Source of the DNA: Methanolinea sp.
GTDB taxonomy: Archaea; Halobacteriota; Methanomicrobia; Methanomicrobiales; Methanospirillaceae
Assembly: GCA_030055515.1 (NCBI GenBank)
Contig: JASFYI010000003.1
Coordinates: 1 to 64,000, forward strand
Length of the DNA: 64,000 bases
Reading direction: 5' to 3'
The position numbers and the translations under genes were made by a program. Each line of letters opens with the position of its first letter. Position 1 is the stretch's first letter. Positions 1-64,000 of the stretch are shown here, piece after piece. The notes below the pieces were generated by a model, which worked only from the letters and a program-made list of their open reading frames with translations, was not told the origin of the DNA and made no database searches.

Positions 1-2
1 TC

Positions 3-347
3 ACCACAGGCCGGTGCATCTGGCAGTGGCACACGGGGACGATGACCCGCAGGTCCGCGTCGCTCGAGGCCGAGGAACCCACCGGCTGGATCGAGATCAA
101 CCCCGAGGACGCAAAGGCACTCGGGATAAAGAACGGCGAGACAGTCAGGGCAACGACCCGCCGCGGGTCCGTCGAGGTCACCGCGCGCGTCACGCCCGAC
201 ATTATGAAGGGTGTCACGTTCATGCCGTTCCACTACAGGGAGTGCCCTGCAAACATCCTCACCAACAACGCGCTCGATCCCATCGCGAAGATCCCGGAGT
301 TCAAGGCCTGTGCCGTGAGAATCGAGAAGATCGAGGGGGGGAAATAG
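3..347 (+). CDS. fdhA: Formate dehydrogenase alpha subunit, C-terminal end (partial)
   Basis: The frame is open from the left edge and ends with TAG directly before the fdhB ATG. The first visible residues include HTGTMTRRS, then a molybdopterin-dinucleotide-binding fold with INPEDAKALGI, VRATTRRGSVEV and a closing NALDP segment, typical of the C-terminal domain of the molybdenum or tungsten formate dehydrogenase catalytic subunit. The enzyme oxidises formate to CO2 and passes electrons to FdhB. Only about 114 residues are present, so the catalytic Cys/Sec and the N-terminal cluster lie outside the window. Adjacency to fdhB supports the call over other members of the molybdopterin oxidoreductase family. 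Confidence 0.9.
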   Translation, partial: TTGRCIWQWHTGTMTRRSASLEAEEPTGWIEINPEDAKALGIKNGETVRATTRRGSVEVTARVTPDIMKGVTFMPFHYRECPANILTNNALDPIAKIPEFKACAVRIEKIEGGK

Positions 348-1583
348 ATGTCCAAGAAGGGTGACATGTTCTACGCCTGGACTGCGGATGCAGCCCTCGC
401 CGAGAAGGCCGAGTGCGGTGGCGCCGTCTCCGGCCTCCTGAAGTTCATGCTCGAGAAGAAGATCGTCGACGCCGTGCTCGCCGTGAAGCGGGGGCAGGAC
501 ATCTACGACGCGGTCCCCACCATCGTCACGGACCCTGCCCAGATTGGCGAGACCGCGGGATCCCTCCACTGCGGGACGCTGCTGCTCTCGAAGATCGTGA
601 AGAAGTTCCTCGACGGCGCGGGGGACAAGAAGATCGCGATGACCGTGAAGGGCTGCGACGCGATGGGGCTGTACGAGCTCGCGAAGCGGCAGCAGGTGAA
701 CCTCGACAACATCGTGATGATCGGCGTCAACTGCGGGGGGACGGTCAGCCCCGTGATGGCGCGCAAGATGATCCGCGAGAAGTTCGGGGTCGACCCCGAC
801 ACGGTCACGAAGGAGGAGATCGATAAGGGCCAGTTCATCATCGAGTACCCGGGAGGCCACAAGGGCATCAAGATCGATGACCTCGAGGAGGAGGGCTACG
901 GGCGCCGCTCCAACTGCCGCCGGTGCAAGATGAAGGTCCCGCGCCAGGCCGACCTCGCGTGCGGGAACTGGGGTGTCATCGGCGACAAGGCCGGCAAGGC
1001 CACCTTCGTCGAAGTCTGCAGCGAGAAGGGCGCGCGCATCCTCGACGAGGCGGTCAAGGCAGGCGCGATCAATGTCGAGCCCGCGAGCCCGCAGGGCATC
1101 GAGATGCGCAAGAAGGTCGAGAACGCCATGCTCAAGCTCGGCGACAAGTGGCGCGAGAGAGATTTCGCGTCCCTCGGGACGGGCACGGACCGGCTCAAGA
1201 AGATCGTGAAGGAGACGTCCCGGTGCATCAAGTGCTACCAGTGCATCGAGAACTGCCCGATCTGCTACTGCGTCGAGTGCAGCACGAAGAAGCCCTACCT
1301 CGTGAAACCCGGCGAGGTGCCGCCGAGCTTCATGTTCCACCTGATCCGGTACGCACACATCGCGGACTCCTGCATCAACTGCGGCCAGTGCGAGGAGCTC
1401 TGCGCGATGGACATCCCGAACGCGCTCTTCATGCACGCCCAGCAGGTCGAGCTCCAGAAGATGTTCGGCCACGTCCCGGGCGTCGACATGAAGCTGCCGG
1501 TGCTCGCCCTCGTCGAGGAGCGCGAGGAGCGCGAGAGGCTCCACGCGACGGGGAGCGACCAGATCTTCGACATCTTCAAGTGA
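348..1583 (+). CDS. fdhB: F420-reducing formate dehydrogenase beta subunit
   Basis: This 411-residue protein has the FrhB/FdhB layout: an N-terminal ferredoxin-like and F420/FAD-binding domain (GGAVSGLLKFML near residue 25; CGGTVSPVMARKMI near 128) followed by two 4Fe-4S motifs, CIKCYQCIENCPICYC near residue 292 and CINCGQCEELC near 342. It takes electrons from FdhA and reduces coenzyme F420 in the cytoplasm, which feeds methanogenesis from formate. It starts immediately after the fdhA stop, so the two are one transcription unit. Length and Cys motifs match the methanogen enzyme. FrhB-like paralogs are the alternative, but the fdhA neighbour decides it. Confidence 0.95.
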   Translation: MSKKGDMFYAWTADAALAEKAECGGAVSGLLKFMLEKKIVDAVLAVKRGQDIYDAVPTIVTDPAQIGETAGSLHCGTLLLSKIVKKFLDGAGDKKIAMTVKGCDAMGLYELAKRQQVNLDNIVMIGVNCGGTVSPVMARKMIREKFGVDPDTVTKEEIDKGQFIIEYPGGHKGIKIDDLEEEGYGRRSNCRRCKMKVPRQADLACGNWGVIGDKAGKATFVEVCSEKGARILDEAVKAGAINVEPASPQGIEMRKKVENAMLKLGDKWRERDFASLGTGTDRLKKIVKETSRCIKCYQCIENCPICYCVECSTKKPYLVKPGEVPPSFMFHLIRYAHIADSCINCGQCEELCAMDIPNALFMHAQQVELQKMFGHVPGVDMKLPVLALVEEREERERLHATGSDQIFDIFK

Positions 1584-1588
1584 ACCAA

Positions 1589-1604
1589 TTTTTCCCTTTT
1601 TTTT
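1589..1604 (+). terminator. T-rich terminator after fdhB
   Basis: Two T-tracts (five and eight T) separated by CCC start a few bases after the fdhB stop. Oligo-T runs are the usual archaeal termination signal. No hairpin is needed or obvious. Confidence 0.6.
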
Positions 1605-1942
1605 CCCGCGGGTCCCGGTGGAACGAGCAGGTCCTTCCCTCAGGAGGGAGGAGTATCTTTCCCCGCGCCGATCCCCGCGGGAGGGAGCTGCCGGGAGACC
1701 TCGCGGGCGACCTGCCGGAGGGGGATGCGAAGCGGGAGGGTGATCCCCTTCAGGTCCCCGTACCCGGCCTTGACGGGGATGACGCGCCCGCCGGCACTCC
1801 CTGCACGTGGCCCCCAGACGGGAGTACAGAAGGATTTCCCGGGGAAAATCCACGCGAATTTCGCGGGAATGCCCCGAAAAATGACTATCCTCCCCTGGGG
1901 AAAAAAGGAGTGAGTTTCCCCGCGCCCCGCCCGGCGCGGGCG
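1605..1942. other. Intergenic stretch without a recognisable gene
   Basis: About 340 bases between the fdhB terminator and the convergent surface-protein gene. A 62-codon frame at 1725-1913 has no Shine-Dalgarno site, no TATA box at the right distance and no recognisable motif, so I do not call it. The stretch is GC-rich with several G/C palindromic bits and shows no clear RNA gene. Confidence 0.5.
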
Positions 1943-3247
1943 TCACCTGCCGGACTTCTTCCACCTGTGGGAGAGGTACGCCGCGCCGAGGACGACCGCG
2001 ACGATGGTGCTGATGTACACGGGGTTCGTGGTGAGGGACTCGACGAGGTTCCTGTCCACGACTGCCACGCGCAGCGTCACGGGGTCGGTGACCCTGTGGT
2101 TCCCGGCGGCGTCGCGGTACCGGACCTCCGTCTCGAGGCCGTAGACCTTCCGGGTCGCGGTCCTGTCCGCGGAAAGGGAGAACGTCACGGTGGCCGCCTC
2201 GCCGGGCGCAAGATCCCCGATGAATGCCGTGTACCGCGACGAGGTGAAGGGCTCGACGACCTTGACCCGGGCCTGTGCCCCGCGGAGGGTGACCCCGCCC
2301 GTGTTCCGGAAGGTGACCGGGATGTCCCGGGAGATGCCGCGGGGGACCGTCACCTCCGCCGGCTCGATCGAGAACGCGGCCTTGCCCGCGACGGGTATCC
2401 CGATGGTCACCGCGTCGGAGTCGACCGTCTCCCCCTCGTCGTCCCGGTACCGGACCACGACGTCGAGGGGGTACGTGGCGGCCGTTGCACCGTCCGAGAC
2501 GCGGACGCGGAACGTCCCGTTGAACGATTCGCCCGGTGCGAAATCGCCCACGAACACGCTGCCCCCGAGCGGGACGACGGGGCTCTCCCCGTGGCGCACG
2601 ACCATGGCGACGGCGTCCCTCGCGACAAATTGGTCAGCATTCTCGATCGCGATCGCGACGTCACCCTCCTCGCCCGCGCTCACCTCCCCGGCGGAGAATC
2701 CCGGAACGGCGATGGCGAGGACGGGCCGCACCCTCACCACCACGGGGGCCGTGCGCGTCCCGTTCTCGTAGCGGATGATCTGGGTCTCCCTCCCCGCCTG
2801 CTCGGCGAACGAGAGGTACGTGTAGTCGAGGGCCACGAGGAGGGTGTAGTTTCCGCCCGGGACGTCCCGCGGTACCTTCACGCGGAACGGCACGCTCTTC
2901 TTTGCCCCGCGGGGGAGGTCGCCCACCATCTGGCCGCCGGAGAGGACGAGGAGCGGGGATTCGCCCGGGAGGAGGGAGACCATGAGGAGCTTTGCGGTCG
3001 ACGGGCGGTCGGGCCACTGCTCGAGCCCCGGGGAGATCACGGTCGTCCCCGGCGGCGCGCGGTTCTCGACGACGACCTCGACCGTCGCCTCGGACCCCGC
3101 GGGGACCTCGTGCATGCCCCCGAGGGAGACCTCGAGGGAGGGGGCCTCGCCCACGTACCTGTCCGCCGCGCCGCAGGGGGAGGAGAGGAACGCCACGGCG
3201 GCGAAGATCAAAAGCAGGGGGATAAACGGCCTTTTTATTGTTGTCAT
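1943..3247 (-). CDS. Secreted, membrane-anchored COG1361-type (S-layer-like) protein
   Basis: About 434 residues from the ATG at 3247. A Lys/Arg start is followed by a hydrophobic signal peptide (residues about 5-25, ending SSPCGAA), then three to four tandem Ig-like beta domains with repeated phrases such as DLPRGAKKSVPF, DFAPGESFNGTF and DLAPGEAATVTF. These NEW3/CARDB-like modules are usual in archaeal COG1361 envelope proteins. A C-terminal membrane helix (VYISTIVAVVLGAAYL) is followed by basic residues, so the body faces outside. The upstream extension to 3334 is rejected because a TATA box at 3276-3284 sits the right distance from 3247. The ligand is unknown, and a transporter-associated role is possible. 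Confidence 0.75.
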   Translation of the reverse strand: MTTIKRPFIPLLLIFAAVAFLSSPCGAADRYVGEAPSLEVSLGGMHEVPAGSEATVEVVVENRAPPGTTVISPGLEQWPDRPSTAKLLMVSLLPGESPLLVLSGGQMVGDLPRGAKKSVPFRVKVPRDVPGGNYTLLVALDYTYLSFAEQAGRETQIIRYENGTRTAPVVVRVRPVLAIAVPGFSAGEVSAGEEGDVAIAIENADQFVARDAVAMVVRHGESPVVPLGGSVFVGDFAPGESFNGTFRVRVSDGATAATYPLDVVVRYRDDEGETVDSDAVTIGIPVAGKAAFSIEPAEVTVPRGISRDIPVTFRNTGGVTLRGAQARVKVVEPFTSSRYTAFIGDLAPGEAATVTFSLSADRTATRKVYGLETEVRYRDAAGNHRVTDPVTLRVAVVDRNLVESLTTNPVYISTIVAVVLGAAYLSHRWKKSGR

Positions 3248-3275
3248 TTTAATAACAACAGTCTGAGACCGGCCG

Positions 3276-3284
3276 TATTTATAG
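3276..3284 (-). promoter_or_regulatory. TATA box for the COG1361-type gene
   Basis: Reading the minus strand, CTATAAATA lies about 30 bp before the ATG at 3247. This predicts a transcript starting within a few bases of the start codon and supports that start. Confidence 0.6.
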
Positions 3285-3395
3285 CTGTTGAGGGGGCGGG
3301 GAGCGGGACGGGCGGCGAAAAACCCCCGCCCCATTGTACCCGCCGGCCCCCGTTTTCCGCGCGCGCCCGGCAGTCCCGGGGGGCTCCGCGCGGGC

Positions 3396-3788
3396 TCACG
3401 CGTACCCGGTCACGTCGTAGTTGATTGCCGTCGAGCGCGCAGCGCACTCCTTCCCGTTCTGGAGACCGTCCTCGATCATCCTCTTTAAGAGCGCCGGGTA
3501 CACCGCGCCCACGAGCTCGAGGACGGGCCTCCCGCTGCAGAAGAACTTGAAGGTGGGGGTACTCCTCACCCCGAACCTCTCGGCCGTCCACTGCCCGGCG
3601 AAGACGTCGAGGCGGGCGAAGAGGACCTTCCCCTCGTACTCCCCCGCGTACTCGCGGAAGTACGGGTCCATCGCCCTGCAGTGGGGGCAGGTCGGGCTGT
3701 AGAACATGACGAGGACGGGGATGGTATTCTTCTCCACGACCTTCTCGAACGTGCTGTCCGTCACCTCGACGAGGTTTCCGCCACCCAT
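3396..3788 (-). CDS. Thioredoxin-family protein
   Basis: A 130-residue thioredoxin fold: beta strand IPVLVMFYSPT, active site CPHC at residues 34-37, the VRSTPTFKFF cis-proline strand, then a C-terminal helix. CPHC is a more oxidising variant than CGPC and is seen in DsbA and some archaeal redoxins. There is no signal peptide, so it is probably a cytoplasmic disulfide reductase or redox carrier. A good ribosome site (GGGAGTGA) stands five bases before the ATG. It lies upstream of the surface-protein gene on the same strand, but that gene has its own TATA box. Confidence 0.85.
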   Translation of the reverse strand: MGGGNLVEVTDSTFEKVVEKNTIPVLVMFYSPTCPHCRAMDPYFREYAGEYEGKVLFARLDVFAGQWTAERFGVRSTPTFKFFCSGRPVLELVGAVYPALLKRMIEDGLQNGKECAARSTAINYDVTGYA

Positions 3789-3920
3789 GGTTCACTCCCT
3801 GCTCCTTTATCCACCGACCTGTTGATATACCTTGGCAACCGTCCCCGCACCGTTCCCCGCGCCGTCCCCCGGTCGCGCGGCCCCCGGCGCGGGATCGTGG
3901 GGGGTTCCCCGTGGTCCTCT

Positions 3921-3975
3921 ATTATACCCTATATTTTACATATGTCGCTATATTTTCCTTCGGGAAATACAATAC
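3921..3975 (+). promoter_or_regulatory. AT-rich promoter region before pstS
   Basis: A compact AT-rich stretch in otherwise GC-rich DNA, with several TATA-like words (ATTATACCC, ATATTTTACATA, CTATATTTTCC). It probably carries the pstS promoter and may hold a phosphate-responsive operator. I cannot choose one TATA box, because the pstS ATG at 4007 has no clear Shine-Dalgarno site to fix the transcript start. Confidence 0.4.
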
Positions 3976-4006
3976 CTCATGAACGCCCTTTTTTCCCTGA
4001 CCGAGA

Positions 4007-4891
4007 ATGAAAGGCATCCATCCCATGGCAAAGGCTGCCACGTGCTTTGCGCTCGTCATCGCGATCGCGCTCTTTGCCTGCGGCTGCACGCAGCAGGCAG
4101 GAAAGGAAACCGGAACTCCGGCGCCGACCGCCCCGGCCCGCCAGTCCATCTCCCTCTCGGGGTCGACGACCGTCCTCCCGGTCGCCCAGGCCGCGGCGGA
4201 CGCCTACATGAACGCCCGCAAGGACGTGGAGATCATGGTGACCGGCGGGGGATCGAGCGTCGGCATCCAGGCCGCCGGCGAGGGGACGGCAGACATCGGG
4301 ATGTCCTCGCGCGACCTCAAGGCGGAGGAGAAGACCCGGTACCCTGACCTCGTTTCGACCGTGATTGGGAACGACGGCATCGCCGTGATCGTCCACCCGT
4401 CGAACACCGTCGGCCCCCTCACCCTCGCGCAGGTCAAGGGGATCTACAGGGGGAACTACACGAACTGGAAGGAGCTCGGCGGGCCTGACCTCCCGATCGT
4501 CGTCGTGGGCAGGGACAGCGCCTCCGGGACCCGCGAGTTCTTCCACGAGAAGGTGATGCACAAGGAGGACTTCGTTTCGACCCAGCTCGAGAAGAACTCG
4601 AACGGCGCCGTGAAGCAGACCGTCGCCCAGACGCCGGGCGCGATCGGGTACGTGGGCCTCGGGTACCTCGACGAGGCCGTGAAGGGCGTGCCGATCGTCG
4701 TGGACGGCGTCCCGGTCGAACCGACCATCCAGAACGTGCTCGACAAGAAGTACCCGATCGCCCGGCCGCTCCTCCTCGTGACGAAGGGCGAGCCGAAGGG
4801 CCTCGCGCGGGACTTCATCCAGTTCCTGCTCAGCGCCGAGGGCCAGGCGATCCTGAAGAAGGAGGGCTTCGTCCCGCTCGTGCAAGGGTAA
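4007..4891 (+). CDS. pstS: Phosphate ABC transporter substrate-binding lipoprotein PstS
   Basis: 294 residues. A short basic start, hydrophobic core and lipobox-like LFAC (Cys near residue 25) point to lipid anchoring outside the membrane, followed by a Thr/Pro linker. The mature part has SISLSGSTTVLPVAQ and GGGSSVGIQAA phosphate-binding loops, DIGMSSRDLK, VVVGRDSASGTREFF and GAIGYVGLGYLD, all characteristic of PstS. It captures orthophosphate for the permease encoded just downstream. An alternative start at 4025 (MAKAATCF) would still give a signal peptide. No clear Shine-Dalgarno site decides between them. Confidence 0.93.
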   Translation: MKGIHPMAKAATCFALVIAIALFACGCTQQAGKETGTPAPTAPARQSISLSGSTTVLPVAQAAADAYMNARKDVEIMVTGGGSSVGIQAAGEGTADIGMSSRDLKAEEKTRYPDLVSTVIGNDGIAVIVHPSNTVGPLTLAQVKGIYRGNYTNWKELGGPDLPIVVVGRDSASGTREFFHEKVMHKEDFVSTQLEKNSNGAVKQTVAQTPGAIGYVGLGYLDEAVKGVPIVVDGVPVEPTIQNVLDKKYPIARPLLLVTKGEPKGLARDFIQFLLSAEGQAILKKEGFVPLVQG

Positions 4892-4928
4892 ATCCCGGCA
4901 CGGGTCTCCTCTTTTTCGCGGGAGAGAG

Positions 4929-6893
4929 ATGCGCGTTCCATCGCCCGGCTTCCCGCGGGCAGGACGAAGGCCGAAAATCCCGGCCGGCGAGGCCATCGTC
5001 CGCCTCGTCCTCCTCGCCTGCGCCTCTTTCGCCGTCGTCGCGATATTCTTCATCATCGCATTCCTCCTCCGCGACGGGTACCCCGCGTTCCTCGAGGGGG
5101 GAATCGGGGACTTCCTCCTCGGCCCCGTCTGGAACCCGACGAGTTACCCGGCGGGGAAGTACGGGATCCTCCCCCTCGTCGCGGGAACGCTCCTCGTGAC
5201 CGCCGGCGCGATGGCCGTCTCCGTCCCCCTCGGCATCGCGTGCGCGATCTGCATTGCGCGGCTCGCGCCCCCCGCAGTGAAGAGCGTCGTGAAACCCGCG
5301 GTCGAGCTCCTCGCCGGGATCCCCTCGGTCGTGTACGGGTTCTTCGGTCTCATCGTCCTCACCGACTGGATACGCGTCACCTTCGGCGTCCCCTCGGGAG
5401 AGTCATGGCTCGCGGGGTCCCTCCTCCTTGGCGTCATGGCACTGCCGACGATCATCAGCGTCTCGGAGGACGCAATCTCCTGCGTGCCGAGGGAGTACGC
5501 GGAGGGGAGCCTCGCGCTCGGGGCGACCCACTGGCAGACCATCTCGGGGGTCGTCGTTCCCGCTGCCCTGCCGGGGATCTCGGCGGCGGTCATCCTCGGG
5601 ATGGGGAGGGCGATCGGGGAGACCATGGCGGTCCTCATGGTGACCGGGAATGCCGCCGTCATCCCCTCGCCGCTCTGGAACGTCCTCTCCCCCGTGAGGA
5701 CTCTCACCGGGACGCTCGGGATCGAGATGGGGGAGGTCGCGGTCGGGACCACACACTACCACGCCCTCTTCGGCGTCGCGGTGGTCCTCCTCGCGATCAC
5801 GCTCCTCGTCAACCTCGCGGCGAACGCGGTCATCGGGAGGATAAGGGAGAGCTACGTGCCCGGCAGGCAGTCGTGCGCGGCCACCCGGGGGAGGGAGAGG
5901 GGTCCCCTCGTCCCCCCCGCGGTCACCGGGAGGGCGGGCAAGGTCCTCGCGGTCGCGGCCCTCTCCCTCGTCGGGCTCCCCCTCGCGGGGCCCGCCGGTT
6001 TCGCGGGGTTCGCCCTCCTCTTTGCATTCATCGCGGTCGCGTGGCAGAAAGTCCCGCCGAAGGCCGCGGAGAAAGTCGCGTTCTCCCTCCTCTTCGCGGC
6101 GACGGCCGCGGTCCTCGCGGCGCTCGCCGTCATCCTCTGGGACATCCTCTGGAACGGCCTCCCCGCACTCTCGTGGGAGTTCCTCACGCAGTCCCCGCGC
6201 GACCTCGGGCGCGGCGGCGGGATCTTCCCCGCGATCGTCGGGACCCTGTACCTCGTCGCGGGGGCCATCGCGCTCGCCCTCCCGGTGGGGTTCGGCGCCG
6301 CGATCTACCTCTCGGAGTACAGGGGGGAGGGGCGCGTCACGAGGATCGTCCGGACCGGGACCGATCTCCTCAACGGGACGCCCTCGATCGTCTTCGGCCT
6401 CTTCGGGTTCTCGTTCCTCGTCCTGTTCCTGAACTTCGGCGTCAGCCTGCTCGCGGGGCAGGTCACCCTCGCGCTCATGATCCTCCCCACCATCATCAGG
6501 ACGACGGAGGAGTCGCTCAAGAGCGTGCCCGTCTCCCTCCGCGAGGGGAGCCTCGCGCTCGGAGCGACGCAGTGGCAGACGATCTCGCGCGTCGTCGTCC
6601 CGCCGGCGGTCCCGGGGATGATCACGGGGGCGATCCTCTCGATCGGGCGGGCCGCGGGGGAGACCGCCCCGATCCTCTTCACCGCGGTCGTCTTCTCCCA
6701 GAGGTTCCTCCCCGACTCCCCGTTCTCGCCGGTGATGGCCCTGCCCTACCACCTCTTCATCCTCGCGACGAACGTGCCGGGGGCCGAGGCGCAGAAGTAC
6801 GGGACCGCCGTCGTCCTCCTCCTCCTCGTGATCCTCTTCTACGCGCTCGCGATCGCGATCCGGATGCACTACAGCAGGAAGGTCCGGTGGTGA
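4929..6893 (+). CDS. Fused phosphate permease PstC-PstA
   Basis: 654 residues with two complete ABC permease domains in one chain. The first (about residues 15-305) is PstC-like with the EAA loop EGSLALGATHWQTIS near 190. A linker of about 90 residues with extra hydrophobic helices precedes the second (about 390-650), which is PstA-like with EGSLALGATQWQTIS near 535 and GRAAGETAPILFT. Normal PstC and PstA are separate proteins of about 300 residues each that pair in the membrane, so this is a natural fusion of the heterodimer. It lies 37 bp after pstS. The ATP-binding subunit gene, normally next, is not there. Confidence 0.92.
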   Translation: MRVPSPGFPRAGRRPKIPAGEAIVRLVLLACASFAVVAIFFIIAFLLRDGYPAFLEGGIGDFLLGPVWNPTSYPAGKYGILPLVAGTLLVTAGAMAVSVPLGIACAICIARLAPPAVKSVVKPAVELLAGIPSVVYGFFGLIVLTDWIRVTFGVPSGESWLAGSLLLGVMALPTIISVSEDAISCVPREYAEGSLALGATHWQTISGVVVPAALPGISAAVILGMGRAIGETMAVLMVTGNAAVIPSPLWNVLSPVRTLTGTLGIEMGEVAVGTTHYHALFGVAVVLLAITLLVNLAANAVIGRIRESYVPGRQSCAATRGRERGPLVPPAVTGRAGKVLAVAALSLVGLPLAGPAGFAGFALLFAFIAVAWQKVPPKAAEKVAFSLLFAATAAVLAALAVILWDILWNGLPALSWEFLTQSPRDLGRGGGIFPAIVGTLYLVAGAIALALPVGFGAAIYLSEYRGEGRVTRIVRTGTDLLNGTPSIVFGLFGFSFLVLFLNFGVSLLAGQVTLALMILPTIIRTTEESLKSVPVSLREGSLALGATQWQTISRVVVPPAVPGMITGAILSIGRAAGETAPILFTAVVFSQRFLPDSPFSPVMALPYHLFILATNVPGAEAQKYGTAVVLLLLVILFYALAIAIRMHYSRKVRW

Positions 6894-7010
6894 ACGGCGT
6901 GGAGGGGAGATCCCCGCGGGGGGACCGCGGTCGCGGGGTGCCGGGGGCAACCCGTATGTGCATGGACACCGAAGAAGACAGGTACGCAGGGGGGAGAATC
7001 CCGGTGACCG

Positions 7011-7018
7011 GGTGAGGT
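7011..7018 (+). promoter_or_regulatory. Ribosome binding site fixing the phoU start
   Basis: GGTGAGGT stands eight bases before the ATG at 7027. It argues against the in-frame ATG at 6958, whose extra 23 Arg/Gly-rich residues look non-coding. Confidence 0.6.
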
Positions 7019-7026
7019 ACCAAGCC

Positions 7027-7683
7027 ATGAAAGACAAGTTCCACGACGAGATGGCCAAGATGAAGGCTGATGTCCTCGGGATGGGGCTCTTTGCGGAGCA
7101 GATGCTCTCGGACGCGATGAGAGCGCTCAAGGAGAACGACCTTGCACTCGCGAGGGATGTCAAGGAGCGGAAGGCCGCGCTCTCCGAGAAGAACGACGCG
7201 CTCGAGGAGGAAGCGTACAGGATGATCGCGCTCTACCAGCCGGTCGCGCGCGACATGCGCGCGATCGCGTGCGCGCTCAAGGTGATCTCCTCTGCCGAGC
7301 GGATCGGCAGGTACGGGAAAGACATCGCGGGGATCGTCATCACCCTCGGTGACCCCCGGCCGCACGACCTCGTCTCTGCCCTCTGCCTGCCCCACATGGG
7401 CGACCTCGTGATCGCGATGATCCACGACGCACTCAAGGCGTACGAGACCGGCGACCTCTCGCTCATCGCGCGCCACTCCGAGAGGGACGACGTGGTCGAC
7501 GCCCTCCGCCACACCATCTTCCGCGAGGGGCTCACCTACATGATGGAGGACCCGCGCACGATCACGCGCTGCACGTACTACATCATGGTCGTCCGCTACC
7601 TCGAGCGGTGCGCCGACCACTCCTGCAAGATCGCGGAGAAGGTCCACTACATGGTCACCGGGGAGCGGATCGAGATCAAGTGA
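7027..7683 (+). CDS. phoU: PhoU phosphate-transport regulator
   Basis: 218 residues, almost all helical, with two PhoU repeats: FHDEMAKMKADVLGMGLFAEQML at the start and VVDALRHTIFREGLTYMMEDPR in the second half. The metal-binding E/D-rich motifs (RIGRYGKDI; RYLERCADHSCKIAE) are visible. PhoU restrains Pst transport and, in bacteria, signals phosphate status. It lies 133 bp after the permease fusion, where pstB would be expected first. Full-length single PhoU. Confidence 0.92.
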   Translation: MKDKFHDEMAKMKADVLGMGLFAEQMLSDAMRALKENDLALARDVKERKAALSEKNDALEEEAYRMIALYQPVARDMRAIACALKVISSAERIGRYGKDIAGIVITLGDPRPHDLVSALCLPHMGDLVIAMIHDALKAYETGDLSLIARHSERDDVVDALRHTIFREGLTYMMEDPRTITRCTYYIMVVRYLERCADHSCKIAEKVHYMVTGERIEIK

Positions 7684-7881
7684 GGGGCGCAAAGGGTCGT
7701 TTCCCTCCCCTGCGGGCAAGACCGCCGCGGCGCGCGGGAACGGGAGAGCGGGCAGCGGAACTCCCTCCCCGCCGCGGTTCCCGGGGAAATTCCTCCCCGG
7801 GCAACCGGAAATCTTTAATCGATCAATACTCAACCGCTGCTAAGTACTAGGACCGGCCGCCGCGGCGCGGCCCGTGGTCTT

Positions 7882-8745
7882 ATGCCGGAACCCGGAACCG
7901 AAAACGAAGACGACCCCCACGATAGCGAGCATCGTTCCTTTTTCGCGCGGGCTGCAGCCGGAGTAGATCTTTTTCGCCCCCCGTTCTCCTCCCGGAAACC
8001 GGACGCGGGGGGAGGCCCGGGTGCGACTATCCCCACGGGACAGGCGTTCCAGGGGACGGACCGCCACGCTGCCGGGAGAAGACCCGCGCCGCGGGGTGGA
8101 GGGGGAAACGGGAGGTTCCACCTCGCGCGCGGCGGGATCTACACCGTGCATGCGGGCGGCACCACGTGGTTTGTCTCGGAGGATTACTCCTACAGGAGCG
8201 CCACGTACTACGCCGTCCTTTCCCGCGAGCTCGCGGGCGACGCGGTCGCACCGGGCACGGAATCGATGCTCGACGCGTTCGTCGTTCCCGTGTGCCTCGA
8301 GCGCGCCGCACGGCACGGCATCCCCGTCGCCCCGTACACCATCGCGCACACGTGCCCTGCCGCCCCCGCCATCGTGTACGGCCTGAACTACTTCTCCCGC
8401 GCATCCCACTTCGAGGTCCTCGCGGGGGACGGGCGCGACCAGGGGAAGGTGCGCCACGCGACGAGCAACGGGAAGTACCCCTGCTGCGCGCAGGAGTTCC
8501 CGCGGGGGAGCGGGATTGTCCGGGCGATCTCCGTCTTCGGGAGGACACTTTCACCGTTCCCCGGGGTGCAGGAGATCGCAGGGCAGGTCTTCTCGTGCTT
8601 CCGCGTCCCGCTCGTCGAACTCGTCTGCATCTCCGGCCCGGGGGGGACCGTCCTCTCCTCGCTCTGCCCGGTGCGCTACTCCCGTCTTGCGCCCGGCGAG
8701 CGGCGCCTCCTCAAGGCGCACATCCTCGGACAGGCATTCCTATGA
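7882..8745 (+). CDS. RLAN-domain protein (partner of RimK-like ATP-grasp ligase)
   Basis: The C-terminal 200 residues contain WFVSEDYSYRSATYYAVL and ESMLDAFVVPVCLERAA, resembling the RLAN domain (RimK-like ATP-grasp N-terminal domain). That domain is usually fused in front of an ATP-grasp ligase and is predicted to act in small-peptide synthesis. Here it is a separate protein whose stop overlaps the ATP-grasp start by ATGA at 8742. The first 80 residues (from the ATG at 7882) are low-complexity Pro/Gly/Arg and may be untranslated. No Met lies between, and a GTG at 8146 is the main alternative start. Substrate unknown. Confidence 0.65.
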   Translation: MPEPGTENEDDPHDSEHRSFFARAAAGVDLFRPPFSSRKPDAGGGPGATIPTGQAFQGTDRHAAGRRPAPRGGGGNGRFHLARGGIYTVHAGGTTWFVSEDYSYRSATYYAVLSRELAGDAVAPGTESMLDAFVVPVCLERAARHGIPVAPYTIAHTCPAAPAIVYGLNYFSRASHFEVLAGDGRDQGKVRHATSNGKYPCCAQEFPRGSGIVRAISVFGRTLSPFPGVQEIAGQVFSCFRVPLVELVCISGPGGTVLSSLCPVRYSRLAPGERRLLKAHILGQAFL

Positions 8746-9611
8746 GCCGCCTCGGGATATTCGTCGACCGGAAAACCCTCTCCTCCTCGGACCAGCTCAA
8801 CGCCCTGATCCGGTGCAGGGACACCGCCGAGGGGATGGGGCACTCCGTCGAGTTCATCTTCCCGGTCGACATGAGGAAGGTCCGGCAGGTGGACGGCCTC
8901 TTCATACGGGCGAGAACCGACCCGATGAACGTCACGTACGTCGCGTCGAGGATCGCCGCGTCATCCGGTATCCCGGTCATCGACGATCCCGATTCCATCC
9001 GGGTCTGCTCCGACAAGGTGAACATGTACATGCACCTCCACCGGGCCGGGATCCCGATCCCGCGGACGCTCTTCATCGCGAAGGACGATATCCACCCGAC
9101 GCGCGTCCGCGAGATCATGAACGGCCTCGGGACGCCCCTCGTCCTGAAGGAACCCTCGACCTCCTTCTCGCTCCGGGTGGAACGGGTGGACGACCCGGTC
9201 GCCTTCATGCGGGTCGCGCGGCGCTACCTCAAGATGTCTGACTGGGTCGTCGCACAGGAGTACGTGCGGAGCACGTACGACTGGAGGATAGGGGTCCTCC
9301 GCGGGGAGTTCCTCTACGCTTGCAAGTACATCATCCCGCCGCAGACCTTCAAGATACAGGACTCGGTGAACGGGCACCTCGTCTCCTGCACCGTCGAGAG
9401 CGTCCCGGAAGACGCCGTCCCCGACCACGTGAGGGCGCTCGGCGTCGCGGCGGGAAGGGCGATCGGGGACGGGCTCTACGGCGTCGACATAAAGGACGGG
9501 GAGAGACCGTGCGTGATAGAGGTGAACGACAATCCCTCCCTCGAGGGCGGGGAGGACACGTTCTACCCCCACGTGTACAGGGAGATCGTCTGCGCCCTCC
9601 TCGGCACATGA
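8742..9611 (+). CDS. RimK-family ATP-grasp amidoligase
   Basis: 289 residues. After a Rossmann-like N domain (RLGIFVDRKTLSSSDQLNAL) come the ATP-grasp parts: VNMYMHLHRAGIPIPRT, the ATP-binding lysine strand PLVLKEPSTSFSL, VAQEYVRSTYDWRIGVL and the metal-binding end DGERPCVIEVNDNPSL. Such enzymes use ATP to join an amino group to a carboxylate through an acyl-phosphate. The segment after the lysine lacks the glycine-rich turn of canonical RimK. It overlaps both neighbours by ATGA, so it is translated with the RLAN protein and the Cys-cluster protein. The product is unknown. Confidence 0.85.
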   Translation: MSRLGIFVDRKTLSSSDQLNALIRCRDTAEGMGHSVEFIFPVDMRKVRQVDGLFIRARTDPMNVTYVASRIAASSGIPVIDDPDSIRVCSDKVNMYMHLHRAGIPIPRTLFIAKDDIHPTRVREIMNGLGTPLVLKEPSTSFSLRVERVDDPVAFMRVARRYLKMSDWVVAQEYVRSTYDWRIGVLRGEFLYACKYIIPPQTFKIQDSVNGHLVSCTVESVPEDAVPDHVRALGVAAGRAIGDGLYGVDIKDGERPCVIEVNDNPSLEGGEDTFYPHVYREIVCALLGT

Positions 9612-10129
9612 CCGGAAAGGGCGACGACCCGCCTGGATGGCAGGAGAGGGCGAGTGCCGTCTGCGGGGGGTGCGGGGGCCGGTGCTGCCACGAGGCTCGC
9701 CCCCCTCTCACCACCCGGCGGGTGACAATCCTCCTCCGGCGGGGTGTCGCGGAAGGGGACATCGAGTACGCGGGGTACTCCCGCATCCGGGCACGGGAGG
9801 ACGGGATGTGCGCATTGTGGGAGGCTGGCAGGTGCCGGGTCCACGACGTCAAGCCCGAGACGTGCCGGGCAGGCCCGTTCACGTTCGACGTGGAGGGGGG
9901 GACTGTCCGGGTATTCCTCAAGCACGAGTCCCGGTGCCCGCTCGTCTCCCTCCTGAAATCCGACCCCGACATGTTCAGGGCGCAGTTCAGGATCGCCGTG
10001 GAGAACATCCTCTCCCTCGCGGGGGCGCTCCCGCCAGGCGAACTCGCGACAATAAGCGCGATCCCTGAACCCGACTGCGACTTCGTCGCGGGGTTCCCGC
10101 TCCGCCCCCGCGGCAGGGGAGGCCCATGA
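9608..10129 (+). CDS. YkgJ-family cysteine-cluster protein
   Basis: 173 residues with the Cys signature of the YkgJ (CxxCxxCC) family: CGGCGGRCC near residue 19, then CALWEAGRCRVHDVKPETC with a following FTFDVEGG. The cysteines are expected to bind Zn or an Fe-S cluster. Its role is not known biochemically, and members often accompany peptide-modifying genes. ATGA overlaps with the ATP-grasp gene before and the GCS2 gene after place it firmly in the amidoligase operon, so an accessory or oxygenase-like step in the same pathway is a fair inference. Confidence 0.8.
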   Translation: MTGKGDDPPGWQERASAVCGGCGGRCCHEARPPLTTRRVTILLRRGVAEGDIEYAGYSRIRAREDGMCALWEAGRCRVHDVKPETCRAGPFTFDVEGGTVRVFLKHESRCPLVSLLKSDPDMFRAQFRIAVENILSLAGALPPGELATISAIPEPDCDFVAGFPLRPRGRGGP

Positions 10130-11247
10130 AGACCGGGACGGAACACGAGTATTCGATCAACAGTGCAGACTTCGTTCCCCTGCCCTGTTCCGACCGGATC
10201 CTCGCCGGGGCCGGGGGCACCCCCTATGGTGAAGTCCCGATGGCAGGTGCGACCATCGGAAAGGAACTCCAGAAGACAGTCCTCGAGTTCGTCCCCGCGT
10301 ACCCCCACCGCAGTATCCCCGTCCTTGAATCGCTCGTGTACTCCGGGATAAAGGAGTTCTCGAGGCGGTTTTCCGGCCGGTACACCCTCCTCGGCCTCGG
10401 GATGCACCCGACCCTCTCCCCTTCCCGCGACCTCGTCTGGGACCACGGCGACGCAGCGATCTACCGCGAGTACGACAGGCTGTTTGGCATCGCGCGGCAC
10501 GGGTGGGTGAACGTCCAGGCATTCCAGGTCAACCTCGAGTATAGGAGCGAGGGGCAGCTCGTCAGGATGTTCAACAGGGTGCGCGCACTCATGCCTTTCC
10601 TCGTCGCGGTCTCGGCCGCGTCCCCCTTCGTCGAGGGGCGGCTCACCGGGACGCTCGATTCCCGGCTCGTATATTACATGGAGAACCAGGCGAGGATCCC
10701 GGAGATCTGCGACGGGATCGTCACGCGGCCGATCGCGTCTGTCGACGACTACCGCGGGAGGCTCTGTCTCCTCTACGACCTCCTCCGGGAGGAGGGCGCG
10801 GATGCACTCTGCGAGGAGTGGGTCGCGTCATTCGGCGCGATCGTCCGGTTCAGCCGCCCCTGCATCGAGATAAAGGTCATGGACGAGCAGGAGTGCGTCC
10901 GCTCTGACATGGCGCTCTGCGCGTTTGCCCGGGCGCTCGTGCGTGCCCGGGATCTCCCCCTCGAGGAAGACTCCGACGCGCTCCGCGACCTCGTCGCGCA
11001 CGCGATCCGGCACGGGACCGCCGGCCTCGAGGACGATCTCTCCCGTCTCTACCGCCGCGCGACCGGTGCCGCCACGCCCGGGGAGAGGCACTACCTCCCC
11101 CTCGTCGGGGAGAGGATCCGGGGAGGGTGCCTCGCCGCCCTGCTCTCCCGGAGGTACAGGGAGACGGGAGATCTCCCCGGGATCATGCGCGATCTCGCGC
11201 GCTGCCTCGCGGAGAATCGGCCGTACAAGGGCGGGGAGGAGGAGTAG
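10126..11247 (+). CDS. GCS2-family glutamate-cysteine-ligase-like carboxylate-amine ligase
   Basis: 373 residues. The start KTGTEHEYSIN carries the paired acidic residues that bind Mg-ATP in the GCS2 (YbdK/EgtA-like) family. LLGLGMHPTLSPSRDLVW, WVNVQAFQVNLEY and CIEIKVMDEQECVRSDM match the family core. These enzymes form gamma-glutamyl-type amide bonds. Whether Glu and Cys are the substrates here cannot be read from sequence. ATGA overlap with the Cys-cluster gene makes it the fourth gene of the operon. Two different amidoligase folds in one operon imply at least two successive amide-forming steps. Confidence 0.82.
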   Translation: MKTGTEHEYSINSADFVPLPCSDRILAGAGGTPYGEVPMAGATIGKELQKTVLEFVPAYPHRSIPVLESLVYSGIKEFSRRFSGRYTLLGLGMHPTLSPSRDLVWDHGDAAIYREYDRLFGIARHGWVNVQAFQVNLEYRSEGQLVRMFNRVRALMPFLVAVSAASPFVEGRLTGTLDSRLVYYMENQARIPEICDGIVTRPIASVDDYRGRLCLLYDLLREEGADALCEEWVASFGAIVRFSRPCIEIKVMDEQECVRSDMALCAFARALVRARDLPLEEDSDALRDLVAHAIRHGTAGLEDDLSRLYRRATGAATPGERHYLPLVGERIRGGCLAALLSRRYRETGDLPGIMRDLARCLAENRPYKGGEEE

Positions 11248-11422
11248 ATCCCCTGCGGGACTGCCCGCCGGGACACGGGGAACGCGGGCAAACGGGACAG
11301 CGGATCCCTGCCATTGCAAGACGCGCAACGCCGCTCCCACGGGGTGTCGTCCGCGGAAAATCCATGGGCCGGCGGGGGAGAATACCCGGAGACGTCGGGA
11401 GATACGGAAAAAAGAGAAAGTC

Positions 11423-11587
11423 CTAGTACCGGGGCTTCCTGTGCTTGGGCAGGCACGCCCGGCAGTACACCGGCCTCCCCTCGGTGGGGACGAACGGTAC
11501 CTCGCATTCTGCTCCACAGTCCGCGCACACGGCCTTCGTCATCGTCCGGGGCCGGTCGAACCCGCCCCTGAAACCTCTCTCGTTCAT
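11423..11587 (-). CDS. Small CxxC-x17-CxxC zinc-ribbon protein
   Basis: 54 residues. The only clear element is CADC, seventeen residues, CRAC, followed by a basic tail LPKHRKPRY. I count 17 residues between the pairs, the spacing of the CxxC-x17-CxxC domain known from methanogens. It should bind one Zn and may contact nucleic acid. I chose the ATG at 11587 because a TATA box at 11640-11646 (minus strand) fits it. The longer frame to 11776 runs through the promoter. It converges on the amidoligase operon. Confidence 0.72.
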   Translation of the reverse strand: MNERGFRGGFDRPRTMTKAVCADCGAECEVPFVPTEGRPVYCRACLPKHRKPRY

Positions 11588-11639
11588 CTCTTTCCCTGAT
11601 GCAGTTTTGATCCTGCGCGTACGCGTGGGGGCGCAAGGG

Positions 11640-11646
11640 ATATATA
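11640..11646 (-). promoter_or_regulatory. TATA box for the CxxC-x17-CxxC gene
   Basis: TATATAT (minus strand reads CTATATATCCC) lies about 55 bp before the ATG at 11587, giving a leader of roughly 30 bases. Confidence 0.5.
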
Positions 11647-11734
11647 GGTGTGCATGGGGGTGGCGGGACGGGGCCGGGGGGAGGCAGAAACCCGGCACGC
11701 CGCGGCGGGGGCGGGGGGCGGGGCATCCACGGCA

Positions 11735-11788
11735 TTCCCTGCAACCCTGCAACACGATTCCCCATTTCCGCGGCATTGTTGCAGGGAA
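11735..11788. repeat. Inverted GTTGCAGGG repeats, left cluster
   Basis: CCCTGCAAC occurs at 11737-11745 and again at 11745-11753, and the reverse complement GTTGCAGGG at 11778-11786. TTCCCTGCAAC (11735-11745) and GTTGCAGGGAA (11778-11788) form a perfect 11-bp inverted repeat. The same word recurs in a denser array 270 bp to the right. Confidence 0.75.
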
Positions 11789-12010
11789 AAAGGGGGAATT
11801 TCCGTGCCTGAATTGTCAAACGGAGAATTTTAAGTCGTATCTCATTTTTCCCCTGCAGCACCCTGCGGATCACGTACACGCGCACGGGTGCGCGGGAGGT
11901 CTCCCGGCGCAGTACGTGATCCCGGATTTGTTTCAGGGTTCGTATGCATGTACATAAATTCGCGATGAAATAGCGTATTTTGCGAAAAAAATTGTTTTCC
12001 ACAGGAATTA
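11789..12010. other. AT-rich non-coding spacer between the two repeat clusters
   Basis: No gene is seen. The stretch is markedly AT-richer than the chromosome around it (for example 11795-11850 and 11940-12010, with runs of A and T and TTTTCCACAGGAATTAAAT just before the palindrome). Frames crossing it have no start signals or family motifs. Confidence 0.5.
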
Positions 12011-12063
12011 AATCCTGCAACACGTGTTGCAGGATTGTTGCAGGGTGTTGCAGGGTTGCAGGG
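12011..12063. repeat. 26-bp perfect palindrome plus GTTGCAGGG direct-repeat array
   Basis: 12011-12036 is a perfect palindrome centred on CACGTG. Its right arm begins a series of direct copies of GTTGCAGG(G) at 12026, 12037, 12047 and 12055, spaced 11, 10 and 8 bp, close to one helical turn. This looks like binding sites for a DNA-binding protein (operator, iteron or partition-like site). No regulator gene is adjacent. Confidence 0.75.
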
Positions 12064-12180
12064 ATTTCCGGCTGCCGCAACCGGCACACGCAACGGAGGA
12101 TCTCCCGGGACACACGGGCGGGGAGGCTGCGGCGATCGCAGGTCTTCACCGCAAAGGGAGAAGGGCGGGAGGAGGGGGCA

Positions 12181-12541
12181 GTTGATCCCACGTACGAGAT
12201 CCAGAGGTATCATCGCGCGGCGAGGAAGAATCCGGGGAAAAGGGACGGGACATGGACGCAGCGGGGAGATATGCGGCATTATGGAAACACGCTGCATGTG
12301 CGCATCGGGAAAGAGTGTCACATGGCCCGGCGCATCTCCCCGGCCGCTGTATCTGCCCACGGCAGCAAGGAGGATCTTCCGATGCCGGGGGAGACAGTGT
12401 ACCGCGACAAGGGGTATTCCGGAGAAAAACCCCGTTGCCCTAATCGATAAACCCATGATACGGGCTGTCCGGGGGTGTCCACCGGCAATCGAGGGGAAAA
12501 CGCAGGGATCGTGCGGTCAGGTGGACGAGGAAAGCGATTGA
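12181..12541 (+). pseudogene. Decayed IS5-family transposase remnant
   Basis: The translated frame from 12181 reads like the C-terminal half of an archaeal IS5 transposase: RDGTWTQRGD, HYGNTLHVRIG, the S-x-H-x-S step (SAHGSKEDL) and GETVYRDKGYSGEKPR, which contains the second catalytic Asp. The frame stops at 12450. The next expected piece, MIRAVRG, follows in the +1 frame from 12455 and then degenerates. The N-terminal half and the catalytic Glu region are missing and no terminal repeats are visible. It is non-functional. Confidence 0.75.
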
Positions 12542-12731
12542 ACGGGTCTTCGCCGTGACCAAACGTACGTCCTCCTGCGGTCACATTCCCGTGACGACTG
12601 TGGAGGGGGTGCATGCCAGAGACGCATTCGCCTCGTTTTTAGTTCACCTTGTCCAGTGGGGGACTCCCAAACGGGAAGGGGCCTGGGAGCGGGAGCCATC
12701 GGAGGTTTCTAAAGAGCCGCGAGGAAATCAC
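12542..12731. other. Non-coding stretch between the IS remnants
   Basis: No gene is recognised. Composition shifts here from GC-rich to AT-rich. Short frames lack start signals and motifs. Confidence 0.4.
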
Positions 12732-12901
12732 GGTAATTTGGTGAAATCTTTAGGAAATTCTCCCATTTTGAGTTCTCAAATTTTGAGAGAGCGTTCTCTT
12801 TCTTCGATGTCACAGGTTTTTCGAAATCGTCAACCGGCAAAAAACCCGGTAATTTGGTGAAACCAGTACTGGATAATACCATTTTGGGTTTTCATATTTG
12901 G
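12732..12901. repeat. Two imperfect direct repeats left of the insertion sequence
   Basis: GGTAATTTGGTGAAA occurs at 12732-12746 and 12848-12862. A second block, CCATTTTG followed by GTT, TCA and ATTT, follows at 12763 and 12879 with the same 31-bp offset. The copies are 116 bp apart and diverged between the conserved blocks. They may be scars of earlier insertion-sequence ends. ATTTGGTGAAAC also appears near the transposase start at 13102. Confidence 0.6.
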
Positions 12902-12933
12902 AACGGGCCGGATCCTTCTCTCAATATCATGGG

Positions 12934-14191
12934 TTTAGCCCCCTCCATTTCTCTCACCAAAGATACGCATGATGATCACCTTAATTCACAATAAACAAGA
13001 GATTCACGCGCCTGGTGTAAAAGTACATTTCGAAAAACCCCTAAATCAAAAAATACGAAAGATTAAATCGTAAAATTGATCGTACTCGGAGGGGAATACA
13101 TATTTGGTGAAACGATGCATCCCTCTCTGGGAGGGGATCGCAATGACCCAAAATGGTTTCTCCTCGGACAGGTTCTCTCACTCGTCACCAGCCGTCCCGC
13201 CCAACAGGTATTTGCGAGAAACGAGATTGAGCCCATTCCCGCAGCTTTAGATGCAATCGCGATCGTTCTCACCGCGATGTTCTTCTCTTGTGATTGTTCC
13301 TTTGTCATCCAGGAATTGGTAAATCGCAGGAGACTCCGCAAATTTCTGGACATTCACACTGTTCCCACAGTCGATTCGGTTTATAAAACACTGAGCAGGT
13401 TCGATGAAACCCAGTTTATCTCCCTCGTGAACGGGATCCTCAATTCCTGTTGCACGAGGAGGAGGAGACGAGGGTGGAACACGTTTATCGTGGATGCAAC
13501 CGCGATTACCCTCGATTTGAATTGGTTCAGGAAAAAGTATACGAAGAAACAGTTGGAGAACAGGGACTACGCGTGGGGGTATTGTCCTACCCACGGCCAC
13601 TATATCGGCTACAAACTCACTCTCGCACTCGACGCGCATTCCCTGCGGCCGGTCTGTTTCCTGCTCCATCCGGGATCTCCCCACGATTCTGTCATTTTCC
13701 GGGAGATCGTGAGTGAATTGAAAAGGCGCAGAATCGCCCGGATCGGTGATACAATCGTCTTTGACAAGGGATACTACGCGTACGATAACTACGTGGAGGG
13801 AATCTTCGCGTTCAGCATCGTCCCGATGATTTTTACAAAGAAGAACTTTTCATTGTCCAAACTGCTCAGGAAACTCAATTTTCCCCTCTGGATTTTCGGG
13901 AGGTCTGATACGAAACAGCTCTTCCAGAGATACACTTCCCTGGCGCGCCGGTCGGTGATGTACCTCCGCGACGAGATCCAACTCGTGGAGAAGAGATCCC
14001 TCATTGAGGATGTCTTCAAAATGGCGAAAAATGCATTCGGATTGAAGAAAATCTACAAATATACGACGCGATCTGTGAAAAAGACAGTCTGCCTGAATGT
14101 ACTTTTACACGGACTCGTTATTTCTCTGGGATTTGGCGATAAGATTCAATTACAACGGTTGGCTGAGTGGTAATTTAGGGAGGGGGTTAGA
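12934..14191 (+). mobile_element. Insertion sequence with DDE transposase
   Basis: An element of about 1.26 kb. The proposed left end TTTAGCCCCCTCC (12934-12946) and the reverse complement of the right end, TCTAACCCCCTCC (14179-14191), agree at 11 of 13 positions and bracket one full-length transposase gene. Base composition is much richer in AT than in the flanking genes, as expected for recent arrival. I see no convincing target-site duplication, so the exact ends may be off by a few bases. Confidence 0.65.
13076..14173 (+). CDS. DDE transposase of the insertion sequence
   Basis: 365 residues with an RNase-H-like DDE layout: TFIVDATAITLDLNWF (first Asp), IGDTIVFDKGYYAYDN (second Asp) and RSLIEDVFKMAKNAFGLKK (Glu). 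The chain is uninterrupted and basic, so it may be active. The family is within the IS4/IS5-like superfamily, but I cannot assign it further by eye. Start choice is open: TTG at 13076 gives the longest form, and ATG at 13115 follows GGAGG by about 20 bases. Codon use is AT-rich compared with the neighbouring chromosome. The last 60 codons are duplicated downstream. Confidence 0.85.
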   Translation: MIVLGGEYIFGETMHPSLGGDRNDPKWFLLGQVLSLVTSRPAQQVFARNEIEPIPAALDAIAIVLTAMFFSCDCSFVIQELVNRRRLRKFLDIHTVPTVDSVYKTLSRFDETQFISLVNGILNSCCTRRRRRGWNTFIVDATAITLDLNWFRKKYTKKQLENRDYAWGYCPTHGHYIGYKLTLALDAHSLRPVCFLLHPGSPHDSVIFREIVSELKRRRIARIGDTIVFDKGYYAYDNYVEGIFAFSIVPMIFTKKNFSLSKLLRKLNFPLWIFGRSDTKQLFQRYTSLARRSVMYLRDEIQLVEKRSLIEDVFKMAKNAFGLKKIYKYTTRSVKKTVCLNVLLHGLVISLGFGDKIQLQRLAEW

Positions 14192-14332
14192 CATTCTTCA
14201 TTCCCTCTGCGTTATCGGTAAGGTAATGTTCTACCAAGTCTTTACTAATCATTGCCCTGTATTCCTCCGTTTCTGCAATCTACTGTAGGATACAGGGTCG
14301 TTTCAATTTTACAGCTTTATAGGTACACTACC

Positions 14333-14533
14333 AAGAGATCCCTCATCGAGGATGTCTTCAAAACGGCGAAAAATGCATTCGGTTTGAAGAGGATTCACAA
14401 GTATACGACGCGATCTGTGAAAAAGACGGTCTGCCTGAATATACTTTTACTCGGGCTCGTTATTTCTCTGGGATTTGGCGATAAGATTCAATTACAACGG
14501 TTGGCTGAGTGGTGATTTGGAGAGGGGGTTAAC
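14333..14533 (+). mobile_element. Truncated second copy of the insertion-sequence right end
   Basis: 201 bp that align without gaps to 13991-14191, with about 16-17 base differences counted by eye. It encodes RSLIEDVFKTAKNAFGLKR through the transposase C-terminus to QLQRLAEW and a TGA stop, then the same terminal sequence (AGAGGGGGTTAAC). The 5' part is missing, so it cannot be expressed as a working transposase. The differences show it is an older or separately acquired copy, not a fresh duplication. Confidence 0.85.
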
Positions 14534-14681
14534 ACTTGTATTTGAATCTCCTCACTCTGTTAAACCTCTTGCCTCCACAATGGGGGCATTCCTCGAATGT
14601 TTTGAGAATTCCCTGATCCCTGAGATATGACTCTGCTCGCTCCTCGTCATTGGTGTATTGTATTAGTTCTACTAGGTTCAT
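14529..14681 (-). pseudogene. N-terminal fragment of a zinc-ribbon transposase, interrupted by the IS end
   Basis: 50 codons starting MNLVELIQYTNDEERAESYL and containing CPHCGGKRFNRVRRFKYKC, the N-terminal zinc ribbon typical of IS1595-type transposases. The frame ends exactly where the truncated IS right end begins. The stop codon is made by the junction, and the rest of the gene is absent. The simplest reading is insertion of the other element into this gene followed by loss of the remainder. Not functional. Confidence 0.7.
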
Positions 14682-14700
14682 TCATCCGGCCACCTGTAGT

Positions 14701-14736
14701 TAGTATATAGAATGTGGCTAGTATATAGAATGTGGC
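14701..14736. repeat. Perfect tandem duplication of an 18-bp TATA-bearing unit
   Basis: TAGTATATAGAATGTGGC occurs twice head to tail. On the minus strand each unit contains a TATA-like TTCTATATACTA, and the nearer lies about 25 bp before the ATG of the zinc-ribbon fragment. It is therefore probably a duplicated promoter of the dead transposase gene. Confidence 0.7.
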
Positions 14737-14763
14737 CTTTATTAATGAATCACCATTAGATCA

Positions 14764-14769
14764 AAAAAG
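14764..14769 (-). terminator. Oligo-T terminator after the pilin gene
   Basis: Six T in the minus-strand transcript a few bases beyond the pilin stop codon. Confidence 0.4.
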
Positions 14770-14774
14770 TGAAA

Positions 14775-15185
14775 TTAGAATGTGCGGTCCCATAGGACTT
14801 GTTGGGATCCATCAGTAAAGGTACCCTTAATAATTAATCTTACACCTGTATTTGTTGGAGAAGTTCCGTTATAACCAGTTACAGTCGCTGCCGCTCCAAC
14901 AGTCCATCCTGCTGTTGGTTTACTAATTTCTACATAAGTAGTTCCATTTGTTGAATATTCCAATTTATTTAATTGGGGGAGATCCGATCCTCCTTGGATT
15001 GTTATTATAAAATTCTGATCCCCTGACTTTACAGCTGTAATTCCCACATTCTTACTCGATCCCGTCGTCCCCGCGAGCCCGAACACGAACGCCGCGATGA
15101 CCGCCGCGAGGATGACCGTGATGGCCACCATCAGGATCACGCCGATGACGGGTGATACTGCCTCTTCGTCCTTGATGAACTTCAT
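14775..15185 (-). CDS. Type IV pilin (class III signal peptide)
   Basis: 136 residues. The start KFIKDEEAVSPVIGVILMVA is the archaeal pilin signature: a short charged leader, a prepilin peptidase site before the hydrophobic stretch (about residues 10-38), then a small extracellular beta domain. Such pilins assemble into adhesive surface pili. The DNA for the leader and helix (15055-15185) is GC-rich, while the rest (14775-15050) is strikingly AT-rich, so the exposed domain may have been swapped in. Ribosome site GAGGTGA precedes the ATG. A TATA-like TTTAAATA lies near 15265. Confidence 0.88.
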   Translation of the reverse strand: MKFIKDEEAVSPVIGVILMVAITVILAAVIAAFVFGLAGTTGSSKNVGITAVKSGDQNFIITIQGGSDLPQLNKLEYSTNGTTYVEISKPTAGWTVGAAATVTGYNGTSPTNTGVRLIIKGTFTDGSQQVLWDRTF

Positions 15186-15236
15186 GATTCACCTCACATC
15201 TCACATGCACGTTGCCCGTGCGCGCACGGACAAGAC

Positions 15237-15252
15237 ACTGTATTAACACAGT
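15237..15252. promoter_or_regulatory. Near-palindrome upstream of the pilin gene
   Basis: ACTGTATTAACACAGT is palindromic apart from one mismatched pair and lies between the probable TATA box and the start codon of the pilin gene, a position suited to a repressor. No binding protein is identified. Confidence 0.4.
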
Positions 15253-15406
15253 AGATACCGGATGTTATTTAAAAATATTCCCCCCGGAACGTGCCCCGGG
15301 AACGCACCCGCGATCTACCCCCGGACGGAGGGGGGCCGCGGTTGCCGTCCCCTTTCCCGCGCCGTTCCGGAACAGTGATGTCGCGGCCCGCCGAACAGTC
15401 AGGAGA

Positions 15407-15931
15407 ATGGACTCGCCCCTTCGGATCCGCCTCCCCGCCCTCCTCCCCCTCGTCCTCCTCGCCGTCCCCCTCCACCTCTACGTCATCGGCGACTGGCTGG
15501 GGACCGGCGTGCAGTGGGCCCTCTTCCGGTACCAGGAGACGGCATACGGTCCCTCGCTCATCACGGTCGCCTCCGATTTCGGGTACATCGGGACGGGGCT
15601 GATTTCCGGGAAGACTGCGCTCTCGTTCCTCCTGTGGGACGCGGGGGGACTCCTGCTCTCCGGCGCGGCCCTCCTCTCCCTCCTCCCGGCATTAGGGGGG
15701 AGGCCCGCGTGGACGAGGCCCGCGGGGTTCGCGGTCGCCGCGGCGGGCGTCCTCTTCACCGCGTCCTGCATCGTCCAGTACGGGCCGCTCCTCTCCGGGC
15801 CGGCGGGGATATCCCTCCCGCTCGGCCTGCCGCTCGTCTTCTCGGTCGCGTGGCTCATGGTGAGGGGGGAGGACGAGGGGGACGAGGAGGAAGAGGGAGG
15901 AGGGGACGGCGGCGAAGGGAGCGGGCCATGA
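15407..15931 (+). CDS. Small integral membrane protein of unknown function
   Basis: 174 residues with four likely membrane helices (about 8-28, 60-88, 97-117 and 124-142) and a very acidic Glu/Asp/Gly tail on the cytoplasmic or outer side. No family recognised. The ATG at 15407 follows AGGAG by three bases. Upstream in-frame sequence is Arg/Pro-rich and looks untranslated. It is divergent from the pilin gene and ends 78 bp before the convergent DUF2769 gene. Confidence 0.65.
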   Translation: MDSPLRIRLPALLPLVLLAVPLHLYVIGDWLGTGVQWALFRYQETAYGPSLITVASDFGYIGTGLISGKTALSFLLWDAGGLLLSGAALLSLLPALGGRPAWTRPAGFAVAAAGVLFTASCIVQYGPLLSGPAGISLPLGLPLVFSVAWLMVRGEDEGDEEEEGGGDGGEGSGP

Positions 15932-16009
15932 CCGCCGGGAGACCCCCTGTCCCCGCCCGCGCACGGTGCAGGGGAGGGGGCCCTCTCCCGCCATCCGGGC
16001 CGCGGGCAC

Positions 16010-16318
16010 TCACCCAAGGGACCGCTCGAACCGGATCGCGGCCTCGCTCCCCTTCATGCAGAAGTCCTTTCCCGAGAGGCCGAGCTCCCCGTAAAGGGGG
16101 CAGGAGGGGCAGGTGCAGTGCCGGTCCTCCCGGATGCACGCGTTGCTCATCCCGAGGATGCAGAAGAGGAGTTCGCCGTTTTGCCGCGCGCAGTCGTTGT
16201 AGCTTGGGCACTGCGGGCACGCGCAGGAGCCCTTCCAGCGGTCGTAGATCCCCCACCGCTCCTCCTTCCTCCGGGCCTTGAGATCGAGGAGGAGGCGGGT
16301 GAATGCATCGGGTTGCAC
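16010..16318 (-). CDS. Cysteine-rich DUF2769-type protein
   Basis: About 102 residues from the GTG at 16318. The Cys pattern CACPQCPSYNDC, ELLFCILGMSNAC, CTCPSCPLYGELGL and DFCMKG matches the methanogen family DUF2769, probably metal-binding, function unknown. A TATA box at 16341-16349 lies about 25-30 bp before the GTG and inside the longer frame that would start at ATG 16375, so I prefer the GTG and a leaderless transcript. Confidence 0.72.
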   Translation of the reverse strand: MQPDAFTRLLLDLKARRKEERWGIYDRWKGSCACPQCPSYNDCARQNGELLFCILGMSNACIREDRHCTCPSCPLYGELGLSGKDFCMKGSEAAIRFERSLG

Positions 16319-16340
16319 GCGGGAGATGTGGATGGGAGGG

Positions 16341-16349
16341 ATATTATAC
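16341..16349 (-). promoter_or_regulatory. TATA box for the DUF2769 gene
   Basis: Minus strand reads GTATAATAT, placed for transcription to begin at or near the GTG at 16318. Confidence 0.5.
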
Positions 16350-16400
16350 GGTTCGGGTCGCCGCGGGCGGTGCACTCAGTTCACGGCGCGGCGCGGTCAG

Positions 16401-16408
16401 ATTTATCA
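16401..16408 (+). promoter_or_regulatory. TATA box for the potassium channel gene
   Basis: ATTTATCA lies 27-34 bp before the ATG at 16435. No Shine-Dalgarno site follows, so a leaderless message is expected. Confidence 0.5.
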
Positions 16409-16434
16409 CCGGTTTCCCACAGAAACATTACCCG

Positions 16435-17256
16435 ATGGACAGGTTCACGCGCCGCATCCTCGCGTACTCGTTCGTTTTTGCGCTCGTCATGGGCGCGGGC
16501 ATCGCCGGGTTCTCCCTCCTCGAGGGATTCTCCCCGTTTGACTCCCTCTACCTCACCGTCGTGACGGTCGCGACCGTCGGGTACGGTGACCTCCACCCCG
16601 TCACCCCGGCGGGCAAGGCCCTCGCGATCGCGGTCATCGTGGGGGGCGTCGGGTGCTTCGTCGGGCTCGTCGCGAATGCCGTCGAGCACCTCGTCCAGCG
16701 GCACGACGCGGCGCGGCGGAAGCGGAAGAACCACCACCTTTCCGGGTTGTTCTTCTCCCGGGTCGGGACGACCCTCCTCTCCACGCTCTCGCGGTGCGAT
16801 CCCCGCAGGGAGGACCTCGCCGGGATCCTCTCCGATCCCAAAAGCTTCGATCCTTCGAACCTGCGCGGGGTCCTCTCGGGCATCGGGGCGCGGGAGTTCG
16901 CGCTCGACGCGCGGGCGTGCGACCTTTCCGCCCTCCGGGACTTCCTCGCCGGGAACCTCGACTTCCTCTCCCTCCTCTCGCAGAACCCGGACCTCGACGA
17001 GCACGCGCAGTTCCCCGAGCTCCTCCTTTCACTCATCCACCTCTGGCAGGAACTCTCGCTCCGCGGGGACCTCCGCGGCCTCCCGGACGCTGACTACGCC
17101 CACCTCTCCGGGGACCTCGCGCGGGTCTACAGGCTGCTCGTCCTCGAGTGGGCCGTGCATGTCGGGTTCCTGAAGGGGGCGTACCCCTACCTGTACTCGC
17201 TCGCGCTCCGGGCAAACCCCTTCGACGCCGCCGCGTCCGTTGTCGTCAGGGAGTAG
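16435..17256 (+). CDS. Two-helix potassium channel with a novel-looking cytoplasmic domain
   Basis: 273 residues. A first membrane helix (AYSFVFALVMGAGIAGF), pore loop with the K+ selectivity filter TVATVGYGD near residue 49, and a second helix (ALAIAVIVGGVGCFVGLVANAV) make the minimal KcsA-like pore, which works as a tetramer. The cytoplasmic part of about 190 residues has no Rossmann RCK motif (no GxGxxG) and is alpha-helical and Leu-rich, so gating must differ from TrkA-type channels. A TATA box lies about 30 bp upstream. Confidence 0.82.
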   Translation: MDRFTRRILAYSFVFALVMGAGIAGFSLLEGFSPFDSLYLTVVTVATVGYGDLHPVTPAGKALAIAVIVGGVGCFVGLVANAVEHLVQRHDAARRKRKNHHLSGLFFSRVGTTLLSTLSRCDPRREDLAGILSDPKSFDPSNLRGVLSGIGAREFALDARACDLSALRDFLAGNLDFLSLLSQNPDLDEHAQFPELLLSLIHLWQELSLRGDLRGLPDADYAHLSGDLARVYRLLVLEWAVHVGFLKGAYPYLYSLALRANPFDAAASVVVRE

Positions 17257-17328
17257 CGCGGGGGAGGGCCGGCAATCACCCCCTTTCCCCTCTCGGGGGG
17301 AGTACCCCGGTGCGAAGGGAGATACGGG

Positions 17329-18687
17329 ATGCCCGCCAACACGTGGGGTAGGAAAGACTCCATGAAGACACTCTCTTTTGCCGACCTTGCCCTGCCCGAC
17401 CCGATCGCCCGCGCCGTCCGCGACCTCGGTTTCGAGGAGCCGACGCCCATCCAGGCCCTCGCCATCCCGGCCATCAGGGAGGGGCGCGACGTCGTGGGCC
17501 AGGCGCACACGGGGACCGGGAAGACCGCGGCGTTCGGGATCCCCCTCCTCGAGGGGATCGACCCGTCCCGCCCCGTTGTCCAGGCGCTCGTCCTCTGCCC
17601 GACGCGCGAGCTCGCAATCCAGGTCTCCGAGGAACTCCAGAAGCTCTCGAAGTACATGGGCGGGGTCTCGGTCCTCCCGGTGTACGGCGGCCAGCCCATC
17701 GAGAGGCAGGTCCCCGCGCTGCGCAGGGGCGTCCACGTCGCGATCGCGACGCCCGGGCGGCTCCTCGACCACCTCTCCCGCCGCACGGTCGACCTCTCGG
17801 CCACGAGGATGGTCGTCCTCGACGAGGCGGACGAGATGCTCGACATGGGGTTTGCAGAGGACATCGCGAGGATCTTCTCCCGCCTCCCGAAAGAGAGGCA
17901 GAACGTCCTCTTCTCCGCGACGATGTCCGACGAGATCCTCGCGCTCTCGCGGGAGTTCCTGAGAGACCCCCTGGTGGTCAGGGTCGTCCACGGCGAGCTC
18001 TCCGTCCCGGGGATCGAGCAGCGGTACTTCGAGGTCCGCGAGTCCGAGAAGGTCGACGTCCTCTCCCGCCTCCTCGACTACTACGACCCCGACCTCGCCC
18101 TCGTCTTCTGCAACACCAAGCGGCGCGTGGAGGATGTCGCGTCACGCCTGCAGGCCCGGGGGTACTTGACCGAGGCGCTCCACGGCGACATGGACCAGAA
18201 GGAGCGCGAGCGCGTGATGGCCCGGTTCCGTGCCGGCGCGACCGGGATCCTCGTCGCGACCGACGTCGCCGCGCGGGGGATAGACGTTGAGAACATCGGG
18301 ATCGTCTTCAACTACGACGTCCCCCAGGACCCCGAGTACTACGTCCACAGGGTCGGGCGGACGGGCAGGGCGGGGAGGGAGGGCAAGGCCTTCACCTTCG
18401 TCTCGGGCAAGGAGATGTGGAAGCTGCGCGAGATCCAGAAGTACGCGAGGATACGCATCGCCCGGCACGCCGTCCCGAAGGACGCCGACCTCGAGGAGCG
18501 CCGGTTCCTCCAGCTCACCGGGAAGGTGCGGGAGGCAATCGCGCGCGGGGGGCTTGAGCCGTTCGTCGCGCGGGTCGAGCAGATGATGGGCGAAGACCAC
18601 ACGTCGCTCGAGGTCGCGGCGGCCCTCCTCTCGATGCAGTGCAGGGGGACCGGGAGCACGGGGGGGCAGGGGGGCAGGGAGAGGTGA
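17329..18687 (+). CDS. DEAD-box ATP-dependent RNA helicase
   Basis: 452 residues with all the superfamily 2 motifs: Q-motif FEEPTPIQALAIP, motif I AHTGTGKT (residues 59-66), Ia PTRELA, II DEAD, III SAT, V ATDVAARGIDV and VI HRVGRTGRAG. It unwinds short RNA duplexes in ribosome assembly or mRNA turnover. A C-terminal extension of about 90 residues ends in Gly/Arg-rich sequence that may bind RNA. ATG at 17329 is preceded by GGGAG. ATG at 17362 (MKTLSF) is a possible shorter start. Confidence 0.92.
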   Translation: MPANTWGRKDSMKTLSFADLALPDPIARAVRDLGFEEPTPIQALAIPAIREGRDVVGQAHTGTGKTAAFGIPLLEGIDPSRPVVQALVLCPTRELAIQVSEELQKLSKYMGGVSVLPVYGGQPIERQVPALRRGVHVAIATPGRLLDHLSRRTVDLSATRMVVLDEADEMLDMGFAEDIARIFSRLPKERQNVLFSATMSDEILALSREFLRDPLVVRVVHGELSVPGIEQRYFEVRESEKVDVLSRLLDYYDPDLALVFCNTKRRVEDVASRLQARGYLTEALHGDMDQKERERVMARFRAGATGILVATDVAARGIDVENIGIVFNYDVPQDPEYYVHRVGRTGRAGREGKAFTFVSGKEMWKLREIQKYARIRIARHAVPKDADLEERRFLQLTGKVREAIARGGLEPFVARVEQMMGEDHTSLEVAAALLSMQCRGTGSTGGQGGRER

Positions 18688-18817
18688 GGGGGGGGAGAAT
18701 CCTCCCCTCCTTTTGGTGCGATTCGGCAATCCGGACCGGCAATCATTAAATTCTCCCGTCGCCAACCAGTTTTTGGGAAACAGAAGGGCACAATGGATTT
18801 CCCCCTGTCTCGCGGCC

Positions 18818-20485
18818 ATGATCTCGGTTCTCCTCGTGCACGACAACTCTGACCTCATCGAGAGCACGCGGGCGTTCCTCGAGCGAAGGGGGGACGTCAG
18901 GGTCGACGTGGTCCACTCCGGAAAGCAGGCGCTCGAGAGGGCGAGGAGCCGGAAGTACGACGTGATCGTCTCGTACCACCGCATCCCGGACGTCGACGGA
19001 ATCGAGTTCGTCGCCGACATGACCGGGATCGAGCTCCACAGGGAACTCCGGGCCCACAACGTCTCTGTCCCCTTCATCCTGTACGCCCGGGAGGGCCGGG
19101 ACACGCTGATCGTCTCGGACGTGAACGCCGCCGCCGAGGTCAGGGTCCGGCACGGGCCCTCGCCGCCGCCCGTCACGGAGCTCCGGGACATGATCTACCA
19201 GGCCGTCCTGCGCAGGAAGGCCGAGCGGGACCAGGTGATCAGGGCCGACCTCCTCTCCGCGATCCTCTCCGCGACACCCCTCTGGCTCTCCATGGTCGTA
19301 AACGGGAAGGTGGAGTGGGTGAACACCACGATGGCCCGGGCGCTCGGCGCGGATGCTCCCTCCCTGAAGGGCAGGAACGTCGCGGACCTCTTCCCGGGGA
19401 AGGAGGAGTGCGCCCGGGCGTTCCGCGAGTTCTCGCTCCGCGTGGACGAGCAGGGCTGGGGCCACGCCGAGTGCGAGCTCCGGAAGGCGGACGGCACCCT
19501 TGTCCCCGTCCACCTCCGGATCCGGCAGGTGGACCCGCAGGACCCTTCCCGCGGCCACGTCCTCGTCGCAGAGGACCTCACCGAGAAGAAGAGGCTGCTC
19601 GAGACGATCAGGGAGCAGGAGATCCGGTACCGCGACTTCCTCTCCAGCGCGCAGAGCCTCATCGTGAAGCTCGACTCGGAGGGCGCGATCACGTTCTTCA
19701 ACCCCCACGCCCAGGCCTTCTTCGGCTACTCGGAGGCCGAGATCCTCGGCAAGAAGCTCTCCGAGACGCTCGTCCACCCCGACCTCCGGAAGGACGCGCC
19801 TGACTTCGCCCGCGACACGCGGCTCGTCCACGAGGGGCACGGCCTCTCCATCACGGAGATGGTCCGCCGGTCGGGAGAGCCCGTCTGGGTGGCGTGGTCG
19901 CTCTCCCCCGTCCGCGACGCGGACGGCAGGCTCGCCGAGGTCGTCTGCATCGGCCACGACATCACCGACCACTCGCACGGGGGCCGCCCCCGCTTCAGCA
20001 CGGCCGCGTGGCGCGACGCGGTCATCGCGGGGACGGACGTCCGGGACGAGGTCTTCGACTCGGTCCTCCATATCTGTCTTGAGATCGCGCGGGAGGGGCG
20101 CGAGGGGAAGAAGCTCGGGACGGCGTTCGTGGTGGGGGACGCGGACGCCGTCCTCGAGAGGTCGCGCCAGCTGATCCTCAACCCCTTACAGGGGCACCCG
20201 CCTGGCGAACGGATGGTCACGAATCCCGGGATCAAGGAGAATATCAAGGAGTTCGCGCAGCTCGACGGCGCGTTCGTCGTGAGGGGCGACGGGCAGATCG
20301 AGGCCGCGGGGCGATACATCACGGTCGACACGAGCCGGGCGGGCCTCCCGAAGGGATACGGGACGCGCCACTCCTCGATCGCGGCGATCACCCTCGAGAC
20401 GAAGGCAATCGGGATCGTCCTCTCCCAGAGCGGCGGCAAGATATCGATATTCAAGAACGGGCGGATCGTCCAGGAGATAAGCTAG
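18818..20485 (+). CDS. Sensor protein: degenerate receiver, two PAS domains, diadenylate cyclase domain
   Basis: 555 residues. Residues 1-115 form a receiver-like fold (MISVLLVHDN), but the phosphoacceptor position reads VIVSYHRIP with Tyr instead of Asp. Two PAS domains follow (about 145-265 and 268-390). The last 150 residues match the DAC/DisA_N domain: LDGAFVV near 483 and GTRHSSIAAIT near 517, the two nucleotide-binding motifs, then GIVLSQSGGKISIF. It should make c-di-AMP from two ATP, with the PAS domains as input. The second motif reads RHS instead of RHR. ATG at 18818 is chosen over an upstream in-frame ATG at 18713. A TATA-like word lies near 18742. Confidence 0.85.
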   Translation: MISVLLVHDNSDLIESTRAFLERRGDVRVDVVHSGKQALERARSRKYDVIVSYHRIPDVDGIEFVADMTGIELHRELRAHNVSVPFILYAREGRDTLIVSDVNAAAEVRVRHGPSPPPVTELRDMIYQAVLRRKAERDQVIRADLLSAILSATPLWLSMVVNGKVEWVNTTMARALGADAPSLKGRNVADLFPGKEECARAFREFSLRVDEQGWGHAECELRKADGTLVPVHLRIRQVDPQDPSRGHVLVAEDLTEKKRLLETIREQEIRYRDFLSSAQSLIVKLDSEGAITFFNPHAQAFFGYSEAEILGKKLSETLVHPDLRKDAPDFARDTRLVHEGHGLSITEMVRRSGEPVWVAWSLSPVRDADGRLAEVVCIGHDITDHSHGGRPRFSTAAWRDAVIAGTDVRDEVFDSVLHICLEIAREGREGKKLGTAFVVGDADAVLERSRQLILNPLQGHPPGERMVTNPGIKENIKEFAQLDGAFVVRGDGQIEAAGRYITVDTSRAGLPKGYGTRHSSIAAITLETKAIGIVLSQSGGKISIFKNGRIVQEIS

Positions 20486-21516
20486 GGACCTTTCGCCTGC
20501 CCGGCGGCGGGCTTCCCCGCCCTCCGCCACAGCCCCCGCGGCATCCGGATCTCGAAGCGGGCGCCCTTCCCCTCCTCCCCGCACTCGCGGATGGTCCCGC
20601 CGCAGATATCCACGATCTCGCGGGCGAGCCAGAGGCTGTATCCTGCGCCGCGGCCGTGCCCGCGCTCAAAGAGCACCTTCTTCTCCCCCGGCGGGATCCC
20701 GGGGCCGTCGTCCTCGACCACGACGACGAGGTCTCCCCCCTCCTCGGCCGCGGAGATTGTGACCCGCGAGAGCCCGCGCGCGTGGTCGACCGCGTTCCCG
20801 ATGAGGGTGGAAAAGACCGTCGAGAGGAGGGGGCTCGAGTAGACCTCGAAGTCGCCGCAGTCGACCTCGATCCTGACGCCGCGGGGGATCGCCTGCACCT
20901 CCTGCGGGGTGATGAGCGCCGCGAGGGGGACCCACGCGGGGTCCTGCGTCGCGAGGTCCTGGAACTTCCGCGTGAACTCGATGATGGACTGGATCGACCT
21001 CCCCGCGGCGATCTCCCTCCCGATGAAGTCCCTGAGCTGGGGGTCTTCGCAGAGGTCTTCCGAGTACTGGAGGAACCCGATCAGGATCGTGAGCTGGTTG
21101 AGGATGTCGTGCCGGATCGCGGCGAGGAGCTCGCGCAGCTTCCTGCGGGAGACGTTCCGGACGAGGAGCTCGAGGAGGGGGTCTTCCTCGCCGCAGACGT
21201 GCGCCGCGAGGACGACGGCGGCCGGTTCCCCGCCCCCCGGGGGGACGAGCGGGATCGCCTCGCAGGGGAACTCCACGGACTGCTCCCCCGCGACCCTCGC
21301 GGAGACCGCGGTCCTCGCGGTCCTCCCCGTCCTGAACGCCTCCCCCGCGATCCCGAGGACCGCGTCGGGGAGAGAGGGGGCTCCATCCCCGCCTCCAAAG
21401 ACCCGCAGGGCCGCGCTGTTCGCGTAGAGAATCCTTCCCCCCTTCCCCGCGATGCAGACCGGGAACGGGAGGGCACCGAGCGCCTCGCGGAAAATTCCGT
21501 CCTCTAACCCTTCCAT
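20482..21516 (-). CDS. PAS-containing sensor histidine kinase
   Basis: 344 residues. A PAS-like input domain (about 8-110) is followed by the phospho-acceptor helix AAIRHDILNQLTILIGF, the HD-x-LNQL form common in methanogen kinases, and an HATPase domain with N-box NAVDHA, G1 DDGPGIP and G2 GRGAGYSL. It autophosphorylates and should pass phosphate to a receiver encoded elsewhere. It is soluble, with no membrane helices. It converges with the diadenylate cyclase gene, and the two stop codons share the tetranucleotide CTAG at 20482-20485. Confidence 0.87.
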   Translation of the reverse strand: MEGLEDGIFREALGALPFPVCIAGKGGRILYANSAALRVFGGGDGAPSLPDAVLGIAGEAFRTGRTARTAVSARVAGEQSVEFPCEAIPLVPPGGGEPAAVVLAAHVCGEEDPLLELLVRNVSRRKLRELLAAIRHDILNQLTILIGFLQYSEDLCEDPQLRDFIGREIAAGRSIQSIIEFTRKFQDLATQDPAWVPLAALITPQEVQAIPRGVRIEVDCGDFEVYSSPLLSTVFSTLIGNAVDHARGLSRVTISAAEEGGDLVVVVEDDGPGIPPGEKKVLFERGHGRGAGYSLWLAREIVDICGGTIRECGEEGKGARFEIRMPRGLWRRAGKPAAGQAKGP

Positions 21517-21577
21517 TCTGCCCTTCCACTCCCCCGCGATCCTCGACAGCAGGTGAATGTGCGTGTGCCCTCCACCC

Positions 21578-22411
21578 TCAAGAATGTAGCGGGTTTTCCC
21601 CCCCGCGCAGAACCACCCCCTCCCGCCACGCGGACGGGGAGAGGACGTGCATCCCGGACGGCGCCCGGACGGCGTTTCCCGCGAGGACGTCCATGAACTC
21701 CTTTGCCCCCGAGAAAGCCTCCACGACCGTGTACCCCCTCGCGAGGAACGCGCAGAGTGCCGCGGAGAAACAGCACCCCGCCCCGTGGATCGCGTATGGG
21801 TACCGGCGGGTCGAGATCGCCCACTCCCTGTCCGGGCCGACGAGGATGTCGGTCGCCTCCTCGCCGGGGAGGTGCCCCCCCTTGATAACCACGTACTCCG
21901 GGCCGAGCGAGAGGATCCTCCTCGCGGCGCGGATCGCGCCCGTGACGTCGCGCACGGGCGAGATCCCCGAGAGGACCTCGGCCTCGTGGACGTTCGGCGT
22001 CACGATCGTTGCCCGAGGGAGGAGTTCAGAGACGAGGGCGTCGAGGGCATCCGCGGGGAGCAGGGTGTGCCCGCTCGTCGAGACCATGACGGGGTCGAGG
22101 ACGAGGGGGACCCCATCCGGGATCTCCCGGGCGATCGCCCCGATCGACCCGCTCTCCCCCGGCATCCCGGTCTTCACCGCACGGATGGAAAACTCCGCGC
22201 GGAGCGTCGCGATCTGGAGCGCGACCACTCCCGGCGGGACGAAGTGGATCCCGGCCACTCCCCGCGTGTTCTGGGCCGTGACCGCAGTCACGACCGAGAG
22301 GCCGTGGACGCCGAGGGCGGCAAAGACGCCGAGGTCGGCCTGCAGGCCCGCGCCGCCCGACGGGTCGGACCCGGCGATCGTGCACGCGCACGGCGGGATC
22401 TCCCTTTCCAT
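21578..22411 (-). CDS. thiD: Hydroxymethylpyrimidine (phosphate) kinase ThiD
   Basis: 277 residues of the ribokinase fold: CTIAGSDPSGGAGLQADL at the start, VKTGMPG, VLDPVMVSTSGH, TPNVHEAEVLSG and the anion-hole region HGAGCCFSAAL. It phosphorylates HMP and HMP-P to HMP-PP in thiamin synthesis. ThiC, which makes HMP-P, is in the same window at 53.3 kb. The ATG at 22411 fits a TATA box at 22436-22442. Archaeal ThiD is often fused to ThiN; here it is not. Confidence 0.93.
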   Translation of the reverse strand: MEREIPPCACTIAGSDPSGGAGLQADLGVFAALGVHGLSVVTAVTAQNTRGVAGIHFVPPGVVALQIATLRAEFSIRAVKTGMPGESGSIGAIAREIPDGVPLVLDPVMVSTSGHTLLPADALDALVSELLPRATIVTPNVHEAEVLSGISPVRDVTGAIRAARRILSLGPEYVVIKGGHLPGEEATDILVGPDREWAISTRRYPYAIHGAGCCFSAALCAFLARGYTVVEAFSGAKEFMDVLAGNAVRAPSGMHVLSPSAWREGVVLRGGENPLHS

Positions 22412-22435
22412 GCGATCGGGATGGGACACCCCCTG

Positions 22436-22442
22436 CTTTATA
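22436..22442 (-). promoter_or_regulatory. thiD: TATA box for thiD
   Basis: Minus strand reads GGTATAAAG 25-31 bp before the ATG at 22411, predicting a leaderless or near-leaderless message. Confidence 0.55.
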
Positions 22443-22527
22443 CCTTCGCGGGGTGCTCCCCCGGGAGATTTTAATGGGTCCCGGAAGATCACACACTGAG
22501 GGGAGAAGGCGCGGGACGCGGGGGCAC

Positions 22528-23538
22528 ATGGCGAGGGCGGAACAGTCCGGGAAGGAGGGAGCGGGGGATCGCGTGGGAGGGAGTCTTTCCGGCAGCACGG
22601 GGAGTACGGTGGACACCGCGGGAGACCTCGTGCGGCAGGGGATCCTCGCATCGCGGAAGGGAAACCACGAGGAGGCACTGGAGCTCTTCCGGCGGGCACT
22701 CGGGCAAGACCCCCTCTTCGTCCCCGCGTGGGTCGCGTCGGGTTTTGCGCTCGGGAAGCTCGGGAGGTACCGCGAGGAGATCAAGGCGTGCGACCACGCG
22801 CTCGCGCTCGACCCGGGGAACGTGGAGGCGTGGCTCAACAGGGGGTTTGCGCTCGGGAAACTCGGGAGGTACTCGGAGAAACTCGTCTGCTGCGAGAGGG
22901 CGATCGCGCTCGATCCCAAGAACGCCCGCGCGTGGAACGCGAAGGGGCACGTGCTCGGGGAGATGGGGCGCTTTGAGGAGGAGCTCGAGTGCACGACGGT
23001 CGCAACGACCCTCCGCCCGCGGTACGTGGGGGCGTGGGTGAACCGCGGCTACGCCCTCCTCAAGCTCCGCCGGTGGGACGAGGCGATCTCCTGTTTCTCG
23101 CGGGCCCTCTCCCTCTCGCCCGGTTTCCACTCGGCCTTGATCCTCAAGGGCATCGCGCTCTGCGGGCAGGGGAAGTACCGCGAGGCGGCCTCCTGCTTCG
23201 CACGCGCCGAGGAGACCCGGCCGATCGAGGGGCCGCGGAATCTCTACTGGAAGGGCCTTGCCCTCTCCCGCACGGGGCAGCGCAGGGAGGCGGTCCGGAT
23301 CCTCGAGTCCGTCGTCGCGCAGGACCCGCGCCACGCGGACGCGTGGATCGAGCTCTCGAACTGCTACTTCCTCTCCGGCGAGATCGAGGATTCGGTCCGG
23401 TGCTTCATGGTCGCCTACGACCTCGACCGGGAATCGATAAGGGACTGCCTCTCCCGGGCGGTCACGCTGCTGCGCGAGGGGAGGAGGGAGGAGGGCCTGC
23501 GTGCCCTCTCCGAGGCGCTCGGGATCCTCGTCCGCTGA
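22528..23538 (+). CDS. Tetratricopeptide-repeat protein
   Basis: 336 residues. After a low-complexity Gly/Ser start, eight or so TPR units run from about residue 35 to the end, with phrases such as ALELFRRALGQDP, GNVEAWLNRGFALGKLGRY and DEAISCFSRALSLSP. TPR superhelices hold protein complexes together; the partner is not evident. There is no signal peptide. The ATG at 22528 is one of three in-frame choices (22453, 22474). The first two lie at or before the probable promoter TTTTAATG (22469-22477). Divergent from thiD. Confidence 0.8.
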   Translation: MARAEQSGKEGAGDRVGGSLSGSTGSTVDTAGDLVRQGILASRKGNHEEALELFRRALGQDPLFVPAWVASGFALGKLGRYREEIKACDHALALDPGNVEAWLNRGFALGKLGRYSEKLVCCERAIALDPKNARAWNAKGHVLGEMGRFEEELECTTVATTLRPRYVGAWVNRGYALLKLRRWDEAISCFSRALSLSPGFHSALILKGIALCGQGKYREAASCFARAEETRPIEGPRNLYWKGLALSRTGQRREAVRILESVVAQDPRHADAWIELSNCYFLSGEIEDSVRCFMVAYDLDRESIRDCLSRAVTLLREGRREEGLRALSEALGILVR

Positions 23539-23851
23539 TGGCCGGGCGGGCCGCCCCCTGGCGCCGGAGGCCACCCCCACTCCCGCGAAATACCCCGTAA
23601 TCGGCCTGCACCGGGCGATCGAGAGTTCCCGAGCGCATGGTTTATGTGGTGGGGTTACAAATAGGAAAGGCAGTTGCCCTGGACCGGGTCAGCCAGAGGT
23701 CTGTTCGAGAGCCGCCCCCGGCATCCTCTCCAGGCGTGCGGTGACTAGAAATGGTACCGTCATGCGGACCAGTCTCACTACAGCACGGAGGACAGAAGGA
23801 TAAGATCTCTTCCCGCCCACACCGGGGTAAAAGAACGCGCACACCACGACC
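23539..23851. other. 313-bp gap without a protein gene; possible structured RNA
   Basis: No convincing protein gene. A TTTATG box near 23640 and a hairpin at 23734-23765 (GCGTG pairs with CATGC, CGGT with ACCG, one bulged base) suggest a small transcript. An ACA lies 14 bases after the stem (23780-23782), reminiscent of archaeal H/ACA guides, but the outer stem is not convincing. A 63-codon minus-strand frame at 23689-23880 overlaps the next gene start and is rejected. Confidence 0.3.
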
Positions 23852-24310
23852 ATGACGTACAGGACCCATGCTGCCCACACGACCTGTCCGGGTTGCCAGG
23901 AAGAAGTCTACCTCGACGAGCTCGTGAAGGGCCGATGCCCGCTCTGCGGCTGCACCCTTGAAGACCTCGAGGAGATCGAGGAAGACGTCGAGGACATGGG
24001 GGAGCGCGCGGACTTCCCGTGGCTCGTCTTCAACTACTTCCTCTTCAAGATGCTCACCGACATGGGCGCAAGCCCCCTCAAGGTGATGCAGCTCGTCTCC
24101 ACGTACGAGGAGGCGTGCCTCCGCGAGGGGCACGACCACGTCGACACGCGGTTCGAGCTCGAGCTCGAGCCCGGGAAGATCGAGAGGTACCTCCCCCACA
24201 GGTGCGACCGTTGCGGGAGGATATTCCTCGGGCAGGGGAGGAAGATCCTCTCGGGCGACCTCTCCGCCCCGGGCTTCCGCGTCTCCTTCCGCTGCAACTC
24301 GTGCAGGTGA
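23852..24310 (+). CDS. Two-zinc-ribbon protein of unknown function
   Basis: 152 residues. The N-terminal ribbon CPGCQEEVY...CPLCGC is followed by a very acidic helix (LEEIEEDVEDMGER), a helical middle part, and a C-terminal ribbon CDRCGRIFLGQGRK...CNSC. No catalytic motif is visible. Zinc ribbons at both ends around an acidic helix suggest a nucleic-acid- or protein-binding adaptor. No family name recognised. It is convergent with proS. Confidence 0.7.
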   Translation: MTYRTHAAHTTCPGCQEEVYLDELVKGRCPLCGCTLEDLEEIEEDVEDMGERADFPWLVFNYFLFKMLTDMGASPLKVMQLVSTYEEACLREGHDHVDTRFELELEPGKIERYLPHRCDRCGRIFLGQGRKILSGDLSAPGFRVSFRCNSCR

Positions 24311-24371
24311 GAGCGCGCGGGGGTGTCTCCCGTGGGTGTACCCCGCGGATTTCCCCCAATTTTCCCCTGTA

Positions 24372-25808
24372 CTAGTAGGACCGCCCGACCAGCGCCGGCC
24401 GTCCCGCGCGGCCGCAGGCGATGCACGGGCCCTCTGCCTCTCCCGCGCCGTCCCACCGGACCTCTGTCCCGAGCACGCTCGCGCGCGTCTCCTCCTCGAT
24501 CGCCGTGGCACAATCGCGGTCGCCGCACCACGGGACGAGCGCGACACCCCGTGCGGCCGCCTCGCCCGCCTCCCGGATGGTCCGCGCCACCCGGATGCTC
24601 CCGCGGAACTGCGCCCACGCCCTCTCCCGGAGCGTCTTTTCGAAGGAGGAGAGGATCTCCCTCGCTCCCTCAACGACGTTCTCCACCGGGATCGCCGTCC
24701 TCGCGCCCAGGCGCGTGACCGCCGTGACCTGGCGTGCGTCAAGGTCCCTTGGCCCGAGCTCGAGCCGGAGCGGGACCCCCCTCATCTCCCAGTAGTAGTA
24801 TTTCGCGCCGGGCCGCATCTCGCGCGTGTCGACCTTCACGCGGAGGTTCCCGGCGGAGAGGGCCGCGCCCACCCTCTCGGCGGCGGCGGTGACCTCCTCT
24901 TTGCGCTTCCCCGTCACGATGGGGACGACGACGACCTGTACCGGGGCGACCGCCGGGGGGAGGACGAGGCCCCGGTCGTCCCCGTGGAGCGAGACGAGCG
25001 CGGCGATGCACCGCTCCGAGATCCCGTAGCACGTCTGGTGCGCGTACCTCTGCTCGCCCGCGACGTCCTCGTACTGGATCCCGAACGTCCGCGAGAAGTG
25101 GTCCCCGAGGTGGTGGACCGTCCCGACCTGCAGCGTCCTTCCGTCGGGCATCACGGTGTCGACCGCCATCGTGTAGTCCGCGCCCGGGAACTTGTCCCAG
25201 TCCGGCCTGCGCGACACGACGACGGGGACGGCGAGCGCCTCGTAGAATTCCCGGTAGAGGGCGATCGCGGCCTCCACCTGCGCGCAGGCCTCCTCCCAGC
25301 TCGCGTGCACCGTGTGGGCCTCCTGGAACGACGTGATCTCGCGGAGGCGGATGAGGGGGCGGGTGTGCTTCGTCTCGTACCGGAACGTGTTCACTATCTG
25401 GTAGATCCTGAGGGGGAGGTCGGCGTGGGACCGGATCCAGAGGGCGTACATGGGGTAGATCGCGCACTCGCTCGTCGGGCGGAGGGCGAGGCGGACGTCA
25501 AGCGGGGTCGACCCCCCGTGGGTCACCCAGTACACCTCCTCCTCGAACCCCTTGATGTGCGCCGCCTCCTTGGCAAGCTCGGTCTCCGGGATCAGGAGGG
25601 GGAAGAGCGCCTCCTCGTGGTCGCGGTCGAGGATCGCCCTCATCAGGGAGTACACATTCTTCCTCAGAGCAAACCCGAAGGGGAACCAGACGTAGAGCCC
25701 CTTGACCGGGTACCGGACGTCCATCAGCTCCGCGCGCCAGAGGAGCTCGTTGTACCACGCGGAGAAATTCTCCTTCGGGGGAAGGCTGCCTTCGTCTGAC
25801 TCGGCCAA
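24372..25808 (-). CDS. proS: Prolyl-tRNA synthetase (archaeal/eukaryotic type)
   Basis: 478 residues, class II synthetase. Motif 2 ([20 protein letters not shown]) and motif 3 near [19 protein letters not shown] are clear, with an anticodon-binding domain and a C-terminal zinc-like domain (PWCGDRDC ... CIACGRAG) as in the archaeal form. It charges tRNA-Pro; a tRNA-Pro gene lies at 44.1 kb. The start is TTG at 25808, seven bases after GAGGTG (25816-25821). No ATG is available nearby. The SpoIIM-like gene ends 12 bp before it on the same strand. Confidence 0.93.
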
Positions 25809-25815
25809 AAAAACG

Positions 25816-25821
25816 CACCTC
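25816..25821 (-). promoter_or_regulatory. proS: Ribosome binding site deciding the TTG start of proS
   Basis: GAGGTG on the minus strand, seven bases before TTG at 25808. It lies just downstream of the stop codon of the preceding gene, so the two are probably co-transcribed. Confidence 0.6.
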
Positions 25822-26380
25822 AAACGAGGAAATGTAGGATTGCTGGCGTAATAAATGCCTCCACGAGCGCGGCGACCGCGACGAGCGGGACGACGCGGGA
25901 GACAAAGATGCGCCCGAGGGCGGCGGCCTCTGCCGCGGCATCGGTCCCGGCCGTCCACTCGTGCCAGAGGGCACGCGCGAGCGTGAAACCGAGCGCCCCG
26001 GAGAGGACGAACGCCGGGATCTCGAAGATGCCGTGGGGGAGCAGGGCGGCGGCCACGAAGAGGGGGCTGTGCTGCTCCCTCACGAGCTCGAGGACGGCGC
26101 CTATCGCAAAGCCGTTCACCGTGATGATGAAGACCGTGAGGACGCCGAGGGACGCACCCCCGAGGAACATGAGGAGGCATGCCTGCAGGTTGTTGAGGAA
26201 GAGCTTTGCCGCGAGGAGCGGGGGCGACACGTCCTGCCCGTCGCCGAGGACCGTCTCGCGGAGGAGGGACATGATCCGTTCGCCGGTCGAGGGATCCTGC
26301 ATCGCCGTGAGCATGCCCATCGCGAGGGAGATGCAGAGGATGACGACCGCGGCGAGGGATTCGCGTGCGAGGTCAGACAT
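25820..26380 (-). CDS. SpoIIM-like (DUF95) membrane protein
   Basis: 186 residues with about five membrane helices. [26 protein letters not shown] and [18 protein letters not shown] are the hallmark of the stage II sporulation protein M/DUF95 family found widely in archaea, function unknown (membrane remodelling has been proposed). It overlaps the end of the DUF63 gene by eight bases and precedes proS closely, forming a three-gene minus-strand unit. Confidence 0.82.
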
Positions 26381-27221
26381 AGAGCACCATCCTTGCCATG
26401 TCCCTCACCCCCGGCGCGAGGCCCACCGTGACCATGGCGAGGAGGACGAGGTGCCAGAGCACGGGGTGCCCCTCGGAACGGAACCTCTCGAGGATCGGGA
26501 TGCCGGGGAAGAGGACGAGGAGCTTGAGGGGGAACATCGAGAACGCGGTGCCGGTCCACGCGACGAGGTGCGACCCCACGACGTGGACCTCGACGTAGTG
26601 GAGGGGGTGGAGGTCGATCCCGTACGCTGTCGCGCTCGCGTCGAGGAGCTGGCCGAAGAGGAGGACGACGTAGAGCGGGTCCCGCACGTACTCCCACGAG
26701 AGGACGTGCCGCATGAAGAGGAAGACCGCGGCCGTCGCCGCGAGTGCGAGCGAAAGGATGGAGAAGAGCACGTCGAGCGCGATTATCCCGTTCCCGATGC
26801 CGAAGGAGACGAGCACGAGTCCCGCCGCGAGCGCCCCCGCGGCCCCCGCCCCCGCGTAGGGCAATCGGTAGTCCCCGACAATGCCCCTCTCCTCGAGCGC
26901 TGCCGAGACGAGGAGGGCTCCCGCCGCGTAGAGGAAGAGGACGAAGAAGATGAGGGGGGTGATGAGGAGGTAGTTCCAGCCGGTCGGGACAATCCCCGTG
27001 TCCTCGACCACGCGGAGGAGCCCCCCCATCACCACGAAGGGGAGCGTCGCGAGGACGAAGTCCCTGTCGACCCGGACCGTCCGCGAGCGGGAGAGCCACC
27101 TCGAGAGGAGGTACACGGCGGCGACGAGGACGACCGCGTAGGTCGTCGTGTCCACCACGTTGTACGGCTGCCCGTAGCGGATCGGATCGATGTAGTATTT
27201 CTCTATGAACTCCCCAATCAC
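26373..27221 (-). CDS. DUF63-family integral membrane protein
   Basis: 282 residues, about eight membrane helices. The start IGEFIEKYYIDPIRYGQPYNVVDT and the loop QLLDASATAYGIDLHPLHYVEVHVV are typical of archaeal DUF63 proteins, whose function is unknown. Divergent from the lipid gene egsA 12 bp away, and overlapping the SpoIIM-like gene. Shared regulation with lipid synthesis is possible but unproven. Confidence 0.82.
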   Translation of the reverse strand: MIGEFIEKYYIDPIRYGQPYNVVDTTTYAVVLVAAVYLLSRWLSRSRTVRVDRDFVLATLPFVVMGGLLRVVEDTGIVPTGWNYLLITPLIFFVLFLYAAGALLVSAALEERGIVGDYRLPYAGAGAAGALAAGLVLVSFGIGNGIIALDVLFSILSLALAATAAVFLFMRHVLSWEYVRDPLYVVLLFGQLLDASATAYGIDLHPLHYVEVHVVGSHLVAWTGTAFSMFPLKLLVLFPGIPILERFRSEGHPVLWHLVLLAMVTVGLAPGVRDMARMVLYV

Positions 27222-27233
27222 TTCCGGGTACCT

Positions 27234-28313
27234 ATGAGCGCAGACCCGATAAAATTACTCAGAACGAAGCCCTTTGACAAGTCCCGGTGGATGCAGCTGC
27301 CCCGGGACGTCGTCATCGGCCACAACGTTCTCCCGCAAATCCCCGAGGTCTGCGCCGATCTCTGCCTCGAGGAGCACGCGGTGGTCTTCTTCGGGAGGAG
27401 CACGAGGGAGCACGCGGGGGAGAGGGTGGTCTCCCTTCTCTCGGGGAAGTACCGTGTCTCCACGTTCACCGTGGGCGAGATGAACATGGAGACGATCGCG
27501 GAGGCCGAGAGGGCGGCGAAGGGCGCCGGCTTCCTCGTCGGGGTGGGGGGAGGCAGGGTCATCGACTGCGCGAAGATCGTCTCCTACAACCTCGATCGGC
27601 CGTTCCTCTCTGTCCCGACCGCCGCGTCCCACGACGGGATCGCCTCCGCGAGGGCGTCCGTCCCCCTCGCCGACGGGAACGCGTCGCTCGAGGCGCACCC
27701 CCCGGTGGGGATCGTCGCCGACACCGGGATCATCGCCGCGGCACCGCACAGGCTGCTTGCCGCCGGGTGCGCCGACGTGATCGCGAACTCGACCGCGGTG
27801 CTCGACTGGGAACTCGCGCACAGGCTGAAGCACGAGCCGATCAGCGAGTACGCGATCGCCCTCTCCCGGATGACCGCCGAGCTCCTGATGAAGAACGCCC
27901 GCAGCATCAAGCCGCACAGCGAGGAGTCCGCGTGGATGGTCACGAAGGCGCTCGTCTCCTCGGGCGTCGCGATGAGCATCGCCGGGTCGTCGCGGCCGGG
28001 GTCGGGGGGCGAACACAAGTTCGCCCACGCCCTCGAGAGGCTCGCGCCGGGCAGGGTCCTCCACGGCGAGGCCTGCGGATTAGGGACCATCATGGTGATG
28101 TACCTCCACGGCGGGGACTGGCGGCGCATCCGGGCGGCGCTGCGGGCGATCGGGGCACCGACCACCCCCCGCGAGCTGGGCATCGACGACGGGACGGCGG
28201 TCGAGGCACTCCTCGCGGCGCACACCATCCGGCCGGAGCGGTTCACCATCCTCGACACCGGGATCACGCGCGAGTCGGCGACGAAACTCGTGAAGATGCT
28301 CTATGAAGAGTGA
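27234..28313 (+). CDS. egsA: sn-Glycerol-1-phosphate dehydrogenase
   Basis: 359 residues of the iron-containing alcohol dehydrogenase fold: FLVGVGGGRVIDCAKI (NAD(P)-binding), VPTAASHDGIASARAS, and metal ligands in GSGGEHKFAHAL and RVLHGEACGLG. It reduces dihydroxyacetone phosphate to G1P, the step that sets the archaeal lipid stereochemistry. Start ATG at 27234. Its last 11 bases overlap the UPF0179 gene. Confirms an archaeal source. Confidence 0.95.
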   Translation: MSADPIKLLRTKPFDKSRWMQLPRDVVIGHNVLPQIPEVCADLCLEEHAVVFFGRSTREHAGERVVSLLSGKYRVSTFTVGEMNMETIAEAERAAKGAGFLVGVGGGRVIDCAKIVSYNLDRPFLSVPTAASHDGIASARASVPLADGNASLEAHPPVGIVADTGIIAAAPHRLLAAGCADVIANSTAVLDWELAHRLKHEPISEYAIALSRMTAELLMKNARSIKPHSEESAWMVTKALVSSGVAMSIAGSSRPGSGGEHKFAHALERLAPGRVLHGEACGLGTIMVMYLHGGDWRRIRAALRAIGAPTTPRELGIDDGTAVEALLAAHTIRPERFTILDTGITRESATKLVKMLYEE

Positions 28314-28764
28314 GAAGGCCCCCGAGCAGAAGGCGAAGGTGACCCTCATCGGCAGCGAGATCGCGAGGGTCGGCCTCGAGTTCGTGTACGAGGGGTCGCT
28401 GCCCGAGTGCGGGGAGTGCGCCGTCCGGAAGGCCTGCCACAACCTCCGAAAGGGGAGGAAGTACCGGATCGTGGGCGTCCGGCAGACCCGCCACCCCTGC
28501 ACCGTCCACCACGGGGGCGCCTGTGCCGTCGAGGTCGTGGAGGCACCGGTCCGCGCCCTGATCAGCGCGGACATGGCCATCAGGAACTCGCGGATCGTCT
28601 TTTCTCCCCCCTGCTCGCGGGAGGCGTGCGAGAACTACGCGCTCTGCAACCCCGACGGCGCCCTCCCCGGCGAGAAGTACGTGGTCGCGGAGGTCGCTGG
28701 GACCGCCCCGGTCGCGTGCGAGAAGGGGTGGACGCTCAAGCTCGTCGAGCTCCGGGCAGTGTGA
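28303..28764 (+). CDS. UPF0179 family protein
   Basis: 153 residues, small and Cys-rich (CGECAVRKAC, HPCTVHHGGAC, CSREACENYALC), matching the euryarchaeal UPF0179 family of unknown function. The cysteines could bind metal. It starts within the end of egsA, so it is translationally coupled to lipid synthesis. Confidence 0.87.
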   Translation: MKSEKAPEQKAKVTLIGSEIARVGLEFVYEGSLPECGECAVRKACHNLRKGRKYRIVGVRQTRHPCTVHHGGACAVEVVEAPVRALISADMAIRNSRIVFSPPCSREACENYALCNPDGALPGEKYVVAEVAGTAPVACEKGWTLKLVELRAV

Positions 28765-28770
28765 GGGCGT

Positions 28771-29655
28771 TCAGGTCCGCAGCGCCGACCAGAGCGCGTA
28801 GGCCGCGTCGATGACCCGCTCCCGCCCGCGGAGGCCCGCGATCCACGCCGCCGGGACGGCGCGGGAGCCGTAGTGCGCCCCGGCGAGCGCCCCGGCGAGC
28901 GCGGCAACGCTGTCCGCGTCGCCCCCGAGGGCCACGGCCGCGGCGACGCAGTCGGGGAAACTGCGCGTGCGCAGGAAGACGGAGAGCGCCGCGTGCGTTG
29001 CCTCGAGCGCGTCGAGGCCGGGGACGGGGGGGAAATCCGCCCACGAGCCGAGCACGCGGGCGACCTCCGGGTCGCGGCACCGCCGGAGCGCACGAAAATA
29101 CGCTTCCTCCCGCGTGGCACCCCTGCACATCTCGCTCACCATCCGGTTCACGAAGGCCGAGCACGCCCCCGGGACGGGGTCGGCGTGGGTGAGCGCCGAG
29201 CAGGCGAGGGACACCGCCTCGAGCCCGGGGCCCGGGAAGTAGACCCCGAGCGGCGGGCCGCGCACCACGCTCCCGTTGCTCCTGCTGGAGCCCCTCTCTT
29301 CGTGAACGCGGGACGCTGCGGAACGGATGTCCTCGCCCTGCTGCACGAGGAGGAGGACCGCGGAGGTGGTCGGCCCGAAGAACTCGCGGTGGAGCGCGTA
29401 CTCCCTCTCCAGCCGGGCCACGAAATCTGCCGGGCAGAACCCCCGGCACGCGGCGAGCGACTCGGCGAGCGCGAGCGCCTGCAGGGTGTCGTCCGTGTAC
29501 TCCCCCGCGGCCCGGGGGACCCTCCCGCCCGCGTAGTACGAGCGGACGGGGACGTCCGGGGGACCTCCCCCCTCGAAGGGCGCACCGAGGGCGTCACCGA
29601 TCGCAATCCCGAGGAGGACGCCCGTTACGCGCGAAAGGTCCGATATAAACCTCAC
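28771..29655 (-). CDS. ADP-ribosylglycohydrolase family protein
   Basis: About 294 residues. GIAIGDALGAPFEG, the metal-binding Thr-Asp-Asp in GEYTDDTLQ and the second metal site GGDADSVAALAGALAGAHYG are diagnostic of the DraG/ARH family, which removes ADP-ribose from proteins or small molecules. No ADP-ribosyltransferase gene is nearby. The start is unsure: GTG at 29655 is offered, but it sits only a few bases after a TATA-like word, and ATG at 29691 is possible. Convergent with UPF0179. Confidence 0.85.
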   Translation of the reverse strand: MRFISDLSRVTGVLLGIAIGDALGAPFEGGGPPDVPVRSYYAGGRVPRAAGEYTDDTLQALALAESLAACRGFCPADFVARLEREYALHREFFGPTTSAVLLLVQQGEDIRSAASRVHEERGSSRSNGSVVRGPPLGVYFPGPGLEAVSLACSALTHADPVPGACSAFVNRMVSEMCRGATREEAYFRALRRCRDPEVARVLGSWADFPPVPGLDALEATHAALSVFLRTRSFPDCVAAAVALGGDADSVAALAGALAGAHYGSRAVPAAWIAGLRGRERVIDAAYALWSALRT

Positions 29656-29660
29656 CAATA

Positions 29661-29670
29661 AATTATATCT
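29661..29670 (+). promoter_or_regulatory. TATA-like box in the divergent promoter of the UPF0058 gene
   Basis: AATTATATCT precedes the GTG at 29710 by about 40-50 bp, leaving room for a short leader with its ribosome site. The reverse strand (AGATATAATT) could serve the ADP-ribosylglycohydrolase gene. Confidence 0.45.
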
Positions 29671-29709
29671 GGTCCTGGAAAAAGTAGTCATGTTGCAGAA
29701 GGTGATATC

Positions 29710-29976
29710 GTGCAGAAGGAAGAGCTCCTCCACCTCCACATGCTCATGATCCACATCAAGAAATACTACGAGACCATCACCAACCAGCAAATCCCCACGA
29801 AACGGTACGATTCCCTCGATATTTCTCCCGTCCACATCCACAAGAACAAGAAGTGCCACAAGGAAGCTATTCTTGCCCTCGGCGAGGACATCGTCACCCA
29901 CCTCCGGAACAGCCAGGTGCTGAGGGTGGGGTATTCCCCAAAGGCAGTCTCGGAGCAGGTTGCTGCGGAGCACTGA
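29710..29976 (+). CDS. UPF0058 family small protein
   Basis: 88 residues: MQKEELLHLHMLMIHIKKYYE at the start and HKNKKCHKEAILALGEDI in the middle, as in the archaeal UPF0058 family. Helical, His-rich, function unknown. GTG start preceded by AAGGTGAT. It ends 13 bp before elp3, so it is probably the first gene of the following cluster. Confidence 0.83.
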   Translation: MQKEELLHLHMLMIHIKKYYETITNQQIPTKRYDSLDISPVHIHKNKKCHKEAILALGEDIVTHLRNSQVLRVGYSPKAVSEQVAAEH

Positions 29977-29989
29977 CCACTCCTTTTCC

Positions 29990-31564
29990 ATGGCGGAGGC
30001 CGACATCTCCCGCGAGATACTCGAGGCGATCGCCTCGCGCGCGACGCGGCCGCAGGACGTCGCGAGGCTGAAGGTAGAGGTCTGCAGGAGGCTCGGCGCC
30101 GGGTCCGTCCCGAAGAATTCCGCCATCCTCGCGGCCGCGACCCCGGAAGAGCGGGAGACGTTGCGGAGGCTCCTCCTCGTGAAGCCGACGCGGACCCTCT
30201 CGGGCGTCGCGCCGGTCGCGGTGATGACCTCGCCCTCGCCCTGCCCCCACGGGAAATGCCTCCCCTGCCCCGGCGGGCCGGACCACCCGTTCCGGTCCCC
30301 CCAGAGCTACACGGGCGAGGAGCCGGCTGCAAAAAGGGCACGCGAGCACGGCTACGACCCGTACGCGCAGGTCAGGGCGCGGCTCGGGCAGTTCGAGGCG
30401 CTCGGCCACCACGTCGACAAGGCCGAGCTGATCGTGATGGGGGGGACGATGACGGCGCGGCCCGCGGAGTACCAGGAGTGGTTCGTGCGCGAGTGCATCC
30501 GCGCGATGAACGAGCACGGCGGGGCCCCGGGGAGTCCGCGGGACGACACCGGGGGGGTCTTTGCCGAGAACGAGACTGCCCGCGTCCGGTGCGTCGCGCT
30601 CACGTTCGAGACCCGCCCCGACTGGTGCCGGGAGGAGCACGTCGCGCGGATGCTCTCGCTCGGCGTGACGAAGGTGGAACTGGGCGTCCAGCACCTCGAC
30701 GACGCGGTCCTCGCCCGGAACAGGAGGGGGTGCACGGTCGCCGACACGGCAGAGGCGACGAGGCTCCTGCGCGACGCGGGGCTGAAGGTCGGGTACCACG
30801 TCATGCCCAACCTCCCCGGCAGCGACCCTGCGCTCGACCGGTGGATGTTCCGGGAGCTCTTCGACAATCCCTCGTTCCGCCCCGACTTCCTCAAGATCTA
30901 CCCGACCCTCGTCACGCCGGGTACGGAGCTCGAGGCACTCTGGCGGAAGGGGGAGTACGAACCGTACCCGGAAGACCTCCTCGTCGACCTCGTCGCCGAC
31001 GCAAAGGCCCTCCTCCCCCCCTACGTGCGGCTCCAGCGGATCCAGCGGGACATCCCCGCGGGCCTCATCCTCGCCGGGTCCCGACACGGCAACCTCCGCG
31101 AGCTGTGCAGGAAGCGCCTCGCGGAGACGGGGAGGAAGTGCCGGTGCATCAGGTGCCGGGAGGCGGGGAGGTCCGGCGGGGGCGGGGAGGAGGAGCTCTC
31201 GGTCCTCGCGTACGACGCGGCGGGGGGGAGAGAGCACTTCATCTCCGTCACCTCGGGGGATGCCCTCGTCGGGTTCGCCCGCCTCCGGACGGGCGGGGAG
31301 CGGTGGGTGCCCGGGACGGGGGACTCCGCGCTCCTGCGCGAGCTGCACGTCTACGGGAGCATGGTCCCGATCGGGGCCACCCCGTCGCAGGGGGAGATGC
31401 AGCACAGGAGGCACGGGAGGGCACTCCTCGCCGCCGCCGAGGAGATCGCGTCCGCGGAGGGGTACAGGGAGATCTCCGTGATGAGCGGCATCGGCGTCCG
31501 CCCCTACTATTGGCGGTGCGGGTACGAGCGGAGGGGGCCCTACATGCACAAGACGCTCGCATGA
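29990..31564 (+). CDS. elp3: Elp3-type tRNA uridine-34 acetyltransferase (radical SAM)
   Basis: 524 residues. An N-terminal tRNA-binding part, the radical SAM cluster motif CPHGKCLPCPGG near residue 84, VKVELGVQHLDD and GYHVMPNLPGSDP, then a C-terminal GNAT domain (ELHVYGSMVPIG, RHGRALLAAAEEIA). It makes the carboxymethyl-type modification at wobble U34. Single-subunit Elp3 is normal in archaea. It overlaps priS by ATGA at 31561. Confidence 0.94.
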   Translation: MAEADISREILEAIASRATRPQDVARLKVEVCRRLGAGSVPKNSAILAAATPEERETLRRLLLVKPTRTLSGVAPVAVMTSPSPCPHGKCLPCPGGPDHPFRSPQSYTGEEPAAKRAREHGYDPYAQVRARLGQFEALGHHVDKAELIVMGGTMTARPAEYQEWFVRECIRAMNEHGGAPGSPRDDTGGVFAENETARVRCVALTFETRPDWCREEHVARMLSLGVTKVELGVQHLDDAVLARNRRGCTVADTAEATRLLRDAGLKVGYHVMPNLPGSDPALDRWMFRELFDNPSFRPDFLKIYPTLVTPGTELEALWRKGEYEPYPEDLLVDLVADAKALLPPYVRLQRIQRDIPAGLILAGSRHGNLRELCRKRLAETGRKCRCIRCREAGRSGGGGEEELSVLAYDAAGGREHFISVTSGDALVGFARLRTGGERWVPGTGDSALLRELHVYGSMVPIGATPSQGEMQHRRHGRALLAAAEEIASAEGYREISVMSGIGVRPYYWRCGYERRGPYMHKTLA

Positions 31565-32718
31565 AGGCGGCCACATTCGAGTTCCTGCGGCAGCGTTTCT
31601 CCTCGTACTACGGGAAGGCCCCCCTCCTCTCCCCCCCGTCCGTCCCCCAGCGCGAGTGGGCGTTCGTCTTCCTCGAGATGGACGCGGAGACCACGCGCAT
31701 GCGCCGCCACCTCGCGTTTGCCACCCGCGAGGAACTCTTCGCCTACGTGAGGGGGATGGTCCCCGCCCACGCCTACTACTCGACGGCCTACTACGAGAGG
31801 CCCGATGCCCCCACGATGCAGGAGAAGGGGTGGCTCGGCGCAGACCTCATCTTCGACCTCGACGCGGACCACCTCATGCGGGGCCCCTACGACCGGATGC
31901 TCGGGCGCGTGAGGGAGGAGACGGAGAAACTCCTCGAGATGCTCACCCTCGAGCTCGGGTTTGCCGAGGCCGACATCGAGGTCGTCTTCTCGGGGGGGAG
32001 GGGCTACCACGTCCACGTCCGGGACCCTTCCGTCAGGGACTTCGGGAGCAGCGAGAGGAGGGAGATCGTCGACTACGTCTGCGGCATCGGCCTCGATCCC
32101 GCGCGGATCCTCTCGCGCCGCGCACATTCGCCCCGCGGGTGGTACCACCGCTATATAGATGCACTCGCAGAGTACCTCCTATGGCTGGAGAGCCTCGGGG
32201 AAGGCGAGAGGAGGGATGCGCTCACGGCGCTCGAGGGGGTGGGCAGGACGACCGCCGATGAGTTCGCCCGGCGGATCCCGTCGCTCCTCTCCGCCCTCTC
32301 GGGTGGATCCCCCGGGATCACCCTCCGCGACCCCGTCGTCGCGCGGGTGGTGCGCGGCCTCATGGCCGACAGGAACGGGAGGTTTGCTGCGATGCTCCGG
32401 GAGAGGGCTGCCCTCGCCGACGAGCCGGTGACGACCGACACGAAGAGGCTGATCCGGATGCCCTCGTCCCTCCACGGCGGGAGCGGGCTCCGGGTGACCC
32501 CCCTTGCGCCCCGGGAACTCCCCGACTTCGACCCCCTCGTCGACGCGGTCGTCTTCTCCGAGCGGGAGGTCGCAATCGAGGTCGCGTTCCCCCTCGCGAT
32601 GCCGATGCTCGGGTCGGTCCACAGGCTCGAGAAGGGGACCGCGCGGGTACCCGAGGCGCTCGCGGTCTTCCTCTGCTGCCGCGGCGCGGCGGAGATCGCG
32701 GGGGTGGGGGGCGGGTGA
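31561..32718 (+). CDS. priS: DNA primase catalytic (small) subunit PriS
   Basis: 385 residues. The metal-binding catalytic motif DLDAD is at residues 99-103, followed by the SGGRGYHVHV strand near 142 and RIPRMPSSLHGGSG-like end motif (LIRMPSSLHGGSGLRV). It makes RNA/DNA primers with PriL, which is not in the window. Coupled by ATGA to elp3 and by GTGA to the GINS gene, a replication pair conserved in euryarchaea. Confidence 0.95.
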   Translation: MKAATFEFLRQRFSSYYGKAPLLSPPSVPQREWAFVFLEMDAETTRMRRHLAFATREELFAYVRGMVPAHAYYSTAYYERPDAPTMQEKGWLGADLIFDLDADHLMRGPYDRMLGRVREETEKLLEMLTLELGFAEADIEVVFSGGRGYHVHVRDPSVRDFGSSERREIVDYVCGIGLDPARILSRRAHSPRGWYHRYIDALAEYLLWLESLGEGERRDALTALEGVGRTTADEFARRIPSLLSALSGGSPGITLRDPVVARVVRGLMADRNGRFAAMLRERAALADEPVTTDTKRLIRMPSSLHGGSGLRVTPLAPRELPDFDPLVDAVVFSEREVAIEVAFPLAMPMLGSVHRLEKGTARVPEALAVFLCCRGAAEIAGVGGG

Positions 32719-33326
32719 ACCTCGACGAGCTCCGGGTCATCCTCCTCTCCGAGCGGGAGTCAGGAAGGCTCGTCCAGATCCCGCACGACCTCTTCTCCTC
32801 GGCGCAGGAGGTCCTCGCGAGGCTCCACGAGGAGCTCCGCGCCTGCAGCGATCCCTTCTCGGAGGAGGCGCAGGTCCTCATCCAGCGCATCAACGCGATC
32901 CGGGAGACCCTCCACGACATCTTCCGCATCCGGGCAGAGAAGATCCTCACCCTCGCGCTCTCGCAGGAGGACGGCCACTACGTCGACCGCGAGGAGACAA
33001 AGAGGCTGATCCCCGAGGAGAGGGAGATGTGCGACCTCGTCGTGCAGGCACTCGCGACGGCGCGCTGCCGGCTCCTCGAGCAGGCCGCGCCGCGCCCCTC
33101 CCCCGCCGCGCCGGGAACGCCGGGGGCGACCGCGGTCCCCGCTCCCGCGCAGCACGCGGCGGTCCCCTTCGTTGTCTCGCGTGTCCTGCGGGACGTGGAA
33201 CCCTTCATGGGCGTGGACGGGAGGATCTACGACCTCAAAAGGGAAGACATCGTGACGCTCCCGGAGAGGAACGCGGAAGTCCTGTGCGAGCGGAATATAG
33301 TATTAAATATCAACCCGGGCAAATAA
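32715..33326 (+). CDS. GINS complex subunit Gins51 (Sld5/Psf1-like)
   Basis: 203 residues. The order is helical A domain first ([25 protein letters not shown]), a Pro/Ala linker near 140, then a small B domain ([31 protein letters not shown]), the Gins51 arrangement. GINS links MCM helicase to primase and polymerase. GTG start at 32715 overlaps the priS stop. Position next to priS supports the call. Confidence 0.88.
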
Positions 33327-33363
33327 TGATAGTATTCGATACCCGCAAGGAGGGGCCGATTCC

Positions 33364-33642
33364 ATGAAGATGCCACAGAAAATCAGGACATACTGCCCGT
33401 TCTGCCGCACCCACCAGACCCACGAGGTGGAGAAGGTCAGGAAGGGGAAGACCTCGGGTCTCCACTGGATCGACAGGCAGAAGGCGAGGAGGAGCACCGT
33501 CGGGAACATGGGCAAGTTCTCGAAGGTCCCCGGCGGCGACAAGCCGACGAAGAGGATCCACGTCCGGTACAGGTGCAGCACCTGCGGCAAGGCGCACCAG
33601 AGGCCGGGGGTCCGGGCCGGGAAGTTCGAGCTCGTGGAGTGA
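33364..33642 (+). CDS. rpl44e: Ribosomal protein L44e
   Basis: 92 residues with two Zn-binding CxxC pairs: [17 protein letters not shown] and [14 protein letters not shown]. Basic, full length for the family. GGAGG ribosome site eight bases before the ATG. First of four small translation genes spaced by a few bases. Confidence 0.95.
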
Positions 33643-33648
33643 GGGGCC

Positions 33649-33837
33649 ATGGTCAGAGCGATCCGCGAGAACAGGAGCAAGTTCTTCAAGGTGAAGTGCC
33701 CGGACTGCGAGAACGAGCAGGTCGTCTTCGAGAAGGCGAGTACAAGGGTGGACTGCATCGTCTGCGGGAGGGTCCTCGCCGAGCCCGCGGGCGGGAAGGC
33801 ACGGCTGCAGGCCGAGATCCTCGCGACGTACGAGTGA
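33649..33837 (+). CDS. rps27e: Ribosomal protein S27e
   Basis: 62 residues, zinc ribbon CPDCENEQVVFEKAST...CIVCG as in eukaryotic/archaeal S27e. Six bases after L44e and three before aIF2-alpha, the standard euryarchaeal order. Confidence 0.95.
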   Translation: MVRAIRENRSKFFKVKCPDCENEQVVFEKASTRVDCIVCGRVLAEPAGGKARLQAEILATYE

Positions 33838-33840
33838 CCG

Positions 33841-34629
33841 ATGACAGAGAGGAAGGAGTGGCCGGAGAACGGGGAACTGGTCGTCTGCACGGTCACCGAC
33901 GTGAAGGACTTCGCGGCGTTCGTCAGCCTCGACGAGTACCCCGGGCGAATCGGCCTCATCCCCATCTCCGAGGTGGCGACCGGCTGGATCAAGTACATCC
34001 GCGACCACGTCCGCGAGGGCCAGAAGGTCGTCTGCAAGGTGCTCCACGTCGACCCCTCCCGAGGGCACATCGACCTCTCGCTCAAGGATGTGAACGAGCA
34101 CCAGCGCCGCGAGAAGATACGGGAATGGAAGAACGAGCAGAAGGCGAAGAAGTGGATCGGCTTTGCCGCGGCGGCCGCGGGTGAGAAGGCCGAGGACATC
34201 GAGGCTGCCATCTACTCCCGGTACGGCGACCTCTACTCGGTCTTCGAGGACATCGTCGCGGGCGAGGACATCGCGGCGTCCCTCCCCCTCTCCCCCGCCG
34301 CCCTCTCCGCGCTCGTGCAGGTCGCCCGCGAGAACGTGAAGATCCCGCGCGTGGAGGTCACGGGGACGCTCGTCCTCACCTCGGACAAGCCCGACGGCGT
34401 GAACATCATCAGGCGGGCACTCCGTTCCGCGGAGCCCAAGATCCCGAACGTCGAGATCGAGCTCACGTACCTCGGTGCCCCCAACTACCGGATCAAGGTG
34501 ACGGCCGACAACTACAAGGCTGCCGAGAAGGCGATCGAGAAGGCTGCCTCCGCGGCCATCGGGGTCATCGAGCGTGCCGGCGGCGTGGGCAAGTTCGTGA
34601 AGAAACCAAAGTCCGGGAAGGTCACATGA
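33841..34629 (+). CDS. eif2a: Translation initiation factor aIF2 subunit alpha
   Basis: 262 residues: S1-type OB domain first (GELVVCTVTDVKDFAAFVSL, GHIDLSLKDVNEHQRREK), a helical middle, and a C-terminal alpha/beta domain (VEVTGTLVLTSDKPDGVNIIRRAL). Together with beta and gamma it carries initiator tRNA to the ribosome. Ends overlapping the nop10 start by ATGA. Confidence 0.95.
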   Translation: MTERKEWPENGELVVCTVTDVKDFAAFVSLDEYPGRIGLIPISEVATGWIKYIRDHVREGQKVVCKVLHVDPSRGHIDLSLKDVNEHQRREKIREWKNEQKAKKWIGFAAAAAGEKAEDIEAAIYSRYGDLYSVFEDIVAGEDIAASLPLSPAALSALVQVARENVKIPRVEVTGTLVLTSDKPDGVNIIRRALRSAEPKIPNVEIELTYLGAPNYRIKVTADNYKAAEKAIEKAASAAIGVIERAGGVGKFVKKPKSGKVT

Positions 34630-34787
34630 GCGGCAGGCTGAGGCGCTGCCCGCGGGACCGGACGTACACGCTCAAGTCCTCCTGCCCCGCCTGCGGGGAG
34701 CCGACCGTCCCGGCGCATCCCGCGCGTTTCTCGCCCGACGACCGTCTCGCCCGGTACAGGAGGATCGCACGCGGATGGACGACATAA
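34626..34787 (+). CDS. nop10: Ribosome biogenesis / H/ACA RNP protein Nop10
   Basis: 53 residues, reading MSGRLRRCPRDRTYTLKSSC followed by PACG and HPARFSPDDRLARYRR. CxxxxxxxxxxxC...CxxC zinc ribbon and the SPDDxxxxYR end are diagnostic of archaeal Nop10, part of the pseudouridylation complex with Cbf5, Gar1 and L7Ae. Easily missed because it is so short. Overlaps aIF2-alpha by 4 bases at its start and the PAC2 gene by 13 at its end. Confidence 0.93.
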   Translation: MSGRLRRCPRDRTYTLKSSCPACGEPTVPAHPARFSPDDRLARYRRIARGWTT

Positions 34788-35527
34788 CCGTCACGTTCAC
34801 GGGGGGCGACCCGGAGGATTTCAGGGCGCCGGTCCTGATCGAGGGGCTGCCGGGGATCGGGCACGTCGGCAAGCTCGTCGCCGAGCACATGATCCACGAG
34901 CTCTCGGCGCGCAAGGTCGCCGTGATCGAGTCGATCTACTTCCCCCCGCAGGTCATCATCCTCGAGAACGGGACGGTCCGGCTCGCGAACAACGAGGTGT
35001 ACCACGCCGAGGCCGGGGGGAAACGGCTCCTCTTCCTCGTCGGCGACTACCAGAGCACATCGGGCGAGGGGCACTACCTCCTCGCCGACGCGTACCTCTC
35101 CCTCGCCCGCGACCTCGGCGTCGGGAGGGTCTACACGCTCGGGGGCTACGGTGTCGGGCACCTCGTGGACGTCCCGAGGGTCCTTGCGGCTGTCAACCGG
35201 GAGGAACTCAGGGCCGAGGTCGAGGCCGCGGGCGCGGTCATCAGCCCTGACGAGCCGGGAGGGGGCATCGTCGGGGCCGCGGGGCTGCTCCTGGGGCTCG
35301 GCACGAAGTACGGCATGGAGGGGATCTGCCTCATGGGCGAGACGAGCGGGTACCTCGTGGACCCTAAAAGCGCCGCGCGCGTCCTCTCGGTGCTCTGCAC
35401 GCTCCTCGAAATCGAGGTCGACGCGACCACCCTCGAGGAGCGGGGGCGCGAGCTTGAGCACGTGATAGAGAGGCTGGTCGACACGGAGAGGAGCATGCGC
35501 GACGAGGAACTCCGGTACTTCGTCTGA
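34775..35527 (+). CDS. PAC2-family proteasome assembly chaperone-like protein
   Basis: 250 residues: LIEGLPGIGHVGKLVAEHMI at the start, LVGDYQSTSGEGHYLLAD, YTLGGYGVGH and LMGETSGYLVDPKSA. This matches the archaeal PbaB/PAC2 family, thought to act as proteasome-type assembly chaperones or ATP-independent chaperones. Follows nop10 in the conserved translation operon. Confidence 0.87.
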   Translation: MDDITVTFTGGDPEDFRAPVLIEGLPGIGHVGKLVAEHMIHELSARKVAVIESIYFPPQVIILENGTVRLANNEVYHAEAGGKRLLFLVGDYQSTSGEGHYLLADAYLSLARDLGVGRVYTLGGYGVGHLVDVPRVLAAVNREELRAEVEAAGAVISPDEPGGGIVGAAGLLLGLGTKYGMEGICLMGETSGYLVDPKSAARVLSVLCTLLEIEVDATTLEERGRELEHVIERLVDTERSMRDEELRYFV

Positions 35528-35533
35528 ACCGGC

Positions 35534-36658
35534 ATGGATCTCCCCTGCGACCTGCACGTCCACTCCCTTTTTTCCATCGCCACGTCGCGGAAGATGGTCC
35601 CCGCCGCGATCCTCGGCGCGTGCAGGGTAAAGGGCCTTTCCGCCGTCGGGAGCGGCGACGCGTTCCACCCCGCGTGGCGCAGGATGTGGGGGGAAGCGCT
35701 CCCCCGGGAAGGGGGGGCGGACACCTGCGTCGTCCCCTCCGCCGAGGTCGAGGACAGGGACCGCGTCCACCACCTCGTCCTGATGGAGGATTTCCCGTCG
35801 TTCCGTGACCTCGCGCGGGACCTCTCGATCTCTGCGCCGCAGGTCGGGTCCACGGGCCGCCCGAGGCTCCCCCTCACGGGGGAGGAGATCGCGCGGGCCG
35901 TGCACGGGAGGGGAGGGCTCGTCGGCCCGGCCCACGCGTTCACCCCGTGGACGTCCCTCTACGCGGTGCACGACAGCATTGCCGACTGCTACGGGGGCGA
36001 GCAGCCTGACTTCCTCGAGCTCGGGCTCTCCGCCGACACCTCGTACGGCGCGGGGATCCCGCACCTCTCCGGCATCCCGTTCATCTCGAGTTCCGACGCC
36101 CACGGCCCCGACACGTGGAGAATCGGGCGGGAGTTCGTCGTCCTCTCCGTCCGGGAGGAGACGCCCGCCGGCGTCCTCGACGCCCTGCGGAGGGGGGAGA
36201 TCGTCCGCAACGTCGGGCTGTTCCCCGAGGAGGGGAAGTACAACAGGACGGCGTGCTGCCGGTGCTACCTCCAGTTCGAGGCGGGGGATCCCGCCATCTC
36301 CGGCGGAAAGTGCCCCCGCTGCGGCGGGCGCGTGAAGAAGGGGGTGCGGGACAGGGCGCGCGAGCTCTCGACCGGGACGCCGGGACCAAGGCCGCCCTAC
36401 CTCCACATGGTCCCGCTCGCCGAGATCGTGGCGCGGGTCCTCGGGGTCTCCTCTGCCGGGGCTCGGTCCGTCTCCGCGGTGCACGCGAGGCTCGTCGGGA
36501 CGTTCGGCAACGAGATCGCGGTCCTCACGGAGGTCCCGGTCGCCGAGATCGCGGGCGTCGATCCGGGGGTCGCCGCAGCGGTGGACGCCCTCCGGGCGGG
36601 GAGGGTGGTCCTCTCCCCCGGCGGGGGCGGGAGGTACGGGTCGGTCTCCTTCGCGTGA
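35534..36658 (+). CDS. PHP-domain nuclease, endonuclease Q-like
   Basis: 374 residues. PHP metal-site motifs: DLHVHSLFS at the start, GSGDAFHPAW, SAEVEDRDRVHHLVLM, GPAHAFTPW and SSSDAHGPDTWRIG. A zinc-ribbon insert CCRCYLQFEAGD...CPRCGGRVKKG near residue 238 and a C-terminal helical part complete the layout of archaeal endonuclease Q, which cuts DNA 5' to deaminated bases (hypoxanthine, uracil). Its place after the replication and translation cluster fits DNA repair. A generic PHP phosphoesterase is the alternative. Confidence 0.8.
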   Translation: MDLPCDLHVHSLFSIATSRKMVPAAILGACRVKGLSAVGSGDAFHPAWRRMWGEALPREGGADTCVVPSAEVEDRDRVHHLVLMEDFPSFRDLARDLSISAPQVGSTGRPRLPLTGEEIARAVHGRGGLVGPAHAFTPWTSLYAVHDSIADCYGGEQPDFLELGLSADTSYGAGIPHLSGIPFISSSDAHGPDTWRIGREFVVLSVREETPAGVLDALRRGEIVRNVGLFPEEGKYNRTACCRCYLQFEAGDPAISGGKCPRCGGRVKKGVRDRARELSTGTPGPRPPYLHMVPLAEIVARVLGVSSAGARSVSAVHARLVGTFGNEIAVLTEVPVAEIAGVDPGVAAAVDALRAGRVVLSPGGGGRYGSVSFA

Positions 36659-36712
36659 CGGCGGGGAAACCCCGCATTCCCGGGGAAAAACGAGAAAATC
36701 CCATCCAATGCA

Positions 36713-36721
36713 AAGATTTTA
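36713..36721 (+). promoter_or_regulatory. TATA-like box before the ferredoxin gene
   Basis: AAGATTTTA lies about 28-36 bp before the ATG at 36749, giving the ferredoxin-reductase pair its own promoter. Confidence 0.45.
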
Positions 36722-36748
36722 GGCGACCGTCTCCCAACAGCTACAGGA

Positions 36749-36931
36749 ATGTTGCACATATCTCGGGAAGTCTGCGGGTACTGCGGGTGCTGCGTCTCCG
36801 TCTGCCCGCAGGGGGCGCTCGAGCTGATCGATGCCTACCTCGAGGTCGGCGAGAACTGCACGGGGTGCGGCATCTGCGCGAAGGTATGTCCGCTCGGGGC
36901 ACTGGAGGTGAGGGATGAGGGCGCGGTATGA
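36749..36931 (+). CDS. 2[4Fe-4S] ferredoxin partner of geranylgeranyl reductase
   Basis: 60 residues with two CxxCxxCxxxC motifs, [11 protein letters not shown] and [11 protein letters not shown], so it should carry two 4Fe-4S clusters. It overlaps the geranylgeranyl reductase by 17 bases. In Methanosarcina a ferredoxin encoded beside the reductase is known to be needed for full lipid saturation, so this is probably the electron donor. Confidence 0.9.
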
Positions 36932-38111
36932 CGTGCTCGTCGTCGGCGGCGGGCCCGGCGGCGCGATCGCCGCGCGGACCGCGGCGAGGGCAGGCCTCTC
37001 CGTCCTCCTCGTGGAGAAACGCCCCGCGATCGGGGCGCCCGTGAGGTGCGCGGAGGGAATCGGCAGGGAGGCGCTCGCCGAGTTCGTGGAGCCCGACCCG
37101 CGGTTCATCTCGGCCGAGCTGAAGGGCGCCGAGATCGTCTCGCCCTCGGGATCCGTCCTCCGCCTCCGGTCCGAGAAGGCAGGGGCCAAGGTGGGCTATA
37201 TCCTCGACAGGAAAGTATTCGACCGCGAGCTCGTCTGGCAGGCGGCAGAAGCGGGGGCAGACGTCGCCGTCAAGACGCGGGCGTCGGCCCCGGTCCTCGA
37301 GGGCGGCGTGGTGAAGGGCGCGGTCCTCAAGCACTGTGGGGAGACGGTGGAGGTCCGCGCGGACGTCGTGATCGCGGCCGACGGCATCGAGTCGAAGTTC
37401 TCGCGGTGGTGCGGGATCGACACGACCGTCCCCGTGCGGGAGATAATGACCTCGGCCCAGTACCTGATGACGGACATCGACATCGACCCGGCCGTCACGG
37501 TCTTCTACGTCGGCAACGCGGTCGCGCCGCAGGGGTACCTGTGGGTCTTCCCAAAAGGGGAGAGGTCCGCGAACGTCGGGATCGGGATCAGCGGGGCAAA
37601 GAGCGGCCCCGGCCACAGGGCCATCGATTACCTCGACCGGTTCGTCGCCTCGAAGTTCCCGGACGGCAAGGCGATCGAGCTCGTGGTGGGAGGGGTCTCG
37701 GTCTGCCAGCCGCTCCCCTGCACGGCCGCGGACGGCCTCATGGTTGTCGGGGACGCCGCGAGGGTCGTTGACCCCCTCACGGGCGGCGGCATCTACAACG
37801 CGATGTTCACGGGCCGCCTCGCGGCGGAGACGGCGGTCTCCGCGGTATCGGCCGGGGACTGCACGAGGGAGGCACTCATGGCGTACGACAGGGGCTGGCG
37901 CGAGTCTTCGGTGGGAAAGACGATCGCGCGGAACTGGCACCTCAAGGAGTACTTCGTGAAGATGTCCGACGAGAAGCTCGACGCCCTGATCAGCTCCGCG
38001 TCGGCGATGGACCTCGACGAGTTCTCCACCCTCACCCTCGTAAAAGAGCTCGTGAAGAGGAACCCGCTGCTCCTCGGCGACCTCGCGAAGCTCTCGTTCC
38101 TATTTCTGTGA
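36915..38111 (+). CDS. Geranylgeranyl reductase (digeranylgeranylglycerophospholipid reductase)
   Basis: 398 residues. FAD-binding [19 protein letters not shown], then [21 protein letters not shown], the substrate-facing [17 protein letters not shown] and the second FAD motif [16 protein letters not shown]. It saturates the prenyl chains of archaeal membrane lipids. Coupled to its ferredoxin. Ends convergent with trkA, overlapping by 12 bases. Confidence 0.93.
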
Positions 38112-38768
38112 GGCGCGCAGCTGCTTATTTAAGGTGGCGAGGCACTCCTCCTCTGCCTCCTTCTTCGTGAAGACCGTGATGACGTCGCCGGGCCGGATCT
38201 TCACGTTCCCGCTCGGGATGATCAGCTCGCCCCCGGCCCTCCGTATCGCGATGAAGACGAAGTCCTTCACCTTGAGCTCACGGATCTCGTGGTCGACGAT
38301 GGGCGCGCCCTTCTCCGCGACGACCTCGAATATCGTCCCGCCCGGGATCGACGCGAGCTGCTGCATCTGCGGGTTCTCGGCCCAGTAGTACAGCCTCTGG
38401 GCGACGAGTTCGTCGGGGTTCTCGGATATCTTGACGCCCACCTCGGCAAAGAGGTCGGAGTGTTCCTTCTGGTTCACGATCGAGACGACGTTGGGGACCT
38501 TGAACCTCTTCGCGAGCCAGCAGGTCATGAGGTTCACGGAGTCGTCGCTCGTCGTCGCGACGAGGGCGTCGGCCCTGTCGATCCCGGCGTCCTCGAGGAT
38601 AGACTTGTCGGTCGCGTTCCCCGTGACCGCGAGTACATCGTAGTGTTCCAAGATCTCGCTGCAGCGCTGCTCGTCGCGGTCGATGATCACCACGTTGTTG
38701 CCACGCTCCACCGCGAGCTGGGTGAGACTCCTCCCTATCCCGCCGAGCCCCACGATGATGATGTACAT
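38100..38768 (-). CDS. trkA: TrkA-type K+ transport regulator (RCK domains)
   Basis: 222 residues. TrkA-N Rossmann domain with [13 protein letters not shown], Asp of [10 protein letters not shown] and [10 protein letters not shown] (NAD-binding), then a TrkA-C domain ([22 protein letters not shown]). It gates Trk/Ktr K+ transporters, and no transporter gene is adjacent. It diverges from rnhB across a 57-bp spacer with one AT-rich box. Confidence 0.9.
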
Positions 38769-38794
38769 GCGTACGGGTTACGAGCATCGGGATT

Positions 38795-38804
38795 CAAATA
38801 TTTT
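38795..38804. promoter_or_regulatory. Single AT box serving trkA and rnhB
   Basis: CAAATATTTT lies 22-31 bp before the rnhB ATG (38826) and about 27-36 bp before the trkA ATG (38768). It is nearly symmetric, so it could act as TATA box in both directions. Confidence 0.5.
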
Positions 38805-38825
38805 GCGGGCTGCACAGTACACGCG

Positions 38826-39461
38826 ATGATCTGCGGGGTCGACGAGGCGGGGAAGGGCGCGGTCATCGGTCCCCTCGTGGTCGCCGCCGTGGGCTGTGCG
38901 CACGAGGAGGACCTCGCCTCCCTCGGGGTGAGGGATTCAAAGACGCTCACGCCCCGCCAGCGCGAGGTCCTCGCGGGGGAGATCCGCCGGTCGTTCCCGG
39001 TCGCGACGGTCGTCCTCTCGCCCGCGGAGATCGACGGGCGGGGGACGGGGATGAACGAGCTCGTCGCGAGGTGCCACGCGTCCGCCATCGCGCGGATCTC
39101 GCCCTCCCTCGCCGTCGTGGACGCGTGCGACGTGAACGCGGAGCGGTACGGGGAGATGGTCTCCCGCTTCCTCCCTGTCCCCTGCCGCGTCGTCTCCCGC
39201 CACCACGCCGACCGGGACCACCCCGCGGTCTCTGCCGCGAGCATCGTCGCGAAGGTCGAGAGGGACGGGATCGTGGGCCGCCTCCGGGAGGAGTGGGGGG
39301 ACTTCGGGAGTGGCTACCCGTCGGACCCCGCCACGGTCCGGTTCCTCGCGCGGCACGTCCGGGAGAAGGGGACGGTCCCCCCCATCGCGCGGAGGAGCTG
39401 GGAGACGACGAGGGCGATCGTCTCCCGGGCCGAGCAGAGCGACCTTTCTCCCTTCCTCTAG
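38826..39461 (+). CDS. rnhB: Ribonuclease HII
   Basis: 211 residues. Catalytic acids in ICGVDEAGKGAVIGPLVVAA (Asp6, Glu7), VVDACDVN and ASIVAKVERD. It removes RNA from RNA-DNA hybrids and ribonucleotides misplaced in DNA. Start at 38826 suits a leaderless message from the shared AT box. Confidence 0.94.
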   Translation: MICGVDEAGKGAVIGPLVVAAVGCAHEEDLASLGVRDSKTLTPRQREVLAGEIRRSFPVATVVLSPAEIDGRGTGMNELVARCHASAIARISPSLAVVDACDVNAERYGEMVSRFLPVPCRVVSRHHADRDHPAVSAASIVAKVERDGIVGRLREEWGDFGSGYPSDPATVRFLARHVREKGTVPPIARRSWETTRAIVSRAEQSDLSPFL

Positions 39462-39488
39462 GGGAGAGGCGGGCGGCTCCGTTCCACA

Positions 39489-39497
39489 CTTTTATGT
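39489..39497 (+). promoter_or_regulatory. TATA box for the site-2 protease gene
   Basis: CTTTTATGT lies 25-33 bp before the ATG at 39522. No Shine-Dalgarno site follows. Confidence 0.5.
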
Positions 39498-39521
39498 AGA
39501 TTTCCGCCCCAGTACATCGAA

Positions 39522-40859
39522 ATGCACTGGCTCTTTTGGGTCGCCCTCGCCATCTTCCTCTACGCGGCCGTGGCCGCCTACGCCTATTCCCGCAAGGCGG
39601 CGCTCGCGGGGGAGGGGGCAGGTCACGGCGGGGGAGAGAAGTCGCCGTGGGACGCGGTCGTCTTCTACGGTCCCGTCATGGCCCTCAAGACCGAGCGGGT
39701 CGGTTTCTTCGACAGGTACGCCCGCCACGCCCGGTTCCTGCGGGCCTACGCGACGGTCGGGGTCGCGATGGTCGCCGTCATCTCGGCCGGGATCGCCGCG
39801 ATCCTCTTCCTCTCGGTCCGGCTCACCTTCCTCTTCAAACCGGAGCCGACCGGGATCTACGCGCCCCAGAACATCTTCCTCATCCCCGGGATCAACGAGT
39901 ACGTCCCGTCCACCCTCGCGGTCTGGTTCGCGTTCGTCCTCACGATCGCGGTCCACGAGTGGGGGCACGGCATCCTCTGCCGCGTGGAGAACATCCGGGT
40001 CCGGAGCATGGGGGCCCTCCTCGCGGTCATCCCGGTGGGATTCTTCGTGGAGCCCGACGAGGAGGAGCTCGAGAGGACGCGGGGGATGCCCAAGATCCGC
40101 ATGTTCGGCGCGGGCATCACGAACAACATCGTGGTGGGAATCGCCTGCTTCGTCGCCATGGTCCTGCTCTTCGGGATGGTCGTTCCGACGGAGAGCCCCG
40201 TGATCGCGGGCGTGTACAAGGATTACCCCGCGTGGCAGGCGGGCGTCCCAACCCCGTCCGTGATCGCCGCGATCGACGGCATCCCGGTCGGGAGCAGGGA
40301 CGACGTCTCGCGCATCCTCGCCTCGTCCCGCCCGGGCGACCGGGTCACGCTCACGGTCAGGACGGAGTCGGGGACCGCCGATTACCCGCTCGTCCTCTCG
40401 GAGTGGCCAAAGGAACTCGGGGCCCGCGAGGCGGGGTTCATGGGGATCTCGTACTACGACGGTGCCCTCGTGAAACAGGCGGTCCGCGAGAGCCTCTCTC
40501 TCCCGGGGCTCATCGGGTTCCTCACCATCCCCTTCGACCCCGGCACCGCGGGGAGGGTGCTGCGCGTCCTCGCGTTCGAGACGCCCGAGACGGGGTACTA
40601 CGAGGAGCCGTTCCCGATGTTCTGGGGGATAATCCACCTCCTCTTCTGGTGCGCGTGGATCAACATCAACGTCGGGATATTCAACGCGATCCCGATGGTC
40701 CCCCTCGACGGCGGGTACATCCTGAAGGAGGCAGTGGAGCGGCTCTTCGAGCGGCTCGGCCTTTCGAACCTCGCCCTCCCGGTCGTCTCGCTCGTCTCCT
40801 CCGTGATGGTGGTGATGCTCCTCTCGCTCGTCCTCCTCCCCTACGTCCTCCACATGTGA
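39522..40859 (+). CDS. Site-2 protease family membrane metalloprotease (M50)
   Basis: 445 residues, several membrane helices. Zinc site HEWGH at residues 145-149 and the third ligand in NAIPMVPLDGGYI near 390. A PDZ domain (AWQAGVPTPSVIAAIDGIPV) lies between them in the RseP manner. It cuts membrane-spanning substrates such as anti-regulators. The first 100 residues carry two extra helices before the core. Substrate unknown. Confidence 0.9.
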   Translation: MHWLFWVALAIFLYAAVAAYAYSRKAALAGEGAGHGGGEKSPWDAVVFYGPVMALKTERVGFFDRYARHARFLRAYATVGVAMVAVISAGIAAILFLSVRLTFLFKPEPTGIYAPQNIFLIPGINEYVPSTLAVWFAFVLTIAVHEWGHGILCRVENIRVRSMGALLAVIPVGFFVEPDEEELERTRGMPKIRMFGAGITNNIVVGIACFVAMVLLFGMVVPTESPVIAGVYKDYPAWQAGVPTPSVIAAIDGIPVGSRDDVSRILASSRPGDRVTLTVRTESGTADYPLVLSEWPKELGAREAGFMGISYYDGALVKQAVRESLSLPGLIGFLTIPFDPGTAGRVLRVLAFETPETGYYEEPFPMFWGIIHLLFWCAWININVGIFNAIPMVPLDGGYILKEAVERLFERLGLSNLALPVVSLVSSVMVVMLLSLVLLPYVLHM

Positions 40860-40936
40860 ATTCCCCGCCGGCCCGGCGGGAGTTCCCCGGGGGGAATGCA
40901 TAAGTCCCACCCGTCCCCACACGTACACGACAAGCG

Positions 40937-42151
40937 ATGATCCTCCGGCCCTGCAGGAAAGCCTACGACAACGAGACCCAGAGGACGGCGCCGCCGGAAG
41001 AGACGCTCGCCCGCGTGGAGAAGGTCCTCCCCGCCGCGGGCATCACGCGGGTCGCGGACATCACGAGCCTTGATCGGGTGGGAATCCCCGTCTTCTCGAG
41101 CATCAGGCCCACCGCGGGGAAGGGCGCGATCTCGGTGTACAACGGGAAGGGGGCGACGCCGACGGAGGCGAAGGTCTCCGCGATCATGGAGGGGATCGAG
41201 AGGTACTCTGCCGAGGTCCCCGAGGGGGCGGAACTCCGGTTCGGGAGGTACCCGGACGTCGGGAGGGATGTCCCCGCCCTCGATCCCGCCACCCTGATCC
41301 TCCCGAGGGGGAGGGACCCGGGGATGCAGGTCCACTGGGTGGAAGGGTACGACATCCTCCAAGGGGAGGAGATCCTCGTCCCGGCGAGCGCGGTCTTCCA
41401 CCCCCTCCCCCCGATGTACCCCTCGCTCTTCCGGACGTCGACGAACGGCCTTGCCTCGGGCAACACGGTCGAGGAGGCGGTCTTCCACGCCCTCATGGAG
41501 GTCATCGAGAGGGACGCCTGGTCGCTCGTCGAGGCGAGCCGCGACACCGGCCCCCGCGTGACCGCGGTGAGCGATTGCCTCGCCGCCGACCTCCTCTCGC
41601 GCTTTTCGTCCGCGCAGGTCGAGGTCCACGTGAAGAACATCACGAGCGACCTTGGGATCCCCACGTTCGCGGCGGTCTCGGACGACGCCCAGCTCCGCGA
41701 CCCCGCCCTCCTCACCATCGGGATGGGGACACACACGAGCGCGCGGATCGCGCTCCTCCGGGCCCTCACCGAGGTTGCCCAGAGCCGCCTCACCCAGATC
41801 CACGGCGCCCGGGAGGACACGGACACCGCGGACCTCAAGAGGAGGGCAGGGTACGAGAGGGTGCGGAGGATGAACGCGTACTGGTTCGACGGGAGGGCAG
41901 AAATCCCGTTCGACAGCGTCCCCTCCTGCGACACGGACGACTTCCTCTCCGACATCAGGGTCGCGCTCGATCGGGTACGGGGCGCGGGGCTGGAGAGGGT
42001 CATCGTCGTCGACCTCACGCGCCCCGAGATTGGGGTCCCGGTCGTCCGCGTCATTGTCCCCGGGCTCGAGGTCTTCGCCATGGACCCCGAGAGGATGGGG
42101 GAGAGGTGCCGTGCCGCGCGGAATCGTCGTCTTCCTCGGCCCCAGCTGTGA
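40937..42151 (+). CDS. ycaO: YcaO-family thioamide-forming enzyme (probable McrA thioglycine)
   Basis: 404 residues. YcaO ATP-binding features: SIRPTAGKGAISVYNGKG, KVSAIMEGIERYSAE, GLASGNTVEEAVFHALMEVIERDAW and LTEVAQSRLTQIHG. In methanogens YcaO with TfuA converts a glycine of methyl-coenzyme M reductase alpha subunit into thioglycine, using ATP and sulfide. The tfuA gene overlaps its end by 41 bases. The C-terminus lacks the Pro-rich tail of azoline-forming YcaOs. A TATA-like AATGCATAAG lies about 35 bp upstream. Confidence 0.9.
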   Translation: MILRPCRKAYDNETQRTAPPEETLARVEKVLPAAGITRVADITSLDRVGIPVFSSIRPTAGKGAISVYNGKGATPTEAKVSAIMEGIERYSAEVPEGAELRFGRYPDVGRDVPALDPATLILPRGRDPGMQVHWVEGYDILQGEEILVPASAVFHPLPPMYPSLFRTSTNGLASGNTVEEAVFHALMEVIERDAWSLVEASRDTGPRVTAVSDCLAADLLSRFSSAQVEVHVKNITSDLGIPTFAAVSDDAQLRDPALLTIGMGTHTSARIALLRALTEVAQSRLTQIHGAREDTDTADLKRRAGYERVRRMNAYWFDGRAEIPFDSVPSCDTDDFLSDIRVALDRVRGAGLERVIVVDLTRPEIGVPVVRVIVPGLEVFAMDPERMGERCRAARNRRLPRPQL

Positions 42152-42776
42152 GAGGGAGACCGCGGAGCGGATCCTCCCGGCGGAGTTCCGCCCGCCCGCG
42201 GCGAGGGGGGACATCGCGGCCGCCGCCGGGAGCGGTGCCCAGGTTATCGCGCTGATCGACGGCGTCTTCTTCCAGGAATGCGCGGTCGGGCACCGCGAGA
42301 TCCTCTCCGCCCTCTCGCGGGGCATCCGGGTCATCGGTGCATCGAGCATGGGTGCACTCCGCGCGGCGGAGCTCGACACGCTCGGGATGGAGGGGGTCGG
42401 GCTCATCTACAGGCTGTACAGGGACGGGACCCTCGTCTCGGACGACGAGGTCGCGCTCGTCTACGATCCCGAGACCTTCGCGCCCCTCTCCGAGCCGCTC
42501 GTCAACATCCGCTGCACCCTGCGCAGGGCGAGGGAGTCGGGGATCCTCTCCCGGGACGAGGCGAAGGTACTCCTCGAGTCGGCGCGGTCCCTCTACTTCC
42601 CCGAGAGGACGTACCCGCAGGTCTGCAGGCAGGCGGAGGGGAGGCTTTCTGCGGAGACGTGCCGGCGGTTCCTCGAGTTCGCGCGCGTGCACGCCGTGGA
42701 CCAGAAGAGGGCGGACGCGATAGAGGCACTCGCCGTGGCAAGGGAGCGCGCGCGGGAGGCAGGGGTCCTCGGCTGA
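42111..42776 (+). CDS. tfuA: TfuA-like protein, YcaO partner
   Basis: 221 residues from the GTG at 42111 (PRGIVVFLGPSCERETAERI). Core motifs IALIDGVFFQECAVGHREIL, RVIGASSMGALRAAEL and YRDGTLVSDDEVALVY are typical of TfuA, which is thought to deliver sulfide to YcaO. GGGAGAGGTG lies just before the start. Longer in-frame starts within ycaO are unlikely because that part is Arg/Ser-rich. The overlap implies coupled translation. Confidence 0.88.
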   Translation: MPRGIVVFLGPSCERETAERILPAEFRPPAARGDIAAAAGSGAQVIALIDGVFFQECAVGHREILSALSRGIRVIGASSMGALRAAELDTLGMEGVGLIYRLYRDGTLVSDDEVALVYDPETFAPLSEPLVNIRCTLRRARESGILSRDEAKVLLESARSLYFPERTYPQVCRQAEGRLSAETCRRFLEFARVHAVDQKRADAIEALAVARERAREAGVLG

Positions 42777-42807
42777 AAAATCGGCGGGGAATCGGGGGAG
42801 GGGAGGA

Positions 42808-43443
42808 TCACGCGCTCTCCGGTTTCTTCGCGAAAGAAGACCGGATCTCCTCGAGTTGCTCTTCCTGCAGCCTGATGTTCATCGCCATGTTCCGGATGGC
42901 CATCGCGACGTCGTCCTCGCCCGGTTCCTCCTTCTCCCCCACGCGGTACGTGTTCTCGAGGATCCTGAGGAGGCGCTTGTTGATGTCGATGCTCCTGCGC
43001 AGGCGCCTGTAGTTCTGGATCATCTTCTCGTCGACGCCTGCCTCCCGGGCCATCCGGATGTCCGTCTCCATCACCCTCCGGCGTTCGAGCTGGGACTCTA
43101 TCGCGTCGTAGAGCTCCCTGTGGGTGATGGGTTTCATGATGTAGTCCTCGATGTAGATGCCGTACTCCTGCGCCTCGCTCGGGGTGAGCTGCTTTGCGGT
43201 GAGCATCATCACGGGGATGTCCTTCAGGTTCGGGTCGTTCTTGATGCGCATCAGCGTCTCCCACCCGTCCATCGGCTCCATCATGATATCGAGCAGGATG
43301 AGGTCGGGCTTCACCGTCTGGAGGAGGTCGAGCGCCTCCTGCCCCCCGTACGCGGCGACGGTCCTGTAACCCCCCCGCTGGAGCATTGTAACGAAGATGT
43401 CGACGATGAAGGGACTGTCATCGATCACCATGACGGTGTACAT
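42808..43443 (-). CDS. Response regulator with helical C-terminal extension
   Basis: 211 residues. Canonical receiver: acidic pair in VMVIDDS, phospho-Asp52 in ILLDIMMEPMDG, Thr/Lys switch in MLTAK and IMKPIT (Lys104). The remaining 85 residues are helical and basic then acidic, with no DNA-binding motif, so output is probably by protein contact. It is preceded, two bases away, by the roadblock gene on the same strand. Confidence 0.9.
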   Translation of the reverse strand: MYTVMVIDDSPFIVDIFVTMLQRGGYRTVAAYGGQEALDLLQTVKPDLILLDIMMEPMDGWETLMRIKNDPNLKDIPVMMLTAKQLTPSEAQEYGIYIEDYIMKPITHRELYDAIESQLERRRVMETDIRMAREAGVDEKMIQNYRRLRRSIDINKRLLRILENTYRVGEKEEPGEDDVAMAIRNMAMNIRLQEEQLEEIRSSFAKKPESA

Positions 43444-43445
43444 GC

Positions 43446-43805
43446 CTAGAATGACCCCCCGATCTCGCCGGCGAGGACCTCGACGGACCGTGCACCCGCG
43501 GTGTGCTCAAAGCCCCTGTCCCCCACGACGACGACGAGGAGCTTCTCACCCGCGCCGAGGATCATGATGGACGTGGCCCCGCCGTGCACGCAGACGTCCT
43601 CGGGGGGTGCCATCCCGAGGATGCTCGATGCGGACTCCGCCGAGGCGAAGAGGGTCGCGCACATCGCGGCGAGCCAGGGCTCGTTGAAGTTCTTCTCCAT
43701 CGACTGGCCGAGCATGATCCCGTCGCGGGAGACGAGTGCGCACCCCCTCACGCCGTCGATTGCCCGTATCTTCTCGATGTATGCCTTCACCTTTTCCTTC
43801 AGCAT
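43446..43805 (-). CDS. Roadblock/LC7 domain protein
   Basis: 119 residues. KAYIEKIRAIDGVRGCALVSRDG, AAMCATLFASAESASSIL and KLLVVVVGDRGFEHT follow the roadblock (MglB-like) fold, which usually dimerises and regulates small GTPases. No GTPase gene is adjacent; the response regulator directly downstream is the likely partner. I chose ATG at 43805 over 43847 because the extra residues are Gly/Arg-rich and a GGTGGGG site precedes 43805. Confidence 0.85.
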   Translation of the reverse strand: MLKEKVKAYIEKIRAIDGVRGCALVSRDGIMLGQSMEKNFNEPWLAAMCATLFASAESASSILGMAPPEDVCVHGGATSIMILGAGEKLLVVVVGDRGFEHTAGARSVEVLAGEIGGSF

Positions 43806-43953
43806 GTGTTCCCCACCCGCCAGAAAACCTCGTGAATCCCTTCCCATTCAGGGATGATCCTATCCAATTGTGTATTTTCCCTTCCGTGTTGATATGCCTG
43901 ATCACGTGTTCCTGCCCGGCGGCCTCCCGCGCGGCAGGCCCGGGCCGCGCCCG

Positions 43954-44036
43954 ATGGTATGTTTTATTACGCATCCCCGCCATACCATGTACAGCCCGGA
44001 ATGGTGGTATTTTGGGTTTTGAACGGTAAAATACCA
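43954..44036. repeat. Two consecutive inverted repeats built on TGGTAT
   Basis: ATGGTATG (43954-43961) pairs with CATACCAT (43981-43988), and TGGTATTTT (44005-44013) pairs with AAAATACCA (44028-44036). All arms match perfectly. The four half-sites alternate in direction at intervals of about 23-27 bp. The stretch lies between the roadblock gene and tRNA-Pro and may hold an operator. The second arm TAAAATA may double as a TATA box for the tRNA. Confidence 0.7.
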
Positions 44037-44083
44037 GCTTTTTGGGCGCGGGGAATGCACTTTTCCCCAAAGCAAGGACACGA

Positions 44084-44157
44084 GGGGCCATAGGGTAGCC
44101 TGGCCATCCTAGGAGACTGGGGGTCTTCTGACCTGCGTTCAAATCGCGGTGGCCCCA
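44084..44157 (+). tRNA. tRNA-Pro (GGG anticodon)
   Basis: 74 bases fold as a cloverleaf: acceptor GGGGCCA with TGGCCCC, D stem GGGT with ATCC, anticodon stem GGAGA with TCTTC around CTGGGGG (anticodon GGG), T arm CTGCG-TTCAAAT-CGCGG. Two bases separate the D and anticodon stems, as in other archaeal tRNA-Pro. CCA is not encoded. No intron. Confidence 0.92.
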
Positions 44158-44180
44158 TCACGATACTTTCTGGTGCGACG

Positions 44181-45068
44181 ATGAGGTGGGATTCGCGCTG
44201 CGTCCCCTGCCTTCTCTCGCGCGTCGCGCTCGAGTGCAGGCTCTGCACCGCGAGCGAGGATCTCGCGGGGGAGGTACAGAGGGAATGCGAGGAGCTGCTC
44301 GCCGGGCTCGCGGAGAGCCCCCTCCCCCACCCGCAGGTCGCGAGCATCGTGCACCGGCACGCCTGCGAGAGACTCGGGTGCAGGGACCCGTTCGCGGCCC
44401 TCAAGGAGGAGAGCACGCGCAAGGCCCTCGAGGTGTGCAGGCGGGTCCGGCCACGGCTCGAGACGTTCCGTGACCTCGTGACCGCGAGCGTGATCGGGAA
44501 CACCTTTGACTTCGGCGTCCTCTCCCACACGGTGGAGCCTGACTTTGCGCGTTTCTTCGAGGAGGAATTCGAAAAGGGGCTCACCATCGACGACACGGAC
44601 AGGATACTCCCCCTCGCGGACCGCGTCGTGTACTTCACGGACAACTGCGGGGAGATCGTCTTTGACCGCCTCCTCGTCGAGTTCCTCTCCCGGAGGGGCT
44701 CGCACGTCACGGTCGCGGTCCGCGGGGAGCCGATCCTGAACGACGCGACGCTGGCAGACGCGCGCGCCGTCCACATGGAGAGGTACGCGGACCTCACCAC
44801 CACCGGCTGCGGCGCCGAGCTCGGCGTCCGGCCCGAGTGCATGCCGCCGGAACTCGCCCGGGCGATGGAGACCTGCACCCTCGTCATCTCGAAGGGGATG
44901 GCAAACTACGAGTCGCTCTCGGAGTGCACGGGGCTCCCCCCTGTCGCGTACCTCATGGCGGTCAAGTGCGACCCCATCGCCGAGGAGGTGGGGGTCCCCC
45001 GGGGATCGAAGGTCGCGATCCTGCGCGGGGGGGACCGCGAGGGGAGAGGACGGAACCCCGACGCCTGA
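44181..45068 (+). CDS. DUF89-family metal-dependent phosphatase
   Basis: 295 residues. CVPCLLSRVALECRL at the start, the metal site YFTDNCGEIVFDRLLVEFL near 152, GEPILNDATLADA and ISKGMANYESLSE mark the archaeal DUF89 family. Relatives are damage-control phosphatases that hydrolyse harmful sugar phosphates or cofactor by-products. The natural substrate here is not evident. It starts 23 bp after tRNA-Pro. Confidence 0.87.
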   Translation: MRWDSRCVPCLLSRVALECRLCTASEDLAGEVQRECEELLAGLAESPLPHPQVASIVHRHACERLGCRDPFAALKEESTRKALEVCRRVRPRLETFRDLVTASVIGNTFDFGVLSHTVEPDFARFFEEEFEKGLTIDDTDRILPLADRVVYFTDNCGEIVFDRLLVEFLSRRGSHVTVAVRGEPILNDATLADARAVHMERYADLTTTGCGAELGVRPECMPPELARAMETCTLVISKGMANYESLSECTGLPPVAYLMAVKCDPIAEEVGVPRGSKVAILRGGDREGRGRNPDA

Positions 45069-45077
45069 AAAAAAAAA
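45068..45077 (-). terminator. Oligo-T terminator of the Yip1-type gene
   Basis: Ten A on the plus strand, so ten T in the minus-strand transcript, starting 13 bp beyond its stop codon and touching the end of the convergent DUF89 gene. Confidence 0.6.
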
Positions 45078-45090
45078 GGTGCCGGCCACC

Positions 45091-45678
45091 TCACGCGGTC
45101 AGCGGGATGCGCGAGATGACCGCGAGGAAGACCGCGCCGAGGACGGCAATCGCGATCGCGGCCGCGAGGACGACCGCGAGGACGACGGCGATTGCCGCCC
45201 GCGCGTCGGAGAGCCCGTGGAGCTCGCGGACCCCCACGACGCCGGTGACGACCGACCAGATGATCCCCACGACGAGCCCGATCACGGGTATCCAGCCGAG
45301 GATGAACGCCGGCGTGAGGGCGTAGAAGACCGCTTTCACGGTCTGCCAGACGCCCTTCCTCCCGCCGGCGATGTACACGAAGGCGTGGAGCCAGAGGCCG
45401 AGGAGTGCAGCCGCGGCGAGGGAGAAGACGAGGACCGCGACCGTCGCGGGGACGAGGAGGAGGGGGTCGAAAACCGGGGCCCGGCCTGCGGAGGCGAAGG
45501 CGAAGGGGTGGACGAATATCTCGAGCGCGGTGAGGACAGCGCTCATCACGGAGTAGAAGGCGGCGAGGATGACCACGTACACCACGGTGTCCCGCACTGG
45601 TTCCTCCTTTGCCCTCCGGAACGAGAGCGTGGGGGCAAAGAGGAAACCGCGGACCTTGTTCGGGACGGACTCTCTCAT
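45091..45678 (-). CDS. Yip1-domain integral membrane protein
   Basis: 195 residues, five membrane helices after a soluble start (VPNKVRGFLFAPTLSFRRAKEE), with LLGLWLHAFVYIAGGRKGVWQTVKAVFYALTP region and HGLSDARAAIAVVLA typical of the prokaryotic Yip1 family. Function unknown; eukaryotic Yip1 shapes membranes. The start at 45678 is supported by length; MCTM at 45687 is an alternative. Confidence 0.78.
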   Translation of the reverse strand: MRESVPNKVRGFLFAPTLSFRRAKEEPVRDTVVYVVILAAFYSVMSAVLTALEIFVHPFAFASAGRAPVFDPLLLVPATVAVLVFSLAAAALLGLWLHAFVYIAGGRKGVWQTVKAVFYALTPAFILGWIPVIGLVVGIIWSVVTGVVGVRELHGLSDARAAIAVVLAVVLAAAIAIAVLGAVFLAVISRIPLTA

Positions 45679-45811
45679 AGTGCACATCTTTGAACCGGCC
45701 GAAATTTGAAGGTTCCGGAAAATCCCGCCGCCCTTTTTCCCAGGAACGCGGGGCCCATCCCGTTCCGCCGGGGGATGGAGGTATTTTCTCCTCGACTGCC
45801 GATACACTCTC

Positions 45812-46273
45812 ATGGTCGAACTGGTGGGCCTCTCGTTCGGGTGGATCCTGATCATCCTCGGGACATTCTTCCTCGTCGTCGAGGCCTCGAACCCGGGGTT
45901 CTTCATCGCGGTCCCGGGGACAGTGATGATCATCCTCGGCGCGATGATACTCCTCGGCGTCGACGTCTTCTCCGGGCCGCTCGGGCTGGTGGTCGGAGTT
46001 GCCGCCGCGGTGTGCGTCTCGCTCTTCACGATCTGGCTGTACCGCCGGATCAACCCCGGGGACACCGTCCCCGTGACCGTGAGCCGCGACTCCCTCGTGG
46101 GGAGGGAAGGGCGCGTGGTCCGCCGCGTCGTCCCCGGCACGCTCTCGGGCAAGGTCCTCGTCTCCGGGCAGGAGTGGAGCGCCCGCAGCAGGAGCGGCGA
46201 GATCCCCGTGGGGGCGACGGTGAGGGTCGTCGAGGCAGAAGGGGTCCACGTCGTGGTCGAGGAGGTGAGGTGA
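45812..46273 (+). CDS. NfeD-like membrane protein
   Basis: 153 residues. Two to three membrane helices (about 8-25, 30-50, 53-78) and a C-terminal OB-fold domain (SLVGREGRVVRRVVPGTLSGKVLVSG...VGATVRVVEAEG). NfeD proteins pair with SPFH/stomatin proteins to organise membrane domains, and the SPFH gene follows four bases after the stop. This is the short form without the N-terminal protease domain. Confidence 0.9.
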   Translation: MVELVGLSFGWILIILGTFFLVVEASNPGFFIAVPGTVMIILGAMILLGVDVFSGPLGLVVGVAAAVCVSLFTIWLYRRINPGDTVPVTVSRDSLVGREGRVVRRVVPGTLSGKVLVSGQEWSARSRSGEIPVGATVRVVEAEGVHVVVEEVR

Positions 46274-46277
46274 GAGA

Positions 46278-47396
46278 ATGGCAGTCGTCGAGACACTCGT
46301 GACTTTTTTCCTCATCATCGCGGTCGTGATCATATTTGCCCGCGGTGTCGTCATCATCCAGCCCTACGAGCAGGGGCTCTCGATCAGGCTCGGGAGGTAC
46401 ACAGGCCGGATGAATCCCGGGTTCCGGTGGGTCTTCCCCCTGATCACGAACGTCGTGAAGATGGACCTGCGCACGCAGGTGATGGACGTCCCCTCGCAGG
46501 AGGTCATCACGAAGGACAACTCGCCGACGAACGTGGACGCGATCGTCTACATCAGGGTGATAGACCCCGAGAAGGCCTACTTCGAGGTGGCGAACTACAA
46601 GATGGCGACCGTCGCGCTCGCGCAGACGAGCCTCCGCGGGATCATCGGGGACATGGAGCTCGACGAGATCCTCTACAACAGGGATGTCATCAACACCCGG
46701 CTCCGCGACATCCTCGACCGCGAGACAGACCAGTGGGGCGTCAAGGTGGAGAGGGTCGAGATAAAGGAGGTGGACCCGGTCGGCGCGGTCAAGCAGGCGA
46801 TGACGGAGCAGACTGCCGCGGAGAGGGCGCGGCGCGCGGCGATCCTCCGTGCCGACGGGGAGAAGAGGTCTGCAATCCTCCGGGCGGAGGGGACGAAGAG
46901 GAGCATGATCCTCGAGGCGGAAGGCGACCGCCAGAGCAAGGTCCTCCGGGCGGAGGGGGAGCGGATCTCGCGGATACTCCAGGCGCAGGGGGAGGCCCAG
47001 GCGCTGCGCATCCTCTCGGTCGGTGCGCGGCCCCTCGACAGGAGGGCGATCACCGTGCTCTCGCTCGACGCCCTGAAGGCGATGGCGGACGGGCAGGCGA
47101 CGAAGATTATATTCCCGTTCGAGGTCTCGGCCCTCATGAAGCAGGCGGCCCGGTTCATGGGCGCAACTGAGGAGGAGGTGGCGGGCGGCGAGCCGGAGCC
47201 CGCGGGCGTGCCCGGGGCCGACATCCTCGGGACGATCCCGACGGCAGAAGAGGTGAAGGAGATCCTCCGGGAGATGGACACCTCGGTGAAGACAGAGATC
47301 TCCGTCGAGGAGCTGAGGGATATCAGCAGGACGAAGAGGAAGACAGGGTCAGAGCTCGTGGAGGAGATAGAGAGGGACTCTTCGGCGGGCGACTGA
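46278..47396 (+). CDS. SPFH/band 7 (stomatin-like) protein
   Basis: 372 residues. N-terminal membrane anchor (VTFFLIIAVVIIFARGVVII), SPFH domain (PYEQGLSIRLGRYTGRMNPG...VDAIVYIRVIDPEKAYFEV), an Ala/Glu/Arg-rich coiled coil at 175-235, and a C-terminal acidic part that is longer than in typical stomatins. It should oligomerise at the membrane with the NfeD protein encoded just upstream. Confidence 0.92.
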   Translation: MAVVETLVTFFLIIAVVIIFARGVVIIQPYEQGLSIRLGRYTGRMNPGFRWVFPLITNVVKMDLRTQVMDVPSQEVITKDNSPTNVDAIVYIRVIDPEKAYFEVANYKMATVALAQTSLRGIIGDMELDEILYNRDVINTRLRDILDRETDQWGVKVERVEIKEVDPVGAVKQAMTEQTAAERARRAAILRADGEKRSAILRAEGTKRSMILEAEGDRQSKVLRAEGERISRILQAQGEAQALRILSVGARPLDRRAITVLSLDALKAMADGQATKIIFPFEVSALMKQAARFMGATEEEVAGGEPEPAGVPGADILGTIPTAEEVKEILREMDTSVKTEISVEELRDISRTKRKTGSELVEEIERDSSAGD

Positions 47397-47424
47397 ACTG
47401 CAGGCGGGGGGAGAAGGGTCCATT

Positions 47425-47613
47425 TCAGACCTTCTCGACCGTGATGCGGACCCTGTCCCCCGCGCGGATCCCGTGGCCTTTCGGGACGTCGATGTTGAAC
47501 CAGAGCGTCCCCGGCTCGTCCTGCGTCTTGTCCTGGGACATGATGCAGTCCTTCTCGTCGTTGATCGTGGCCACGAACTCGACGACGGACTCGAACTGGA
47601 TAACCCTGCTCAT
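47425..47613 (-). CDS. Small protein of unknown function
   Basis: 62 residues with no recognised family. The sequence looks like a real small beta protein (TLWFNIDVPKGHGIRAGDRVRITVEKV) and a start MSRVIQFESVVEFV. It is convergent with the SPFH gene and 34 bp downstream of the winged-helix gene on the same strand, so it may be co-transcribed. Codon use matches the neighbours. Confidence 0.55.
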   Translation of the reverse strand: MSRVIQFESVVEFVATINDEKDCIMSQDKTQDEPGTLWFNIDVPKGHGIRAGDRVRITVEKV

Positions 47614-47647
47614 GGGAAACGGGAGGAGGTCCCCCGGGCACTCCCCG

Positions 47648-47899
47648 TCACACCGACCGGGACGTCACCATCCAGGTCGTGCTGTTCGAGTAGCTCCACT
47701 TGATGATCGCGAGTTCCTGGCATATCTCGGAGAGGATCGCCATGTTGGTCCCGACCTCCTTGGGCGAGAGGCCGAGTTCCCTCGCGATGTACTTGGACTT
47801 GAAATAAATCTTCCCCTTTTCGAGACCCTTCTTGAGGTACTGGACGATCTTTTTCTGGGTCTCGTTATAGCACTGCCTGATATTGCGTGAATTCCTCAC
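47648..47899 (-). CDS. Winged-helix DNA-binding protein (DUF7123-like)
   Basis: 83 residues. Helix-turn-helix core YNETQKKIVQYLKKGLEKG and YIARELGLSPKEVGTNMAIL followed by a wing (AIIKWSYSNSTTWMV). Likely a small transcription regulator of the family named DUF7123 in archaea. GTG start at 47899 follows GAGGTG by seven bases. A TATA-like run (TATTTATTTATAG on the minus strand) lies near 47945. Confidence 0.75.
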   Translation of the reverse strand: MRNSRNIRQCYNETQKKIVQYLKKGLEKGKIYFKSKYIARELGLSPKEVGTNMAILSEICQELAIIKWSYSNSTTWMVTSRSV

Positions 47900-48057
47900 G
47901 TCAATTCACCTCTGCCGTGGTAGTCTAATACACTGTACCCCTATAAATAAATACCCATCGCCCCGGGTTCAAACAACTGGAAGAACAGGAGAGTTCTCCG
48001 GGATTCGACGAATTATAATGGATTTTTCGACAGACTCGCCGGGGCCACCCGCGGCTC

Positions 48058-49902
48058 CTAGCCCGGCATGCCCGTCTTCACGCGGGAGATCTTCGCGATG
48101 AGCCCCTCGAGGACTTCCTCCCTCATCCCTTCCACGAATTTGATGCTCCCGACGACGAGGTGCCCTCCCCCGGAGATCCCTGCCCCCGGGAGCTCCTCGC
48201 GGAGCTCGCGGACCATCTGGGGGATGTTCATCATCACGCCGCGCGAGCGGAGCACCGCGAAGTCCGGGCCGAACCCGATCGTGACGACGGGGGACCCGGC
48301 GTGCTGCTGGCAGAGCCGGTCGTGGACCTCGCCGGAGGTCTTTCCCGGCGGCGGGAAGGTGAACTTGTGGGCGTGGATCTCCACGTCGAGGAGGAAGAGC
48401 TCCGCGCCGTTTTCGAGCGTCCTGTGGCGCACGTGCGGGAGGCAGGCGTTCATCTGCTCCTGTATCGCGAGGTTCGCGTTCTCCACGAGGTGCGACACGA
48501 GCTTCCTGTGCCTCTCGGGATCGCCCGAGAGGTTGAGGACGTCCTTGATGATCTCGCGCCCGTCGTTGAAGCGGAGCCAGAACTGCTGGTAGTCGAGGGC
48601 GAGGGCGATGTCCCGGCACATCTCCTCGGTGTAAGTGTCCTTCACGAGGGCGAGGTACTTCGCGCGTTCCGGCGCCTCGCTCCTGTCCCCGACGCCCGCG
48701 ACGGCGGGGAGGTGCTTGATGAGCTGTTCGACCTGCGGGTTGACGAGGCGCGCGATCTCCGTCCCGAGCATCCCCGCGGTGATGCCGAAGTCCCCGCCCA
48801 CGTGGTAGGGATTCACGTGCCCCACGAGGTACTGGTCGACGACCGCGTCGGGGTGGTGGTGGTCGATGACCACCATGGGGATCTCGTACACCTGCGCAAG
48901 CTTCATCGAGGGGAGGTCCTCTTCCGTCGACCCGTTGTCCATCAGGATGACGAGCGGCATCTTCTGGCCATACCTCGCGTTGTCCTTCGTCGCGAAGTCA
49001 AGGTCCCTGATGATGTCCTCGATCTCGTAGAACGGCGCCTTCGAGGGGGCCCTCTTGAAGAGGAAGTAGTCCGCGTCGAAGTCCGCGCCCGACTCCCTCA
49101 TGAGCGCGATGACCGCTTGCTCGATCGCGACCCCCGCGCAGATCCCGTCCGCGTCGGCGTGGTGGCGCAGGACGATGGGCTGGGACTTGAAGACCGCCTT
49201 CCGGATGATCTTCGCGATCTTCCGCATCTCGGGCTTGAGCCTCTCGAGGACGGGCGAGTCGATCAGGAGGGGGATGTCGGGGGGTTCCGAGCGGATGTCA
49301 AGCGCCCTCTCGATCCTCTCCCGGACGGCCTCCGCGTCCGCGCCGGCGAGGATCGTGAGGCTCTCGACCTCGATCTGGAGCTGGTTCTGGCGCATCATCA
49401 CCTCGCCCACGATCCGGACCATGTCCCCGCACTCTGCCTCCGGGTAAGCCCGGACGCCCGCCTCCACGAATGCCGCCGCGTTCTCCGTCCCTGACTCGTC
49501 GACGATGGTGAAGATCGTCGGGCCGCTCGTCTGCTTGATCTGGGCTATCTCCCCCTCGATCCGGACGATCTTGCCCACCTTCCCGCCGAGCTCCGCGAGC
49601 CTGACGGCGGTCGACTTCTTCTCGACCATCTCCACGGTGTAGACCGGGAGGGTGACCTCCTCGAGGTCGATGTTCCCGTTGCTCCGGATATTGATGACCT
49701 TCACGAGGATGCTGTCCCGCTCCTTGTGGTGGGTGCGCACGTTGCTCTTGTGCACGAGTCCCTTGACCCTCTCGTTCAGCTGGACGAACGTCCCAAAACT
49801 CGCAAAGCCCTGGACCCGCCCGATGTACGTCTTGCCCACTTCCACGTCCCCGACGTCGCACCCGGGGCTCATGCGGTATACCTTGATATTCGCTTCCCTC
49901 AT
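48058..49902 (-). CDS. DHH-family RecJ-like phosphoesterase with S1 and OB domains
   Basis: 614 residues. N-terminal S1 RNA-binding domain (GKTYIGRVQGFASFGTFVQL), an OB-fold domain near residues 105-190 (GKIVRIEGEIAQIKQTSGPTIF), the DHH catalytic domain (VLRHHADADGICAG; MDNGSTEEDL; VVIDHHHPDA) and a DHHA1 end (AGISGGGHLVVGS). It resembles archaeal RecJ-like nucleases; some bind GINS, others act on RNA. S1 plus OB favours RNA or single-stranded DNA substrates. A TATA-like GGTAATTTCC lies about 26 bp before the ATG. Confidence 0.88.
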   Translation of the reverse strand: MREANIKVYRMSPGCDVGDVEVGKTYIGRVQGFASFGTFVQLNERVKGLVHKSNVRTHHKERDSILVKVINIRSNGNIDLEEVTLPVYTVEMVEKKSTAVRLAELGGKVGKIVRIEGEIAQIKQTSGPTIFTIVDESGTENAAAFVEAGVRAYPEAECGDMVRIVGEVMMRQNQLQIEVESLTILAGADAEAVRERIERALDIRSEPPDIPLLIDSPVLERLKPEMRKIAKIIRKAVFKSQPIVLRHHADADGICAGVAIEQAVIALMRESGADFDADYFLFKRAPSKAPFYEIEDIIRDLDFATKDNARYGQKMPLVILMDNGSTEEDLPSMKLAQVYEIPMVVIDHHHPDAVVDQYLVGHVNPYHVGGDFGITAGMLGTEIARLVNPQVEQLIKHLPAVAGVGDRSEAPERAKYLALVKDTYTEEMCRDIALALDYQQFWLRFNDGREIIKDVLNLSGDPERHRKLVSHLVENANLAIQEQMNACLPHVRHRTLENGAELFLLDVEIHAHKFTFPPPGKTSGEVHDRLCQQHAGSPVVTIGFGPDFAVLRSRGVMMNIPQMVRELREELPGAGISGGGHLVVGSIKFVEGMREEVLEGLIAKISRVKTGMPG

Positions 49903-50019
49903 ATCGACCAGCGGGCGGGCGGGAAATTACCCGCGGGAGCCCGCCCGGACTCCTCTCGCCATATGGATACGCGCGGAACTATTATGTACCTATGGAAAGG
50001 TACCGCGGCCTCCTCCCCA

Positions 50020-50964
50020 TCAGACGCTGTCCCGGTAGTGTATCTCGATCATCTCGAGGTCGGAGGGGATGATCACCCTCCCCGCGAACCGGGCCTGGGC
50101 ATCGCGGAGGTGGCCGGCAACCGTCGTGTACCGCGAGCTGATGTGGACGAGGGCAAGAGTCCTCGCGCGGAGGAACGCCGCTGCCTCCCCCGCCTCCCCC
50201 GCGGTCGAGTGGAGGACCTCCTCGGCGCGGTCCCGCTCGGAGTCGTCGTACGTCGCGTCGTGGATGAGGAGGTCCGCGTCCGACGCGATGTCGGCGATCC
50301 TCTGGTGCACCGGCCGCGTGTCGCCCGTGTACACGATCTTCCGCCCCGGCCGGGGCGGCCCCATCACCTCTTCCGGCCGCACCTCGGTCGATACCCCGTC
50401 CCTCACGATGCGGACCGTCTCCCCCCGCTGCAGCCTCCCGAAGAGCGGCCCCGGCGGGATACCGAGCGCGATCGCCCTCTCCCTGTTGAACCTGCCGGGC
50501 CGCGGGTCCTCGGAGAGGACGTACCCGAGGCCCGCCATCCCGTGCGCGGTCTCGAACGCCCTGACCGTGTACCCCTCGAACCGGACGACGGACCCGTGCC
50601 GGAGTTCGACGGGGACGACGGGGAACTTGATGTTGAACCGCGCGAGGCTCTTTACCGCGGACGCGACCTCGGCCACCCACTCGGGCCCGTAGATCGTGAG
50701 GGGCTCGGTCCTCCCCATGAAGGAGAGGGTCTGGGCGAGCCCGAAGACCCCGAGGAAGTGGTCCGCGTGCCAGTGCGTGACGAATATCCCGTCGACGAGG
50801 AACCCCGTCCGGGCCCTCATCATCTGCTGCTGGGTCCCCTCGCCGCAGTCAAAGAGGAGCGTGTCGTGCCCCCTCTTCACCATGATGCAGGAAGGGTTGC
50901 GGAACGGCGTGGGGAGGGCCGCGGCCGTCCCGAGGAAGTAGACGTGCAGTGTCTCGCCGCTCAT
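50020..50964 (-). CDS. rnz: Ribonuclease Z (tRNA 3' endonuclease)
   Basis: 314 residues, metallo-beta-lactamase fold. Zn motif THWHADHFLG near residue 63, GTAAALPTPFRNPS at the start, the PxKxx-type RPGRKIVYTGDTRP, and HISSRY near the end. It trims tRNA 3' trailers; the tRNA genes here lack encoded CCA, which requires such an enzyme. Start at 50964 overlaps the stop of the upstream gene by ATGA and is preferred to 50973. Confidence 0.94.
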   Translation of the reverse strand: MSGETLHVYFLGTAAALPTPFRNPSCIMVKRGHDTLLFDCGEGTQQQMMRARTGFLVDGIFVTHWHADHFLGVFGLAQTLSFMGRTEPLTIYGPEWVAEVASAVKSLARFNIKFPVVPVELRHGSVVRFEGYTVRAFETAHGMAGLGYVLSEDPRPGRFNRERAIALGIPPGPLFGRLQRGETVRIVRDGVSTEVRPEEVMGPPRPGRKIVYTGDTRPVHQRIADIASDADLLIHDATYDDSERDRAEEVLHSTAGEAGEAAAFLRARTLALVHISSRYTTVAGHLRDAQARFAGRVIIPSDLEMIEIHYRDSV

Positions 50965-51734
50965 CCGCGCCACTCCCGCACGGCCGAGAGGCTCCTCTTC
51001 CCCTCCGCGACCCCGCGCCCCTCGACGACGACGATGCCCGAGTACTCCCGGGCGACCGTCTTTCCCACGAGTTCCCAGTCGACCGTCCCCTCGCCGACCG
51101 GGAGGTGCTCGTCGGACTGCCCGGAGTTGTCGTGGACGTGCATGTGGGATGCCCGGGGGACGAGGGGGAGGAACTCCCGGACGAGCCCCACCGTGTGGGC
51201 ATGCCCTATGTCGATCGTGATCCCGGCCCCCTCGATCCCGTCGACCATCCCGAGGAGTTCGCCCGGGTCACGGCAGAGGAACTCCCGCGCGCCGATCATG
51301 TTCTCGAGGCACGCGACCACGCCGTGGTCCCGGGCGACCTGCCCGATCTCGCGGAGTGCCTCCTTCTGCTGCGCCCACACGCGGTCCGGCATGATCTTGC
51401 CGACCGGGGAGACGTAGCCGGGGTGCACAGTGACGCGGTCCGTCCACTCCGCGGCCTGCGCGATGCAGCACGTCACCTGCCGGATGGATTCCCTCCAGAT
51501 CGGGTGGTTGAGCGTCGCGAGGTTGAGGTCGGCGTACGGGGCGTGGACCGTGACACCTAGGTGCGTCGAGGAGATCGCCTCGTCGATGCGGCGCACGTTG
51601 CTCGGGACGTCCAGCCTGTAGCTCCCGTCCGCGACGATCTCCCACCCGTCGAAGCCCGCCTCCTCGATCCCGAAGATCCACGAGATGTCGTCCCAGACCT
51701 TCGAGGACGAGGAGAAGTAGACCCTGCGGCTCAT
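50961..51734 (-). CDS. Sugar phosphate isomerase/epimerase-like TIM-barrel protein
   Basis: 257 residues of the xylose isomerase/AP endonuclease 2 type barrel: GFDGWEIVADG, VTVHAPYADLNLATL, VTVHPGYVSPVG, GVVACLENMIG, ITIDIGHAHTVG, MHVHDNSGQSDEHLPVGEG. The His/Glu/Asp metal ligands are present. It could be a sugar epimerase or an endonuclease IV relative; the motifs favour the epimerase side. ATGA overlaps on both sides. Confidence 0.83.
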   Translation of the reverse strand: MSRRVYFSSSSKVWDDISWIFGIEEAGFDGWEIVADGSYRLDVPSNVRRIDEAISSTHLGVTVHAPYADLNLATLNHPIWRESIRQVTCCIAQAAEWTDRVTVHPGYVSPVGKIMPDRVWAQQKEALREIGQVARDHGVVACLENMIGAREFLCRDPGELLGMVDGIEGAGITIDIGHAHTVGLVREFLPLVPRASHMHVHDNSGQSDEHLPVGEGTVDWELVGKTVAREYSGIVVVEGRGVAEGKRSLSAVREWRG

Positions 51735-52279
51735 GGATCCTCCGCGATCGCCCGCAGGAGGTCCCGTGCATCGCGCGCGAACTCCTCGAGGGTGCCGTCA
51801 TTCTCGATGACGTGGTCTGCGTCGCGGATGGCGCGGTCAAGGCCCCACGCTGCCTCGCGGCGGTCGCGCTCCTCGAGCGCGAGGGGGTTTTCGTGGTCGT
51901 CCTCCCTCCCCCTCGCCGAGAGCCGCCGTGCCCGCTCGGGGAACGGCGCCGTGATCGCCACGAGGACGAAGCCGGGGAACGCCTCGCGGAAGAGCCGCAC
52001 CTCGGCGTCGCCCCGAATCCCGTCGACGAGGACGACAGGTGATGCGGCCTGCCGTATCCTCGGGACGCACCTCCTCGCGATCGCGTCCATCCCCTCCTTC
52101 ATGCGGAGCTGCTGGGCGACGGCCCCGAGGTTCCCGTCGGTCGGGGGGAGTCCTGCCCTCCGCGCCTCCTCGCGGATGACGTCGCCCATGACCACGACGG
52201 GTATCCCCATCTCCCCCGCGACGCGGGAGAATTCACCCTTGCCGCTCGCAGGATACCCAACGACCCCTATCACCTTCAT
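51731..52279 (-). CDS. UPF0200-family P-loop kinase-like protein
   Basis: 182 residues. Walker A GYPASGKGEF at the start, MGDVIREEARRAG, VVLVDGIRGDAEV (Walker B region) and ENPLALEERDRREAAWGL place it in UPF0200, adenylate kinase-like proteins of archaea sometimes labelled as dephospho-CoA kinase-like. Substrate unproven. GGAGGT precedes the ATG at 52279, which lies inside the end of the radical SAM gene. Confidence 0.83.
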   Translation of the reverse strand: MKVIGVVGYPASGKGEFSRVAGEMGIPVVVMGDVIREEARRAGLPPTDGNLGAVAQQLRMKEGMDAIARRCVPRIRQAASPVVLVDGIRGDAEVRLFREAFPGFVLVAITAPFPERARRLSARGREDDHENPLALEERDRREAAWGLDRAIRDADHVIENDGTLEEFARDARDLLRAIAEDP

Positions 52280-53108
52280 AGACGACCTCCCCCGTCTCCC
52301 TCGTCCGGATCTTGATCGTCCTGCCGACCCTGACCATCCTCGCGGCGAGTGCCGAGAGGTCCCGAAACGAGAGCGGCGGGCGCGGACCCTTCGCCTCCTC
52401 GTGGGAGATGAACGGCTTGCCACGGACGACGGGGGCGAGTGCCCAGTCCTTCCAGAACCTCTTGTGCACCCCCTGCTGGAGGACGATCGTCGCCCGCGGG
52501 AGTTCCTTTTCTATCTCGAGGACCTCCCTCTCGTTGCCCCAGAAGACGGTGAGGACGATCTCGAACGAAGGGAGCCTCCCTTCGACGTGCGCCTCCCAGC
52601 AGAGCGCGATCGACCTCCGCACCTGCCGCGTGTAGTCCTCCTTGCAGACCTCGCCGTAGCCTTCCCACCTCTTCGAGTACCCTTCCCACCGCGTCTTGTA
52701 GTCGAGCGCGACGCGGTCGACGAGCCCTTCACCGAGGAGTTCCTCTATCGTCCCGGGAAAGTAGCCGTTCGTCTGGATGCCGACGAGGAGTCCCATCCCC
52801 CGCGCGGCGCGGGCGAGTGCGACGAGGGCCTCCCGCTGCATCGTCGGTTCTCCCCCCGAGAAGACCACGCCGGACACGAGGGGTCGGGCGCAGGCGATCT
52901 TCCCCACGACCCAGTCGAGGTCGCGCATGTCGCTCCCCGCCTGGATGGCGGCATTGTGGCAGTACGAGCACCGGAGCGGGCAGCCGCGGAGGAACACGGT
53001 GCACACCGCCTTCCCCGGCCAGTCTATAGTACTCGTGTCGACGAACCCGCCGAAATTCACCTGCACCCGCGTCACCGTGCGTACTATTGAACCGGGAAGT
53101 TTCATCAA
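52233..53108 (-). CDS. Radical SAM activase of anaerobic ribonucleotide reductase type (NrdG-like)
   Basis: 291 residues. VNFGGFVDTSTIDWPGKAV, the cluster motif CPLRCSYC, and FSGGEPTMQ are typical of NrdG-type glycyl-radical activases. They cleave SAM to put a radical on a partner enzyme. The catalytic NrdD is not in the window. The first 14 residues are doubtful. A GTG at 53066 (VQVNFGG) preceded by GGTGA would match the usual start of the family. It overlaps UPF0200 by 47 bases. Confidence 0.85.
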   Translation of the reverse strand: MMKLPGSIVRTVTRVQVNFGGFVDTSTIDWPGKAVCTVFLRGCPLRCSYCHNAAIQAGSDMRDLDWVVGKIACARPLVSGVVFSGGEPTMQREALVALARAARGMGLLVGIQTNGYFPGTIEELLGEGLVDRVALDYKTRWEGYSKRWEGYGEVCKEDYTRQVRRSIALCWEAHVEGRLPSFEIVLTVFWGNEREVLEIEKELPRATIVLQQGVHKRFWKDWALAPVVRGKPFISHEEAKGPRPPLSFRDLSALAARMVRVGRTIKIRTRETGEVVYEGDRGRWVSCERQG

Positions 53109-53236
53109 GCTATGGTACCCTGCCCCGGCCGGCGGGAGCAGCGTTCCCCGGAATTTTCAATCCAGCTTGCAACAAGGAAAATCAATTTTAATTGTGGAGA
53201 GAACAAGCAAGATTTAGTCCCCGATTCAGAAAACAA

Positions 53237-53247
53237 CCTTTTATCTT
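53237..53247 (+). promoter_or_regulatory. thiC: TATA box for thiC
   Basis: CCTTTTATCTT is centred about 28 bp before the ATG at 53270. The message should be leaderless, which leaves no room for a TPP riboswitch. Confidence 0.55.
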
Positions 53248-53269
53248 GTCTTTCTTCCCATGGGTACGC

Positions 53270-54544
53270 ATGAGTCTCATCGACGACGCGAGGGCCGGCA
53301 GGATCACGGAAGAGATGCGGATCGTGGCGAGGCAGGAAGGCGTGACAGAGGACTTCGTCCGCAGGGGCATCGCCGGCGGGCATATCGTGATTCCCGTATC
53401 CCCCTACAGGGACGTGAAGATCTGCGGGATAGGCGAAGGGCTGAGGACGAAGGTGAACGCGTCGATCGGGACGTCCACCGACATCGTCGACGTCGAGATG
53501 GAGGTCGAGAAGGCCCGCCAGGCAGAGCGCGCGGGGGCCGACACACTCATGGAGCTCTCGACCGGGGGCGACTTCGTCGAGATCCGCAGGCGGGTGATCG
53601 AGGCGACGAGCCTTTCGGTCGGGAGCGTCCCGCTCTACCAGGCCTTCATCGAGGCAGCCCGGAAGTACGGCGCCGTCGTGCACATGAGGGAGGACGACCT
53701 CTTCCGGATCACCGCCGAGCAGGCGAGGATGGGCACGAACTTCATGGCCATCCACACCGGCATAAACTGGGAGACCGTGAAACGCCTCCGCAACCAGGGC
53801 CGGCACGGCGGGCTCGTCTCGAGGGGAGGGGCGTTCATGACGGCGTGGATGCTCCACAACCAGAAGGAAAACCCCCTCTACGCCGAGTTCGACTACCTCC
53901 TCGAGATCATGAAGGAGCACGAGGTCACCCTCTCCATGGGCAACGGGATGCGGGCCGGCGCCGTCCACGACGCGACCGACCGCGCCCAGATCCAGGAGCT
54001 CATCATCAACTCCGAGCTCGCGGACAAGGCCCACGCCGAGGGCGTCCAGGTGATCATCGAGGGCCCGGGCCACATCCCCATCGACGAGATACAGGCAAAC
54101 GTCGTGCTCCAGAAGAGGCTGAGCAACCGGAAACCCTTCTACATGCTCGGTCCCCTCGTGACGGACATCGCGCCGGGCTACGACGACAGGGTCGCGGCGA
54201 TCGGGGCCGCGCTCTCCTCCGCGTACGGCGCCGACTTCATCTGCTACGTGACCCCATCGGAGCACCTCGCGCTCCCCACCCCCGAGGAGGTCTACGAGGG
54301 GGTGATCAGCGCGCGCATCGCGGCGCACGTGGGCGACATGATCAAGCTCAAGAAGAGGGACGCGGACCTCGAGATGGGCCACGCCCGCCGTGACCTCGAC
54401 TGGGAGAGGCAGTTCCAGATCGCGCTCAATCCCGAGAGGGCGCGGCGGATCCGCGAGGAGCGCATGCCCGCCGACGCGGATGCCTGCACGATGTGCGGGG
54501 ACTACTGCGCACTCAAGATCGTGAACCGGCACTTCAGCTTCTGA
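53270..54544 (+). CDS. thiC: Phosphomethylpyrimidine synthase ThiC
   Basis: 424 residues, a non-canonical radical SAM enzyme. [61 protein letters not shown] and the C-terminal cluster motif CTMCGDYC near residue 407 are all present. It converts aminoimidazole ribotide to HMP-P for thiamin. It lacks the long N-terminal extension of bacterial ThiC. The ATG at 53270 agrees with a TATA box 28 bp upstream. Confidence 0.95.
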
Positions 54545-54587
54545 AGTTCAGCTTCCGGGGGATTGCCCCGGCCGGGGCTCCTCCCCC

Positions 54588-54959
54588 TCACTTCTCTGCC
54601 TCTGAGATCGCGAGCTCGTACATCCAGTCGAGGAGCCTTGCGCACTCCTCGGGCCGGCACTCGAGGTCGCACGCGATGCACGGGACGAGCTCGTCCCCCG
54701 CGAGGAGGAGGGACGGGTCAACGGGGCAGCGGACCGCCCGCAGGACGAATGTCTTTATCCCCTCCTTCCTGAACTCGACGCGCTCGACGAGTCCCTCGTC
54801 GAGCAGCTTCTTGACGAGCCGCGAGCACTTGCGGCTGTCCACGTCGAGGATCTTCCAGAGGTCGCTCTGGAGGACTCCCTCGGGGTGGGACTGGATCACC
54901 CGGAGCGCATCTTCGGGGGTCTTCGTCATGTCTCGGACTGCCCGTTCCCGCGTGCTCAC
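54588..54959 (-). CDS. Winged-helix protein with C-terminal cysteine motif
   Basis: 123 residues. Helix-turn-helix [35 protein letters not shown] and wing FRKEGIKTFVLR, then CIACDLECRPEEC, which may hold metal or an Fe-S cluster. It looks like an archaeal transcription regulator with a redox or metal switch. GTG start at 54959 overlaps the Lsm stop by GTGA, so it is coupled to the Lsm gene. MTKTPED at 54929 is an alternative start. Confidence 0.78.
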   Translation of the reverse strand: MSTRERAVRDMTKTPEDALRVIQSHPEGVLQSDLWKILDVDSRKCSRLVKKLLDEGLVERVEFRKEGIKTFVLRAVRCPVDPSLLLAGDELVPCIACDLECRPEECARLLDWMYELAISEAEK

Positions 54960-55192
54960 GCCTGCGGCTGGATGGAGAGGATATTGTTGCCGCGGATGAC
55001 GACGGTCCCGAGGGTTCTGCCCCGCACGTTATTCACGTACTCCGTGGTATCATCCATGTGGATGTTGAGGTACTCGTCGACGGCGACCAGTTTCCCGTGG
55101 AGTTTCCGCTGGTCGTCCTTAATCTCGACGATTATCCTCGAGTCCACGAGAGAAAAGACCTTCTTGATTGGCAGTACGATACCGTTCACCAT
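54956..55192 (-). CDS. Sm-like (Lsm) RNA-binding protein
   Basis: 78 residues. Sm1 motif (RIIVEIKDDQRKLHGKLVAVDEYLNIHMDD) and Sm2 (GTVVIRGNNILSI). It forms a heptameric ring that binds U-rich RNA. Coupled with the winged-helix gene downstream, so a regulator of transcription and an RNA chaperone may be made together. Confidence 0.92.
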   Translation of the reverse strand: MVNGIVLPIKKVFSLVDSRIIVEIKDDQRKLHGKLVAVDEYLNIHMDDTTEYVNNVRGRTLGTVVIRGNNILSIQPQA

Positions 55193-55280
55193 CTGCCACT
55201 TAGTGGTGACTGCCGGTATTTATTGGTTGTCGAGCGTCTCCCCGCGCGCGGGGAAAAACGGGGGGAGAATCCCGCCCGAT

Positions 55281-56378
55281 TCACTCCCCGATGGGGACCC
55301 AGCGGTCTCTTAAGGTCTTTTCGACCGAGGGGAGGGTCGTGTACTCCATCTCGGAGAGGGAGAGCCGGTGGGGCTCGAACGGCCCATGCGCCCGGAGGAC
55401 GTCGGAAAGCTCGTTGCACCGGGCCCTCACCCTGTCGAACGCGGGGTCGTCGAACATGTCGGCGGGGCCCACGAGCTTCCCGTTGGAGACCTGGAAGCCG
55501 AGGCAGACGACGCGCGGGGGACCGTCGAAACGCGTGCAGTTCGCGTCCGGCAGGCCGACCGGCATGAGCGGCCCGTGGTGCGATCCCCTCATCCACCCCG
55601 CGACGATGACGGGGATCGAAAACGGCTCGAGGATCTCCCCGACGGCCGGCAGCCCGCTCTGCCCTCGGACGATCATGACGGGGTCGTCCTTGCCGACGTA
55701 CTTGCCCGCGATGAGGGAGAGGCGCTGGGTGCTCGTCACGGCCGCGATCACGCCGTCCTTCCTCCGGACGGACTTCACGACGTACCGCGACGGTGCGCCG
55801 ATGTAGGCGAGGAGGCTGTAGGCCTCTTCCGGCGTCCTGAACTCTATCTTCCTCTTCTCGATGACGTCGTGGACCTCGAAGACGAACCCCTCGTGCATCG
55901 CGGGGTCTATGACGAGCCCCGCCGTGTTGAAGGGATCCGCGAAGATCTTGTAGAGGTAGAAGTTCCACGCGCCGGGCTCTGTCTTGTCCGCCATGAAGAG
56001 GAGGACAGGGTCAGAACCGCGCTCCTCGAACTCCATCTCGGCGACGCCGGGTCCCATGCCCTTCACGTTCCCCGAGAACGCGTCCGAGAGGATGTCCTGG
56101 CCTGCCCCGTAGAGCTTCATCTCCTTTGCCATTTTCGCGCATTCCTTGAACACCCTCCACGCGAGCGCGTGGATCTCCTCGTTGTCCACGCCGCGCGTGT
56201 GGACCATCACGAGCTCGAGGTCGTCCCCGCAGTGGGTGACGAACGAGTCGGTGAGGACCTTCCCCTCCTCTTCTTTGAGCATCTTTGCAGCCTTCTCGAG
56301 GATGACGGGGTGCGTGCGGGAATGCCCCGGGAAACTCCCGATATCCGCCTTGATCAGGGAAATTGTCGTCTTCGGCAT
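55281..56378 (-). CDS. fbp: Bifunctional fructose-1,6-bisphosphate aldolase/phosphatase
   Basis: 365 residues: TISLIKADIGSFPGH at the start, VTHCGDDLELVMVH, GAGQDILSDAFSGN, NFYLYKIFADPFNTAGLVIDP and GGxx-type end MEYTTLPSVEKTLRDRWVP. This is the archaeal type V FBPase that also has aldolase activity, the one-way gate of gluconeogenesis. A 23-24-bp tandem repeat lies in its promoter region. Confidence 0.94.
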   Translation of the reverse strand: MPKTTISLIKADIGSFPGHSRTHPVILEKAAKMLKEEEGKVLTDSFVTHCGDDLELVMVHTRGVDNEEIHALAWRVFKECAKMAKEMKLYGAGQDILSDAFSGNVKGMGPGVAEMEFEERGSDPVLLFMADKTEPGAWNFYLYKIFADPFNTAGLVIDPAMHEGFVFEVHDVIEKRKIEFRTPEEAYSLLAYIGAPSRYVVKSVRRKDGVIAAVTSTQRLSLIAGKYVGKDDPVMIVRGQSGLPAVGEILEPFSIPVIVAGWMRGSHHGPLMPVGLPDANCTRFDGPPRVVCLGFQVSNGKLVGPADMFDDPAFDRVRARCNELSDVLRAHGPFEPHRLSLSEMEYTTLPSVEKTLRDRWVPIGE

Positions 56379-56390
56379 GAGTACACCACT

Positions 56391-56437
56391 GGGTTTTTCG
56401 GTAATCGCCCTAGAGGGTTTTTGGTATTCACCCTAGA
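56391..56437. repeat. Tandem imperfect repeat upstream of fbp
   Basis: Units GGGTTTTTCGGTAATCGCCC + TAGA (56391-56414) and GGGTTTTTGGTATTCACCC + TAGA (56415-56437) lie head to tail just before the fbp start. The conserved ends and near-two-turn period fit a pair of operator sites. Confidence 0.6.
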
Positions 56438-56492
56438 GGTAAGGGCACGGAATGTAAAAATGTGCGCGAACCGGATGCCCCTGCAACCCCTT

Positions 56493-56942
56493 TTAGCCGG
56501 CGTTGCCGGGAGCCCGCGGCCTGCCGTCGCCCCTCTCCTCGAGCGACTCGTAGGAGATCTCGAGCACGCCGTGCCGGTAGGTGACCTCCTCGGTGCCCGC
56601 GCGGGGCGGCGGGACCCTCGCCGTCGCCCTGTAGTGCCTCCCCGCCTCCTTCCCCCAGACAAAGACCCTGTTTCCCCTGAAGAGGACGTGGATCTTCTCC
56701 GGGGAGAGGCCCGGCATCTCCGTGACGAGGAGGACCCGCCTCCCGAGCCTGTGGACCTCTATTCCGGGCTCCGTCCCCGCACCCCGCGCGTGCCGGTGGT
56801 GGGGCGGGTACTCCCCGCCCGGGGAGACGAAGACGTTCACCCCGATGAAGACGGGCTGGATCCTCCCCTCCCGGGCGGCCGCGAACAGCTGCTTCATGAT
56901 CTCCTCGAGTGTCCTGCCGGGTTCGTCCTTCCTTTCCGCCAT
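56493..56942 (-). CDS. Hsp20/alpha-crystallin-like small heat-shock protein
   Basis: 149 residues. The alpha-crystallin core is recognisable: GIEVHRLGRRVLLVTEMPGLSPEKIHV, VFVWGKEAGRHYRATARVPPP, and VTYRHGVLEISY. The usual IXI tail motif is not evident. It lies 71 bp downstream of the Cdc48 gene on the same strand, which suggests joint service in protein quality control. Confidence 0.83.
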   Translation of the reverse strand: MAERKDEPGRTLEEIMKQLFAAAREGRIQPVFIGVNVFVSPGGEYPPHHRHARGAGTEPGIEVHRLGRRVLLVTEMPGLSPEKIHVLFRGNRVFVWGKEAGRHYRATARVPPPRAGTEEVTYRHGVLEISYESLEERGDGRPRAPGNAG

Positions 56943-57013
56943 GCCTTCACCCTTCCCTTCTACCCTGTCCGTGGGGAAAGGGGGAATTGACCGGTCCCCC
57001 GGGCCGTGGTCTT

Positions 57014-59434
<2,421 letters not shown>

Positions 59435-59451
59435 TTAAAGTTAGTGTATTG

Positions 59452-59465
59452 TTATATATAAATAT
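59452..59465 (-). promoter_or_regulatory. Strong TATA box for the Cdc48 gene
   Basis: Minus strand reads ATATTTATATATAAC in an AT-rich island, about 57-70 bp before the ATG, so a leader of about 30 bases carries the ribosome site. Confidence 0.6.
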
Positions 59466-59625
59466 TTCTATCATGTCGCCTGCCGGGTTCACCCGCAGGG
59501 GCATGCCTGCCGGGCTGGCCCGCCGCGGGTGCCCCTGGCCCCCTCGAGTCACCACCCGCAAAGGCAATGCCCCCCGCGACCATAGTACGTGGGGATTACC
59601 CATCGGGTGAAGCGAGAGGGGCACC

Positions 59626-60903
59626 ATGCTGGACATACGGTTCGTGAGGGAGAACCCGGAGGCGGTCCGCGCGGACCTCCGGAAGAGGGGCAGGGGAGAC
59701 GACGCGTGGATGGTCGACGACCTCCTCGAGAAGGACAGGAGGGCGAGGACCCTCAAGGCAGAGATCGACAGGCTGCGGCAGAGGCGCAACACCATCTCCC
59801 GCGAGATCAACGAGGCCCGCAAGGCGGGCAGGGACACGCGCGACCTCCTGCAGGAGGCCTCCCAGCTGCCCGGGAAGATAAAGGAGCTCGAGGGTACCAT
59901 GGATGAACTCTCGGGCGAGATCAGGAGGATCCTCATGCGACTCCCGAACATCCTCCACGAGAGCGTCCCGGTCGGGAAGGACGACTCGGAGAACCTCGAG
60001 GTCCGGAGGGTGGGGACCCCGCGCACATTCTCCTTTTCGCTCCGGAACCACGGCGAGCTCGCCGCCGAGTCCGGGTGGGCAGACTTCGAGAGGGCCGCCC
60101 GGGTGGCGGGGGCCGGGTTCTACTACCTGAAGGGGAACCTCGTCCTCCTCGACCTCGCGCTCCAGAGGTTCGCCGTCGACCTGCTCGTCGGGAAGGGCTT
60201 CGTCCCCGTGATCCCCCCCTACATGATGAACCGCGCGTCCTACGAGGGCGTGACGGACCTCTCGGACTTCGAGAACGTCATGTACAAGATCGAGGGGGAC
60301 GACGCATACCTGATCGCGACGAGCGAGCACCCCCTCTGCGCGATGTACCAGGACGAGATATTCGAGGAGAAGGACCTCCCGCTGAGGCTGTGCGGGATCT
60401 CTCCCTGCTTCCGGAGGGAGATAGGGTCCCACGGGATTGACACGAAGGGGCTCTTCCGGGTCCACCAGTTCCACAAGGTCGAGCAGTTCGTGTTCTGCCG
60501 CCCGGAGGACTCGTGGGAGATCCACGAGGAGCTCCTCGCGAACGCCGAGGAGATGTACAGGAGGCTCGGTCTCCCCTACAGGGTCGTCTCGATCTGCACG
60601 GGCGACATCGGGACGGTCGCGGCGAAGAAGTACGATATCGAGGTCTGGATGCCGAGGGAGGAGAGGTACCGCGAGGTCGTCTCCTGCTCGAACTGCACCT
60701 CGTACCAGGCTGTGCGGCTGCGGATCCGCGTCCGAGACCCGAGGGACTTCGAGGCGAAGCGGTACGTGCACACCCTCAACTCGACGGCGATCGCGACCTC
60801 GCGGACGATACGGGCGATCCTCGAGAACTACCAGGAGGAGGACGGGAGGGTCGCGGTCCCCGAGGTCCTGCGGCCGTACATGAACGGGGCGGAATACCTC
60901 TGA
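59626..60903 (+). CDS. serS: Seryl-tRNA synthetase (canonical type)
   Basis: 425 residues. N-terminal antiparallel coiled-coil arm (about 25-105), class II motif 2 (GISPCFRREIGSHGID TKG region) and motif 3 (HTLNSTAIATSRTIRAILENYQ). This is the common form, not the rare zinc-dependent SerRS found in some methanogens. It lies 230 bp from the divergent Cdc48 gene. Confidence 0.95.
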   Translation: MLDIRFVRENPEAVRADLRKRGRGDDAWMVDDLLEKDRRARTLKAEIDRLRQRRNTISREINEARKAGRDTRDLLQEASQLPGKIKELEGTMDELSGEIRRILMRLPNILHESVPVGKDDSENLEVRRVGTPRTFSFSLRNHGELAAESGWADFERAARVAGAGFYYLKGNLVLLDLALQRFAVDLLVGKGFVPVIPPYMMNRASYEGVTDLSDFENVMYKIEGDDAYLIATSEHPLCAMYQDEIFEEKDLPLRLCGISPCFRREIGSHGIDTKGLFRVHQFHKVEQFVFCRPEDSWEIHEELLANAEEMYRRLGLPYRVVSICTGDIGTVAAKKYDIEVWMPREERYREVVSCSNCTSYQAVRLRIRVRDPRDFEAKRYVHTLNSTAIATSRTIRAILENYQEEDGRVAVPEVLRPYMNGAEYL

Positions 60904-60914
60904 TGCCCCTCCCC

Positions 60915-61475
60915 TCACACCCGGATGATCTCCCTCTCCGTCACGATCACGTCCATGGAGACGTCCCTCTCGTCGGCGGGGATCGCCTCGACCTCCTGGC
61001 AGGAGAACGCGATGCCGATCTTGCGCATGTGGGGGTTCCTTGAGAGGAAGCGGTCGTAGTAGCCCGCGCCGTACCCGAGCCGGTGCCCCCGCCTGTCGAA
61101 GGCGATCACGGGCACCACCGCGACCGGCACGCACAGGGGATCCGCGGGGATCTCGTGGCCGATCGGCTCGGGGACCGAGAAAGTGCTCGGGGAGAGGTGC
61201 GCGGGGTCCCGGAGGAACGAGAGACGGAGCGTCCTTCTCTCCCTCTCGATGATAGGGACGACGACGGCCTTCTCCCCCGAGAGGAGGGCAGAGATGAGCG
61301 GGCCTGTCTCCACCTCGGGCGGTTTTGATGCGTAGAGGAGGACCGGTTCCTGCCCGTCGAGGAGCGATTCGACCCTCTCGCATATTACCCGGCTGAACTC
61401 CCTCCGTTCCTCCGCGGAGAGGGCCGCACGCGCCTCCCTCGCCCTCGCCCGGAGCACCTCCTTTTCGGTGCACAT
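60915..61475 (-). CDS. 5-Formyltetrahydrofolate cyclo-ligase family protein
   Basis: 186 residues. Start CTEKEVLRARAREARAAL, VVPIIERERRTLRLSFL and the ATP-binding GYGAGYYDRFL near 134 match the family. In methanogens the true substrate may be a methanopterin derivative. ATG at 61475 chosen since upstream residues are Arg/Ala-rich. Convergent with serS, 11 bp apart. Confidence 0.88.
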   Translation of the reverse strand: MCTEKEVLRARAREARAALSAEERREFSRVICERVESLLDGQEPVLLYASKPPEVETGPLISALLSGEKAVVVPIIERERRTLRLSFLRDPAHLSPSTFSVPEPIGHEIPADPLCVPVAVVPVIAFDRRGHRLGYGAGYYDRFLSRNPHMRKIGIAFSCQEVEAIPADERDVSMDVIVTEREIIRV

Positions 61476-61617
61476 CCCTGCACGTAAATATCGTCTCCCG
61501 GCGAGGATTAAGGGTGCGGTCTCTCCTGCCGGGGCACGGGAACGGCCCCGGGCCGCGGTCGCGCGCGGGGAAGGTCCACGAAAAGCCTGATGTGCAGGGA
61601 TCGTCCCACCCTCCCAC

Positions 61618-62151
61618 ATGGAACTCGACCGGCTCAGGGAGATGGAGAAAGAGGATCTCCTCTCCTACCTCGAATTCCTCCTCTGGCACTACAGGGTCGT
61701 CGATGCCTTCTGGTTCATCTACGTCGCAGAGGAGTTCGGCCAGCCCGCCGCGGAACGGATCAACGAGAAGGTCTGGGGGAGGGTCGCGGGGATGGCGGCC
61801 CGCGACCTGAAAGGGCGTTTCTCGATCCGCGAGGGGGGCCTGCGGGGTTTCGTCCGCGCGCTGCGCCTCTTCCCGTGGGCGCTCATCGTCGGGTACGACA
61901 TCGAGGAGGGGGAGGGCACGGTCTCCATCCGGGTCCCGCACTGCCCCTCGCAGGAGGCGAGGCTCCGGCGGGGACTCGGCGAGTACGCGTGCAGGGAGAT
62001 GCACAGGGCAGAATTCACGGGGTTTGCCCGCGAGATAGACCCGCGGATCAGGGTCGAGTGCATCTTCGCGCCGCCGGATCCCCACCCCGGTGACATGTTC
62101 TGCGCCTGGCGCTTCACGCTGGACGAGGACAGGGGCCCGCCGAGCGGGTGA
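61618..62151 (+). CDS. Conserved protein resembling DUF6125
   Basis: 177 residues. [36 protein letters not shown] and a Cys/His-bearing end ([22 protein letters not shown]) resemble the DUF6125 family of methanogens and some bacteria. Function unknown. The conserved Cys, His and Trp could mark an active site. Followed by an EamA transporter 22 bp away. Confidence 0.65.
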
Positions 62152-62173
62152 CAGGGCGAAAAGGGACTGTCCG

Positions 62174-63073
62174 ATGGCATGGTTCCTCCTCGCGCTCGCG
62201 GGTGCACTCGCGCAGGCGGCCTACTCGGCAGGGGCAAAGTCCCTCCTCGCCCGGTTCCACCCTGCCCGGCTCGCCGGGGGGACCTTCCTTGCGGCCGCAC
62301 TCGCCCTCGCCGCGATCTCCCTCGTGAGGGGCATCCCCCCGGTCGCCCCGGGGTTCCCGGCCGCGGTCCTCGCCACGGTTGCGATCAACGCGGCCGCGAC
62401 AGTGCTCTTCTACAGGGCGCTCTCGATCTCCGACCTCTCCCTCTGCCTCCCCATGCTCTCGTTCACCCCGGTCTTCCTCGTTTTTACGGCATTCGCGATC
62501 CTCGGCGAGACCCCGAGTCCCGCCGGTTCCGCCGGGATCTGCCTCGTCGTCGCCGGCTCGTACCTGCTCGGGGTGCACGGGACCGGCAGTCCGGGGAGGG
62601 CGTGGACCGCCCCGTTCCGGGTGCTCTCCTCGGACAGGGGCGTCCGGTACATGCTCCTCGTCGCGTTCCTCTACAGCATCTCGGTCAACTACGACCGCCT
62701 CGTCGTCGCGTACTCTGACCCCGTGTTCGGCTCCGCCGCCGTCTACGGGTCGCTCGCCTGCATCTTCGTCGCGTGGGAGATCGCGCGGGCAATTGCCGGG
62801 CGCGGGAGAGGGACGCCCCGTGCCACCCGCCGCGGCGTGCGGGAGTGCGGGGCGCTCCTCCTCCTCGGGATGGTCCTCGTCGTGGAGGCGGTCGCGGTCA
62901 ACACCGCGTACACGCTCTCGCTCGTCCCCTACGTCATCGCGGTGAAGAGGCTCTCGGTCCTCTTCGGAGTCCTCGCGGGGGGTTTCCTCCTCGGGGAGGA
63001 GAGTCTCGTGCAGCGGGGGGCCGGGGCCGCGGTGATGGTCGCGGGCGCGGTCCTCATCGTTCTCGGCGGCTAG
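62174..63073 (+). CDS. EamA/DMT-family transporter
   Basis: 299 residues, ten membrane helices in two EamA repeats (first AQAAYSAGAKSLL...VAGSYLLGVHG; second YMLLVAFLYSISVNYDRL...MVAGAVLIVLGG). The family exports amino acids, sugars or other small metabolites. Substrate not evident. Probably co-transcribed with the DUF6125-like gene. Confidence 0.85.
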   Translation: MAWFLLALAGALAQAAYSAGAKSLLARFHPARLAGGTFLAAALALAAISLVRGIPPVAPGFPAAVLATVAINAAATVLFYRALSISDLSLCLPMLSFTPVFLVFTAFAILGETPSPAGSAGICLVVAGSYLLGVHGTGSPGRAWTAPFRVLSSDRGVRYMLLVAFLYSISVNYDRLVVAYSDPVFGSAAVYGSLACIFVAWEIARAIAGRGRGTPRATRRGVRECGALLLLGMVLVVEAVAVNTAYTLSLVPYVIAVKRLSVLFGVLAGGFLLGEESLVQRGAGAAVMVAGAVLIVLGG

Positions 63074-63107
63074 CGGCACGGCACGGGTGGACGGTGAAAA
63101 GTGGGTA

Positions 63108-63180
63108 TACCCCCGACCAGATTCGAACTGGTGTCGCCGGATCCAAAGTCCTGCATGATTGACCGCTACACCACGGGGGT
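63108..63180 (-). tRNA. tRNA-Gln (TTG anticodon)
   Basis: 73 bases on the minus strand: acceptor ACCCCCG with CGGGGGT, D arm GTGT...ATGC, anticodon loop CTTTGGA (TTG), T arm ACCAG-TTCGAAT-CTGGT, discriminator A. The anticodon stem CAGGA/TCCGG has an A-G mismatch at the second pair. CCA is not encoded. Confidence 0.9.
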
Positions 63181-63308
63181 TCTCGCACGTTGCATACCGG
63201 TCGCCTCGCCGGTATGTCCTCTCATCTTTTCACGTTCCCTGCTATTAAATCCCACTTTGGAGCCCGCCCGGGTACGCGGGGAGGATGTCCCTTTCAAAAA
63301 CTACGGGG

Positions 63309-63319
63309 GATTTTTATAA
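63309..63319 (+). promoter_or_regulatory. TATA box for the PEGA gene
   Basis: ATTTTTATAAT about 45-53 bp before the ATG at 63362, allowing a leader with GGAG seven bases from the start. Confidence 0.5.
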
Positions 63320-63361
63320 TCCCCCGTGTCATCCAGTTATGAACGCAACAGGAGATCTCCG

Positions 63362-64000
63362 ATGGCATCACTTTCTGCACGCGCAGCCCCTTTTCTTCTC
63401 GTGGGTGCACTCGCGGTGGTCGCACTCGCCGGCCATGGAACCGCGATGATCGGGGGAGGGACAGGGTACTTCGAGATCACCTCTGTCCCCTCCGGGGCGA
63501 GCGTGTTCTTCGACGATACGTACAGGGGGACGACACCCGTCACCATCCCGGTCTCGACGACGGGGAATCCCACCCACACCATCCGCGTCACGAAGACAGG
63601 GTACATGGAGTGGACCACGGTCCACGAGGGTAACCCGTTCGAGGGCGAGACGATCCACATCAGCGCGACACTTATGCCCATGCCGGGCGGCGCGAAAGGT
63701 TACTACAGGATCACCTCGAGCCCCTCGGGCGCAGCGGTCTACTTCGACGACACCTACAGGGGGACGACGCCCGTCACCGTGGAGGTTTCCACCACGGGGA
63801 CACCCGGCCACACCGTGAGGCTCGTCCTCTCCGGGTACCAGGAGTGGACGAGCTACCAGCCCGGGAACCCGGGGGAGGGCGAGACCATCGCCGTGAACGC
63901 GTACCTCCAGCCGCTCCAGAGCTACGGCAGCATCACGGTCACCTCGTCGCCGTCCGGTGCGACGGCCGTCCTCGACGGTGCGCAGTCGATGGTGACACCC
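63362..64000 (+). CDS. Secreted PEGA-repeat protein (3' end outside window)
   Basis: 213 codons are visible and the frame is still open at the right edge. A signal peptide (APFLLVGALAVVALAG) is followed by PEGA domains: GYFEITSVPSGASVFFDDTY, then a second near-copy YYRITSSPSGAAVYFDDTY, and the start of a third SITVTSSPSGATAVLDG. Each ends with a GYMEWT or GYQEWT step. PEGA modules are surface beta domains common in methanogens, of unknown ligand. Confidence 0.85.
   Translation, partial: MASLSARAAPFLLVGALAVVALAGHGTAMIGGGTGYFEITSVPSGASVFFDDTYRGTTPVTIPVSTTGNPTHTIRVTKTGYMEWTTVHEGNPFEGETIHISATLMPMPGGAKGYYRITSSPSGAAVYFDDTYRGTTPVTVEVSTTGTPGHTVRLVLSGYQEWTSYQPGNPGEGETIAVNAYLQPLQSYGSITVTSSPSGATAVLDGAQSMVTP

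Follow-up and report, generated by a model that had tools for sequence, protein, structure and literature searches.

The window, a stretch of 64,000 nucleotides from Methanolinea sp., carries four open reading frames on the + strand (7882-8745, 8742-9611, 9608-10129 and 10126-11247), joined by three ATGA overlaps (at 8742, 9608 and 10126). A preliminary description of this DNA had reported the arrangement and named the products as an RLAN protein, an ATP-grasp ligase, a YkgJ-type protein and a GCS2 ligase; the reading frames and overlaps are where it placed them, and Pfam bears out all four families. Since any ATGA start necessarily carries an overlapping TGA, the overlap on its own proves little. 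The start of the first gene needs revision. It had been set at 7882; we find that the RLAN domain begins near 8104-8122 and that the ATG at 7882 opens a separate small ORF, conserved in all sister species. Immediately upstream of the operon are a phosphate-transporter-like permease ORF and PhoU (4929-7683), and the synteny with PhoU is retained in several relatives. Downstream, a small treble-clef zinc-finger protein (PF23477) is encoded on the - strand (11423-11776) and stays near the operon in several relatives. Farther along, a transposase-like ORF (13076-14173) precedes a truncated duplicate of its own C-terminus (14252-14515).

The RimK-like ATP-grasp ligase (8742-9611, + strand) scores 25.7 bits against the Pfam RimK family (cut-off 21), and RimK and LysX are its relatives in the PDB. 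Its catalytic residues are intact: K92, K136, D249, E260 and N262 are invariant in the alignment, without exception. In NCBIfam it reaches 69 bits for RimK, 61 for LysX and 48 for MptN, under the respective equivalog cut-offs of 143, 276 and 350. The GCS2 carboxylate-amine ligase (10126-11247, + strand) scores 108.7 bits against PF04107 (cut-off 21) and keeps the GTEHE and SP..EG motifs in the alignment. A PDB profile search gives plant glutamate-cysteine ligase and YbdK as its nearest solved relatives; NCBIfam places it near YbdK and the plant-type glutamate-cysteine ligases, yet under every equivalog cut-off. Because both enzymes fall below all equivalog cut-offs, their substrates are not readable from their families. 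The gene between them (9608-10129, + strand) encodes a CxxCxxCC protein (36.5 bits against PF03692, cut-off 23) whose cysteines are invariant in the alignment, making it a probable metal or Fe-S binder. A similar Cys motif in FliB holds a [4Fe-4S] cluster (PMC8598068), and by analogy the YkgJ-type protein most likely supplies a metal site.

The RLAN protein (8104-8745, + strand) matches PF14401 at 26.4 bits when trimmed (cut-off 25), a marginal score for the window alone. The family assignment of the preliminary description nevertheless holds, as PF14401 is matched by all 30 of 30 RLAN relatives at E ≤ 0.01. An archaeal RLAN profile also matches bacterial RLAN with 97.6% probability in a profile-profile comparison. 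Pfam lists RLAN as an unassigned alpha+beta domain. An AlphaFold2 model computed from the window protein and 29 relatives has a pLDDT of 93.2 and a pTM of 0.89. For this model Foldseek returns 417 PDB matches at E ≤ 0.001, and all of the 50 matches listed are ATP-grasp proteins. The top matches among those listed are ArgX (E 7e-9), the graspetide ligase PsnB (about 1e-8, as for ArgX), LysX and RimK, with alignments that span the entire chain at a TM of about 0.5-0.6. By predicted structure, then, RLAN belongs to the ATP-grasp fold. When positions are equated by eye, the catalytic Lys and the Mg-binding Glu and Asn of the superfamily are absent from RLAN: where the ligase has the Lys of VLKEPST, RLAN has Tyr, Phe or Asp; S-x-L takes the place of the E-x-N of VIEVNDNP.

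Sequence comparison gives fainter signals. The archaeal RLAN profile shows no significant similarity to the neighbouring ATP-grasp in a direct profile-profile comparison, and a search of the PDB with it yields no significant match; its second hit, an ATP-grasp L-amino acid ligase, has an E of 1.7 and lies in the register that the structures predict. A divergent subset of RLAN proteins aligns over 151 columns with the ATP-grasp ligase, also in that register (p 0.0015; probability 16.6%). Because the plain comparison is not significant, the pseudoenzyme claim draws on the predicted structure together with weak sequence support. On these grounds archaeal RLAN looks like a degenerate copy of the ATP-grasp ligase beside it, a pseudo-ATP-grasp partner. 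Because the modelled fold has lost its catalytic residues, RLAN probably does not itself catalyse amide formation, contrary to the role it had been given. The preliminary description had also proposed two amide-forming steps and a metal protein. That account, with two enzymes that form amide bonds and one metal protein, still describes the operon best.

We examined how these genes are inherited. The ATP-grasp orthologue is present in 28 of 61 related genomes. GCS2 (26/61) and a close YkgJ (23/61) occur only where it is present, and in none of the 33 genomes that lack it. Gene order is retained in Methanomicrobiales and Methanothrix. With co-occurrence across 61 genomes and a preserved order, the genes do stay together in relatives, a point that the preliminary description had left to a genome survey. 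The exceptions define a hierarchy among the operon genes. RLAN and ATP-grasp occur without GCS2 or YkgJ in four loci (L036, L039, L058, L060); GCS2 is kept and YkgJ missing in three (L028, L044, L065); in two more (L034, L056) YkgJ is gone and GCS2 has decayed, with GTEHE lost, beside intact RLAN and ATP-grasp. Tree distances correlate at 0.97 for RLAN and ATP-grasp, at 0.92-0.94 for GCS2 with either, and at 0.65-0.75 for YkgJ. Scanning 84,980 species genomes yields at least 583 relatives. Among the best 80 of these, which we examined, the close set consists of Methanomicrobiales, Methanothrix, Methanofastidiosum and Methanomassiliicoccales. Three Bathyarchaeota loci (L072, L073, L075) have YkgJ-GCS2 divergent to RLAN-ATP-grasp. 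The window genome itself has a single FGase, located outside the operon, and no second GCS2.

Bacterial relatives in the same best 80 of at least 583 carry RLAN fused to ATP-grasp. The fused gene is often followed immediately by GCS2, and is flanked by a C39-type peptidase upstream and an FGase-family amidohydrolase downstream; other loci carry GNAT or GNAT-C39. The same type of GCS2 adjoins RLAN/ATP-grasp in bacteria of many phyla. We take these RLAN-RimK ATP-grasp/GCS2/C39-peptidase (or GNAT-C39)/FGase neighbourhoods to be the PF14401 systems of Iyer et al. 2009. That study, like the Pfam RLAN entry, is said to have already predicted that RLAN/ATP-grasp and GCS2 make peptides. Outside Iyer et al. 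2009, our literature search found no paper naming RLAN together with ATP-grasp. The window operon agrees with the bacterial neighbourhoods in its RLAN, ATP-grasp and GCS2 families and in their order. Unlike them, it has RLAN and the ligase as separate, overlapping genes, a longer RLAN, an additional YkgJ and a conserved leader ORF, and it lacks the GNAT, C39 and FGase neighbours. Since bacteria share RLAN, ATP-grasp and GCS2, the operon is the archaeal form, split into separate genes, of a system that is known but uncharacterised, and not an isolated new pathway; with the pairing so widespread, the suggestion of an undescribed pathway is not supported. The archaeal split form, the pseudo-ATP-grasp reading and the leader do appear to be new, as far as our searches reach. 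The bacterial FGase and C39 neighbours are consistent with a Glu amide also being cleaved. That RLAN partners the ATP-grasp ligase we infer from their fusion in bacteria, their gene overlap (here RLAN adjoins the RimK-like ATP-grasp through an ATGA) and their co-inheritance. As another lead we considered the Pseudomonas Rlo operon, with its ATP-grasp RloC, and set it aside: its description in the literature consulted does not call RloC an RLAN protein. RloC presumably falls in a different ATP-grasp family.

Upstream of the small ORF, on the + strand, the alignment shows a BRE/TATA-like promoter element (7804-7817; CCGGAAATCTTTAA, or CCACAAACCTTTAA in sister species) in 11 of 11 genus members. 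It is followed by a 5'UTR hairpin and GTGGT (7853-7878, + strand), just ahead of the start codon; in relatives the hairpin is followed by GTGTT or GTGGT. In two groups of relatives, independent of each other, the stem carries compensatory changes (6 and 7 cells), a signal that vanishes when the partners are slid. An Rfam search of 7600-8300 returns nothing above threshold. In genus g15 (L026, L038, L047), a GCCGCA-TGCGGC hairpin and GTGGT persist before an ATG and the acidic peptide is replaced; this genus has no acidic motif, and the coding test gives no signal there.

The conserved N-terminus of the small ORF (7882-7944, + strand; MPEPGTENEDDPHDSEHRSFF in the window) follows the genus motif M(P/S)EPE(T/N/S)ENDDDPHDRV, or MxEPExENDDDPHDRV in summary. 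Within the genus, 144 of 242 differing codon pairs at codons 2-16 are synonymous in frame (60%), against 18 of 223 (8%) and 29 of 206 (14%) in the other two frames. The tail shows no peptide-level constraint and no recurring core residues. Judged from these sequences, it is the acidic N-terminus of the small ORF that is selected and not its tail. Methanoregula-type relatives have MxE(C/S)xxSDDDDEEDHR-type ORFs in the same place, with a weaker synonymous excess. Across the archaeal loci, an acidic small ORF, whose acidic run falls among the first 20 residues, is found in 21 of 47, against 0.15% of dinucleotide shuffles, and its stop overlaps or abuts the downstream RLAN start in 26 of 28. In sister species the ORF is out of frame with RLAN and ends where RLAN starts. 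The window ORF instead has no stop and reads through into RLAN in the same frame, which reflects either a fusion or an assembly indel. Small-ORF HMMs from different lineages do not detect one another, and the small-ORF HMM has no match in the bacterial loci. Six Methanothrix loci (L049-L053, L055) have a conserved leader of their own (xASDxDxHRSLS...) with CGTAG...CTACG inverted repeats; the coding test gives a weak signal there, and this leader may act at the RNA level.

The preliminary description had stated that no precursor peptide gene is present. A conserved, translated-looking small ORF does head the operon, and it resembles a leader peptide more than a precursor. Because its start is conserved, its tail is free and its stop is coupled to the RLAN start, the better fit from sequence is that it most likely encodes a regulatory leader peptide gating RLAN translation. 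In enterobacteria, early acidic runs destabilise translating ribosomes and control mgtA/mgtB (PMC8092293, PMC11282234), and by analogy an acidic leader may destabilise ribosomes in archaea as well. Like MgtL/MgtQ (PMC8092293, PMC11282234), the window leader is a short ORF with early acidic and proline residues, upstream of the controlled gene and beside RNA hairpins; it differs in being archaeal and longer and in overlapping the downstream start, and its mechanism is putative.

The small ORF might instead be the substrate itself, an acidic ribosomal precursor or carrier peptide for the RLAN/ATP-grasp pair and GCS2, comparable to LysW (for LysX/ArgX) or to the graspetide precursors (for PsnB). 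It stands first in the operon and has a conserved N-terminus and variable C-terminus, as RiPP precursors do, and the closest folds of RLAN and the ligase include LysX/ArgX and PsnB, whose substrates are peptides or carrier proteins. However, selection on the peptide and recurring core residues are both lacking in the tail, genus g15 and the bacterial loci have no recognisable homologue of the ORF, and the window copy is part of a fusion with RLAN. The window ligase shares its ATP-grasp fold and catalytic residues with the LysX/ArgX-LysW and RimK ligases, but falls below their family cut-offs and has an apparently dead ATP-grasp-like protein alongside; no LysW homologue is seen in the operon. 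With PsnB, which the RLAN model closely matches in fold, the locus has in common a small ORF beside an ATP-grasp gene, but a graspetide cluster has a precursor with conserved core repeats, whereas the window ORF is without a graspetide-type core motif, its tail being unconstrained and sharing no core. We know of no GCS2 in graspetide clusters. We regard a precursor or carrier role as unlikely. Improbable, too, is the further proposal that the small ORF is a carrier or precursor on which the ATP-grasp ligase, its pseudo-partner RLAN and GCS2 assemble the product, which would make the operon a new archaeal class of peptide-scaffolded amidoligases.

Two further explanations, both very doubtful, concern the enzymes. 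GCS2 could be a plain glutamate-cysteine ligase, the operon making a redox thiol like gamma-glutamylcysteine. The plant enzymes among its nearest solved relatives and the retained GTEHE and SP..EG motifs agree with this, as does the precedent of haloarchaeal GshA, which makes gamma-glutamylcysteine (PMC7278568); but its scores lie far under all glutamate-cysteine ligase cut-offs, no thiol reductase partner is seen, and the same GCS2 type sits beside RLAN/ATP-grasp across many bacterial phyla. Alternatively, the RimK-like enzyme could glutamylate a host protein, e.g., a ribosomal protein, as a protein-modification system. Among characterised ligases its closest relatives are RimK and LysX, and RimK is quoted, in a passage of PMC12239564, as glutamylating RpsF in Pseudomonas. 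Against this, the subfamily scores under half the RimK family cut-off, and the operon is also linked to a further ligase, GCS2.

The reading we prefer, to which we give a probability of about 0.6, is a split archaeal RLAN/RimK-ATP-grasp and GCS2 system, in which pseudoenzyme-assisted amidoligases make a glutamyl-type product under leader-peptide control. The ATP-grasp ligase would be the first catalyst and, assisted by RLAN, would form one amide bond. RLAN, fused to the ligase in bacteria and coupled to it here by the stop/start overlap, would most likely bind it as a structural or substrate-recognition partner in an RLAN-ligase complex. GCS2 would make the second amide bond, probably gamma-glutamyl, with YkgJ as an optional metal or Fe-S accessory, and the product would probably be a small glutamyl-type peptide metabolite. 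Expression would start from the upstream promoter with its 5' hairpin, and the acidic short ORF, its stop overlapping the RLAN start, would gate RLAN translation. If RLAN is a dead ATP-grasp, the whole RLAN system, bacterial and archaeal, turns into a ligase pair of one pseudoenzyme and one enzyme. With its leader ORF and hairpin, the locus would add an archaeal metabolic operon to the few cases of conserved leader peptides there, and would offer a way to learn when these genes are in use.

Follow-up and report, generated by a model that had tools for sequence, protein, structure and literature searches.

What do four overlapping genes of a Methanolinea-like methanogen, read in one direction and including two ligases of amide-forming families, make together? 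In the window analysed here (the whole stretch of 64,000 nucleotides from Methanolinea sp.), open reading frame coordinates bear out the four genes and the three ATGA overlaps of the preliminary description, all on the + strand, with the neighbouring genes overlapping at 8742, 9608 and 10126 (Table 1). The family assignments proposed there hold as well, since all four proteins score above their Pfam cut-offs: RLAN (PF14401) for P0001 (25.1 bits, cut-off 25.0, borderline by itself), RimK (PF08443) for P0002 (25.7 bits, cut-off 21), CxxCxxCC (PF03692) for P0003 (36.5 bits, cut-off 23) and GCS2 (PF04107) for P0004 (108.7 bits, cut-off 21). That gene 1 encodes an RLAN protein is confirmed by its homologues, 22 of 22 matching PF14401 at E <= 0.01 (best 1.4e-23). 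The reading that we favour, to which we would give about an even chance, is that these genes form a conserved amidoligase module whose product is a soluble, peptide-like metabolite containing glutamate, with RLAN as the degenerate partner in a RimK complex.

Table 1. Coordinates of the genes, protein segments and the putative promoter element of the locus.
Feature	Coordinates	Strand	Basis and remarks
TATA-like box CTTTAAT	7813..7819	+	63-69 bp 5' of ATG 7882; putative function
Gene 1, RLAN protein P0001, 287 aa	7882..8745	+	Pfam, AlphaFold, Foldseek, VIA-align, forced alignment
Conserved acidic N-terminal motif MPEPGTENEDDPHDSEHRSFF	7882..7944	+	in frame with RLAN here
Gene 1 linker, predicted disordered, unconserved	7945..8118	+	pLDDT mostly <50; not alignable
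RLAN ATP-grasp-like fold, residues ~80-286	8119-8739	+	predicted model; probably catalytically dead
Gene 2, RimK-type ATP-grasp ligase P0002, 289 aa	8742..9611	+	Pfam, NCBIfam, alignment
Gene 3, CxxCxxCC (YkgJ-type) protein P0003, 173 aa	9608..10129	+	Pfam, alignment
Gene 4, GCS2 ligase P0004, 373 aa, YbdK/plant GCL fold	10126..11247	+	Pfam, alignment, model

The operon start had been misread, and a small coding ORF had been overlooked. In the nearest relative (L052) and the majority of the others, the motif that opens gene 1 stands by itself in a small ORF upstream; in most Methanoregulaceae and Methanothrix relatives this acidic ORF lies in another frame and usually ends at the RLAN start, and it measures 40-44 codons in Methanolinea-type relatives, eight of which have a TTTAA-type box at similar spacing 5' of it. 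In Methanolinea sp. the motif is fused in frame to RLAN, and other archaea have a similar motif in frame at the N-terminus of RLAN. Only when read in the proposed frame do the differences among the small ORFs gather at the third base of codons and leave the amino acid mostly unchanged, so the ORF is translated, and the same pattern rules out a non-coding (RNA element) reading; in its C-terminal half the peptide is free to vary among relatives. The earlier statement that the locus lacks a precursor peptide gene thus has to be qualified, as a conserved small coding ORF precedes RLAN in most relatives, and its product is a concrete candidate subunit, ligand or substrate. An Rfam scan of the 64-kb window returned one tRNA and nothing else, hence no known riboswitch.

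The genes were also expected to stay together in relatives, and a survey of related contigs failed to refute this: RimK lies directly upstream of GCS2 on the same strand at 71 of 80 GCS2 loci. RLAN is directly upstream of RimK at 65 of these 71 loci, and the Cys-cluster (YkgJ) gene lies between RimK and GCS2 at 61; at 10 of the 71 no match to the Cys-cluster gene was found, so the core of the module is RLAN, RimK and GCS2, and some relatives can do without the Cys-cluster gene. Among 393 genomes of the phylum, RimK is present in 56, GCS2 in 51 and both in 49 (the overlap was obtained by comparing the two genome lists by hand), and RimK in 49 of the 51 GCS2 genomes supports the proposal that two amide-forming enzymes act together. 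The gene order is kept far beyond chance. Archaeoglobaceae-type genomes (f9) retain the module genes in other orders and strands, some of them on separate contigs (e.g., G204, G228 and G293), and on a contig titled Ca. Methanoperedens (L123) the genes are convergent. A Legionella plasmid (L181) carries an RLAN-RimK fusion (PF14401 and PF08443), GCS2 and FGase as overlapping genes; no further copy of the Legionella GCS2 appeared in plasmid and phage searches. Since the genes are retained though reordered in Archaeoglobaceae and recur on the Legionella plasmid, the link between them is functional, while the occurrence of RLAN-RimK without GCS2 in Methanocella-type (f14) genomes, f36 genomes and G002 means that the two reactions can be uncoupled.

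The neighbourhood of the module was considered too. A phosphate-transport link, suggested by the upstream pst-phoU genes, was rejected as functional evidence because it reflects regional synteny: these genes occur mainly at Methanolinea-type loci, plus L109, L179, L036, L089 and L051/L170, and were not seen at Methanoregula or Methanothrix loci. Permease neighbours (APC, CitMHS) are suggestive, yet lineage-bound. In the bacteria Azospirillum and Tistrella, an ORF upstream reads by eye as GNAT plus a C39-like peptidase. A literature search on RLAN, RimK with GCS2, RimK with FGase, and inactive ATP-grasps found nothing, the key 2009 amidoligase paper being outside its coverage.

What the RLAN protein may contribute is indicated by its predicted structure, which has an ATP-grasp-like fold that the preliminary description missed. 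The AlphaFold model is confident for residues ~80-286, and residues 1-75 of gene 1 lie outside the fold. All 50 Foldseek matches listed are ATP-grasp enzymes or relatives such as synapsin, with E 6.5e-10 against ArgX/RimK/LysX and ArgX bound to LysW as the best match, and VIA-align superposes the model on RimK with Z 12.3 over 198 residues at 4.7 A. Profile-profile alignment of RLAN with RimK is collinear and non-significant (E 0.017-0.15, shallow and deeper profiles alike), and therefore the proposed kinship rests on the predicted structure; the RLAN profile found no match among solved structures. In that same collinear, non-significant alignment the catalytic Lys and the Mg-binding Asp/Glu/Asn look absent from RLAN. 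Given the fold, RLAN probably assists the RimK enzyme as a non-catalytic partner instead of acting as a separate enzyme, and the two together look like a pair of one degenerate and one live ATP-grasp. Archaeal and bacterial RLAN profiles match each other at 97.5% probability (E 7e-12).

The residues expected of a live enzyme are kept in P0002, where K92, K136, D249, E260 and N262 (ATP/metal-type residues) are invariant in 23 aligned sequences. Against NCBIfam, P0002 stays below the equivalog cut-offs of MptN (47.7 against 350 bits), LysX (61 against 275.6) and S6-RimK (24.9 against 331), as well as that of the RimK-family subfamily model (69.2 against 143.4), and these profiles gave no glutathione-synthetase match. 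P0004, the sole GCS2 found in the source genome, scores 41.9 bits against a cut-off of 176.4 for the YbdK family, 28.9 against 463 for plant GCL and 17 against 370.8 for EgtA. As no curated equivalog cut-off is reached, the suggestion of an undescribed pathway is supported. The P0004 model aligns with YbdK (Z 37.4), plant GCL (Z 37.0) and the Pup ligase PafA (Z 20.3). Its clade and GCL have the GTEHE, QxN and SPxxEG motifs in common, while after SPxxEG...R the clade, and also the Legionella GCS2, has its own RxxxYxxNQxxIPxI(C/S) motif, where GCLs have other residues. P0003 contains a CX2CX3CC cluster and eight invariant Cys (19, 22, 26, 27, 68, 76, 86 and 110); the YkgJ profile gave chance matches only among solved structures.

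To hypothesize, P0004 would use ATP to activate the side-chain carboxylate of glutamate, the presumed donor, and join it to an amine, probably one other than cysteine. P0002, as the live half of a putative complex with P0001, would form the second amide bond, with P0001 (fused to RimK in bacteria) as the degenerate ATP-grasp partner that has presumably lost catalysis, while P0003, probably an Fe-S protein, may carry out an accessory modification or redox step. The substrates in this scheme are what we infer. The product roles suggested previously, namely compatible solute, redox thiol or metallophore, were not borne out.

A thiol pathway, where GCS2 would make gamma-glutamylcysteine and the ATP-grasp would extend it to a glutathione-like thiol, agrees with the match of P0004 to plant glutamate-cysteine ligase in fold and N-terminal motifs. 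However, P0004 falls far below every GCL, EgtA and YbdK cut-off and has the clade's own motif at positions where GCLs differ, and P0002 lacks a glutathione-synthetase match, so that we consider this pathway unlikely. On the side of the thiol reading, one review lists GshA-family matches in methanogens, Archaeoglobi and Thermoplasmata, but it reports neither glutathione nor gamma-glutamylcysteine from five methanogens (PMC7278568). It also seems unlikely that the acidic peptide, here part of the RLAN protein, is a ribosomally made substrate or carrier to which the dead/live ATP-grasp pair and GCS2 add residues in the way that ArgX/LysX build on LysW. Next to the ligases there is indeed a conserved small ORF that is translated in two families, and ArgX with LysW is the top structural match of RLAN, but the C-terminal half of the peptide is free to drift, and the presence of a similar motif in frame with RLAN, both in this window and in other archaea, is better explained by an RLAN segment that has split off. 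If true, this would be an archaeal peptide-scaffolded pathway common to Methanoregulaceae and Methanothrix, other groups having fused forms.

Tail glutamylation of a known cofactor (methanofuran, tetrahydromethanopterin or F420) is highly improbable, even though the RimK relatives MptN and CofF do such tailing, judging by family names, and GCS2 chemistry would suit gamma-glutamyl chains. Contigs titled Methanomassiliicoccales carry RimK and GCS2 (L153, L163) or YkgJ and GCS2 (L156, L160), and this group is not known to have the methanofuran/methanopterin pathway. Moreover, Legionella has RLAN-RimK and GCS2, many genomes of the same order do without the module, and P0002 is far from the MptN cut-off. 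A separate MptN-like gene is present elsewhere in the source genome, which also argues against this reading. Finally, the target of RLAN-RimK could be a protein that receives glutamate or peptides, and GCS2 would then be a second ligase of a branching or isopeptide type. In bacteria, ribosomal protein S6 is modified by RimK (PMC12239564), the RimK family includes protein-modifying enzymes, so that a protein target is possible, and P0004 resembles PafA; nevertheless, we find protein modification improbable, because small ORF aside there is no dedicated target gene and P0002 misses the RimK subfamily cut-off.

The module is conserved in Methanothrix and Methanoregula, which are widespread methane producers, and in Archaeoglobaceae-type genomes. 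If the RLAN fold is true, a domain recognized only from its position ahead of RimK would gain a structural identity, and RLAN-RimK would become a testable pair of a dead and a live enzyme.

Compared with the glutamate ligases LysX, ArgX, MptN and RimK, P0002 belongs to the same ATP-grasp family and keeps the ATP/metal-type residues, whereas it stays below all equivalog cut-offs, has a putative RLAN partner and carries (F/W)K(I/V)... in place of the N-xx-GG loop of RimK. P0004 has the fold of YbdK and plant GCL over its entire chain (Z 37) with the GTEHE and SPxxEG...R motifs, but shares only 16-18% sequence identity with them, has its own motif where the acceptor region is expected and is linked to RLAN-RimK. 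P0003, compared by Cys count and cluster type only, is like the [4Fe-4S] flagellin methylase FliB in its similar cluster and eight conserved Cys (PMC8598068), which suggests that it probably carries an Fe-S cluster, although P0003 is a small, stand-alone protein. Another close parallel is the bacterial RLAN-RimK fusion, as in Legionella, which has the same RLAN and RimK domains with GCS2 as an adjoining overlapping gene; in archaea, RLAN and RimK are separate genes, RLAN is ~50 residues longer, YkgJ stands where Legionella has FGase, and many genomes have the separate small ORF.

The four reading frames and three ATGA overlaps claimed in the preliminary description were confirmed exactly, and the identities that it gave (RLAN, RimK-like ATP-grasp, CxxCxxCC and GCS2) were matched by Pfam; none of the four proteins reached an NCBIfam cut-off. 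The score of P0001 (gene 1) against Pfam RLAN is borderline (25.1 bits, cut-off 25.0), and the call is upheld at the family level because 22/22 aligned RLAN homologues match PF14401 (best 1.4e-23). A search of the window's genome (1.76 Mb, 5 contigs) gave a single match to P0002 (gene 2) and a single GCS2. The RimK profile matched two other places in it: an MptN-like gene (L187) and an ORF whose product looks, by eye, like biotin carboxylase (L188). The nearest named loci to the operon are titled Methanolinea. The upstream pst operon is without pstB between pstCA and phoU, where L032 and similar relatives have it; the genome has a pstB-like gene, 81% identical to the L032 one, on a different contig (C2:259921-260673). 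An APC permease gene directly follows the operon in many related loci and was not seen there in the window. The transposase-like stretch (13076-14515), in which G+C falls to 0.52, is an insertion element, possibly re-arranged.

Coordinates of the operon and of neighbouring features in the window
Feature	Position	Strand
pst phosphate-transport operon	4929-6893, 6958-7683	
P0001, RLAN	7882-8745	+
P0002, RimK-type ATP-grasp	8742-9611	+
P0003, YkgJ-type Cys-cluster protein	9608-10129	+
P0004, GCS2	10126-11247	+
Small ORF ending ADCGAECEVPFVPTEGRPVYCRACLPKHRKPRY; Cys-rich, zinc-ribbon-like protein	11423-11776	-
Transposase-like ORF	13076-14173	
Repeat of its C-terminal part	14252-14515	

The GCS2 alignment was scanned against 84,980 species genomes and the best 80 loci were taken, of which 80/80 are archaeal by contig title: Methanolinea, Methanoregula, other Methanoregulaceae, Methanothrix/Methanosaeta, Methanomassiliicoccales and a single contig titled Ca. 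Methanoperedens, with a GCS2 49% identical to that of the window. The survey of gene order that had been proposed as a check bears out the linkage, as RimK is directly upstream of GCS2 on the same strand in 71 of these 80 loci, with the Cys-cluster gene between the two in 61 of the 71 and RLAN directly before RimK in 65/71 RimK-GCS2 loci; a contig end truncates 5 of the 80, and RimK is not within reach in 2. YkgJ is the looser member (10/71 loci without a match). Among 393 genomes of the phylum, P0002 occurs in 56, P0004 in 51 and both in 49 (two lists compared by hand), and RimK without GCS2 is found in four f14 genomes, two f36 genomes and G002, where a genome search found no GCS2. We take the genome groups f14, f9 and f22 to be Methanocellaceae, Archaeoglobaceae and Methanotrichaceae, respectively. 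In f9 genomes the operon genes stand in differing orders and orientations, or are spread over separate contigs, and a Legionella adelaidensis plasmid carries overlapping genes for an RLAN-RimK fusion, GCS2 and a member of the N-formylglutamate-amidohydrolase family. That the partnership survives repeated re-arrangement is the best evidence of joint function.

Several loci depart from the common arrangement. At L089 (G002), a CitMHS-type transporter follows RLAN-RimK in place of YkgJ and GCS2. On contigs titled Methanomassiliicoccales, L153 and L163 have RimK and GCS2 with an RLAN match absent just upstream, and L156 and L160 have YkgJ and GCS2 with RimK absent within reach. A second RimK-family ligase at L098 (10887-11798, minus strand; TIGR00768, 254.8 bits, cut-off 143.4) adjoins a CitMHS-type transporter and the GCS2/YkgJ pair.

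Judging by its predicted fold, RLAN is probably a degenerate ATP-grasp. The AlphaFold model (input 22 sequences), confident over residues about 80-286, retrieved ATP-grasp ligases in Foldseek (ArgX with LysW at 6.5e-10, then RimK, LysX and others), and VIA-align gave Z 12.3 and 4.7 A over 198 residues against RimK, with many ATP-grasps tied within 1. Against ATP-grasp sequence profiles E was 0.017-0.15, at which homology is unproven at the sequence level; the forced, non-significant alignment is collinear, and in it the catalytic Lys and Mg-binding Asp/Glu/Asn appear to have no RLAN equivalent. Given this model fold, and as these residues are kept in P0002 (23/23 aligned sequences), we infer that RLAN and RimK would be a dead/live ATP-grasp pair, encoded by two genes in archaea and by one fused gene in bacteria. 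Bacterial RLAN is ~50 residues shorter than archaeal RLAN. Bacterial RLAN-RimK fusions include L182-L184 and L190-L192; in Azospirillum and Tistrella the preceding gene seems to code for a GNAT acetyltransferase joined to a C39-like peptidase.

The first ~75 residues of gene 1 lie outside the RLAN fold. In L052, the closest relative (RimK 83% identical), and in eight further Methanolinea-type loci, the same start (M[PS]EPExExDDDPHxRV) belongs to an ORF of its own, 40-44 codons long and in a different frame, whose stop lies at the RLAN start codon or overlaps it (TGATG or ATGA), and MNECLNSDDEDEENHR-like and EEIQISENEMASDPDRHRSL-like ORFs hold this position in Methanoregula and Methanothrix loci, respectively. 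A loose search of upstream regions found the motif in 34/45 Methanoregulaceae and 15/26 Methanotrichaceae (shuffles 2.3 and 2.0; reverse strand 3 and 0), and the stop is within a few bases of an RLAN-frame start codon in 26 and 14 of the motif-positive regions; the motif was picked after data inspection, and these counts are descriptive, not a test. The codon pattern is an independent test, and by it the small ORF is coding, because the changes fit the proposed frame: counted pairwise, codon positions 1/2/3 differ 17/16/53 times in Methanolinea and 200/143/480 times in Methanothrix, and synonymous:nonsynonymous single changes are 49:29 and 253:214, against 9:61 and 61:358 in the next frame. 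The RLAN proteins of f14, f36 and f9 carry a comparable acidic segment in frame at their N-terminus (VSEDDDEAD..., VSEDEDDSD..., VGEGDEEKS...), which suggests that the small ORF is a split-off RLAN segment; we infer their common descent by eye. In the window the segment is fused in frame to RLAN, and this may be either a real change or a sequencing error in the one assembly concerned.

The broader notion that RLAN/RimK/GCS2 genes serve peptide synthesis reportedly comes from a 2009 comparative amidoligase study. The literature searched contained no mention of the archaeal four-gene form, the RLAN ATP-grasp fold or the small ORF; a review records methanogens and Archaeoglobi as having genes of the GshA family, without this gene context (PMC7278568). 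In the proposed mechanism, GCS2 would activate glutamate with ATP and form an amide, and a second amide would come from the ATP-grasp P0002. As GCS2 keeps the motifs of plant GCL (GTEHE, QxN, SPxxEG...R) and its model matches that fold at Z 37, ATP-dependent glutamate activation is likely; since a distinct conserved motif, common to Legionella GCS2, is found in its acceptor region, cysteine seems an unlikely acceptor. The permeases encoded nearby (APC in many Methanoregulaceae loci, CitMHS in some Archaeoglobaceae and f3 loci) are lineage-bound and give a hint of amino-acid or carboxylate transport. The alignment of P0003 has eight invariant Cys; FliB, which binds one [4Fe-4S] cluster (PMC8598068), likewise has eight conserved Cys, the two being compared by Cys count and cluster type.
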